Positions 1 through 34,022 of a stretch of 34,022 nt of DNA are shown in pieces. Each line of letters begins with the position of its first letter. The stretch's first letter is position 1. The DNA is from a virus. The notes under the pieces are model-generated. The model made no database searches. It was not told where the DNA came from and saw only the letters and a list, made by a program, of their open reading frames with translations. The stretch is from positions 1 through 34,022 of IMG/VR virus record IMGVR_UViG_3300023313_000021. One strand, given 5' to 3'. The position numbers were made by a program, and so were the translations under genes.

Positions 1-12
1 GGGGGGGGGGGG
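1..12. other. Poly-G sequencing artefact
   Basis: Twelve G residues open the window. The copy of this locus at the other end of the window (before 33892) has no such run and reads as ordinary tape measure coding sequence. A G run at a contig end is typical of low-signal two-colour sequencing, so this is not treated as phage sequence. Confidence 0.85.
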
Positions 13-143
13 ACAAATCATGAAATAAATGTAGCCAATGGTATAGAAGTAGCATCTGTATACGGTAAATTATTCGAGGGTGGCGAAATAAGAATACAGA
101 AGTTTAAAGATGATATTCAGTCAACCATGGAAGAAATTAAGCG
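13..143. repeat. Contig-end overlap, left copy
   Basis: Bases 13-143 match 33892-34022 at a constant offset of 33,879, with a single difference (A at 17, C at 33896) next to the poly-G artefact. The overlap lies inside the tape measure gene and keeps its frame. This is the signature of a circular or circularly permuted genome whose assembly ran past its start, not of a repeat with its own function. Confidence 0.9.
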
Positions 144-960
144 TCTTAGAGATGGTGGAACAATATCAGGTAGTGGGACTAATTTAAAAATATCTACTAA
201 TTTCAATGAAATAAACAAAGGTAGAGAAAAAGTTAAAAACCTAAGACTTAGCCTTAAATCTTTAACATCTAAACAAAACCTCATTAGAGTTAGAGTTGAT
301 AATGCGGCTGAAGAAAAGATAATAGCATTAAGATTATCTGTTGGTGAAATAACAAAGGCGCAGGCCGAAGCTAAAAGAGAGACTATGAAGTTTAATCTTG
401 AAATGGCTAAGAACCCTGGTCCTAAGTTAATGAAACTATTAATTAAGCAGCATCAGAATTATATCAAAGAAGCTAAAATAGGAACAGATATTTTAGCTGG
501 TCTATCAGGTAAGCTTAAACATGTATATGAAAATAGTAATAGTAAGTTCCAGGCATCTATGACTAAGAGCTTAATGACAGGTATGGGAAGCGCATTTAAT
601 AGCATCGAGATGCAATTTAGAGGTATGATATTCAATATGCTAAAGGTAGCTCAAACTGCTAATATACCTGATGCTATATTAGGAAGTGGTAGTAGAGTTC
701 TAAGTAGTAATGATTTCGGAGGAGGAAGAGCTATTGGAGGAGATGTTGCTAGAGGTAAACAGTATCTAGTTGGTGAAAATGGTCCAGAGCTTTTTTCACC
801 TGGAGTATCTGGAAATATATCTAAGAATACAGGCAGTAGAGTTAATAACATTGTTATGAATATTAACACTCCAGATGCGAATAGCTTCGCAGTAAATCAA
901 CGTCAGATGATAGCAAAATTATCGTATGACTTATCAATATCAGATGGGAGAGACAAATAA
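13..960 (+). CDS. Tape measure protein, C-terminal part (continues from 31891)
   Basis: This is the C-terminal third of the tail tape measure protein, which is split by the linear cut. The frame is open from the first real base, so the ATG at 127 is internal and not a start. Joined to the part at 31891-34022 the protein is 982 residues. The C-terminus has the Gly-rich stretch, the 'GENGPELFSPG' motif and the final Asn-rich segment common at the C-terminal end of siphophage tape measures, which contact the tail tip. Its stop (958-960) overlaps the next start by one base (TAATG), so the downstream distal tail gene is translationally coupled. Confidence 0.93.
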   Translation, partial: TNHEINVANGIEVASVYGKLFEGGEIRIQKFKDDIQSTMEEIKRLRDGGTISGSGTNLKISTNFNEINKGREKVKNLRLSLKSLTSKQNLIRVRVDNAAEEKIIALRLSVGEITKAQAEAKRETMKFNLEMAKNPGPKLMKLLIKQHQNYIKEAKIGTDILAGLSGKLKHVYENSNSKFQASMTKSLMTGMGSAFNSIEMQFRGMIFNMLKVAQTANIPDAILGSGSRVLSSNDFGGGRAIGGDVARGKQYLVGENGPELFSPGVSGNISKNTGSRVNNIVMNINTPDANSFAVNQRQMIAKLSYDLSISDGRDK

Positions 961-1556
961 TGGCATTCTTAGAAGAGCAGTTCCCTACTAGTATCAGTTA
1001 TGGTAGTAGTGGTGGGCCTAAATACAGCACAACAATAGCAACTGTAAACAGTGGTTTTGAACAGAGAAATATCAACTGGACAGATGCTAGGTGTGAATAC
1101 ATAGTGAATCAAGCAGTAAGAACAGAACAGCAAATAAATGAATTAGTAGCCTTCTTTAGAACAGTTAAAGGTATGGGTATTGGTTTTAGATATAAGGATT
1201 GGACAGATTATAAAGCAACAGGTGAGGCTCTCGGTGTTGGTGATGGGATAATGGCGTCTTTTCAGATGAAGAAAGTATATACGTTTGGAACTGGAGCTAC
1301 ATACGATAGGATAATCAAGAAACCAGTAGCAGGAAGCATCAGCGTCTACGTAGACGGCATATTAGACGGTACGGCTACTGTTGACATCACTACAGGTATT
1401 ATAACATTCCCTGTGGCTCCTGTGCTTAACTCTATCATAACAGCTGACTTCGAATTCGATGTTCCAGCAAGATTTGGCAATGATAGTATGAATATAACAC
1501 TTGATTTCGCACTAATTTCAACATGGAGTAATATCACAGTACTAGAGATTAGATAA
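960..1556 (+). CDS. Distal tail protein, DUF2460 family (GTA gp12-like)
   Basis: A 198-residue protein of the DUF2460/TIGR02217 family, the distal tail component found after the tape measure in alphaproteobacterial siphophages and gene transfer agents. The N-terminal half has the family pattern: an FP motif near residue 8, an 'NINWTDARCEY' strand, and a helix (about 60-70) leading to a GFRYKDWTDY loop. The C-terminal half is a beta-rich domain (about 105-165) ending in a short FEFDVPARF strand. It is expected to form the ring joining the tail tube to the hub. The start overlaps the tape measure stop by one base, behind a GGGAG site. Synteny with the next two genes supports the call. Confidence 0.85.
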   Translation: MAFLEEQFPTSISYGSSGGPKYSTTIATVNSGFEQRNINWTDARCEYIVNQAVRTEQQINELVAFFRTVKGMGIGFRYKDWTDYKATGEALGVGDGIMASFQMKKVYTFGTGATYDRIIKKPVAGSISVYVDGILDGTATVDITTGIITFPVAPVLNSIITADFEFDVPARFGNDSMNITLDFALISTWSNITVLEIR

Positions 1557-1575
1557 GTATTTTAGAGATAGAATG
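1556..1575 (+). promoter_or_regulatory. Late-type element before the DUF2163 gene
   Basis: AGTATTTTA at 1556-1564 starts inside the stop codon of the previous gene and is followed by a degenerate TAGAAACGGAGA-like leader (TAGAATGAAGA). It is one of eleven copies of an intergenic element found nearly always on the plus strand. Here the initiator ATG lies within the leader half. Confidence 0.55.
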
Positions 1576-2391
1576 AAGAACTTATCTAATACTTTAAAAA
1601 CGCACATGGCACAGGAAGTATCCACTTTGGCTACTTGCTGGAAAATAACAAATGCTGATGGAAATATCATCGGCTTCACCACATATGATAGAGAAATAAT
1701 ATTTAACGGAACATCATATAGCCCTGCAAATGGAATGACTCCGACAGCTATTCTTTCATCAGTTGGTTTAAAGGTGGACAACCTAGAGGTTAGCTCTCTT
1801 CTAGGTGGAAGTGCGGTAACTAAAAATGATATTGAAAAAGGTATTTATGATTTCAGTAAGGTTGAAATATTTAGCGTCGATTACACTAACTTAGCTGCTG
1901 GAAGCATTGTGTTAAAAACAGGAAGCTTCGGTAATATAAAATATGGCCGAACTGTATTCACAGCAGAAGTACGAGGTGTAGCTCAGCAATATACAAATAC
2001 AATAACTCACAAATACATCAAGACATGTAGAGCTGAGCTTGGAGATAGCAAGTGTAGATTTGATATCACAACAGCAACATCTAACGGAACACTAGCCACT
2101 ATAATTGATAATTACACTATAACGAGTGATGTTGTAGCAATTGATGGGTATTATGAATTCGGACTGATAACATGGACCAGCGGTGCTAACGCAGGCGCTA
2201 TAACAGAAGTTAAAAGTTTTATTAATAATGAGATAAGATTTTATACAAAGTTAAGTGGAGCTTTAGCTATTGGAGATACATTTACTATATCACCAGGGTG
2301 CAACAAAGAGTTCGCAACATGTAAGAATAAGTTTTCAAATGTAATTAATTTTAGAGGTGAGCCACTAGTACCCACCAAGAAGGTTGTGTAA
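1573..2391 (+). CDS. Tail hub protein, DUF2163 family (GTA gp13-like)
   Basis: A 272-residue protein resembling DUF2163/TIGR02218, with the C-terminal phage BR0599-type domain. The N-terminal half shows the 'TCWKITNADGNIIGFTTYDR' pattern and a 'VDNLEVSSLLG' segment. The C-terminal part has the conserved cysteines (C156, C164, C255, C261) around 'KTCRAELGDSKCRF' and 'PGCNKEFATCKNKF'. In gene transfer agents the homologue is the baseplate hub, between the DUF2460 protein and the large gp15-like protein, exactly as here. The usual gene for a NlpC/P60 cell-wall peptidase (gp14) is missing after it. The stop overlaps the next ATG by one base (TAATG). Confidence 0.85.
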   Translation: MKNLSNTLKTHMAQEVSTLATCWKITNADGNIIGFTTYDREIIFNGTSYSPANGMTPTAILSSVGLKVDNLEVSSLLGGSAVTKNDIEKGIYDFSKVEIFSVDYTNLAAGSIVLKTGSFGNIKYGRTVFTAEVRGVAQQYTNTITHKYIKTCRAELGDSKCRFDITTATSNGTLATIIDNYTITSDVVAIDGYYEFGLITWTSGANAGAITEVKSFINNEIRFYTKLSGALAIGDTFTISPGCNKEFATCKNKFSNVINFRGEPLVPTKKVV

Positions 2392-5300
2392 TGGCAATAC
2401 TATATCCAGCATACCCAACACCATATGTAGTCCCTCCAGGAAAAGTAATGTATTGGAAAAACCCATACACAGGAACATTCTTTGACTCAACATCAGATGC
2501 GTGGACTTGGGTAAATAGACCTGTTGCAGGATACACTATTGGTACAGTTTTTGATGAAGGTCCAATAATACAAGGTGGAACACATAGGTATAGTGCATTA
2601 TATGGCATAGAAAAAGATATAAAGGCACCAATAGCACCGAAAGTTGTTGGTAAGATAGATATAGTAGAAGTTGTAGCCGATACATATGGTAAGGTAATAC
2701 CAATAGTATATGGTGTAAGTAAGCTTGATACAAATATATTATGGGCGGCTCCAATAAGAGAAGCATTAAATAACACAGCATCAGGTGTAGCTGATATAAA
2801 AGACATAGGTACACTGTGGAATACTCCATACACTACTTGGACTATAATAGATAATCAAACAACAGCAGGAAATCCAATTCCTGGGACAACTGATTTCAAA
2901 GCACTGGGTAAGACAGAACAACAGATAAATGACTGGTATTCAAATACTACTGCTGCCACAATAGGATATCAATATTTTGGTAGCTTCGCAGTTGGTATTT
3001 GCGAAGGACAGATAAGTAGAGTTAAAAATATATCTGCTGATGGTGTGGAAATATGGAAACTGGGAGATACACTACCAAGTTATATAACAATATATGACGG
3101 TAATGAAAATCAATTACCTAGTCCTGTAATTGAAGCTTTTGAGGGTGTTGGTAATTATCCAGCACATAGAGGGCTTGCCTATATTGTATTTGACGATATG
3201 TTACTCACAGATTATGGGAATAAGGTTCCAAAAATATCTGTTGAGGTAACTAGAGATTTACAATCATTAGGTGGTGGAGCATTTACATCTGGATCAGATG
3301 AAATACCAAATGATAGAGATCTTATTAGATATGACTCATATTTTCTACAGGATAAAGTAGTATCAGTTTTAAGTGATAGACTTGAGATATATAATATAGA
3401 CGCAACTACATTGACTGATATAGTATATTTAAATAGACTTATTTCAAATAATGTAGAAATAAGTAGTGTGATCTCTACATCATATGGTAATAGCAAAGTA
3501 TTGGTATCGATAGATGCATACAAGAGTGACGGTATATCAAATTCAAAAGTTAGGATAACCATAATTGCCGAGTATGATACGATTACAGGCGATATTGTAA
3601 TAAACGATACAAACCTACCAATACTAATAGATGCCATAGATTATGATATTTCTACAGGAAATTATGTATGTATGGATGCATCAACAGGTGATATATATAA
3701 ATCATCAGATATGATTAACTGGATTTTACTAACTAATATACCTACAAGTACTAATAATGATCACATATTTATAAGTGGTGGTAAAGTAGCAATTGGACTT
3801 AGATCTGTAGAAGTAAATACATCTGTCCACAATAACTACACAATACATGATTATATTAACTCAACAATAGGATCTACACATTATATTGTTAAAAAATCTG
3901 ATGATAGATATATTTTTATAAGCAATGGAATAAACTCAACATACTCTATAAACTCAACTAAGGATTTTATAACTACTGATATTTCAAATGATATATCAGT
4001 ATTATCAACATTAACAGGCATGATAGCAGAACTATCTGTAAATATAGGTGGAGACACAAACCTACATTGGAAAGATCCTGCTACATCACAATGGTCTCCT
4101 AGATTTAATGGAATTACATTTGACACAAACTTATTAATAACATCACTTCCAGCCCCAGCATCAGCTGGAGCTCCTAGCAATAAGTGGGCAAGCGATTATG
4201 CTGGGAAGTTGGCTGTATTTACAATAAATAACAATGAATATGTAGTTAGTGATAGAAATGGTGGAAACAATACAATCAATGGATCGCCATACACTTATAC
4301 ATATACATCAGGTAAATATACAACAAACTCAAATACTGACAAGATATTGCAGGTTGATCAAATAGGACCTAGCTTTTATAGTTCCAATAGAGGAGTCGTA
4401 TTAAGTACTCCTACTAATACAATAGAAGTAGAATTAGAATACAATAGTAATGGTAGTAAGAATACATTTGATGTAATTACATCTGCCGGTCAGTATTCTA
4501 CCATAGTTCACAATATATCATATATTGATAGTAATTATATATTTGCTAATGTATTTAAAGATGGTAATAATATATTCCATGTATTTAGAGATAGTGCTAT
4601 GGTTTCAGTAGATGATGGTCTTACATGGAGCAATGTTCCAATATCATTTGATATTGGACATGGTGGAATACATGGAAAGAATAATGAATACCTAAATGGG
4701 CTATGTAAAAACTCAAATACAAATATTGGTGGAGTAAATACTACACTAGTAAGTATGGGTGGAAGAAATGTTTATTCATTTTCTGGAACAACATCAAGTG
4801 TAGTATTTACAGCAAGCAATGCTTTTACATATGTAAGTGATATAGCTGAATATAATGGTGAGCTATATGTATTACTAGATGATAGATGGATATACAAAGT
4901 AACCAGCAACACAACAGCAATACCTATGGTAGACCTTAATGCTTCTGGCCTACACGCTCATTCGTTTAAGTTTCAGGGTGACAGTGTGTTTATACTTACA
5001 AATAATGTTAATGCTAGAACAGACACAATATTCAGTGCTAGTGTGTCTGACTATATATTCTCCATGACTGGACCAACATATGACTCTTATTGGAGAGAAA
5101 CAAAGATGTTAACAAATAGAGTCGATACAAAAGAAATAATGTATGACTTGACATATATTAATAGAGGTCCATTGCCACCAATAACAGATAAAACTTTTGT
5201 TGGTGATATAATAGTTGATATATCCAATAAGTGTAATATATCAGCAAACGACTTTAGTGTAAATGTAGCTAGTACACTATATGGCTATACAATTAGTAGT

Positions 5301-6851
5301 GAGAGCACAGGTAGAGCAGCAATTATGCCTCTTCTTGAAGGATATTTTATTGAAGCATTCGATAGCAATGGAATGAAGTTTGTAGATAAATCAAACAATA
5401 ATGTATACGAACTTATACTTGAGGATGAGATAGTGCCTGTTGGAAATGGTGATTTAGTTAAAACTGAAAGAATTCAAGTACTTGAATTACCAAAAAGAGT
5501 AAATGTTGATTTTATAGATTATGACGCTAAGCTTACAAAGGCTACAACATATTCTGAAAAGATAGTGTCAAATAGTAATAAGATAACAACATTAAATCTT
5601 CCTATAATAATGACAGCTACAGAAGCTAAGCAAATTAGTGAGAAAAAGCTTTACACTGATATCATAGAGCGCAGCTTCCACCTATTAACATTATCAAACA
5701 AATATTCATACCTAGATGCTTCTGACAGACTTGAGATAAGAGTTGGAACGAATGTTTATTTTGTAAGAATAATAGAAATATACAACAATATGGATATGAC
5801 AATATCTCTTAGGTGTTTGAATGATGATGTATCAGCGTTTACAAGTACTGCTACAGTATCAACTACTCCTATAATTGTTCCGGTAAACCAAGCAGCTACA
5901 ATAAACTTCATTGATGTAGTTGCCTTAGACGACACTAGGCCAAACGATATGTTTTATCAATCAACAGTAAGTGGTAATACTACTTCATGGGTTGGTGGAA
6001 CACAGCAATATCAAATGCCAGATGGAACATGGAATACAGTAGTAGATGTATCTGCTGAACCACAGGTTGGTATTACAACAAATATTATCAATATAGCTTC
6101 AGGTAATGTATGGGATAATACAAGTAAGATACAGATAGTCGGTTTCTTTAACTTAACATCACTACCTGATATAGATGTTTTAAATGGAGCAAATAGAATA
6201 TTGATAGGTAATGAAGTTATGCAATATTCAAACGCCACATTATTATCAACTGATACCACAACAGGTAAGACAACGTGGGAGCTTAGTAGGGTATTAAGAG
6301 GCAGAAGAGGGAGTGCCGTAGATACGTGGCCTGTAGGAACAAGGGTGCTAGTTATAGATAAAACTCTATCTAAAACTCTAGTACCAGTGCAAAATCTAAA
6401 TATACCAGCAACACATAGAGCATTCACACATACTTTTAGCTCAAACGTTGCTGATTATAAAGTTTATTCATATACCGGTGTAAATATTCAACCATTATCA
6501 GTTGTTCATATTAAATCAACTATTGTAAGTAATGATATAAATCTAAAGTGGACGAGAAGAACAAGATTTGGTCAGGAGTGGGTTGACCTTGTAGATGTTG
6601 GAGTTGGAGAGTTAATAGAGCAGTATGAGGTTGTATTCACAGACTCAACGCCAGCACCTGTTCCTGCTACTGGAGCCTCATTAACTAGAACAACTGTAGT
6701 TACAAAAACCGTATATGTCAATTCAATAACATATACTGCTGCTGATCAAATAAATGATTTCGGACATATATTACCAGCTGGGTCAACAATTGATATATAT
6801 CAAATGAGCAATGTAATAGGCCGCGGCGCTAAAGCTACATACATTATATAA
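2391..6851 (+). CDS. Large tail hub/receptor protein, GTA gp15-like, with inserted propeller-like region
   Basis: A 1,486-residue tail tip protein of the phage-tail_3/gp15 ('megatron') type. Residues 1-290 match the family's N-terminal core: 'GKVIPIVYGVSKLDTNILW', then 'YFGSFAVGICEG', 'RGLAYIVFDDM' and 'GNKVPKISVEV'. Family-like sequence resumes near 937 ('IIVDISNKC', 'GYTISSESTGRAAI'), followed by a tail_3-like segment (about 1035-1145) and the C-terminal 'LSRVLRGRRGS' motif. Between them, about residues 293-930, is a large beta-rich insert rich in Ser, Thr, Asn and Ile, with Asp-box-like motifs ('KSSDMINW' near 434, 'SVDDGLTWSN' near 736) typical of beta-propellers. The TIM-barrel hydrolase seen in some GTA homologues is not recognisable. 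Probable role: hub and receptor or glycan contact. Confidence 0.8.
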   Translation: MAILYPAYPTPYVVPPGKVMYWKNPYTGTFFDSTSDAWTWVNRPVAGYTIGTVFDEGPIIQGGTHRYSALYGIEKDIKAPIAPKVVGKIDIVEVVADTYGKVIPIVYGVSKLDTNILWAAPIREALNNTASGVADIKDIGTLWNTPYTTWTIIDNQTTAGNPIPGTTDFKALGKTEQQINDWYSNTTAATIGYQYFGSFAVGICEGQISRVKNISADGVEIWKLGDTLPSYITIYDGNENQLPSPVIEAFEGVGNYPAHRGLAYIVFDDMLLTDYGNKVPKISVEVTRDLQSLGGGAFTSGSDEIPNDRDLIRYDSYFLQDKVVSVLSDRLEIYNIDATTLTDIVYLNRLISNNVEISSVISTSYGNSKVLVSIDAYKSDGISNSKVRITIIAEYDTITGDIVINDTNLPILIDAIDYDISTGNYVCMDASTGDIYKSSDMINWILLTNIPTSTNNDHIFISGGKVAIGLRSVEVNTSVHNNYTIHDYINSTIGSTHYIVKKSDDRYIFISNGINSTYSINSTKDFITTDISNDISVLSTLTGMIAELSVNIGGDTNLHWKDPATSQWSPRFNGITFDTNLLITSLPAPASAGAPSNKWASDYAGKLAVFTINNNEYVVSDRNGGNNTINGSPYTYTYTSGKYTTNSNTDKILQVDQIGPSFYSSNRGVVLSTPTNTIEVELEYNSNGSKNTFDVITSAGQYSTIVHNISYIDSNYIFANVFKDGNNIFHVFRDSAMVSVDDGLTWSNVPISFDIGHGGIHGKNNEYLNGLCKNSNTNIGGVNTTLVSMGGRNVYSFSGTTSSVVFTASNAFTYVSDIAEYNGELYVLLDDRWIYKVTSNTTAIPMVDLNASGLHAHSFKFQGDSVFILTNNVNARTDTIFSASVSDYIFSMTGPTYDSYWRETKMLTNRVDTKEIMYDLTYINRGPLPPITDKTFVGDIIVDISNKCNISANDFSVNVASTLYGYTISSESTGRAAIMPLLEGYFIEAFDSNGMKFVDKSNNNVYELILEDEIVPVGNGDLVKTERIQVLELPKRVNVDFIDYDAKLTKATTYSEKIVSNSNKITTLNLPIIMTATEAKQISEKKLYTDIIERSFHLLTLSNKYSYLDASDRLEIRVGTNVYFVRIIEIYNNMDMTISLRCLNDDVSAFTSTATVSTTPIIVPVNQAATINFIDVVALDDTRPNDMFYQSTVSGNTTSWVGGTQQYQMPDGTWNTVVDVSAEPQVGITTNIINIASGNVWDNTSKIQIVGFFNLTSLPDIDVLNGANRILIGNEVMQYSNATLLSTDTTTGKTTWELSRVLRGRRGSAVDTWPVGTRVLVIDKTLSKTLVPVQNLNIPATHRAFTHTFSSNVADYKVYSYTGVNIQPLSVVHIKSTIVSNDINLKWTRRTRFGQEWVDLVDVGVGELIEQYEVVFTDSTPAPVPATGASLTRTTVVTKTVYVNSITYTAADQINDFGHILPAGSTIDIYQMSNVIGRGAKATYII

Positions 6852-6883
6852 GTATTTTACTTATAGAAACGGAGATATAAAAA
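6851..6883 (+). promoter_or_regulatory. Late-type element before the fibre gene
   Basis: AGTATTTTA (6851-6859) overlaps the stop codon of the hub gene and is followed by an exact TAGAAACGGAGA containing the ribosome binding site for the ATG at 6884. It is a full-length copy of the phage-wide intergenic element and the only sequence between the two genes. Confidence 0.65.
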
Positions 6884-8248
6884 ATGGCTACAAATAAATT
6901 CTTAATACCAGAGATCATTGTTGGTCAGGCTCAAAAAGAAGTTACACATAATGAGGGTTTGGCGTTCCTTGACGCATTAATGAAAAACCCATTGGTTGGC
7001 GAAGATACAGTTACGCCACCAACAACGCCACTTGAGGGTGATATACATACTGTAGGAACAGGAGCTACTGGAGTATGGCTTGGTAAGGATGGTATGGTAG
7101 CTTATTTCATAAATAACATATGGACGTTCACTACTCCTTTCTCAGGACTAGTATTCTACTCAAACGTGTCAAATGATTTCTTATTTTACGATGGTACAAT
7201 ATTCACGAGCTATAGGTCAACACTTATTGGAGCTACCCCATGGGGAAACATTACAGGCATATTAGCAAACCAAACTGATTTACAAGCAGAATTCAATTTA
7301 AAAGCTAATATAACAGACTTAGCTTTAAAGGAAGATAGCCTGGCAAATCCTACTACTGACGGATTTGTATTATCAAGTACGATAGCAGGAGTTAGGTCTT
7401 GGATAGCACCACCAACAAGTGGGGGATCCGCAGCTTGGGGCTCCATTACAGGTACGTTAACAAGTCAAACTGATCTTGTAGCGGCATTAACAGCTAAAGA
7501 AGACGCTTTAAATAATCCAACTACTGATGGTGATGTATTGTCAAGTACGATAGCTGGTGTAAGATCTTGGATAACACTACCTGCGGCAGTATCTAACGCA
7601 TGGGGGAGCATTACAGGTACACTTGCCAACCAAACTGACCTACAAGCAGCCTTAGACGCCAAGGAGCCTTCTGCTGGTAATCCTACAGTTGATGGACAGG
7701 TATTATCTAGTACTATAGCTGGTGTTAGAAGTTGGATAACTCCTTCTGCTGGAACTGTTTCGGCTTCATTACCATTCTTTCACGCATCATACCATTCAGG
7801 TGGAAATAATGGTGGGGCCTCAGTAGTAGCTCCTGCTACATCAATAAGGCCAATAAATGATTTCTCAGGAATATTAAACTTGGGCGATACATATGGTTCT
7901 CTGCCAATAATAAATGGCAACATAATATCTGTTCCAGCAGGAATATGGAAAATAAATGTCAAGTGCGCAGTATTTGGGACAGGACTTACTCAAATAGGTA
8001 CATATTCAGTTGGTACTACAGGACCAGCTATATATGGCGACACATATAGTGTTACTTCAGATGTTGGCACTGGTGGAAATACATTATCATATGATGCAAT
8101 AATCATTCCTGGATTTGGTGGGGCTGTTATTGAGTTTGGTATACAACAGGTATCTCAATTTGCTCATGCTCAAGGAATGGGTAAGTCATCCATATTATCA
8201 GCAGGATCAGAAACACTATTATCAATACATGGTGTTAAAATTGGTTAA
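6884..8248 (+). CDS. Tail fibre protein, DUF2793 N-terminus with three internal repeats
   Basis: A 454-residue fibre. The N-terminus (1-110) has the DUF2793 signature 'VGQAQKEVTHNEGLAFLDAL', known mostly from alphaproteobacterial phages, and probably anchors it to the tail. Residues 118-290 hold three tandem repeats of about 55-66 residues, each with 'WGSITGTLANQTDLQAALDA'-like and 'STIAGVRSWI' segments; these look like a trimeric shaft. The C-terminal 150 residues are beta-rich ('ISVPAGIWKINVK'), resembling a C1q/TNF-type jelly roll that could bind the receptor; this last point is inference. The nucleotide repeats are diverged, so the duplication is not recent. Expression is probably driven by the late-type element just upstream. 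Confidence 0.8.
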   Translation: MATNKFLIPEIIVGQAQKEVTHNEGLAFLDALMKNPLVGEDTVTPPTTPLEGDIHTVGTGATGVWLGKDGMVAYFINNIWTFTTPFSGLVFYSNVSNDFLFYDGTIFTSYRSTLIGATPWGNITGILANQTDLQAEFNLKANITDLALKEDSLANPTTDGFVLSSTIAGVRSWIAPPTSGGSAAWGSITGTLTSQTDLVAALTAKEDALNNPTTDGDVLSSTIAGVRSWITLPAAVSNAWGSITGTLANQTDLQAALDAKEPSAGNPTVDGQVLSSTIAGVRSWITPSAGTVSASLPFFHASYHSGGNNGGASVVAPATSIRPINDFSGILNLGDTYGSLPIINGNIISVPAGIWKINVKCAVFGTGLTQIGTYSVGTTGPAIYGDTYSVTSDVGTGGNTLSYDAIIIPGFGGAVIEFGIQQVSQFAHAQGMGKSSILSAGSETLLSIHGVKIG

Positions 8249-8687
8249 GCTATTATTACTCATACTACTCACTACAGGCTGTGTAAAGCAGCCTGGTAGC
8301 TTTTCAGGTATGGCTGAGGGCCTAGGTAAGGCCCAGGCTACAATAAGCCTTGAGAAATACAAGAAGCCTACTAAGCATATTAAAATTAGGGAGCTTTATA
8401 AGCTTAAGAGCCTTGATAAAACTGAAATAGATAAAATGGACCAGGATAGACGCCACTTCCGAAAATTAGCTATTAAACTAAGAGACACGATGGAAGCTAA
8501 GAATGAGGGAATTCGCAATCTTATAAGTGTTATAGAACTACTTGAGATAGAAAATAAAATTAATGTTCGTATAGCTCAAAAAGCTTTAAGAGAGCTTGAG
8601 AAAGAAGAGACTAAGAATATGATAAATGATGCATTTCAAAAAGGTATGTCATTGATTTCTATATTAGCTCTAGTCGGTATTATTTAA
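8229..8687 (+). CDS. Putative u-spanin lipoprotein
   Basis: A 152-residue protein starting inside the 3' end of the fibre gene (20-base overlap, no clear Shine-Dalgarno, so probably coupled). It begins with two Lys, a hydrophobic run and a lipobox LTTGC with the acceptor cysteine at residue 18, predicting an outer-membrane lipoprotein. The middle is charged and helical. The last 14-15 residues ('MSLISILALVGII') are hydrophobic and could be a short membrane anchor. An N-terminal lipid anchor plus a C-terminal membrane segment is the layout of unimolecular spanins (T1 gp11 type), which fuse inner and outer membranes at lysis. The longer frame from 8115 merely runs back into the fibre gene. The short C-terminal segment leaves some doubt; an Rz1-like or other lipoprotein is the alternative. 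Confidence 0.65.
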   Translation: MVLKLVKLLLLILLTTGCVKQPGSFSGMAEGLGKAQATISLEKYKKPTKHIKIRELYKLKSLDKTEIDKMDQDRRHFRKLAIKLRDTMEAKNEGIRNLISVIELLEIENKINVRIAQKALRELEKEETKNMINDAFQKGMSLISILALVGII

Positions 8688-8980
8688 CCAAAAAGTTTAA
8701 CAACAATACCTATCACAAAACTCATAACTAATACACCACCCATGAATAAAGCCTGTCTCTGTTTAATCTCAGATATACTATTTTCTATGGCCTCAACTTT
8801 ATCGTGTAAGTGAGTGTTATCTGTTTCAACCTTCTCAATCTTAACTAGTGTATTTGCTATTTTTTCAATAGAAAAACTAATAGATGTTAAGTTTTTATTT
8901 ATCTCTGATATATTGCTGGTTGCTGTCTTGAGGTCTTCTTCAAGCTTGTCAAGTCTGTATTGATGAACCTCACTCTGCAT
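8684..8980 (-). CDS. XhlA-like coiled-coil membrane protein (holin-associated)
   Basis: A 98-residue protein. Residues 5-75 form a long heptad-patterned coiled coil, and residues 77-95 ('ALFMGGVLVMSFVIGIVV') form a single C-terminal membrane helix ending in KLFG. Size and layout match XhlA/haemolysin-type proteins next to phage holins, thought to sit at the inner membrane during lysis. It overlaps the upstream membrane gene by 11 bases behind an AAGGA site. Its stop overlaps the stop of the plus-strand u-spanin-like gene, so the two transcripts converge with no terminator between. It is the last gene of the minus-strand lysis group. Confidence 0.6.
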   Translation of the reverse strand: MQSEVHQYRLDKLEEDLKTATSNISEINKNLTSISFSIEKIANTLVKIEKVETDNTHLHDKVEAIENSISEIKQRQALFMGGVLVMSFVIGIVVKLFG

Positions 8981-9260
8981 CTCTATTCATCCTTTTTAAG
9001 AAATCACTATCAGACTCGGATATATTAGTTTCTACTATAGTTTCAGACGCTATAACGCCAGCTTCAGTTTCTAACGTAGTAGCTTCAGCTAAACTCTCTT
9101 CAGCTACAGCAGTCTTTTCTAGTCTTTCTGTTTTAACAATATCGGAGGCGTCCATACCAATACTTGGATGGCGCCTATTAAAGAAGACATAAGCTACAAA
9201 TATAGCTACGCCAACTAATATAAGCCAGCTCTTTTTAAGAAGCGTCTTTAAGGAACTCAT
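8970..9260 (-). CDS. Small N-terminally anchored membrane protein of the lysis group
   Basis: A 96-residue protein using the ATG at 9260, which has AGGAG nine bases upstream; the in-frame ATG at 9284 has no such site. Residues 11-26 ('SWLILVGVAIFVAYVFF') form one membrane helix after a Lys-rich start, followed by an acidic, Ala/Glu/Thr-rich region of about 65 residues. By the positive-inside rule the C-terminal part would be periplasmic. I do not recognise a family. Its place between holin-like and XhlA-like genes suggests lysis. An inner-membrane spanin subunit is possible, but the tail has no strong coiled coil. Confidence 0.5.
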   Translation of the reverse strand: MSSLKTLLKKSWLILVGVAIFVAYVFFNRRHPSIGMDASDIVKTERLEKTAVAEESLAEATTLETEAGVIASETIVETNISESDSDFLKRMNRDAE

Positions 9261-9486
9261 CTTCTTTACTCCTACTCTTCTCAACTAAGCTATTAACTGT
9301 AATAGTACGAAGATAGATATTTACTCCAGCTGTTAAAGCTAAAGCTATGTTATTAAGAAATGGTACAAGTTCAGGGAAGAAATAAACACCAAAAATAGCA
9401 GAAATTAATATAACTGCATTAGTATGTATTGTCTTACTTTTCATAGCTCCCTTTAAGAATGGGATTAGCTTTTTAATTTTATCCAT
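9235..9486 (-). CDS. Putative holin
   Basis: An 83-residue membrane protein. A basic N-terminus with 'MKSKTIHTN' leads into two hydrophobic segments, about 23-40 and 43-58, and a charged tail after 'IYLRTIT'. The 'KSKT...TN' start and the 'N-x-x-LR-T' end of the second segment recall a widespread class of small phage membrane proteins usually annotated as holins. It heads the minus-strand lysis group and overlaps the next frame. It has a GAGG site just before ATG and a variant AGTACTTTATA element upstream (9491-9515). Function is inferred from size, topology and context. Confidence 0.55.
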   Translation of the reverse strand: MDKIKKLIPFLKGAMKSKTIHTNAVILISAIFGVYFFPELVPFLNNIALALTAGVNIYLRTITVNSLVEKSRSKEDEFLKDAS

Positions 9487-9490
9487 TATA

Positions 9491-9515
9491 TATTCCTCTT
9501 TATGTATAAAGTACT
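9491..9515 (-). promoter_or_regulatory. Putative promoter element of the lysis genes
   Basis: On the minus strand AGTACTTTATACATAAAGAGG precedes the holin-like gene. It resembles both repeated element families (AGTAnTTTA plus a GAGG leader). It follows a transcription terminator and would restart transcription for the lysis group. Confidence 0.4.
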
Positions 9516-9546
9516 AAAAACTTATCAACAGAAGAAGAAATCGTAC

Positions 9547-9606
9547 AATTTTAGGGGCACGAGAGCTTTTTATCTATCTGTAATTTTAGGGGCACGAGAG
9601 CTTTTT
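9547..9606. repeat. Tandem repeat with GGCACGAGAG core
   Basis: Two identical 25-bp units (9547-9571 and 9582-9606), 35 bp apart, share the core TAGGGGCACGAGAGC followed by five T. The same unit recurs once at 18081-18104 in the presumed origin region, with partial copies beside it. The repeat is in the non-coding gap between the lysis and replication genes. Its role is unknown; a protein-binding site or replication element is plausible. Confidence 0.75.
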
Positions 9607-9649
9607 CTAAAAATCCAAAAAAATAAAAATTAAACTAAAAAAAATTAAA

Positions 9650-9675
9650 CTAAAAAAAGAGCCGTGAAGGCTCTT
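9650..9675 (-). terminator. Rho-independent terminator of the minus replication operon
   Basis: Read on the minus strand, AAAGAGCC and GGCTCTTT pair around a TTCAC loop and run into seven T. It lies just after the OB-fold gene and would end the replication operon transcript. Between the stop codon and the terminator (9682-9719) is a further inverted pair, TCCGCA/TGCGGA. Confidence 0.75.
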
Positions 9676-9720
9676 TCTATAGGATCCGCAATTGTTTTTG
9701 TTTCTAGGAGGCTGCGGACC

Positions 9721-10113
9721 TTAACTGTTTACGTAATTTTCTAGTATAATAGCAATATCAATAATCTTATCTGCTACTTCTTCGCAACTTACGTTTTCCA
9801 TATTACTATTTAAAACTACCTTTGTAGCGTGCCCTAAGCAATTCTGACGAACTATACCGGTTATAACAACGCCTTCGCCTTCTTTTGACATAACTTCATA
9901 TTTAGCTACATCTGATTTGGTGATATTTGTGATATTCTTATACCTACCATTCTCCGTATATTCTATCTCAACACTATCACCTTTTTCAACGCTATAGTTA
10001 TTAAAGCTATTAAACCACTCACCATCAAGCAATACGTTAAAACTATCTTTCTTTCCGTTTCTAGTATTTACTTGGTTAACCTTAGTTGCTTCTATAATAC
10101 CTGTTTTTATCAT
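9721..10113 (-). CDS. OB-fold single-stranded DNA-binding-like protein
   Basis: A 130-residue protein using the second ATG (10113), which has GGAG seven bases upstream and overlaps the previous small ORF as ATGA; the ATG four codons earlier lacks this spacing. Residues 1-70 show an OB-fold pattern: alternating strands with 'FNVLLDGEWFNSF', then 'KGDSVEIEY' and 'GRYKNITNI', as in phage ssDNA-binding and recombination proteins. The remaining part ends in a helix. It would coat single strands during replication driven by the helicase encoded in the same operon. It is the last gene before the terminator. Confidence 0.6.
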   Translation of the reverse strand: MIKTGIIEATKVNQVNTRNGKKDSFNVLLDGEWFNSFNNYSVEKGDSVEIEYTENGRYKNITNITKSDVAKYEVMSKEGEGVVITGIVRQNCLGHATKVVLNSNMENVSCEEVADKIIDIAIILENYVNS

Positions 10114-10220
10114 TTGTTTCTCCATTTGTAAAACTTCATTCTATAAAATCTATAGATCGTAATAATTATCTTACCCTGTGCTTCAATATGTTTCATGTCT
10201 CTATCTTCATATTCATGCAT
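10110..10220 (-). CDS. Small 36-residue basic protein
   Basis: A 36-residue frame with a strong AGGAG site (10226-10230), ending in an ATGA overlap with the OB-fold gene. The product begins MHEYEDRDMKHIEAQG and ends with a Tyr/Arg/Lys-rich helix. It is preceded by a repeated minus-strand element (10239-10263). Its family is unknown. The good site and the exact coupling suggest real translation, perhaps mainly to set OB-fold protein levels. Confidence 0.6.
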   Translation of the reverse strand: MHEYEDRDMKHIEAQGKIIITIYRFYRMKFYKWRNK

Positions 10221-10238
10221 ATCAACTCCTCTTATTAG

Positions 10239-10263
10239 ATATACTACATAGTGTCGACTAAAT
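10239..10263 (-). promoter_or_regulatory. Minus-strand element (AGTATAT family)
   Basis: The minus strand reads ACACTATGTAGTATATCTAA followed by AGAGGAG and an ATG. It is one of about seven clear copies of a conserved intergenic element centred on TGNAGTATAT, and a likely promoter. Confidence 0.5.
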
Positions 10264-10266
10264 AGA

Positions 10267-10569
10267 CTATATTTTCATATTTAATTCAACATATGTTGAA
10301 TATTTTTTATCCCATGTTAAAAAATTAACACAATCTATATCCATCTCACTAGCAACAATACCTACTAGCATTATTAATATGGGGCTTCCAATACATAATA
10401 TGTAATCATCATCTGTCATATCAATAAGTTTGTCATAAATAATATTCATTATGCTTTCGCTATCTAGCAAACTGACGCTATTAGTGAATATCGGCGTCAG
10501 TTTGCCATATTTAGCTGCTTCTGTTAGATCAAAATGACCTGTGTCGTGTATTACGTATACTTTGCTCAT
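10267..10569 (-). CDS. Conserved phage protein of unknown function
   Basis: A 100-residue protein starting MSKVYVIHDTG, with 'AAKYGKLTPIF' near 20, 'DDDYILCIGSP' near 53 and 'NFLTWDKKYSTYVEL' near the end. Small proteins with this layout, including the 'dDYiL..GdP' loop and a final 'LxWDxxxxxY' strand, are common near replication genes of phages of Proteobacteria, but I know of no assigned role. It looks like a compact alpha/beta fold without membrane segments. A GAGAG site precedes its ATG, and a variant element (AGTACTTTATAGTG) lies upstream. Confidence 0.6.
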   Translation of the reverse strand: MSKVYVIHDTGHFDLTEAAKYGKLTPIFTNSVSLLDSESIMNIIYDKLIDMTDDDYILCIGSPILIMLVGIVASEMDIDCVNFLTWDKKYSTYVELNMKI

Positions 10570-10583
10570 AATTATTCTCTCTT

Positions 10584-10610
10584 TTATACATTTCTACACT
10601 ATAAAGTACT
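10584..10610 (-). promoter_or_regulatory. Variant minus-strand promoter-like element
   Basis: The minus strand reads AGTACTTTATAGTGTAGAAA, followed by TGTATAAAAGAGAG. It combines the AGTAnTTTA core of the late-type family with the AGTGTAG stretch of the minus family, so it may be an intermediate form. Confidence 0.4.
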
Positions 10611-10998
10611 ATACTAGCTTGAATACTATTTTAGTTCCCTCTACTTCTTTTTTAACAAGTCTAGTACTAAGTTCAAATACCTCTATGAAGAAATCCATAT
10701 TGTCAACCAATAACTTATTCTCTCCGTCTTTTGACAACTCAACATGGACATCATCTCCAAAAGTATAACTGTCGCTTTCACAATAGTGTAATACATCAAC
10801 TAGTGTTTTTTCAACTTCCACATAAAGATCTTTATTAGTCATGCTCATTTCTAGAAGTCTTGTTTGCTTTTTAGCAATATCGTCGGCTTCATCATGAGGC
10901 ATATGCTTCATATTTTTTAGCAAAACTTTTCTGTATGCTCGCTCCAAAACAATAGCCCTCCTTTCGTCTTCTTCATATGTTTTTAATTTTGTTTTCAT
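10609..10998 (-). CDS. Hypothetical acidic helical protein
   Basis: A 129-residue protein starting at the ATG at 10998, with AGGAGAG directly upstream. The longer frame from 11046 begins inside the repeated promoter-like element and is rejected. The sequence 'MKTKLKTYEEDERRAIVLE' opens a highly charged helical N-terminal half; the C-terminal half has alternating strands ('DDVHVELSKDGENKLL'). No family is recognised. It lies between the helicase and a small conserved gene in the replication operon. Confidence 0.55.
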   Translation of the reverse strand: MKTKLKTYEEDERRAIVLERAYRKVLLKNMKHMPHDEADDIAKKQTRLLEMSMTNKDLYVEVEKTLVDVLHYCESDSYTFGDDVHVELSKDGENKLLVDNMDFFIEVFELSTRLVKKEVEGTKIVFKLV

Positions 10999-11018
10999 TT
11001 CGCTCTCTCCTGTTTTAT

Positions 11019-11044
11019 TATATACTTCATGCTGTCTACTTTTC
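11019..11044 (-). promoter_or_regulatory. Minus-strand element (AGTATAT family)
   Basis: The minus strand reads AAAGTAGACAGCATGAAGTA and then TATAAT, overlapping the end of the helicase gene. The copy before 14792 is nearly the same, differing at only a few positions. It contains a perfect TATAAT. Confidence 0.55.
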
Positions 11045-12623
11045 AAAACTTAACCTCTTCATCACTAGGGCTTAGTTGTTTTAAACATACTTTACGGTGG
11101 CGAATATAATCTGTCACTTCACCTTTATAAACTAAATCTATGTTGACGTGTGGTCTTGGAGCATTCTTAATTACACCATTTACTTCAATATCACATCTCT
11201 TAGCAATCTTCTTCATGCTTATACCTGTAGCTTTTACTTCTGTTTGTAATGTAAGAGCAAACTTCTTATTACTAAAAGGCCTAAGATTATTCTCAGCGCA
11301 AAAGAACTTGTAGTCATCGAACATATCTGTAGTCTTTGTTTCACATTCTGGGGTCTCCATAATCTTAAACTGACTAAGATATGATAGGCAACTATTTGTT
11401 TCAACTTGGTAATTTCTTGTCTTTTCAACAATAGCTTTGCTTTCTGTAAATACCCAATTGTTAGCTTTAAGTCTCATCAAACCATTTATAGCCCATGTTA
11501 AAACATAATCCAATTCATTAGCTTTAATCTGTTCAGCCAAATCATCAATCTTATCTTCTTCTTTAGGTGGATTATCGAACGGTACTATAAACATTCTTCT
11601 CCAAAAACCGGCCGACGAGTCCATAATATGAGGAAGTTCATTACATGAAAAAATAAATCTACTTTGATTTCTAAAAGGAATATCATCCTTATATTTACGT
11701 TGGACATTAATCAAATCACCAGTAACTAGTTTCTTAAGTGCTTGTTCCATAATCTTTTTATCTGTTTCAGCAGCAGTGCATAGTGTAGCGTCAAGTATTC
11801 TGTTAAGTTGAAACCCATCTAAATTATCAGGCTCAACCGCTACAGTACGGAAGTGTAAAGCTGTAACTAAATCAATAAAAACACTCTTACCGTCTCCACC
11901 ACCACCTGTTAAGAATAACATCTTACCCTTGTTGATATTCTGTATTAATGAATAACCTACATATTCTTGTAGTAAATCCTGGATACCCTGATCAGGTATT
12001 GAGGTTCTTAAGAAGTGATCGAACAATGGACCTCTGCTCATATTGTCATAATCAGCATTAATATAGTAGCAAAAGTTATAATCCTTATCAATAGGTATTT
12101 CTTTAAGCTTTCCATCGTCTGTTATAGTAACATATTTATTCTTTAGTGGAATAATAACGTCATCTCTATTAGCTGTCTTCTTCAATGAGGTGGCTTGACT
12201 AGCTACCATGCTACCGCAACTTGTAAGTTTAGACGTGGAGCTCTCATCACCCAAAAACTTGTGTGCCATCTTCTCTATAAAAGAAGTACTCACTCTATGC
12301 CAATGGTTTTCTCTCCACTCATAAAAATCACTTCCATATTTGATCCTTATGCTATCTTCCTTAGATATACTCTCTAGGAATAATAAGTCATGGGACTTTC
12401 TCACTGGTTTGCCACCTTTAGCAGGGTTATTATAATAAGACAGTAGTTCAGCCTGCTTCTTAGGGCTAAGGCTCTCCATGATAGCCTTAAGATCGTCTAG
12501 TACGATATTAGGCGCTTCCTCTCTATCTTTCCTTGGGTTACAACTTCTATTACTACTATCTCTCTTAGTTATTTGTTTTGTAATTTTTTCTTCTTCTTTA
12601 AAATATGGTTTCACTTCACTCAT
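11043..12623 (-). CDS. SF3 replicative helicase, D5/P4 alpha-type
   Basis: A 526-residue superfamily 3 helicase. Residues 1-75 are charged and probably disordered. A D5_N-like region covers about 80-230. The ATPase core has Walker A GGGGDGKS (240-247), an acidic pair around 286-288 ('AAETDKK'), a sensor-like 'FIFSCNELP' (323-331) and the 'SSAGFWRRMFIVPFD' arginine-finger segment (336-350). These are hallmarks of poxvirus D5/phage P4-type hexameric helicases. A fused primase domain is not evident, so the host primase or an unseen partner would be needed. The ATG has GGAGG nine bases upstream. The 149-nt gap before it holds a repeated element and a strong stem-loop. Confidence 0.88.
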   Translation of the reverse strand: MSEVKPYFKEEEKITKQITKRDSSNRSCNPRKDREEAPNIVLDDLKAIMESLSPKKQAELLSYYNNPAKGGKPVRKSHDLLFLESISKEDSIRIKYGSDFYEWRENHWHRVSTSFIEKMAHKFLGDESSTSKLTSCGSMVASQATSLKKTANRDDVIIPLKNKYVTITDDGKLKEIPIDKDYNFCYYINADYDNMSRGPLFDHFLRTSIPDQGIQDLLQEYVGYSLIQNINKGKMLFLTGGGGDGKSVFIDLVTALHFRTVAVEPDNLDGFQLNRILDATLCTAAETDKKIMEQALKKLVTGDLINVQRKYKDDIPFRNQSRFIFSCNELPHIMDSSAGFWRRMFIVPFDNPPKEEDKIDDLAEQIKANELDYVLTWAINGLMRLKANNWVFTESKAIVEKTRNYQVETNSCLSYLSQFKIMETPECETKTTDMFDDYKFFCAENNLRPFSNKKFALTLQTEVKATGISMKKIAKRCDIEVNGVIKNAPRPHVNIDLVYKGEVTDYIRHRKVCLKQLSPSDEEVKF

Positions 12624-12688
12624 TTTTAGCCTCCTATAGCTATGTTATTATATATAGGCACCACCTATAATTTGTTTAATATTAATTT

Positions 12689-12744
12689 TATGAGGTTGGG
12701 GGGCCTGGTAAGCCGTTAAGAAACGTTAGGCCGTCAACCTCATA
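12689..12744 (-). ncRNA. Structured leader element of the helicase mRNA
   Basis: TATGAGGTTG (minus strand, 12735-12744) pairs perfectly with CAACCTCATA (12689-12698). Inside are a second pairing, GGCCT/AGGCC, and a small CGTT-TCTT-AACG hairpin. No U tract follows, so it is not a standard terminator. It lies downstream of a promoter-like element and about 65 nt before the helicase start, a position suited to controlling helicase translation or mRNA stability, or to acting as a protein-binding or origin structure. Confidence 0.55.
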
Positions 12745-12748
12745 ATTA

Positions 12749-12774
12749 GATATACTATATAGTGGTTAACTTTT
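12749..12774 (-). promoter_or_regulatory. Minus-strand element before the helicase leader
   Basis: The minus strand reads AAAGTTAACCACTATATAGT and then ATATCTAA, beginning at the stop of the sigma-like gene. Unlike most copies it is over 120 nt from the next start, so it is not simply a ribosome binding site context; this supports a promoter role. Confidence 0.5.
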
Positions 12775-13483
12775 AGACGTATTTAATGTATTTTTCTTTA
12801 AAATCAGCAAAACTTTCACAATTTGTTTCCTCAACTATAAACTTTGTGAAAATATCAATGAAACTTTCTCTCACTAATATGCCATCTTTGTTATACTTTC
12901 CTTTAATGGCTCCTCTCACTTTAGCCATGCCAATTCCTTCATTCTTACTAATAACACTCATAGGAATTCCGTCAACTATATTCATAGCTACTATTTTTAT
13001 CTCTGTAGCGTTATCTTTTATGAATTCAGCAATCCTATCATTACTTATTTCTATATTTCTATCTTCATCAACTATTTCACTAAAATATTCGTCTAGATCC
13101 ATACTTTCACAATGTTCTTCTAAGTTATCTACGCTGTAAGCTCTCACACCGCCGCTCTTATCTAAGATAAGGTTCATCTTCGTCAACTCGTCTGTGACGT
13201 GTTTAAACACCCAAAACTTAGCGTGAAAAAAGAATGGCGTACCTCTAGAAGTGTCAAACGTCTTCATAGCTTTACACATACCCTCAAGCCCTGCTTGATA
13301 TAAATCTTGATATACCTCTGTGTTTTTAAATTGCTTGCTCTTAGCCGTAATAACAATCTCTGGCAGATTATAGTGCAAAACAACCATCTCCTCAAGCAGC
13401 TTCTTCTTATCATCAGCGTATTTCTTAACCAACGCACAATCTTTTAAATAAACTTCATGTATTTCAGCTTTCGTCATTCTCAT
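12773..13483 (-). CDS. Phage-encoded sigma-70-family-like factor
   Basis: A 236-residue protein. Residues 58-102 match sigma-70 region 2: 'VYQDLYQAGLEGMCKAMKTFD' then 'RGTPFFFHAKFWVFKHVTDEL', corresponding to the family 'DLiQeGliGLikAvekFDpsrG.kFsTYA..wI...I' used for core polymerase and -10 recognition. A possible region 4 helix-turn-helix lies near 168-195 ('IPMSVISKNEGIGMAKVRGAI'). It would redirect host RNA polymerase to phage promoters, and the genome has two repeated promoter-like families to recognise. It overlaps the upstream gene as ATGA behind a GGAG site. Divergence in region 4 leaves open that it is a co-activator or another DNA-binding factor. Confidence 0.7.
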   Translation of the reverse strand: MRMTKAEIHEVYLKDCALVKKYADDKKKLLEEMVVLHYNLPEIVITAKSKQFKNTEVYQDLYQAGLEGMCKAMKTFDTSRGTPFFFHAKFWVFKHVTDELTKMNLILDKSGGVRAYSVDNLEEHCESMDLDEYFSEIVDEDRNIEISNDRIAEFIKDNATEIKIVAMNIVDGIPMSVISKNEGIGMAKVRGAIKGKYNKDGILVRESFIDIFTKFIVEETNCESFADFKEKYIKYV

Positions 13484-14070
13484 TTCAACATTTCTCCTAA
13501 AAGCCTATATGCGTCAAAATCTTTCCTTTCAAAACTAATTTTATCAACTGTCTTGAAACACGCTTTATTTACTAAAATATATTCATTACTAATATTAATA
13601 CTTTTATCACCGTTCTTATAAGTAATACTATTTTCGTTCTTCTTTTTCTTCCAACCTTTATTTAAGCTGTTTATTGTATCAGATAGAGATGAAACGCAAA
13701 CAAAAGGGCTATCTCCGCCAATCAAAAATAAAAACGGAATATCAGCAATCTTTGTATTCAGCCATATTTCCCTATCTTTATTTGTCTTCAAGCTGTTGAA
13801 TTCTTGCTTCAAACCACCACCGTGGTGGATCTTTGTCTGTGACGCCTTCTTTCCTTTAATCTTACAACTATAGCCAACGTGGTCAATAACCAGGTCAGCC
13901 TTGCTTTTAGCAATACCAATATGCTGGACCAATGCTTTGTTTTTAATCTTGTTATAAATAAATGTTTCAAAAAGCTCACCACCAACACCGTCGCCCAATG
14001 TTGCTAAAGAGAGGAGCTTGTTCAGCCCCTCCCCTTCAACGAGCTCTTCTAAAAGCTCTACGTTATTCAT
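13480..14070 (-). CDS. Hypothetical protein, possible PD-(D/E)XK-type nuclease
   Basis: A 196-residue protein. 'GGELFETFIYNKI' (30-42) is followed by 'KADLVIDHVGYSCKIKGKKASQT' (57-79, written here as one motif region), resembling the E...D...xK core of restriction-type nucleases, with E35, D59 and K70 as candidates; the usual Glu before the Lys is Ser-Cys, so the match is imperfect. The middle has an 'IPFLFLIGGDSPFVCVSSL' strand. It sits between two coupled genes with ATGA overlaps on both sides, directly upstream of the sigma-like factor. A host-takeover or recombination role is possible; the nuclease call is tentative. Confidence 0.4.
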   Translation of the reverse strand: MNNVELLEELVEGEGLNKLLSLATLGDGVGGELFETFIYNKIKNKALVQHIGIAKSKADLVIDHVGYSCKIKGKKASQTKIHHGGGLKQEFNSLKTNKDREIWLNTKIADIPFLFLIGGDSPFVCVSSLSDTINSLNKGWKKKKNENSITYKNGDKSINISNEYILVNKACFKTVDKISFERKDFDAYRLLGEMLK

Positions 14071-14390
14071 ACGATTTCACTCACACTTTTAAATTCACCA
14101 ACATCAACACCTTCAGCGTCATAGAAGTGAAAAACTGTTTCACTATTTTTCAATATGTCAGTAAATCTATCAATATTATTTATAAATAAATTAATATTTA
14201 AAACAACCTCTTCTTGGTTAAGCATATATTCTAAATTAAACCCTTCAGGGAATACATCACCCTGATGATTAAATACAAAACCTTTATCTACTGTGCTACT
14301 TATATGAAACACCAATCTAGCTGTCTTTGTTTTAGCTGGCGCTTTCTTTACTACTGTCTTACTCTTTGTTTTTACTACTGTCTTGGTCAT
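14067..14390 (-). CDS. Hypothetical protein with basic Lys/Ala/Thr-rich N-terminus
   Basis: A 107-residue protein. Residues 1-24 are a Lys/Thr/Val/Ala-rich tail with two 'KTVVK' repeats and a 'KKAPAKTK' stretch, like histone-H1-type tails that bind nucleic acid. The rest is acidic and beta/alpha with no recognised family. A GGAGGG site lies upstream, and a minus-strand element at 14409-14433. The stop overlaps the next gene as ATGA, forming a coupled trio with the possible nuclease and the sigma-like factor. Confidence 0.55.
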   Translation of the reverse strand: MTKTVVKTKSKTVVKKAPAKTKTARLVFHISSTVDKGFVFNHQGDVFPEGFNLEYMLNQEEVVLNINLFINNIDRFTDILKNSETVFHFYDAEGVDVGEFKSVSEIV

Positions 14391-14408
14391 TTGACCCTCC
14401 TTATTTTT

Positions 14409-14433
14409 TATATACTACACTGTTGTGAATTTT
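14409..14433 (-). promoter_or_regulatory. Minus-strand element (AGTATAT family)
   Basis: The minus strand reads CACAACAGTGTAGTATATAA and then AAAAATAAGGAGGG before the ATG. It begins at the stop codon of the upstream gene, as most copies do, and would drive the coupled three-gene unit ending in the sigma-like factor. Confidence 0.5.
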
Positions 14434-14632
14434 ATGCGTTATAAAACTTACTCATGTTTCTACTACTTACTTTTCTAATATTCTCAAGCCCTTTGTTATA
14501 TTCAGAAACTACATCATTAAAGTTCTTAACACTCTGAAAACTAATGTCTCCTTTCAACAACTCCTCTAAAGCCAATTCTTTTTTATCATTAAGACTTTCC
14601 AGATGACCTGCTATATTTATTTTATTATTCAT
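14432..14632 (-). CDS. Small hypothetical protein
   Basis: A 66-residue, mostly helical protein starting MNNKINIAGHLESL, with an acidic middle and a basic C-terminus ('RKVSSRNMSKFYNA'). GGAGG lies seven bases upstream of the ATG, and the frame overlaps the upstream membrane protein gene by 8 bases. No family is recognised. Confidence 0.55.
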   Translation of the reverse strand: MNNKINIAGHLESLNDKKELALEELLKGDISFQSVKNFNDVVSEYNKGLENIRKVSSRNMSKFYNA

Positions 14633-14792
14633 TTCTTCCTCCGTTTTTAATCTTTTCAGCTATGTAAAGCTCTGTAGCAGCTTCAGCCATAGCTAAGTAA
14701 TATTTGTTTTTCTTTTCTTCTTTCCAATAAGCTATGTATATTATTATGAGTCCAACCATAGCTAAAATATTATATGTAATTTGATAATCCAT
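14625..14792 (-). CDS. Small single-span membrane protein
   Basis: A 55-residue protein from the ATG at 14792, with AAGGAG at good spacing. The in-frame ATG at 14822 lies within the promoter-like element and is rejected. Residues 8-22 ('ILAMVGLIIIYIAYW') form one membrane helix, followed by a Lys-rich segment and a short amphipathic helix. Its family is unknown. Early phage membrane peptides like this often act in host takeover or superinfection exclusion, but nothing here proves it. Confidence 0.55.
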   Translation of the reverse strand: MDYQITYNILAMVGLIIIYIAYWKEEKKNKYYLAMAEAATELYIAEKIKNGGRNE

Positions 14793-14793
14793 T

Positions 14794-14979
14794 TCAATTC
14801 TCCTTATTCTTATATACTTCATACTGTCTACCTTTTAGACTATCTATCGTATTATTTAATTTATTAATACGTTTGTCTATCCAGTTCATATGTATCTTGC
14901 CAACCTCACGCTCAACAATCAAGTCTAACACTTCAGCTGTAAGCCTTTCAATATTCATCTTTATCAATAACTGTTCCAT
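14794..14979 (-). CDS. Small hypothetical protein, probably leaderless
   Basis: A 61-residue basic helical protein starting MEQLLIKMNIERL. The ATG at 14979 lies six bases after a perfect TATAAT, at about the expected transcription start, so the mRNA would be leaderless. The earlier in-frame ATG at 14994 lies at the -10 box and cannot be in this transcript. A later ATG (14943) has no good site. The C-terminal part has repeated 'RINKLNNTIDSLKG' heptads. No family is recognised. Confidence 0.5.
   Translation of the reverse strand: MEQLLIKMNIERLTAEVLDLIVEREVGKIHMNWIDKRINKLNNTIDSLKGRQYEVYKNKEN
14811..14836 (-). promoter_or_regulatory. Minus-strand element (AGTATAT family)
   Basis: The minus strand reads AAAGGTAGACAGTATGAAGT and then ATATAAGAATAAGGAG. 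It overlaps the 3' end of the upstream gene and precedes the ATG at 14792. Confidence 0.5.
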
Positions 14980-14985
14980 AATACT

Positions 14986-15014
14986 ATTATACACTAATGT
15001 TAAGCGTTTGTCAA
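14986..15014 (-). promoter_or_regulatory. Consensus sigma-70 promoter
   Basis: On the minus strand TTGACA (15009-15014) is separated by exactly 17 bases from TATAAT (14986-14991). Both boxes are perfect matches to the bacterial housekeeping consensus. It points into the operon that includes the sigma-like factor and helicase, so host polymerase can transcribe these immediately after infection. It is the only perfect host-type promoter I saw. Confidence 0.88.
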
Positions 15015-15065
15015 GCGATAATCATAGTATGAGAGAAACAATCGTAAAAGAGGTATTTTCTAAGC

Positions 15066-15446
15066 ATGGCAAAACGAACTCCCCCATGCGAACAATATCC
15101 TACCTGGTCCACCGCCAAGTTCTGGAGCTTCTTAAGAAGTGGCCTAAGGCAAAAGTGGATGCGGTGGCCACCAAAGTTCGAGGCCCTCAAGGATTCTCGC
15201 ATAGACGTCCAAAATCAAGGCCGTACGCGCTTTAACTATAAGTGTGCTAAGTGTGAGGCATATTTCAAGCAAAAAGAGGTAGAGGTTGACCATATCGTCC
15301 CTGCTGGAACATTAAAGGACTGGGGAGACATAGAAGGGTTCACACGCCGGCTCTTCGTGTCAAAAGACAAATTGAGAGTAGTATGTAAACCCTGCCATAA
15401 GAAAATTACTGCGGCAGAGAAAGCTCGTCTTCAGCCCAAAATCTAA
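15066..15446 (+). CDS. HNH endonuclease
   Basis: A 126-residue HNH nuclease. The zinc pairs C60/C63 and C107/C110 flank the catalytic 'EVDHIVPAG' (D75, H76), with H111 closing the motif ('VCKPCHKK'). The N-terminal 'FWSFLRSGLRQKW-RWPP' block is typical of free-standing HNH enzymes in phages. It could be a homing-type nicking enzyme or, when beside terminase, a packaging helper. Here it stands alone on the plus strand inside the minus-strand early operon, and its last 41 bases overlap the end of the 15406-15669 gene. The nearest purine-rich site (AGAGG) is rather far upstream. The insertion-like placement suggests a mobile origin. Confidence 0.85.
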   Translation: MAKRTPPCEQYPTWSTAKFWSFLRSGLRQKWMRWPPKFEALKDSRIDVQNQGRTRFNYKCAKCEAYFKQKEVEVDHIVPAGTLKDWGDIEGFTRRLFVSKDKLRVVCKPCHKKITAAEKARLQPKI

Positions 15447-15669
15447 GTTGTCCTCTTGCTTTACAATTTTCATATTGCATTAAAAATAATACAACTAGTG
15501 TTGTAGCATAAGTCCTATTCTCTCCCTCATACGCTATCACAATACTTTTGCTATCTTCATTACGTATAAAATGTATTACGTGTGCTGGTATTTCATGCGA
15601 CCCTAAAGCTGCTTCAACCAAATGTAAGCAGTCAGCTGTGTGTTTTGTATCTATTTTAAAATAGTTCAT
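15406..15669 (-). CDS. Hypothetical protein
   Basis: An 87-residue alpha/beta protein starting MNYFKIDTKHTADC, with 'SIVIAYEGENRTYATTL' in the middle. The 3' end overlaps the HNH gene tail to tail. An AGAGG site precedes the ATG, and the start overlaps the stop of a 48-residue membrane protein gene as ATGA. No family is recognised. Confidence 0.5.
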   Translation of the reverse strand: MNYFKIDTKHTADCLHLVEAALGSHEIPAHVIHFIRNEDSKSIVIAYEGENRTYATTLVVLFLMQYENCKARGQLRFWAEDELSLPQ

Positions 15670-15812
15670 TTCTTAAGTCCTCTCTCTTTATAATATTTAT
15701 ATTTAGCTTCTTGTACCTCTTCCTCAATCCTTCTAATATCGTTTGGGAAGTCATATATTATATAAGCTAAATATACTGCTAAAATTGAAATAATACCCCA
15801 TAATGCTTCCAT
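15666..15812 (-). CDS. Small membrane protein, 48 residues
   Basis: A 48-residue protein starting MEALWGIISILAVYLAYIIY, a single N-terminal membrane helix, followed by a charged helix ('RRIEEEVQEAKYKYYK'). GAGGAG lies ten bases upstream; its start overlaps the previous stop by one base (TAATG) and its stop overlaps the next start as ATGA. This tight coupling on both sides makes it a convincing gene. Function unknown. Confidence 0.6.
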   Translation of the reverse strand: MEALWGIISILAVYLAYIIYDFPNDIRRIEEEVQEAKYKYYKERGLKK

Positions 15813-15964
15813 TATGAATTCTCCTCGTTTAACAATCTCATCTTACACATTAATAAGTCTTGTGTAGTAAAACCACAATCACCCCTGGGAGTCCTTATCG
15901 TCTCCTCTACTAACATTTCAATAACAATGTTAAGTGCGTTTATTTTATCTTTTCTATTTGTCAT
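15812..15964 (-). CDS. Small hypothetical protein, 50 residues
   Basis: A 50-residue protein from the ATG at 15964, with a strong GGAGG site. The ATG ten codons upstream falls inside the promoter-like element. It starts MTNRKDKINALNIVIEML and has two Cys (30 and 40) in the C-terminal half. The stop overlaps the next start by one base. No family is recognised. Confidence 0.5.
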   Translation of the reverse strand: MTNRKDKINALNIVIEMLVEETIRTPRGDCGFTTQDLLMCKMRLLNEENS

Positions 15965-15982
15965 CTTGTTCCTCCATAATAA

Positions 15983-16007
15983 CATATACAACACTGTGGC
16001 TACTTTT
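15983..16007 (-). promoter_or_regulatory. Minus-strand element (AGTATAT family)
   Basis: The minus strand reads AAAAGTAGCCACAGTGTTGT and then ATATG, starting two bases after the stop of the 16000-16578 gene. It is nearly the same as the copy at 16584-16608, the two differing at three positions in this span. Confidence 0.5.
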
Positions 16008-16578
16008 TATTCCATACTTGAAAATTATCAAAACCAACTGTATGATAATTACCACCATTGTTATGATAGTAATATATTATAGAGGGGCGTTGATAGTAGT
16101 TTAGAATTCCAGAAAGTAGATCATCTTGATAAGCAAAGGCAATATCATAATTAACCCTAATAACAAACTGCCTCTCTCCATCTTGTTTACCCATCGATAT
16201 AAGATATTTACCAATAATACCAATCTTCCTATTAAATTGTTCAAGTGAGAGAGAATACCTACCTGTCATCTTATCGGCTTCAATACCAAGCATAGCATCT
16301 ACTTGTTCTCTAATATACCCAGCATGTTCAGTAAAACTAATACTCTTTATATTTACAATTTTATCGTTTTTTGTAATAACAAAATCATTTAACTGTTCAA
16401 ATGCTTCATATAGTGACAATGGTATCTTAGTGTATTTCTTCCTAAGATCTATAATATCATCAACCCTCTGCTGTCTCTTAAGCGCTGCTGCCTTCCTTAT
16501 CTTCATGCTTTTCAGCTTTGCGTTAACATCTTTCAGCTCTGCCATTAGCTTTGTTCGCTGTTCTATTAAATCTTCCAT
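16000..16578 (-). CDS. Hypothetical protein with N-terminal coiled coil
   Basis: A 192-residue protein. Residues 1-45 form a basic coiled coil ('QRTKLMAELKDVNAKLKSMK'); the rest is a globular alpha/beta domain with an aromatic C-terminal stretch ('YYQRPSIIYYYHNNGGNYH'). No family is recognised. There is no Shine-Dalgarno before the ATG; instead TATATT lies about six bases upstream, so the transcript may be leaderless. It lies directly downstream of the methylase gene. Confidence 0.5.
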   Translation of the reverse strand: MEDLIEQRTKLMAELKDVNAKLKSMKIRKAAALKRQQRVDDIIDLRKKYTKIPLSLYEAFEQLNDFVITKNDKIVNIKSISFTEHAGYIREQVDAMLGIEADKMTGRYSLSLEQFNRKIGIIGKYLISMGKQDGERQFVIRVNYDIAFAYQDDLLSGILNYYQRPSIIYYYHNNGGNYHTVGFDNFQVWNKK

Positions 16579-16583
16579 ACAAT

Positions 16584-16608
16584 AATATACTACACTATGG
16601 CTACTTTT
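16584..16608 (-). promoter_or_regulatory. Minus-strand element (AGTATAT family)
   Basis: The minus strand reads AAAAGTAGCCATAGTGTAGT and then ATATT, starting at the methylase stop codon. The ATG of the next gene follows after only a few bases. Confidence 0.5.
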
Positions 16609-17303
16609 TATAACGTAAACAACTTCTCTGTGGCTTTCCCTACAATATCTTGTCTCATACTACTAATTATCTCTTTCTCATATATTATTTTAAAATCACT
16701 AGGCATATTATATTCACTTACAAATATAGTGTGTCCGGCTTTCTTCATCGCTCTAAGCCAATTATAATATTTTTCATAATCAATGGCGTCTTTATACTTA
16801 CCTGTATCTTTGTATGGAGCATCGCAATATATTATGCTATTCTCCGGAATTCTAATTTCATCATAACTACCGCTTGAGAATACAATGTTTTTCAACTGCG
16901 GTGCTTGTTTATTTATATTACTACAATGTTCTTTAGTGAAGTTCCTACCCCTATAATCGTCCGGCAACATACCCATATTCCAGCGCCCACTAAAACTACC
17001 AATAAATCCGGCATACCCATACTCCCAATCCTCATAGACGCTCTCACCTGCTCTGTAGCTATCATTTACCATCCTACGCCACTTAAACGGCTTAGCGTCC
17101 AATATATGGCCTTCCGCAACATATTCTAATAATGCTATTAAATATTGATTACTATCGTTCGCATATCTTATCCCATCTACTTTGTCTATTAAATTACAAC
17201 CACCACAAAACGGCTCAACATACGCCTGTCCGTCTTTACGTCCTTTTAGTATTATCGGCAAAATATCTTTCGCCAAGCGTCTCTTACTTCCCATATACAC
17301 CAT
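16608..17303 (-). CDS. dam: D12-class adenine-N6 DNA methyltransferase (Dam-like)
   Basis: A 231-residue methyltransferase of the D12/Dam family. 'YMGSKRRLAKDI' at the start and 'VEPFCGG' (29-35) form the S-adenosylmethionine site. The catalytic motif IV is 'CDAPY' (160-164) in place of the usual DPPY; Asp, Pro and Tyr are kept. It probably methylates adenine in a short site such as GATC to protect phage DNA from host restriction or to mark its origin, though the site cannot be read from sequence. It is the first gene of the minus operon and, unlike its neighbours, is preceded by a late-type element. Two ATGs, at 17303 and three codons in, are possible; the first fits the GGAG spacing better. 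Confidence 0.85.
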   Translation of the reverse strand: MVYMGSKRRLAKDILPIILKGRKDGQAYVEPFCGGCNLIDKVDGIRYANDSNQYLIALLEYVAEGHILDAKPFKWRRMVNDSYRAGESVYEDWEYGYAGFIGSFSGRWNMGMLPDDYRGRNFTKEHCSNINKQAPQLKNIVFSSGSYDEIRIPENSIIYCDAPYKDTGKYKDAIDYEKYYNWLRAMKKAGHTIFVSEYNMPSDFKIIYEKEIISSMRQDIVGKATEKLFTL

Positions 17304-17311
17304 ATCTTTAG

Positions 17312-17339
17312 TTCTCCGTTTCTACATACTAAAATACCC
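17312..17339 (-). promoter_or_regulatory. Late-type element on the minus strand, before the methylase
   Basis: On the minus strand GTATTTTA and TAGAAACGGAGA are present with the usual spacing. The 28 bases 17312-17339 are identical to 26787-26814, which precede the tail chaperone gene on the plus strand. This is the only copy of the late-type family on the minus strand. Confidence 0.65.
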
Positions 17340-17640
17340 ACGTTGGCCTTTTAGCTTTAGCAATACTACTGTTGCCCAAGCTTGTAGCTCAGCTGTAGAG
17401 CTTAAGAGAGGAGAGAAGAGAAAAAAATATAATTAAGTTAGTATGAGAGTTTGAAGATAATATAAGGGAGTTAGTTTCAAAAATATTATAATTATGTTAT
17501 CAGTTAGTTTCGTAATAGTTTTGAGAATAGTTTCGTAATAGTTTCATGAAGGGAACATTAAAATAATTTAATATATTTACATATTTTAAGTGCATTTAGT
17601 GAATTTAGTATGAAAGTAAATAATTTCCAAAAACGACCCA

Positions 17641-17767
17641 TAACACTGTGAGGCGTTGATACTAAAGGGCTGTAGCGATATTTTGATGACAATGTTAGAC
17701 GTTGTTAGGCTTTGTTAGGGGTTAAAAAAAGAGACACCTAACACTGTGAGGCGTTGATACTAAAGGG
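17641..17767. repeat. 29-bp direct repeat pair
   Basis: Bases 17641-17669 and 17739-17767 are identical (core TGTGAGGCGTTGATAC followed by TAAAGGG), 98 bp apart. A diverged third copy lies near 17935-17956 (GTAAGTTGTTGATATATAAG). Between copies are TGTTAG hexamers. They are likely binding sites for a replication or regulatory protein. Confidence 0.75.
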
Positions 17768-17982
17768 ATAGAGACGTTTTAAAGAGTAAATGTTCCTCTC
17801 TTTCTTACTTTTCTAGAAAGTTTAAAATATATAATAATGGACTAAAAGGGGCATATAAGGCCTAAAACACCACAATTCTCTATATATAAGTCTTTGGGAA
17901 TAGACACCTAACACCTAACACACCTAACATTTCGCTGTAAGTTGTTGATATATAAGGATATTTCAATGTTAGGGGTTGTTAG
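17693..17982. repeat. Cluster of nine TGTTAG/CTAACA iterons
   Basis: TGTTAG occurs at 17693, 17703, 17713, 17967 and 17977 and the complement CTAACA at 17738, 17908, 17915 and 17924. The spacing of neighbouring copies is mostly 7-10 bp. Such clusters typify origins bound by an initiator. The inverted halves face each other across about 100-200 bp. Confidence 0.65.
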
Positions 17983-18052
17983 CTATCGGATGACGTCAAA
18001 AGAGACAAACATTTTATCCGGTCGATAGCTTTTCTTAATGTTAAAAATTATC

Positions 18053-18104
18053 GGCTCGAGAGGTTTTTACGGCACGAGAGAATTTAGGGGCACGAGAGCT
18101 TTTT
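18053..18104. repeat. GGCACGAGAG repeats in the control region
   Basis: The core GGCACGAGAG appears at 18071-18080 and 18089-18098, with a one-base variant (GGCTCGAGAG) at 18053-18062, at 18-bp spacing. The last copy is embedded in the same 24-25-bp unit found twice at 9547-9606. Confidence 0.7.
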
Positions 18105-18650
18105 GACTATCTATAGAATTTTATAGCCCCTACTCTAGAGAATTCCAGAGCACGTCAGAAATTACTAGCCTGATTAAAAAATAGGCACATTTTCACTAAT
18201 TGCCTAAAAAATAAGCATAGTGTAATTATTCCCCCTATAGGGGTAATTTTTGCCCCCTTTTTTCATTTGGGTGCAATTTACTCAATAGCGGCCGATATTA
18301 GCCGGCTGCAAATCTATCTCAATAGGCTATATATAAATACATAGCCGGCGCCGCCATTAATTAAAATAGGGCTGCAAATATAGTAATAGGTTAAAATATT
18401 TAAAATATTAGCGCCGGCAATTCTATCTATTGCCCCCCCATATCGCGCCTCCTAAATAATAGCCTATATTGCTATCTATCCCCCATATACAACTATCCGG
18501 CGTATTCTATCCTTATCCCTATTTTATTTATATTTATTTTAATTTAATTTCTTCAACGATTTCAAGTACTTGCGCCACTATTTTCGGTATCCCTTAAATT
18601 AATTTACAAAATAGCCCCAAAAAGTTCTACCCCATGAAGTATATATCTAC

Positions 18651-18707
18651 ATAAGAGGCAAACCGATCAACGATCTCTATCGGCTTACCGATCGCCTTAC
18701 CTCTTAT
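18651..18707 (+). ncRNA. Stem-loop upstream of the island genes
   Basis: ATAAGAGG (18651-18658) pairs with CCTCTTAT (18700-18707), enclosing a CCGAT/ATCGG hairpin (18663-18683). The element is followed by an A-rich, not U-rich, stretch. It may be a structured leader, an operator or part of the origin. Confidence 0.45.
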
Positions 18708-18726
18708 AAAAGAAAAAATTAATTAA

Positions 18727-18751
18727 ATAGGTATACATGCCTATATATAAT
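18727..18751 (+). promoter_or_regulatory. Dyad-TATAAT module 1 of the island
   Basis: An 18-bp dyad of the type ATAGGC-N6-GCCTAT (here ATAGGT-atacat-GCCTAT, 18727-18744) is followed immediately by TATAAT (18746-18751) and then ATAGGAGGC before the ATG. No gene precedes this copy, so the dyad is better read as an operator than as a terminator. Confidence 0.6.
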
Positions 18752-18778
18752 AATATAACGGCAATAGGAGGCCATAAA

Positions 18779-18865
18779 ATGAATGAAAATATATCAACAT
18801 ACTTAGTATTAATAGCTAGCGGATTTACCGGCGTGATGGCGCTAATTATAGGGGCTGCAGTATGA
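18779..18865 (+). CDS. 28-residue membrane peptide
   Basis: A 28-residue peptide, MNENISTYLVLIASGFTG and then VMALIIGAAV, that is almost entirely one membrane helix. AGGAGG lies 6-7 bases before the ATG and the stop overlaps the next start as ATGA. A perfect site, the dyad-TATAAT module and the coupling argue that it is real despite its size. A small membrane peptide paired with a helical cytosolic partner might act in membrane disruption or host exclusion, but this is a guess. Confidence 0.6.
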   Translation: MNENISTYLVLIASGFTGVMALIIGAAV

Positions 18866-19071
18866 ATATTAGTAACAAAATAGAAATTGTTCAGCTTAAA
18901 ATAGAAAAAATTGAAATAGATAAAAAAATTAATTCTATTAAAAATAAATCTAATAGAATAGAATGCGATAGATGCCACTTAATATTATTAGATAATATTA
19001 GTAACTTAATGCAAAAGATATCTAAATTAATGTCAACACATGAATATACTGCAGAATTGAGAAAAAAATAA
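18862..19071 (+). CDS. Small Lys/Ile-rich helical protein, coupled to the membrane peptide
   Basis: A 69-residue protein. Residues 1-32 form a Lys/Ile/Glu coiled coil ('KIEIVQLKIEKIEIDKKIN'), followed by 'RIECDRCHLILLDN' with a CxxC pair (35, 38) and a second helix. It starts within the stop of the 28-residue membrane peptide. No family is recognised. The short coiled coil could pair with itself or with the peptide. Confidence 0.55.
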   Translation: MNISNKIEIVQLKIEKIEIDKKINSIKNKSNRIECDRCHLILLDNISNLMQKISKLMSTHEYTAELRKK

Positions 19072-19081
19072 AATTAAATAA

Positions 19082-19104
19082 ATCGGCGTACGCGCCTATA
19101 TAAT
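19082..19104 (+). promoter_or_regulatory. Dyad-TATAAT module 2 of the island
   Basis: The dyad ATCGGC-gtacgc-GCCTAT (19082-19099) shares its last T with TATAAT (19099-19104), followed by GATAGC-TATAGGAGGC and the ATG at 19137. The layout matches modules 1 and 3. Confidence 0.6.
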
Positions 19105-19136
19105 AATATAGAAGGATAGCTATAGGAGGCAATAAA

Positions 19137-19316
19137 ATGAATATAAAAGAAAAAATGAAAATATTAGAAAAAAAATTCAACGCGCTTGAGGATATGAAAA
19201 ATATAGAAGGCTTTTGGGGCGTTGATAGCTTAATATACCGCGATTATAAATTAAAGCTATCGGCCTTGATCGATAGGCGCGCGTATTATATTGAGATGCA
19301 AAATAAAATTAAATAA
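19137..19316 (+). CDS. Small hypothetical protein, 59 residues
   Basis: A 59-residue helical protein starting MNIKEKMKILEKKF, with 'GFWGVDSLIYRDYKL' in the middle and an Arg/Tyr-rich end. AGGAGG lies 6-7 bases before the ATG, and it has its own dyad-TATAAT module. Codons such as GCG, CGC, GGC and TCG are frequent, unlike the AGA/GGT-style choice of the structural genes. No family is recognised. Confidence 0.6.
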   Translation: MNIKEKMKILEKKFNALEDMKNIEGFWGVDSLIYRDYKLKLSALIDRRAYYIEMQNKIK

Positions 19317-19368
19317 ATAGGCCGCCGCGCCTATATAATATAATAAGCGATCAAGGCGCCGCCCTTGA
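19317..19368 (+). promoter_or_regulatory. Dyad-TATAAT module 3 of the island, with a second dyad
   Basis: ATAGGC-cgccgc-GCCTAT (19317-19334) is a perfect dyad starting right after the preceding stop and sharing its last T with TATAAT (19334-19339). A second 18-bp dyad, TCAAGG-cgccgc-CCTTGA (19351-19368), lies downstream of the box, in the would-be leader; both dyads have the same 6-base centre. Confidence 0.6.
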
Positions 19369-19403
19369 ATAGAATAAATAAAATAGCCATAGGAGGCAAT
19401 AAG

Positions 19404-19712
19404 ATGAATAATTTAAATAGTATGTATGGAAATATATCGGCGGATGATTTTACGCAAATAAATACGGATGGGTACGGCAACCCTCAATATAGTATATCGC
19501 CCCATGACATTGCAAATGTATTGAATATTAATATATTGCAAATGGGAATAAGTAAGGCAATAAAGAAGATCCAAAAAATTACCGGCCTCAATAAAGTGAG
19601 GGGCAGATATCAACTTAAGATGCAGTCATATAGCTTATCTAGTGACGTAAAGGTATTAAATTCTATAATAGACGATTATAATTTTAAGCAATGGGAGGCC
19701 TATGATGAATAA
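19404..19712 (+). CDS. Hypothetical island protein
   Basis: A 102-residue protein from the ATG at 19404, which has AGGAGG eight bases upstream; the earlier in-frame ATG at 19365 lies inside a dyad. It starts MNNLNSMYGNISADDF and has a helical centre ('HDIANVLNINILQMGISKAI') that could be a small helix-turn-helix: 'SPHDIANVLNIN' resembles the start of such motifs. It overlaps the next gene by 8 bases. It may be a small DNA-binding regulator acting on the nearby dyads, but this is inference. Confidence 0.55.
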   Translation: MNNLNSMYGNISADDFTQINTDGYGNPQYSISPHDIANVLNINILQMGISKAIKKIQKITGLNKVRGRYQLKMQSYSLSSDVKVLNSIIDDYNFKQWEAYDE

Positions 19713-20127
19713 TTTAAATATAGATCTATTGCGATCAATTGAGAATATGAAGGGCCGCGACGGACGTCCAGAATTCTGCAAAATATTAGCGCGTCGCGAC
19801 GCGGCGCGTACTGAGGCCGGACTGGATCAACTGCACAATATATTTGCAACTATTAATACGCGCCGGACTATTGAGGATATGCGTAAAAAATTAAATAGGT
19901 GGGAGCCGACGCTGGACGGCTATAAATATACGAATAACATAGGCGACGTCTCGGCCTATTGTCATAAATACGACGGTAATATGATTACGCCGGCCGGCGG
20001 CTGGATATTATATATTGATGATGATATCCAGATACGTCGCCGCTATCTCAAGGATATCAAGGCCTATCTATCGGATCACCTGAGATATATCGGACTGAGG
20101 CAGCCGGCGCTACTTGATTACATATAA
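19705..20127 (+). CDS. Hypothetical island protein
   Basis: A 140-residue protein; of the two adjacent ATGs I choose the second (19705), since GGGAGG is then seven bases upstream and the first 15 coding bases repeat those of the preceding gene. It is rich in Arg and Asp ('KILARRDAARTEAGLDQL', 'IQIRRRYLKDIKAYL') with 'GGWILYIDDDI' near the C-terminal third. Arg is mostly CGC/CGT here, whereas AGA dominates in structural genes, pointing to a different origin. It is followed by a GC-rich hairpin. No family is recognised. Confidence 0.55.
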   Translation: MNNLNIDLLRSIENMKGRDGRPEFCKILARRDAARTEAGLDQLHNIFATINTRRTIEDMRKKLNRWEPTLDGYKYTNNIGDVSAYCHKYDGNMITPAGGWILYIDDDIQIRRRYLKDIKAYLSDHLRYIGLRQPALLDYI

Positions 20128-20146
20128 ATATAATTATAATAATAAT

Positions 20147-20166
20147 GGGGCCCTATCAAGGGCCCC
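20147..20166 (+). terminator. GC-rich hairpin ending the island
   Basis: GGGGCCCT (20147-20154) and AGGGCCCC (20159-20166) pair perfectly around ATCA. Only a weak T-containing tail follows, so termination is likely but not certain. It lies 20 bases after the last island stop. Confidence 0.6.
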
Positions 20167-20361
20167 TCCCTATTGCACTGACGCTATTGAATATGGTACG
20201 CCTATACGATAATGTAGGGCGGCCGGTGATGAAGGTAGGGGGATGATGGTGCGATGATGAAGGGGGTAGGGGGAACAGACACGCTTTGCCTCTTTTAACG
20301 CTGCAACCAATTTTTGTAAAAAAATAACGGCCCTCTAATTTTTTTTGAGTAATTTAAAAAC
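20167..20361. other. Non-coding spacer with purine-rich G runs
   Basis: No gene is seen. Bases 20230-20280 are G-rich and purine-biased with five G runs of five or fewer (GGGGG, GGGGG, GGGGG and shorter), interrupted by GATGATG. The rest reverts to AT-rich sequence with an A7 and a T8 run before the next ATG. Confidence 0.5.
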
Positions 20362-20634
20362 ATGAATTCAGCATACATTAGTACTAAAGAGAACATAGCA
20401 CCATTCAATAAATCAAATCTATCAAGAGATATCAAACCGCTAAAAAACGATAAGTACTTGATATTAAAGGACTTTATGGGTGGGGAAAGTGTTGCCGATG
20501 AAGTTGTTTTCAAAATAGTAGAGGATACACAGAAGGCTTACTTCACTAAAAACAAATGTTATAAGAGTAATACAGACGCTCTTAAACAAGCAATCATGTA
20601 TGCTCACCAACTAGTATTAGAGAAACTCAAATAA
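20362..20634 (+). CDS. Hypothetical protein
   Basis: A 90-residue alpha/beta protein starting MNSAYISTKENIAPF and ending in a helix ('DALKQAIMYAHQLVLEKLK'). Codon use returns to the AGA/AAT style of the structural genes. Only a weak GAG site precedes the ATG. No family is recognised; its place between the island and the first structural gene gives little clue. Confidence 0.45.
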   Translation: MNSAYISTKENIAPFNKSNLSRDIKPLKNDKYLILKDFMGGESVADEVVFKIVEDTQKAYFTKNKCYKSNTDALKQAIMYAHQLVLEKLK

Positions 20635-20709
20635 TATAATTATAATATTTTCTACCTCTATATTTTTTTTATTCTGAAAAAACAGCTCTGCTTCAGCTGC
20701 GGCAGCTTT

Positions 20710-20744
20710 AGTATTTTAAAGACTAAACAGAAGAGGAAACAATA
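20710..20744 (+). promoter_or_regulatory. Late-type element at the head of the structural region
   Basis: AGTATTTTA (20710-20718) is followed by a degenerate leader (CTAAACAGAAGAGG) and the ATG at 20745. It would be the first late promoter of the rightward structural block. Confidence 0.55.
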
Positions 20745-22235
20745 ATGGCTAGAGTAAACGACCGCCCAGTATCAAAAACCAATCCACTGCCAAATGTTAT
20801 GGTGGTGAGAGATGTATTAACAGGCACATATAATGAGGTTGACTCAGCTACGCCTCTTCAGGTTGTTTTAAGCAATGCTGCTCAAGTTAGTGGTCAAACA
20901 CTTATATCCTTTGATGACGGCGCAGGCAATCCTATTACTATTTCTCGTAGCATAACAGATCCTGGTGCGATGAAGGTTGAGGTTATTAACCAGAGCGCTG
21001 GGACTTCTAATATAATTGAGTTGGACGATGGCCTTGGCAACCCTGTAACGATAGCGCATGTTGCTGGTGTTCAGACAGTTAGTGTTGATAACTTCCCAGC
21101 AGTACAGGTTGTTAGACAAGAGGCAGACGGACGCCACCTATTGCATACAAACACAGATGGAACAATTATAGAGGCTAAGCACATTACAGGTAAGCAGCGT
21201 GTAGTTAGTAATGATTATTTCACAGAGATTGGTGCTGGTAATGTTCCAGGGCACTTGGCAGGAAACTATAACGCTAAGTCTTTAACTATCCCTGCTATTA
21301 AAACATTGGCAACAAACCTTCCATTATCAGCATACCCAAATGCTCCAGCTCCTATTCCACCAGCAGTACAGACAGGTGTTCAAGTTAGTGTTGTGAGTTT
21401 AAGTGCGTTAGATATTGGTGGTCCTACAGGATATTTTGTAAATAATGCAGCTGGTTATGCGGCTGGTACTACAGTGTTGGCAGTTGACGGTGCTGGATTG
21501 ATAGCAGCTGGTGATACTATTACATTTGCTGGTGATATTAATATTTACACTGTATTAACATATGTTCCTGATGTATTGCCAGTTGGTAGCCCTATTGGAA
21601 CACCAACTCCAAGTACAGGTGTATTAACATTAACAACGCCTCTTATTCTTCCTGTAATTAATTTACAAGCAATGACAGTTACTCCACTTATTCTTCCTGG
21701 ATCTGGTGTGAGAACCATAGAACTTAGCGGCCTTGATGCTGCTGGCAATAGTATTGGTGAGACAATAGTAATGAATGGTATAACGCCAGTATTGAGTAGA
21801 TATTTTTATGAGACACTCAACTTCATGATTGCTATTGAAGAAGGGCCTTTACATACAGGAGCCGCTGGTGCTATTACAGCAACTATGGGGGCTGCTGTAG
21901 TACAGCAAATTGATTTAGCTGGCACAAGAAGTGCTACAGCATATTTTAAAGTTCCTGTAGGTTTTAAAGCACTTGTTACTGAGATTATTGTTAGTAGTAC
22001 TCAGAGAGGACTTTTAGTTAGCGCTGATGCCACAGTTCATCCTATGACTAAAGCACTAATACCTATGTTTTATAACTATAAGGAAGCAGAAATCGGAAAA
22101 GGTACTACATTATTAAAGTTTGACTTCCCTATTGCAATACCAGCTGGTGGTGAGTTTAGGCTTTCATGGATTGATACAAGAGGTAAGGGACCAATAGCGC
22201 AGGCTGGATTCGAATTCTTCTTCGAGCAGGTATAA
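20745..22235 (+). CDS. Probable virion spike or decoration protein
   Basis: A 496-residue, Ala/Gly/Val/Thr-rich beta protein with few Lys or Cys. Residues 1-140 hold two similar units ('SFDDGAGNPITI' and 'ELDDGLGNPVTI'), suggesting an internal repeat. The C-terminal 120 residues ('YFKVPVGFKALVTEIIVS' ... 'FPIAIPAGGEFRLSW') look like a jelly-roll end domain as seen in head spikes or receptor-binding appendages. It precedes the terminase genes and has its own late-type element, suggesting strong expression. No specific family is recognised; a role in the virion is inferred from composition and context. Confidence 0.5.
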   Translation: MARVNDRPVSKTNPLPNVMVVRDVLTGTYNEVDSATPLQVVLSNAAQVSGQTLISFDDGAGNPITISRSITDPGAMKVEVINQSAGTSNIIELDDGLGNPVTIAHVAGVQTVSVDNFPAVQVVRQEADGRHLLHTNTDGTIIEAKHITGKQRVVSNDYFTEIGAGNVPGHLAGNYNAKSLTIPAIKTLATNLPLSAYPNAPAPIPPAVQTGVQVSVVSLSALDIGGPTGYFVNNAAGYAAGTTVLAVDGAGLIAAGDTITFAGDINIYTVLTYVPDVLPVGSPIGTPTPSTGVLTLTTPLILPVINLQAMTVTPLILPGSGVRTIELSGLDAAGNSIGETIVMNGITPVLSRYFYETLNFMIAIEEGPLHTGAAGAITATMGAAVVQQIDLAGTRSATAYFKVPVGFKALVTEIIVSSTQRGLLVSADATVHPMTKALIPMFYNYKEAEIGKGTTLLKFDFPIAIPAGGEFRLSWIDTRGKGPIAQAGFEFFFEQV

Positions 22236-22244
22236 GGAGAGAGT

Positions 22245-22415
22245 ATGTTAGAATTAATACAGACAATATGTTTAATAATCTTGGCAGGTGGTGTATTGCT
22301 GCATGAAGAGAGCTTTATTAGATCTAAGTTTAGGATGTTGTGGAATAGGAAAACCATATATGCTAATAAACTAAGAGCATTAAGAAATAAAGTTAGACTG
22401 TTCTTTAAGAAATGA
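22245..22415 (+). CDS. Small single-span membrane protein, 56 residues
   Basis: A 56-residue protein starting MLELIQTICLIILAGGVLL, an N-terminal membrane helix, followed by a very basic tail ('RSKFRMLWNRK', 'KLRALRNKVRLFFKK'). AAGGAGAG lies seven bases upstream, and its stop overlaps the DUF1353 start as ATGA. Function unknown. Coupling to a DUF1353 gene makes a lysis-related role worth testing. Confidence 0.6.
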   Translation: MLELIQTICLIILAGGVLLHEESFIRSKFRMLWNRKTIYANKLRALRNKVRLFFKK

Positions 22416-22774
22416 GCAGTTTTAAAGATCCAGCAATATTAATGGTGAGTGGAGAGTATTCGTTCACTGTTATTGATGGGTTTTCATATTACACTGATAT
22501 GTTTGGTGATAGGGAAATTATAAGTGTTCCTGATGGGTTTTGCACAGATGTAGCTAGCAGCCCTAAGATATTGTGGAGCATTATTCCAAGTATTGGGCTG
22601 TATACAAAGGCAGCTATAATGCACGACTACCTATATTCTTCTGGAAAATATGATAGGAAGAGTTGTGATAAGATGTTTTTAGAAGCTATGAAGATATTAG
22701 GTGTTGTGAAAGTTAAAAGAGAATTAATGTATTTAGCAGTTAGAATATTTGGTAAAAATAAGTTTAAGAAATAG
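22412..22774 (+). CDS. DUF1353 family protein
   Basis: A 120-residue protein that matches DUF1353 along its whole length: 'ISVPDGFCTDVASSPK' (38-53), 'GLYTKAAIMHDYLYSSGKYDR' (two adjacent family blocks, about 62-82) and 'KMFLEAMKILGV'. The conserved Asp/Ser and His-Asp residues suggest an enzyme. The family is common near lysis or tail genes in phages of Proteobacteria and has been suspected of cell-wall hydrolysis, but its role is not settled. It is the only candidate here for the missing endolysin. It is coupled to the upstream membrane protein and ends 13 bases before the terminase start. Confidence 0.75.
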   Translation: MSSFKDPAILMVSGEYSFTVIDGFSYYTDMFGDREIISVPDGFCTDVASSPKILWSIIPSIGLYTKAAIMHDYLYSSGKYDRKSCDKMFLEAMKILGVVKVKRELMYLAVRIFGKNKFKK

Positions 22775-22787
22775 AAACGGAGAAGAC

Positions 22788-24119
22788 GTGTCAGATAAGA
22801 AGAGTTTTTGGAGAATGGAAGAGCCTGTCATCGAATGGAGTGACGAGCTTCAAAAAGATGTTGTTGTTAAGGGTGGTATGTTCGATCACCAACGTAGAGT
22901 TTTTGAGAGTGAGTGCTTTTATAAACTTCTAGTTGGTGGGTATGGTGCCGGTAAAACAATGACGTGTGCGAAGAGGGCTATTAGCCTAGCCTTACATAAT
23001 TCACCATGTCCAATAATGGTTGTTAGCCCTTCTTATAGGATGGCCAAGGATACAGTTGTTATTACGATTAAAGAGCTTCTTGATGGACGTGGTATTGACT
23101 ATGAGTATAGAGTACAAGGACTAGAATTCATAATTAAGTATAAAGGGCTTATTGGAAACATCTGGGTGAGGAGTGGAGACAATCCTGACTCCCTAAAAGG
23201 GCCAAACTTGGCTGCTGCTCTGATAGATGAGCCTTTTGTTCAAGATATAGCAGTGTTTCAACAAATGATGGCTCGTGTTCGTCATCCTAGAGCAAAGAAA
23301 CTTGAAATAAGTATGTTTGGTACTCCTGAAGAACTAAATTGGGGATATGACATTGCTGAAGGTAAAGATAAGGACAAATATGACCTTGAAGTTATTAATG
23401 CTCCGTCATATGCCAATAAAGCCCTACCAAAGGAAATGATAGAAAACTTAACAGCTGGATATGACGAAAAGATGAAAGAAGCTTTCTTAGAAGGTAAGTT
23501 TGTCAACTTAAGCACCGGTCAAATATATTATGCGTTCGATAAAGAGCTACATGTAGGAGAATTCGATGTTCCTGCTGGTACAGAGCTTAGAGTTGGTATG
23601 GATTTTAACGTCAACCCTATGGCAGCTGTTATATTTTATGTCGAAGCCAATAAAGTATTTGTTGTTGAGCAAGTTGAGTTGGCAAATAGCAATACGGACT
23701 ATATGGCTAGTGTATTAAGAGAGAAGATAGCTAAATACAATCCTCAGCAAGCGTCTCAATGGATAAAATGCTACCCTGATCCAGCTGGTAGTGCTAGGAA
23801 GACGTCAGGGGCAATGGGTGAGTCTGATCACAGCATTCTGTCATCCAACCAACACAAATATAGTGTATTCTCAAATAGGAAAACCCTATCTATAAGAGAT
23901 TGTCAAAATGCTGTTAACGCAAAGTTTGCTGACAACTCTATTATTATTCACCCTAGATGCGAAAACTTAATACAGGGTTTTATTAGAGTGACGCATGAGA
24001 ATATGAATAGTGAGTCAAGCAAGAAACTTAATCACAGTATGGATGCTTTTAAATATCCTGTTCACTTCTTATATCCACTATCTGGTGGCAGAGCTGCTAA
24101 AAGAGCATGGCTCCGCTAG
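22788..24119 (+). CDS. terL: Terminase large subunit
   Basis: A 443-residue packaging motor. The GTG at 22788 is taken as start because TAGAAACGGAGA (22772-22783) gives a well-spaced site; the ATG at 22749 lies inside the DUF1353 gene. Walker A GGYGAGKT is at 50-57, Walker B 'ALIDE' ends at 148, and the nuclease domain begins at 'RVGMDFNVNP' (catalytic Asp 272), with the last acidic residue in 'NHSMDAFKYP' near the C-terminus. It translocates DNA into the prohead and cuts it. The gene order large before small subunit is reversed from the usual. Packaging mode (pac or cos) cannot be read here. Confidence 0.92.
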   Translation: MSDKKSFWRMEEPVIEWSDELQKDVVVKGGMFDHQRRVFESECFYKLLVGGYGAGKTMTCAKRAISLALHNSPCPIMVVSPSYRMAKDTVVITIKELLDGRGIDYEYRVQGLEFIIKYKGLIGNIWVRSGDNPDSLKGPNLAAALIDEPFVQDIAVFQQMMARVRHPRAKKLEISMFGTPEELNWGYDIAEGKDKDKYDLEVINAPSYANKALPKEMIENLTAGYDEKMKEAFLEGKFVNLSTGQIYYAFDKELHVGEFDVPAGTELRVGMDFNVNPMAAVIFYVEANKVFVVEQVELANSNTDYMASVLREKIAKYNPQQASQWIKCYPDPAGSARKTSGAMGESDHSILSSNQHKYSVFSNRKTLSIRDCQNAVNAKFADNSIIIHPRCENLIQGFIRVTHENMNSESSKKLNHSMDAFKYPVHFLYPLSGGRAAKRAWLR

Positions 24120-24151
24120 TATTTTAAATATTAAATAACGGAAGGTGATCA
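24118..24151 (+). promoter_or_regulatory. Late-type element before the small terminase gene
   Basis: AGTATTTTA (24118-24126) overlaps the terL stop codon and is followed by AATATTAAATAACGGAAG. Its first half is identical to the copy at 25752 (AGTATTTTAAATATTAAATA). Confidence 0.6.
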
Positions 24152-24526
24152 ATGGCAAAGAAGCTAACGCTAACAAAACAAAAAGCTAATAAAATTGCTA
24201 AATGTATCGAAGAGGGCAATTTCGTTGCCGTCGCATGCAGGCTTAATGGCGTAGATGGACAATTATTCTACTTGTGGCTTAGAGAAGCTCGTAAACCTGG
24301 TTGCAAACCTATCTACACTTATTTTCTAAACAAGATTGAAGAAGCTAAAGCAGAGTCCGAAGCTAGAGCTGTTGACTGCTTACGTACTATGGCTAGTAAG
24401 GATATTAGAGCATTACAATTTTATATGTCTAAGAGACATAGGGAAAGATGGGGAGATGTTGGGCATATTGAAGAAGACTTCTCTGAAGATCCTGAAAGTG
24501 GTGATATTGACGAGACATTCCTATGA
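24152..24526 (+). CDS. terS: Terminase small subunit-like protein
   Basis: A 124-residue basic helical protein. Residues 10-45 form a helix-turn-helix ('KIAKCIEEGNFVAVACRLNG', then 'FYLWLREAR'), followed by 'EEAKAESEARAVDCL' and 'LQFYMSKRHRERWGD', the pattern of HTH-type small terminases ('..Y.Wl..G...y..F...l..A.a.ae...v..i......aa...L.rR.perWg'). It would recognise phage DNA and present it to TerL. It lies after terL, has GGAAGG ahead of the ATG, and its stop overlaps a small basic peptide as ATGA. Confidence 0.75.
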   Translation: MAKKLTLTKQKANKIAKCIEEGNFVAVACRLNGVDGQLFYLWLREARKPGCKPIYTYFLNKIEEAKAESEARAVDCLRTMASKDIRALQFYMSKRHRERWGDVGHIEEDFSEDPESGDIDETFL

Positions 24527-24648
24527 GAACAAGGCTTAAGAGAACAAGCAAGCCTGCTGGTAGGAGCGGAAATAAGATTAGGAAACCTAAAGCTGAGTCA
24601 AAGAGAAGCTCAGCACTTAGGAAACTTGTAAGAAACAAAGGAGTATGA
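24523..24648 (+). CDS. Highly basic 41-residue peptide
   Basis: A 41-residue peptide in which 17 residues are Lys or Arg and only one is acidic ('MRTRLKRTSKPAGRSGNKIR'). It overlaps terS as ATGA, and the following gene starts two bases after its stop. Codons AGA/AGG/AAG dominate, as in neighbouring genes. It is too long and uninterrupted to dismiss, and could bind DNA during packaging or bind the capsid interior. No family is recognised. Confidence 0.5.
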   Translation: MRTRLKRTSKPAGRSGNKIRKPKAESKRSSALRKLVRNKGV

Positions 24649-24649
24649 G

Positions 24650-24838
24650 ATGAAAGTTATATTGGATATGAAAAGTGATTTAGATAGCGTAAGGCTTGGT
24701 GGCTTTGTATGGAATAAGGTTGATGGAAAGTTTGAAACATTCCTATCTGATGCTCAGTACAAAGAAGTTAAAGCTGGATATGGTGATATTGTAAATGCCG
24801 TAGTAGTTAAGAAGAAGAGAGCAAGGAAAGCGAAATAA
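24650..24838 (+). CDS. Small hypothetical virion-region protein
   Basis: A 62-residue protein starting MKVILDMKSDLDSVRLGG, with a beta-rich start, 'YGDIVNAVVVKK' near the end and a basic tail (KKKRARKAK). AAAGGAG lies nine bases upstream, and the next gene starts immediately after the stop. Family unknown. Position suggests head or neck assembly. Confidence 0.5.
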   Translation: MKVILDMKSDLDSVRLGGFVWNKVDGKFETFLSDAQYKEVKAGYGDIVNAVVVKKKRARKAK

Positions 24839-25324
24839 ATGGCATTCATAACATCAACTGACCTGGAATTATATATATCAGACCTCACTAAGTTTTACAG
24901 TGGGGCAAATGTAGGTAATATTGATATTCATATAGCAACAGCTGAAGGTTATGTTATGAGACATATTGAGACAGTGTGGTTTCCACAAGCTGCCCAAGAT
25001 TTTTATTTCTCAAACCAACAAACAAACCTAGCGTCAGCTGTTCCAATAATGGATCCAGCATTCCTCAACACTGATTTACTAAAAAACACGTTTATTTTCA
25101 GGGCTTTAGGATACAATATATGCCCTTCATTAATGAAGAGCTCTGATCCTACTATTGATAGCTTTGCTAGTAAGGGTGAGTACTTCAGAACAATGTTTGC
25201 TGATGAATTCGATAACGCTATGAATACATATTTATATGACTTCAATAAAGATGGCAATTTTAATAACAGAGATATAACACTATCACAGATAAACAAAAGA
25301 ACAATTAAGGCTAGACGAGGATGA
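24839..25324 (+). CDS. Head-tail connector (adaptor) protein
   Basis: A 161-residue protein starting 'MAFITSTDLELYISDLTKFY', followed by mostly helical sequence with 'EFDNAMNTYLYDFNKDGNFNN' (a DxDxNxN-like loop at about 136-145) and a basic end. Length, helical nature and position before the tail terminator fit the HK97 gp6-like/adaptor proteins that sit below the portal. Sequence similarity is weak, so the call rests mainly on synteny. The stop overlaps the next start as ATGA. Confidence 0.55.
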   Translation: MAFITSTDLELYISDLTKFYSGANVGNIDIHIATAEGYVMRHIETVWFPQAAQDFYFSNQQTNLASAVPIMDPAFLNTDLLKNTFIFRALGYNICPSLMKSSDPTIDSFASKGEYFRTMFADEFDNAMNTYLYDFNKDGNFNNRDITLSQINKRTIKARRG

Positions 25325-25749
25325 GCAAGAGAGAGGATATTTTCGTAGCGCTTGATATTGCTGTAGCCGCTATTCCTAGCGTTGTAAATACTACTAGGCA
25401 AATTAATATATTCGAAAACCTACCTGATGTAGCATTCCCTATTGTTCAAATATTAGATAATGGAGACAATAACGTTGGTGGTTGGACCAGTGGATTTATG
25501 TCTACAACTATAGATATTGATTTAAAGATTATTACTAAAGCAGAATATGCTACAAATGCTACAGATTTGAATGCTGTAGATAGCGATATTGTCGCAGCTC
25601 TAGCTAACAACCTTACGATGGGTGGATTGGTGGATGCTGTAAGGATAGAAGCAAGAGGAAATGATGATATCGAGCAGACATACCCATTCGTAGCAGTTAG
25701 CAGGAAATTACTTATTACTTATTCGGCACCTCTTACAAGTGGCCTCTAG
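25321..25749 (+). CDS. Tail terminator protein
   Basis: A 142-residue alpha/beta protein: an N-terminal helix ('REDIFVALDIAVAAI'), strands 'FPIVQILDNGD' and 'TTIDIDLKIITKA', a helix 'LNAVDSDIVAALANN', and a final strand 'FVAVSRKLLITYSA'. This is the fold pattern of tail terminator proteins that cap the tube and join it to the head. It is followed directly by the tail tube gene, the usual order. Overlap with the connector gene (ATGA) implies coupling. Confidence 0.65.
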   Translation: MSKREDIFVALDIAVAAIPSVVNTTRQINIFENLPDVAFPIVQILDNGDNNVGGWTSGFMSTTIDIDLKIITKAEYATNATDLNAVDSDIVAALANNLTMGGLVDAVRIEARGNDDIEQTYPFVAVSRKLLITYSAPLTSGL

Positions 25750-25751
25750 GT

Positions 25752-25783
25752 AGTATTTTAAATATTAAATAGGAGATAAAACA
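25752..25783 (+). promoter_or_regulatory. Late-type element before the tail tube gene
   Basis: AGTATTTTA (25752-25760) is followed by AATATTAAATAGGAGATAAA and then the ATG; the leader contains a strong AGGAG site. Confidence 0.6.
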
Positions 25784-26746
25784 ATGGCAAGTATTTTTGA
25801 CCGTCTATTACTAGTTAAGTCTGAAGTTACAAAGGGTGTAGACGCATTGCCTACAGCAGCAGACGCAATTAAGGTTTTGGACATCACACTAACACCAAAG
25901 ATTGACACAATTTTAAGGAAAACGGTAAGTCCTTTCATGGGTGAAGATCCTCATGCGATGGGTAAGCGTTCACTTGAGTTTAAGATTAAAGCAGAATTAA
26001 AAGGAAGCGGTACCCCAGGCGTTGCTGGTGAAGCTGATCCATTATTCTTGGCTTGTCAGCTTAAGAAGACAGTAACAGCAGCTGTAGCTGAAGTACTAGA
26101 TCCAATTACTGGAGCAGTAATAACCCCTGCAGTAGCAGGTAAAGTAGAATACACTCCAACGACTCGTACACCCACCCCTTGTACTATATATTTATATAAA
26201 GATGGTCAGTTGTGGACAGGTGTTGGAGCAGTTGGAACATTCGTATTGAACGGAGACATCGGAACCGCACTAGTTGCTGATATGACCTTCTCATGTAAGT
26301 GGACAGATCCTGTAGCAGCTACTATCCCAGCTAACCCTGTGTATGATACTACTGGACCAGCAGTTGCTTTGGAAACTTCAATAGTAAATGAAAACGGTAT
26401 TACAGTAAGAACAGGAACTTTCAACTTTGATAGAGGAAACAACGTTGTTGAGCATTATACAACTGGATATCATGAGTTTACAGTTGCTGATGCGGCACCA
26501 GTAATGAAGGTAACTAAAGACAGTGTTAGTACTACGGCTGAATGGCTTGCTCTTAAAAACGGCGATACCATCTCAATTGATGCTACATTTGGTGAAGTTG
26601 CTGGTAATCAGATCCAGATATTGGCTGCCAACTCTTATAGGATGACCATGAACTATGGCTTGAGACATGAGAAAGATATTATCGACGTAACATACAAAGC
26701 AGTACGTGTAAATGGCGATGATGAGTTTACAATCGTAGTTAAATAA
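25784..26746 (+). CDS. Major tail tube protein
   Basis: A 320-residue beta-rich protein. The opening 'MASIFDRLLLVKSEVTKGVD' with 'LDITLTPKIDTILRKTVSPF' shortly after is typical of siphophage tail tube proteins of Proteobacteria, as is a GSGTPGVAGEADPL loop near 74-87. It should polymerise into hexameric rings around the tape measure. It lies after the terminator gene and before the chaperones and is followed by a hairpin. Codon choice is more even than in neighbours (ACC, GGC, CGT occur), as in the capsid gene, consistent with high expression. Confidence 0.8.
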   Translation: MASIFDRLLLVKSEVTKGVDALPTAADAIKVLDITLTPKIDTILRKTVSPFMGEDPHAMGKRSLEFKIKAELKGSGTPGVAGEADPLFLACQLKKTVTAAVAEVLDPITGAVITPAVAGKVEYTPTTRTPTPCTIYLYKDGQLWTGVGAVGTFVLNGDIGTALVADMTFSCKWTDPVAATIPANPVYDTTGPAVALETSIVNENGITVRTGTFNFDRGNNVVEHYTTGYHEFTVADAAPVMKVTKDSVSTTAEWLALKNGDTISIDATFGEVAGNQIQILAANSYRMTMNYGLRHEKDIIDVTYKAVRVNGDDEFTIVVK

Positions 26747-26757
26747 GACTAAAATAG

Positions 26758-26797
26758 CTAAAATATACCCTGAGGATACGTCCTTGGGGTATTTTAG
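26758..26797 (+). terminator. Long hairpin between tube and chaperone genes, overlapping a late-type element
   Basis: CTAAAATA, CCC and AGGA pair with TCCT, GGG and TATTTTAG around TACG, with small bulges, forming a nearly symmetrical 40-nt stem-loop. It may terminate or attenuate the tube transcript. The 3' arm (GTATTTTA, 26789-26796) is also the core of the next late-type element, so terminator and promoter share bases. Confidence 0.65.
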
Positions 26798-26818
26798 TAT
26801 GTAGAAACGGAGAATATA
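26787..26818 (+). promoter_or_regulatory. Late-type element before the tail chaperone gene
   Basis: It has GTATTTTA and an exact TAGAAACGGAGA leading to the ATG at 26819. It is identical over 28 bases to the minus-strand copy at 17312-17339 before the methylase. Confidence 0.65.
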
Positions 26819-27154
26819 ATGATAAACTTAAGTTTAATTGCACAAACAGATAAAGTAGTTGATATTAACGGAACAAAAATAACAATAAGTGGTGTTGATC
26901 CAATGCTTCAGGTCGAGTTGGTTGAAAAATTAACTGATAGTGAAGACTTGGAAGCTAAGGATAGAATAGAAACATATAAGTTTATATTCTCTAAAGTCAT
27001 TACAAATGTAAATTACAAAGAAGTTAACTATAATGGTAGTGATTTCTTCAATATGTTAAGGATTACCGAGGACGCAACAATGACTTTTATGAACGATGCA
27101 GTAACTGAAGTTGTTAAATATGTATTCTTAACAGGTGAAGAAGAAAAAAAATAA
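26819..27154 (+). CDS. Tail assembly chaperone (G-type, unshifted product)
   Basis: A 111-residue acidic protein between tail tube and tape measure in function, analogous to lambda gpG. It starts MINLSLIAQTDKVVDING and has a helical C-terminal part ending GEEEKK. The last codons are GAA AAA AAA TAA, placing a canonical slippery heptamer A-AAA-AAA (27145-27151) directly before the stop. Most ribosomes stop here; some shift by -1 to make the longer GT product. Such chaperones bind and guide the tape measure during tail assembly and are absent from the finished virion. Confidence 0.8.
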   Translation: MINLSLIAQTDKVVDINGTKITISGVDPMLQVELVEKLTDSEDLEAKDRIETYKFIFSKVITNVNYKEVNYNGSDFFNMLRITEDATMTFMNDAVTEVVKYVFLTGEEEKK

Positions 27155-27447
27155 CCACCGCAGCTAAGGCGTTTTTTGCTGATCGTAGTTGCGGCAAGTG
27201 TCCATTAAGGATGTCAAAACCAAATAATTGTAGGAAAGAGCAAGATTGGAATATTGGTATAATAACCAAAGAGTGCCCTGTTCTTTCTCTTGAAGAACTC
27301 AATATTATGTTTAAACTTTGGGGTGATTACCATAAACACAGGATATATCCTCAGCCTGGTGGATATTTGTTTCAAAGTGTAAAGATACTTAGGGCTTTCA
27401 CTATTATTGATAGCGAGTTCGCAGAGTCTCAAGATAGAGGTGAATAG
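26819..27447 (+). CDS. Tail assembly chaperone (GT-type, -1 frameshift product)
   Basis: A -1 shift at A-AAA-AAA (27145-27151) continues with 'ITTAAKAFFADRSCGKCPLR' and runs to the stop at 27445-27447, giving 209 residues (111 + 98). The two frames differ by exactly -1 and the extension is open from the slip site on, as in lambda G/GT. The T part has four cysteines spaced CX2C-X9-C-X14-C, like a zinc-binding knot. The internal ATG at 27211 has no proper ribosome site, so the downstream frame is an extension and not a separate gene. Confidence 0.8.
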
Positions 27448-27476
27448 TATTTTACTAGTTAAACGAGGGATTAAAC
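27446..27476 (+). promoter_or_regulatory. Late-type element before the portal gene
   Basis: AGTATTTTA (27446-27454) overlaps the chaperone stop and is followed by a degenerate leader (GTTAAACGAGGG) before the GTG start at 27477. Confidence 0.55.
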
Positions 27477-29003
27477 GTGAATAGAGAAGAAGAGAAGAAA
27501 CTAGAAGCAATCCTTAAAGGCAATGCCTCATATAGAGAAAATAAGGAAAATTGGGAATTCTTATACGACAGCTATGTTGGTGGATTACAATTTGCTGATG
27601 GGGAATATCTCTCAAAACACACAAATGAAACTGAGTCAGATTTTAATGACAGAAAGAAACTATCAGCATATACAAACTTCGTTGAGCCACTAGTAAGACT
27701 CTATAGCTCATATATATTTAAAAGTGATATTAGGCGTGATGTAAATGGTGGAGCAGTATATTCAACTGCTATTGAAGAGATTAAGAATGACTTTAATCTT
27801 GAAGATATGGATAGCAACGATTTTATGGAAACCCTATCTAAAATGACAATGGTGTTTGGCAGGATGATCGTTGTTGTTGACGTACCGTTCTTTGAGGGGA
27901 CAAAAAGTTTAGAGCAGAGTATAAATGACAATACGCTTCCGTATTGTAAAATGTATCCGCCAACTAGTGTGGTTAACTTTAAACTATCACCTCCTGGACT
28001 AGGTAAACGAGAATTAGAAATGCTTGTCTTAAAAGAAGGTGAAGGTGATGATGATGAAACTGAATATTTTAAGATATGGACTAAGCAAGATTGGATGCTA
28101 ATTTCAAAAACAAAAGATAAAAAGAATAAGAAATCAAAACTAGCAATTGTAAAGACAGGTGAGAATAGAATTGGTAAGATACCAGCTATTAATATTGTAT
28201 ATAAGAGTGATATGTCTGCTGACTTTGATAGTGGAATTAGCTTTATTGAAGATATATCTGTTCTATCTAAAAAAATATACAACCTTGACTCAGCAGCTTA
28301 CGAGATAGTTGAAAGAGTTGGATTCCCTATGCTACAGGGTCCAGCAACGCCTGGAGATAGTAGTGATGTAACTATAGGTACAGGAAACGTATTATTGTAT
28401 GACGCAATGTCAGGGAATGGTGCCAAATTCGAATATCTAGAGCCAATAAATACAAGCTTACGTGAAATACTGTATTGGAGAAACCAGGTTGAGCAGGATA
28501 TTAGAAATATCTCTCATACTGTTGGTGTATCTATGGAAAAAGAAGCAGAGAGTGGAGCAGCCTTAGAAGCTAGGCTTCAGGGACTTCATAGTAATCTTGG
28601 ATCAATGTCTAAGAAGCTTGAGAAGACAGAGAAAAGTATATACGATTTAATAGGTTTATATTTGAACACAAACCTTGATCTGAAGATTGTTTATCCTAAA
28701 ACCTTCAATATTAGAGATTTGTCTCTTGATATTGATAACGCTATTAAGGCTAAGTCATTCCTTGACACTCCATTCTTCAACGAGCAACTAGAAGAAACAA
28801 TGACTGTTAAAGTATTATCTAATATTCAGACAGACGATAGCCTCTCTGATGATGATAAAGAGCGTATGCGCACAGAGATAGACGCTAAATATAATATTGA
28901 TGAAACTACCGAAGACGATGCTATAGAAGGAGATAAGAATAAAAATGAAACTAACATCACTAAGACAAGCATTGACACAAATAAAAACGACGTCAACAGC
29001 TGA
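27477..29003 (+). CDS. Portal protein, DUF4055-like
   Basis: A 508-residue protein beginning with a GTG codon behind GAGGG. The N-terminus ('ENKENWEFLYDSYVGGLQF', then 'FNDRKKLSAYTNFVEPLVRL') matches DUF4055-type phage portals. A central helix-rich stem with 'EQDIRNISHTVGV' and 'ESGAALEARLQGLHS' (about 340-375) is a common portal signature. The last 60 residues are acidic and Asn-rich and probably disordered. Twelve copies would form the vertex through which DNA is packaged. Unusually, it comes after the tail tube and chaperone genes and not beside terminase. Confidence 0.8.
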   Translation: MNREEEKKLEAILKGNASYRENKENWEFLYDSYVGGLQFADGEYLSKHTNETESDFNDRKKLSAYTNFVEPLVRLYSSYIFKSDIRRDVNGGAVYSTAIEEIKNDFNLEDMDSNDFMETLSKMTMVFGRMIVVVDVPFFEGTKSLEQSINDNTLPYCKMYPPTSVVNFKLSPPGLGKRELEMLVLKEGEGDDDETEYFKIWTKQDWMLISKTKDKKNKKSKLAIVKTGENRIGKIPAINIVYKSDMSADFDSGISFIEDISVLSKKIYNLDSAAYEIVERVGFPMLQGPATPGDSSDVTIGTGNVLLYDAMSGNGAKFEYLEPINTSLREILYWRNQVEQDIRNISHTVGVSMEKEAESGAALEARLQGLHSNLGSMSKKLEKTEKSIYDLIGLYLNTNLDLKIVYPKTFNIRDLSLDIDNAIKAKSFLDTPFFNEQLEETMTVKVLSNIQTDDSLSDDDKERMRTEIDAKYNIDETTEDDAIEGDKNKNETNITKTSIDTNKNDVNS

Positions 29004-29373
29004 AATAAATAAGGCTCTTAAATCAAGCGTTGAATATGCAGTTATAGACATAAAAGCTAAAACTGCTGCTGGAGTTGATGTAACAGGTTCAGCGTTTGCT
29101 CCTTATGCTGCTATGACTAAGAGACTTAAGAAAAGCAGTCATGTAAATCTTAAGCAGACAGGTAGGATGCTTAGGAGTATGAGGAGTAGCAAAAACGGAA
29201 AGATGTCATATAAAATAAAATTTACAGGCGCCGGTAGCAATAATGAAAAAGCCGATAAAGCAATGTCAGGATCCGGAAATAGACCAACTCGTGAATTCTT
29301 TGGAATATCACGTAAAACTAAGAACTTTTCAGCTAAAATGATGGAAAGAGCTGCTAAAAGAATGGTAAAGTAG
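28945..29373 (+). CDS. Neck/tail completion protein (virion morphogenesis type)
   Basis: A 142-residue basic protein that starts within the last 59 bases of the portal gene, behind GAAGGAG. It has 'KTAAGVDVTGSAFAPYAAM' (a 'D..G..f.py...t' motif), 'LKQTGRMLRSM', and 'RPTREFFGIS' near the C-terminus, as in the Mu gpG/HK97 gp10-like group of tail completion proteins, which help join head and tail. The order portal - completion - MuF-like - scaffold - capsid is a normal head-gene block, here moved as a unit. Confidence 0.65.
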   Translation: MKLTSLRQALTQIKTTSTAEINKALKSSVEYAVIDIKAKTAAGVDVTGSAFAPYAAMTKRLKKSSHVNLKQTGRMLRSMRSSKNGKMSYKIKFTGAGSNNEKADKAMSGSGNRPTREFFGISRKTKNFSAKMMERAAKRMVK

Positions 29374-29400
29374 TATTTTATCCGTAGAAACGGAGAAGAA
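29372..29400 (+). promoter_or_regulatory. Late-type element before the MuF-like gene
   Basis: AGTATTTTA (29372-29380), TCCG, then an exact TAGAAACGGAGA leads to a GTG start at 29401. It is one of the best-preserved copies. Confidence 0.65.
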
Positions 29401-30084
29401 GTGGAACTAAATACGATAGCAGATAACAACGAAAACTCATCAACAATATATGTTGGTTTGTTTATTTCTGCTGCTACAAGTATTATGATAGGTAGAAAAG
29501 ATGCCATTACAAAACTGTCATCAGCAGGCATTGATCTTAAAAGAAACCTATATAATATATATTCACCTACAGATAACATCCTATCAGCATCTAAGAAAAT
29601 ATGGGATAAAGCCGGTATTCCTGTTAGCTATTCAACTGAGGGAATATCAAAGAGTTTAGTTAGAGCATACAAAAAAGAGATAGACGCAATGATAGACGGC
29701 ATAGTTGGTAAACTAATAGAACAAAACATTGTATCTGGTGTTGCAATTGGTATTAATGAAACAATATCCATAGTCTCTGATGTTACCAGAAAGATGACAA
29801 GTAATATAAAATTACTTATGGGTGATTTCGTATATAGACTCAACGGAGCATATACAGCATTATTTGCTGAACTATCTAAAGTAGATAATTTTAAATATGA
29901 AGGACCTATAGATAATAAAAACAGAACATGGTGTGGAAGCCATGTTGGAAAGATATTGACTCTAGAACAAATTAAAGCTTGGAACAACTCAAGCTGGCAA
30001 GGCAAGATATCTGGCAATCCATTTGTATACCGTGGTGGATATAGGTGTCGGCATATTTTTATACCACATAAAGGAGAGAAGTAA
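29401..30084 (+). CDS. MuF-like minor head protein
   Basis: A 227-residue protein starting at GTG (29401) after TAGAAACGGAGA, the same start type as terL. The first 130 residues are helical; the C-terminal 70 carry the MuF pattern: 'YEGPIDNKNRTWCGSHVGKI', then 'TLEQIKAWNN' and 'FVYRGGYRCRHIFIP', with C and H residues that bind metal in the family. These minor head proteins are packaged in the capsid near the portal; some are fused to toxins, but none is seen here. The stop overlaps the scaffold start by one base (TAATG). Confidence 0.75.
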   Translation: MELNTIADNNENSSTIYVGLFISAATSIMIGRKDAITKLSSAGIDLKRNLYNIYSPTDNILSASKKIWDKAGIPVSYSTEGISKSLVRAYKKEIDAMIDGIVGKLIEQNIVSGVAIGINETISIVSDVTRKMTSNIKLLMGDFVYRLNGAYTALFAELSKVDNFKYEGPIDNKNRTWCGSHVGKILTLEQIKAWNNSSWQGKISGNPFVYRGGYRCRHIFIPHKGEK

Positions 30085-30704
30085 TGACAGAAGAAGAAAT
30101 CGCAGCATTGGTTGCATCTAAAGAAAGACTTGAGGAAGAGCTCACGGCTACTAGAAAGGAAAGTGCTACTAGACGAGTTGCTTTAAGAGAATTCGAAGGT
30201 GTTGATCCTGATGAATTCTCATCTATGAAGAAGGAGCTTGCTGAAATTAAAACAAAGACAGCTGAAGCATCTGGTAAGGAAGAAGATATTATTAAGGCAA
30301 TAAAGGAACAGAAAGATGCTGAAATTGCTGAACTATCATCTAAGCTTAGTAAAATACAAGGTGATTTCAAGGCTGAAGTTATTGATAAGAAACTTGTATC
30401 AGAAGCGGCTAAACTTAATGCTGTAAATCCTGAACAAATTAGCCTTCTATTGAGAAATAACATCAGACTGTCTGAAAAAGGTGATATTGAGATCCTAGGT
30501 GGAGACGGATCTGTTAAGTATGATGCTGATGGTAAGAATATATCAGTTGAAAGTTATGTTGAAAATTTTATGAAAGAAAACCTACATTTTGCCAGAGGTG
30601 TTGAGTCTGGATCTGGAAGCACAGGTGGTGAAGCAAAACCAAAAGAAACTGTTGAGGTTGATGAAGGTGAAAGACTACGCAAAGCCATTGAGAAATGGGG
30701 ATGA
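30084..30704 (+). CDS. Capsid scaffolding protein
   Basis: A 206-residue acidic protein. Residues 1-110 form an Ala/Glu/Lys coiled coil ('AALVASKERLEEELTATRK' and 'DAEIAELSSKLSKIQGDFK'), followed by 'LNAVNPEQISLLLRNNIRLS' and a Gly/Ser-rich linker before a charged C-terminal helix ('GERLRKAIEKWG') likely to touch the capsid shell. This architecture and its position just before the capsid gene fit HK97-fold scaffolds that leave during maturation. No protease domain is evident. Confidence 0.75.
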   Translation: MTEEEIAALVASKERLEEELTATRKESATRRVALREFEGVDPDEFSSMKKELAEIKTKTAEASGKEEDIIKAIKEQKDAEIAELSSKLSKIQGDFKAEVIDKKLVSEAAKLNAVNPEQISLLLRNNIRLSEKGDIEILGGDGSVKYDADGKNISVESYVENFMKENLHFARGVESGSGSTGGEAKPKETVEVDEGERLRKAIEKWG

Positions 30705-30710
30705 TTAAGT

Positions 30711-30885
30711 AGTATTTTATAACTAAGATAAGATAGGTTGAGCCTTTTTTATCATGTTTGGTGGATCATAACCACTACGTCTTTTCGATGGCAACTAAAG
30801 ATGTCTTTGCTTGAAGCAAAAATGCCCATAGATAAATTGATTTTATTTATGTATTTGAGTAAACTAAACTAAAAGGAGATTTAAA
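30711..30885 (+). promoter_or_regulatory. Late-type core and long leader of the capsid gene
   Basis: AGTATTTTA (30711-30719) lies 167 bases before the capsid ATG, without the usual TAGAAACGGAGA half. The leader contains GTGG/CCAC (30761-30775) and a nested hairpin, ATGG...CCAT enclosing TTTGC-TTGAA-GCAAA (30788-30829), then AAAGGAG before the ATG. The separation of the core from the ribosome site is evidence that the core is a promoter. Confidence 0.5.
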
Positions 30886-31812
30886 ATGGCTCAAACCACA
30901 CTAGCACAATATGGAGTAATCTTAAACGATGAGATTGTTTCTCCAATTATCAAACAGGTTGTTAAATCAAACCAAATATTCGAATACATCCCATCAGTAA
31001 GTTTTACCGGTGCGTCTGTATTGATCACTTCACGTGCGGATAAAGTATCACAAACTATTGCTGAAGGCGCAAACTTCCCAGCAGCTGTAGCAGCAGCTCT
31101 TACACAGAAGACAGTATTGTCTAAATACATAGCAGAAACTGCTGATGTAACTAACGCAGCTATTGCTCATGCTGGCGGATATGCTGGAGCTATGGCTGTT
31201 CAGTTGGAAATCTCAGCTGACGCTGTTGGCGCAACTCTTCAGGATCAGATGTTCAACGGCGGCGCAGCTGCTACAGATCTTGACTCTTTATTCACACAGA
31301 CTACAAACTTGATTGCTCCAGCTGATGCTGTATTGGGTGATCCATTGACATTCCAAACAATGTCTAAGCTTGTTAACGGTGTTCGTAAAAACAACAACGG
31401 TAGATGCGATTTCATCACCATGTCTTGGGCGCAGCTTGAAAATTACTTGACTCTACAACGCTCTTTGGGCGGAAATGCTATTCAGGAAGTTATTGGTCTT
31501 GGTGGCGAGTCTTTGTATGTATTCCAGAACGTTAAGATCTTCCCTTCTTACTTCTTGAATGACACTGAAACTGTAGACGGTTTGGCTTTAGTAGGCGGAA
31601 CTTGGGCATCAATCTACGCAGGTGTTTTTGATAACGGAAATCTTACTAACGGTGTTGCTCTTGTATATCCTGAGAATACTAGCGGTGGATTGGAAATTAT
31701 CAATATCGGTCAGTTAGAAGGATCTGATAATAAACGTGCTGTTGTTAAGTATACTGGTAACTTCGTAGTATGCTCACCAAACGCAGTTGTTAGAGCTTAC
31801 GGTATTATATAA
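30886..31812 (+). CDS. Major capsid protein, HK97-fold
   Basis: A 308-residue protein with the features of a compact HK97-type capsid subunit: a short N-terminal arm, an Ala-rich E-loop region ('ANFPAAVAAALTQKTVLSKY'), the spine helix region around 'GGYAGAMAVQLEISADAVG', a P-domain 'KLVNGVRKNNNGRCDFITM', and a C-terminal beta segment ending 'VVRAYGII'. The adjacent scaffold and the separate leader and terminator support the call. Codon use is shifted to GCA/GCT, AAC and GGC compared with neighbours, as expected for the most abundant virion protein. Only two Cys are present. Confidence 0.85.
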   Translation: MAQTTLAQYGVILNDEIVSPIIKQVVKSNQIFEYIPSVSFTGASVLITSRADKVSQTIAEGANFPAAVAAALTQKTVLSKYIAETADVTNAAIAHAGGYAGAMAVQLEISADAVGATLQDQMFNGGAAATDLDSLFTQTTNLIAPADAVLGDPLTFQTMSKLVNGVRKNNNGRCDFITMSWAQLENYLTLQRSLGGNAIQEVIGLGGESLYVFQNVKIFPSYFLNDTETVDGLALVGGTWASIYAGVFDNGNLTNGVALVYPENTSGGLEIINIGQLEGSDNKRAVVKYTGNFVVCSPNAVVRAYGII

Positions 31813-31832
31813 GTAGGTAGTTAAACATGAAA

Positions 31833-31856
31833 GGCTCTCTTCGGAGAGCCTTTTTT
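31833..31856 (+). terminator. Rho-independent terminator after the capsid gene
   Basis: GGCTCTC and GAGAGCC form a perfect stem around a TTCG tetraloop and are followed by six T. It isolates the capsid transcript from the tail genes. Confidence 0.92.
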
Positions 31857-31860
31857 CATT

Positions 31861-31890
31861 AGTATTTTAGATATAGAATGGAGAGTATTA
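31861..31890 (+). promoter_or_regulatory. Late-type element before the tape measure gene
   Basis: AGTATTTTA (31861-31869), GA, then TAGAATGGAGAG precedes the ATG at 31891. It lies right after the capsid terminator, so a promoter here is needed to express the tail operon. Confidence 0.65.
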
Positions 31891-34022
31891 ATGGCTGTTG
31901 AACAGAAGATTATATTTACAGGTGATAACACTAAACTATTAAGCTCCATCAGTAGCATGGATGCTTCTATAACCAAGCTTGAGGCTAAGATAGTAGCTTT
32001 AAATACTAGTGCGTCAAAAGGATTTAAAGACCAGGCTACAGCCGCTACAGGCCTATCTAGAGAGCTTTCATCAACTGCTTCAGTAGCTGGTAAATTAAAG
32101 AATTCACTTAAGTTCGGTGGTGGAGTAGTAAAGGTAAATAAGGAGACGATAAGTCTAGATAAATCTATGAACAGATTGTCAGCTTCAACCAGAAAGGCTG
32201 TAGCTGAACTTAATAGAGTTACTGATAATAAAATAAGATCACTTATTAAAAGTTCTCAAAAAGCAGCTAAATCTACTAGCGTTTTGGGATCTACTATTAA
32301 GAAAATAGGGGCAGCATATATAGCATTTAAAACTATAGATGTATTTAAGAAGATAATAAAAGACACAATAGACTTTCAGTCAGCATTGGTTAAAATTAAG
32401 TTCGCCACAGGTGATGCTGCTGGTAGTATAGAGTTTCTAAAGAAAACAGCTGACACTTTTGGAACAAGTTTAGAAAACTCAATAAACTCTTTCGCAAACT
32501 TTGCGGCAGCCTCTAAGGGCACAGCAATTGAAGGTGAGAAACTTAGAAAAATATTCACAGGTCTTACTGCTGCTATGGCAGGAAATAGGGTAACTGCTGA
32601 TAGACAAAAACTAGTATTGCTAGCTGTTGAACAAATGATGTCTAAAGGTGTTGTATCTGCTGAAGAATTGCGTAGACAGATGGGTGAGCATTTACCTGGT
32701 GCCTTCTCTATTGCCGCTAAAAGTATGGGTATGACAACCAAAAGCTTTAATAAACTTTTAGCATCTGGTAAGATAATGACAGAAGACTTTTTACCAAAGT
32801 TTACAGCACTTCTTAAAGTAAGATTTGGAGACGCTGCTACTGAACAGGCCGACAAAGCTGCTGCTTCATTCATAAGACTTGGAAATGCTATATATGGCGC
32901 TTCTGTAGCTGTTGGTGAGTCAGGTGTAGTTGATTTCTTTGCTTTCTTAGCAGATGGATTAACTAGTACAATAAAAATAGTAAGGACACCTGAAGTTCAA
33001 GATATACTCGGTACAATGTTCTCGTGGTCAAGTATTGGGATGGCACTTAAGGCAAAGGATGCTATTATTGAATTCAATAAAACAGCTGCTGAAATAAGTC
33101 ATGATAAACTTGTAGAAAACGCTGTAACTGTTGATCAGAAGAAACTACTTGACTCAATAGATGGTATTAGTAGATACGAGAAACTTATCAAGAGTGTTCG
33201 TAAAGAACTAGCTGTTGAGCAATCAAAAAATCCTCTTCCTGATATCATACCAGCTAGTAGAAAAGAGTTAGAAATAAAGAGAAAACTACTTAGACTACAG
33301 GAAAGTCAAAATAAGCAGACAGAAATATATAATACAATCCTGAAAAATAAGGGCAATATACTTGAAGGTAATGCTCAAATAGAAGAGCTGGCGATTAAGA
33401 AAGTAATAGATAGCAGCAATAAGATAATAAATCAAACAGCTGAAGTAATGGGTAATATAAATGGGTTAGATATACCTAGTATATATGGCAAGTTATTTGA
33501 TGGTGGACCTGCTAAGATAAGTGGTTTTCAAGAAAATATAAAGAAAATAGAAAAAGCATATGCTGCTCTAGAGCTTAAAAATGCTAGACTAGCATCTAAT
33601 CCAATAGGCAACAAAGATGCTATAGACGCAAATACTCTAGCTATGCAAAATCAGCTTGATAAAATAGCTGAAATAAAAGCTAAGATTACTGATATAACTA
33701 ATACTGACAATAATATAAAACTCAGTGTTGATAATAAAGCAAAAGAAAATATAAATAACCTTAAGGCAGCTGTTGGTGAAGTATCTCCAGAAGTAGCTGC
33801 TTTAAGAAATAAGTTCTTAGAATTACAGATACAGATAGGGGCAGCTACTAACCCTGAAGTAATAAGACTTTTAAATCTTGAGATGCAACAAACAACTCAT
33901 GAAATAAATGTAGCCAATGGTATAGAAGTAGCATCTGTATACGGTAAATTATTCGAGGGTGGCGAAATAAGAATACAGAAGTTTAAAGATGATATTCAGT
34001 CAACCATGGAAGAAATTAAGCG
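31891..34022 (+). CDS. Tape measure protein, N-terminal part (continues at window start)
   Basis: The first 710 codons of a 982-residue tape measure, open to the end of the window and continued at 13-960. A GGAGAG site precedes the ATG. Residues 1-130 are helical and basic. Residues about 150-300 carry the tape_meas_nterm (TIGR02675) pattern: 'FQSALVKIKFATGD', then 'GVVSAEELRRQMGEHLPGAF' and 'FNKLLASGKIMTEDFLPKF'. The rest is a long helical Lys/Ala/Asn-rich rod. Using the usual scaling of tail length with tape length, it predicts a tail of roughly 150 nm, and so a siphovirus; this is an estimate. Confidence 0.93.
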   Translation, partial: MAVEQKIIFTGDNTKLLSSISSMDASITKLEAKIVALNTSASKGFKDQATAATGLSRELSSTASVAGKLKNSLKFGGGVVKVNKETISLDKSMNRLSASTRKAVAELNRVTDNKIRSLIKSSQKAAKSTSVLGSTIKKIGAAYIAFKTIDVFKKIIKDTIDFQSALVKIKFATGDAAGSIEFLKKTADTFGTSLENSINSFANFAAASKGTAIEGEKLRKIFTGLTAAMAGNRVTADRQKLVLLAVEQMMSKGVVSAEELRRQMGEHLPGAFSIAAKSMGMTTKSFNKLLASGKIMTEDFLPKFTALLKVRFGDAATEQADKAAASFIRLGNAIYGASVAVGESGVVDFFAFLADGLTSTIKIVRTPEVQDILGTMFSWSSIGMALKAKDAIIEFNKTAAEISHDKLVENAVTVDQKKLLDSIDGISRYEKLIKSVRKELAVEQSKNPLPDIIPASRKELEIKRKLLRLQESQNKQTEIYNTILKNKGNILEGNAQIEELAIKKVIDSSNKIINQTAEVMGNINGLDIPSIYGKLFDGGPAKISGFQENIKKIEKAYAALELKNARLASNPIGNKDAIDANTLAMQNQLDKIAEIKAKITDITNTDNNIKLSVDNKAKENINNLKAAVGEVSPEVAALRNKFLELQIQIGAATNPEVIRLLNLEMQQTTHEINVANGIEVASVYGKLFEGGEIRIQKFKDDIQSTMEEIK
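33892..34022. repeat. Contig-end overlap, right copy
   Basis: It matches 13-143 with one difference. See the left copy; together they show that the contig closes into a circle of about 33,879 bp. Confidence 0.9.

Follow-up and report, generated by a model that had tools for sequence, protein, structure and literature searches.

Organization of the phage genome and genes of the island

The window, i.e., the whole virus record of 34,022 bases, is most likely a complete phage genome that was circularly closed in assembly, because its two ends repeat each other (13–143 and 33892–34022; 131 nt, 99% identical); the run of G at the record start, preceding the terminal repeat at 13–143, looks artefactual. 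The late region on the plus strand carries terminase, head, and GTA-like tail genes, and the early region (8.7–17.3 kb), located on the minus strand for the most part, encodes a D5-like primase-helicase, a gene similar to sigma-70 region 2, and a D12 methylase. The divergent early and late regions are separated by a non-coding stretch (17629–17982) with 41-nt direct repeats (ACACTGTGAGGCGTTGATACTAAAGGG) and CCTAAC/GTTAGG repeats, within which the GC skew switches its sign; this stretch is a possible replication origin. The sequence TTTAGGGGCACGAGAGCTTTTT is found three times, at 9550 and 9585 in one early intergenic region and at 18083 upstream of the island. A 28-nt perfect inverted repeat (GGGTATTTTAGTATGTAGAAACGGAGAA), located at 17312–17339 upstream of the methylase gene and at 26787–26814 upstream of a late gene, represents a copied promoter and ribosome site. 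An HNH endonuclease-like gene that converges on an early gene (15066–15446, plus strand; 48% GC, deviant codons) is probably a separate acquired element.

The island comprises five small unrecognised frames of 28, 69, 59, 102, and 140 codons (ORF1–ORF5), confirmed at the positions given in the original prediction (Table 1). Purines are commonest at the first codon position in all five, which is coding-like. Each gene starts with ATGAAT, and the encoded proteins are unrelated; ORF4 and ORF5 have the same first 16 bases (ATGAATAATTTAAATA; 19404–19419 and 19705–19720), and homology of these two was rejected, the proteins not being homologous. The island probably ends at the hairpin 20147–20166, where the terminator-like call of the scan is on the minus strand.

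Table 1. Positions of the island features and of related sites in the window
Feature	Position	Strand	Remarks
Phage-type early/middle promoter, CAAAAAGTTCTACCCCATGAAGTATAT	18618..18644	+	Putative start of the island transcript; matrix rank 8, score 20.3
Leader P1-P2-P3	18651..18707	+	Three stacked helices, internal loops AC/CC and AA/GCUUACC; fold z −3.5
Module 1	18727..18778	+	Hairpin P4 (18727–18744), AT-rich linker with TATAAT, ribosome-binding motif GCAATAGGAGGC
ORF1	18779–18865	+	28 aa, one hydrophobic stretch; translation; no family
ORF2	18862–19071	+	69 aa; overlap with ORF1 is ATGA; no family
Module 2	19082..19130	+	Hairpin (19082–19099), linker, GCTATAGGAGGC; RNA model match E 1.5e-5
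ORF3	19137–19316	+	59 aa; composition outlier (3 CGCG)
Module 3	19317..19397	+	Hairpin (19317–19334), second hairpin (19351–19368), GCCATAGGAGGC
ORF4	19404–19712	+	102 aa; no family, no usable structure
ORF5	19705–20127	+	140 aa; strongest composition outlier (6 CGCG; Arg 80% CGN); no relative
Hairpin GGGGCCC-TATCAA-GGGCCCC	20147..20166	+	Directly after the last gene; possible operon end
Phage-type early/middle promoter, CTAAAAGTTAACCACTATATAGTATAT	12750..12776	−	Promoter of the primase-helicase gene; matrix rank 7, score 24.8
Leader P1-P2-P3, second copy	12688..12745	−	Same structure; fold z −5.6
Module 4	12624..12668	−	Hairpin ATAGGTGGTGCCTAT (12654–12668), linker, GCTATAGGAGGC
Primase-helicase (D5-like)	11043..12623	−	Gene behind the shared leader; PHROG 864 DNA primase, E 3e-64
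Sigma-like gene	12773–13483		Sigma-70 region 2 similarity
AGTATTTTA sites	1556, 6851, 20710, 24118, 25752, 27446, 29372, 30711, 31861	+
AGTATTTTA variant	26796	+
AGTATTTTA variants	17330, 10610, 9515	−

Searches for relatives

No significant match was found for the island proteins in Pfam, PHROGs, NCBIfam, PADLOC-DB, PDB sequences, phages, or plasmids (each collection searched with some or all of the genes); the best hit to the known defence genes of PADLOC-DB had an E of 0.02, which is not significant. A counter-defence role is possible for candidate genes of the island. The 140-residue protein had no credible relative among viral contigs, phages, and plasmids, nor had the 102-, 59-, and 69-residue proteins among phages. 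Searches of Pfam, NCBIfam, PHROGs, and PDB sequences with the 102-residue protein gave no significant match, including matches to DNA-binding proteins, and the predicted models of the 102- and 140-residue proteins are too uncertain (pLDDT 41 and 47, respectively). As for the core genes, the sigma-like protein had no credible relative among phages, and the primase-helicase had no close viral contig, with relatives at 22–31% among the phage matches listed. Searches with portal and terminase yielded distant relatives only; the nearest is a 9.2-kb contig (L011) with a 54% identical terminase, and this fragment stops short of the early region.

Composition of the island

The z-scores of codon usage are −10.2 for ORF5 and −2.9 for ORF3. 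The preference for CGC/CGT, GCG, and GGC codons formerly ascribed to the island genes in general is borne out by the 140-residue gene and partly by the 59-residue gene, and not by the 28- and 69-residue genes or by the 102-residue gene, in which CGN codons are entirely absent. The tetranucleotide CGCG is present 12 times in the 1.7 kb of the island (9.5 expected), 9 of these sites falling in ORF3 and ORF5, versus 3 times in the remaining 32 kb (14.4 expected). TGCA is avoided outside the island (39 seen vs 97 expected), and the island avoids neither of the two; the avoidance of CGCG and TGCA outside the island looks as if it had arisen under restriction pressure. Judging from these compositions, ORF3 and ORF5 were probably acquired recently, or else derive from a source in which CGCG is not avoided.

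The island had been described as an acquired cassette. By codon and k-mer comparison with the rest of the genome, a foreign character is apparent in ORF5 and ORF3 and in the CGCG counts. Acquisition is thus supported in part, by two composition outliers that escape the CGCG avoidance, whereas the promoter and leader of the island (see below) are of a type native to the phage; the new genes therefore seem to have been placed under the phage's regulatory front or to have been brought in together with it. An assembly chimera is unlikely, because the island is connected with the phage core by the promoter and leader that they have in common.

Modules with a dyad, TATAAT, and a ribosome-binding motif

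Dyads of the form ATAGGC-N6-GCCTAT (at most one mismatch) begin at 18727, 19082, and 19317, and no others are found in the genome; the mean count in shuffled sequences was 0.13, and three dyads were reached in none of 100 shuffles. The three modules of the original prediction are hence present, far above chance: TATAAT lies 1 nt past the dyad at 18727 and shares the last T of the dyad at 19082 and 19317, and is followed downstream by ATAGGAGGC and then ATG. The second dyad in module 3, also previously noticed, was confirmed (TCAAGG-CGCCGC-CCTTGA), its centre being the same as that of the 19317 dyad.

Searching the genome with the island revealed a 70% identical match on the minus strand (12615–12754), in the upstream region of the primase-helicase gene. 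Ahead of this gene lies a fourth module, ATAGGTGGTGCCTAT-ATATAATAA-CATAGCT-ATAGGAGGC-TAAAA-ATG, with its parts in the same order as in the island, i.e., the dyad ATAGGTGGTGCCTAT, TATATAATAA, GCTATAGGAGGC, and ATG. The modules therefore extend to a gene of the phage core; recurrence of the module in a distant, unrelated region, which the original prediction had named as evidence against itself, is thus observed at the primase-helicase gene. The strict pattern CCTATATA-N5..22-GCNATAGGAGGC fits three of the four modules and none of the shuffled sequences; module 3 (19317) has the same parts as the others with a longer linker. GCNATAGGAGGC is kept in all four, so that conservation of the ribosome-binding motif extends far past AGGAGG, and a perfect TATAAT is located at the dyad or within 2 nt of it throughout. 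The dyad (hairpin P4) measures 18 bp in the three island modules and 15 bp in the module before the primase-helicase gene. Its 3′ arm (GCCTAT) is invariant and its 5′ arm variable, with a wobble U–G in two modules and a C–U mismatch in one; the P4 loops are unlike one another in all four modules, and the distance from the 3′ end of P4 to the start codon is 30, 34, 37, or 69 nt.

In the predicted folds of the four modules, P4 is formed and AGGAGG is mostly unpaired. The sequence CCUAU in the 3′ arm of P4 is also complementary, in every module, to AUAGG of the invariant AUAGGAGGC. Since this alternative pairing, in which the ribosome site is closed, is 2.0–7.4 kcal/mol weaker than the open form, the predicted ground state is the one with P4 formed and the ribosome site open. 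A degenerate fifth cassette, composed of a hairpin (ATAGC-N7-GCTAT), TTAGGAGGC, and ATG, is located at 18310–18470 on the minus strand; its short frame reads MGGQ and then stops at seven consecutive G, and another length of this G run would make a frame of 42 codons with island-like composition.

Predicted promoters and the leader element

The motif AAAAGTAGaCAnnnTGnAGTATAT is common to six minus-strand sites directly upstream of early genes. When a promoter weight matrix was trained on these six sites, leaving out 12756 minus and 18638 plus, the next two hits genome-wide were exactly these two (Table 1), followed by a late promoter-like site scoring 16.5 and then a score of 13.8. The two AAAAGTAGaCAnnnTGnAGTATAT-type promoters are both ~130 nt upstream of the first start codon, one of the primase-helicase gene and one of the island. 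From these positions we infer that transcription of the strand carrying the island or the primase-helicase gene starts at these promoters; with a phage promoter upstream of both, all the dyads would lie inside RNA, two of them in 5′ leaders and two in intercistronic regions.

Elsewhere in the genome, a perfect sigma-70 promoter (TTGACA-17-TATAAT; 14986–15014, minus strand) located ahead of the early operon is probably an immediate-early promoter used by the host polymerase. A second promoter-like class (AGTATTTTA) is found ahead of late genes, and this class, the AGTATAT class, and the sigma-like gene together suggest a three-step transcription programme; at least three promoter-like classes are present in the phage.

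Upstream of the two modules that come first in a transcript (18727 and 12668), a further element of ~57 nt is inserted between the promoter and the dyad. Its two copies, of 57 and 58 nt, fold alone into the same structure, which is composed of P1 (11 positions), the AC/CC loop, P2 (five pairs), the AA/GCUUACC loop, and P3 (four pairs) closed by a 4-nt loop. P1 begins 4 and 6 nt past the promoter motif, at or near the expected first RNA base, and the island copy would accordingly sit at the 5′ end of the RNA. Comparison of the two copies, both from one genome, revealed that 9 of the 20 pairs are changed on both sides yet still paired, 10 are unchanged, and one is changed on one side, giving a C–A mismatch in one copy. 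This pattern was equalled in none of 200,000 permutations, and 19 random substitutions kept 19 leader pairs in none of 100,000 trials. The two leaders agree in their internal-loop bases (AC, AA, and GCUUACC), one extra C aside, while the stems differ. Such a pattern is that of a selected structure, which probably acts as RNA. The other early genes of the phage have no leader of this kind.

The complement of GCUUACC (GGTAAGC), with which a pseudoknot could form, is absent from the coding strand of both leaders, and the predicted fold is nested. Neither an architecture scan nor a covariance model found a third full copy; the model matched the two leaders and two intercistronic modules (E 1.5e-5 and 0.006), recognising the latter via the hairpin and the ribosome-binding part, and gave nothing credible beyond. 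With the leader patterns used, 2.9 million viral contigs and 84,980 genomes of bacteria and archaea yielded no relative, and the module pattern had zero matches in viral contigs and genomes. Among the matches dismissed, one was a GC-rich microvirus-like contig (L009), another was without the dyad (L003), and the remaining DNA-pattern matches lacked the stem pairs. Rfam, searched at a lenient threshold, gave chance matches only and no leader class.

Interpretation of the dyads and the leader

The original prediction gave each gene its own operator and promoter. On this reading, the dyads occupy the spacers of TATAAT promoters as DNA operators, and a dimeric regulator, perhaps the 102-residue protein, would bind them in a self-regulated cassette. 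The −10 box adjoining each dyad was indeed found, without a mismatch, in all four modules; the host polymerase probably reads TATAAT boxes, as the perfect TTGACA-17-TATAAT at 15014 minus indicates, and the half-sites of the dyads are similar. The strongest argument for this promoter reading is that TATAAT is invariant, which may stem from common descent of the modules or from a second, internal promoter. Against it, the change from 18 to 15 bp rotates the half-sites by ~100 degrees relative to each other, a shift that a dimeric DNA-binding protein could scarcely accommodate and that argues against a single DNA operator, whereas an RNA hairpin would merely alter its loop; a TTGACA-like box is missing upstream; the phage promoter motif is already present upstream of both first modules, with the structure-conserved leader in between; and the 102-residue protein has neither a DNA-binding match nor a usable predicted model. 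We consider a DNA operator unlikely, and the searches with the 102-residue protein lend no support to self-regulation by it. Given the upstream phage-type promoter, the compensated leader, the 15- versus 18-bp dyads, and the absence of an evident −35 box, the dyads are best read as RNA hairpins, located in the 5′-UTR and between cistrons, that belong to a translation-initiation cassette. What stands of the earlier cassette is one transcription unit of small unrecognised genes with a repeated regulatory module.

As RNA, the leader and hairpins might act constitutively with no regulator, protecting the 5′ end of the mRNA, marking sites of processing, or keeping the ribosome site open for high expression. 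The predicted stable state with an open ribosome site, the repetition of hairpins ahead of cistrons, and the AUGAAU starts with a strong AGGAGG all fit this explanation. Protection alone, however, would not require the internal loops AC, AA, and GCUUACC to remain identical while the stems changed, and the leader is absent from the other early genes; a purely constitutive role is thus rather improbable in our estimation. P1-P3 could also be folded single-stranded DNA, for instance a site for replication priming or recombination, as the hairpins adjoin the primase-helicase gene and the possible origin region (17600–18100), and compensatory changes cannot separate RNA from DNA hairpins. That both copies are in gene orientation, begin at the expected 5′ end of a transcript, and are joined to a ribosome-binding cassette makes this very unlikely.

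We thus favour, with moderate confidence, a reading of the island as one accessory transcription unit with an RNA leader and hairpin cassettes, under translational co-control with the primase-helicase gene; the phage may control both through their mRNA. The unit (18618–20166) would start at the promoter 18618–18644, and the 5′ end of the mRNA would fold at once into P1-P3 and P4, followed by an unpaired AU-rich linker, GCNAUAGGAGGC, and AUG. The cassette of hairpin, linker, and GCNAUAGGAGGC recurs between cistrons, ahead of ORF3 and ORF4, and the same promoter, leader, and cassette precede the primase-helicase gene. P4, the linker, and the ribosome-binding motif may constitute a translational operator about 30–70 nt upstream of the start codon, and P1-P3, where the transcript begins, could additionally bind a protein or ligand. 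The action of P4 may be competitive, CCUAU pairing with AUAGG either of the 5′ arm (open) or of the ribosome-binding motif (closed). A replication-linked phage protein would then repress or license the translation of the primase and the accessory operon jointly, the candidates being the primase-helicase itself or another early protein. Several findings speak against this co-control: the leader is limited to two copies in one genome, with no relative in the collections searched by pattern; the P4 loops differ among the modules; the closed ribosome site is 2–7 kcal/mol less stable; and TATAAT in all four modules fits the promoter reading. More tentatively, P1-P3 and P4 might form a regulatory phage leader RNA of a class not described before, which, on sensing a protein or small molecule, would switch the translation of the primase-helicase and the accessory operon together; we regard this as doubtful. 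If the co-control is true, a small phage with at least three promoter-like classes and a sigma-like gene gains a second control layer at the RNA level, and the leader of a replication gene becomes a search rule for co-regulated accessory genes whose function is not known.

Comparison with known systems

Translational control by replication proteins is classic in T4-like phages. To our knowledge, a single structured leader that links a replication gene and an accessory operon translationally has been described in few phage systems.

The replication proteins of T4 genes 43 and 32 bind a hairpin or a pseudoknot ahead of the ribosome site and thereby repress their own translation (PMC3014915). In the gene 43 operator of T4/RB69, a hairpin of 16–18 nt is located ~40 nt upstream of the start codon, together with a sequence overlapping the ribosome site (PMC3014915). 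The present cassette is alike in the size of P4 (15–18 nt), its position 30–69 nt before the start codon, the conserved stretch through the ribosome site, and the replication gene downstream. It differs in that the P4 loops are not conserved, whereas the gp43 site is marked by a conserved loop, which speaks against an exactly gp43-like mode; it also has the additional three-helix element upstream, fronts an accessory operon as well, and recurs between cistrons. By analogy with this autogenous control, the primase-helicase would be the first candidate for the repressor. In the autogenous operator of gene 32, a 5′ pseudoknot precedes an A+U-rich run that is unstructured and covers the ribosome site (PMC3014915); the folded 5′ element and AU-rich unpaired linker to the ribosome site seen here resemble this arrangement. 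Unlike the gene 32 operator, the phage leader has three stacked helices with internal loops in which no pseudoknot through GCUUACC was found, is common to two transcripts, and is followed by a linker without UUAA(A) repeats.

A riboswitch with a translational expression platform likewise has a leader with conserved internal loops, followed by a hairpin that might cover the ribosome site with its 3′ arm; the phage leader departs from it by the lack of an Rfam match or a ligand, the lower stability of the closed state, and its two known copies. Finally, the island resembles the accessory (moron-like) operons of phages in its small unrecognised genes of deviant composition between the early and late regions, its own promoter, and its terminator-like hairpin, but the promoter and leader, which it shares with a core gene, are of a kind native to this phage.
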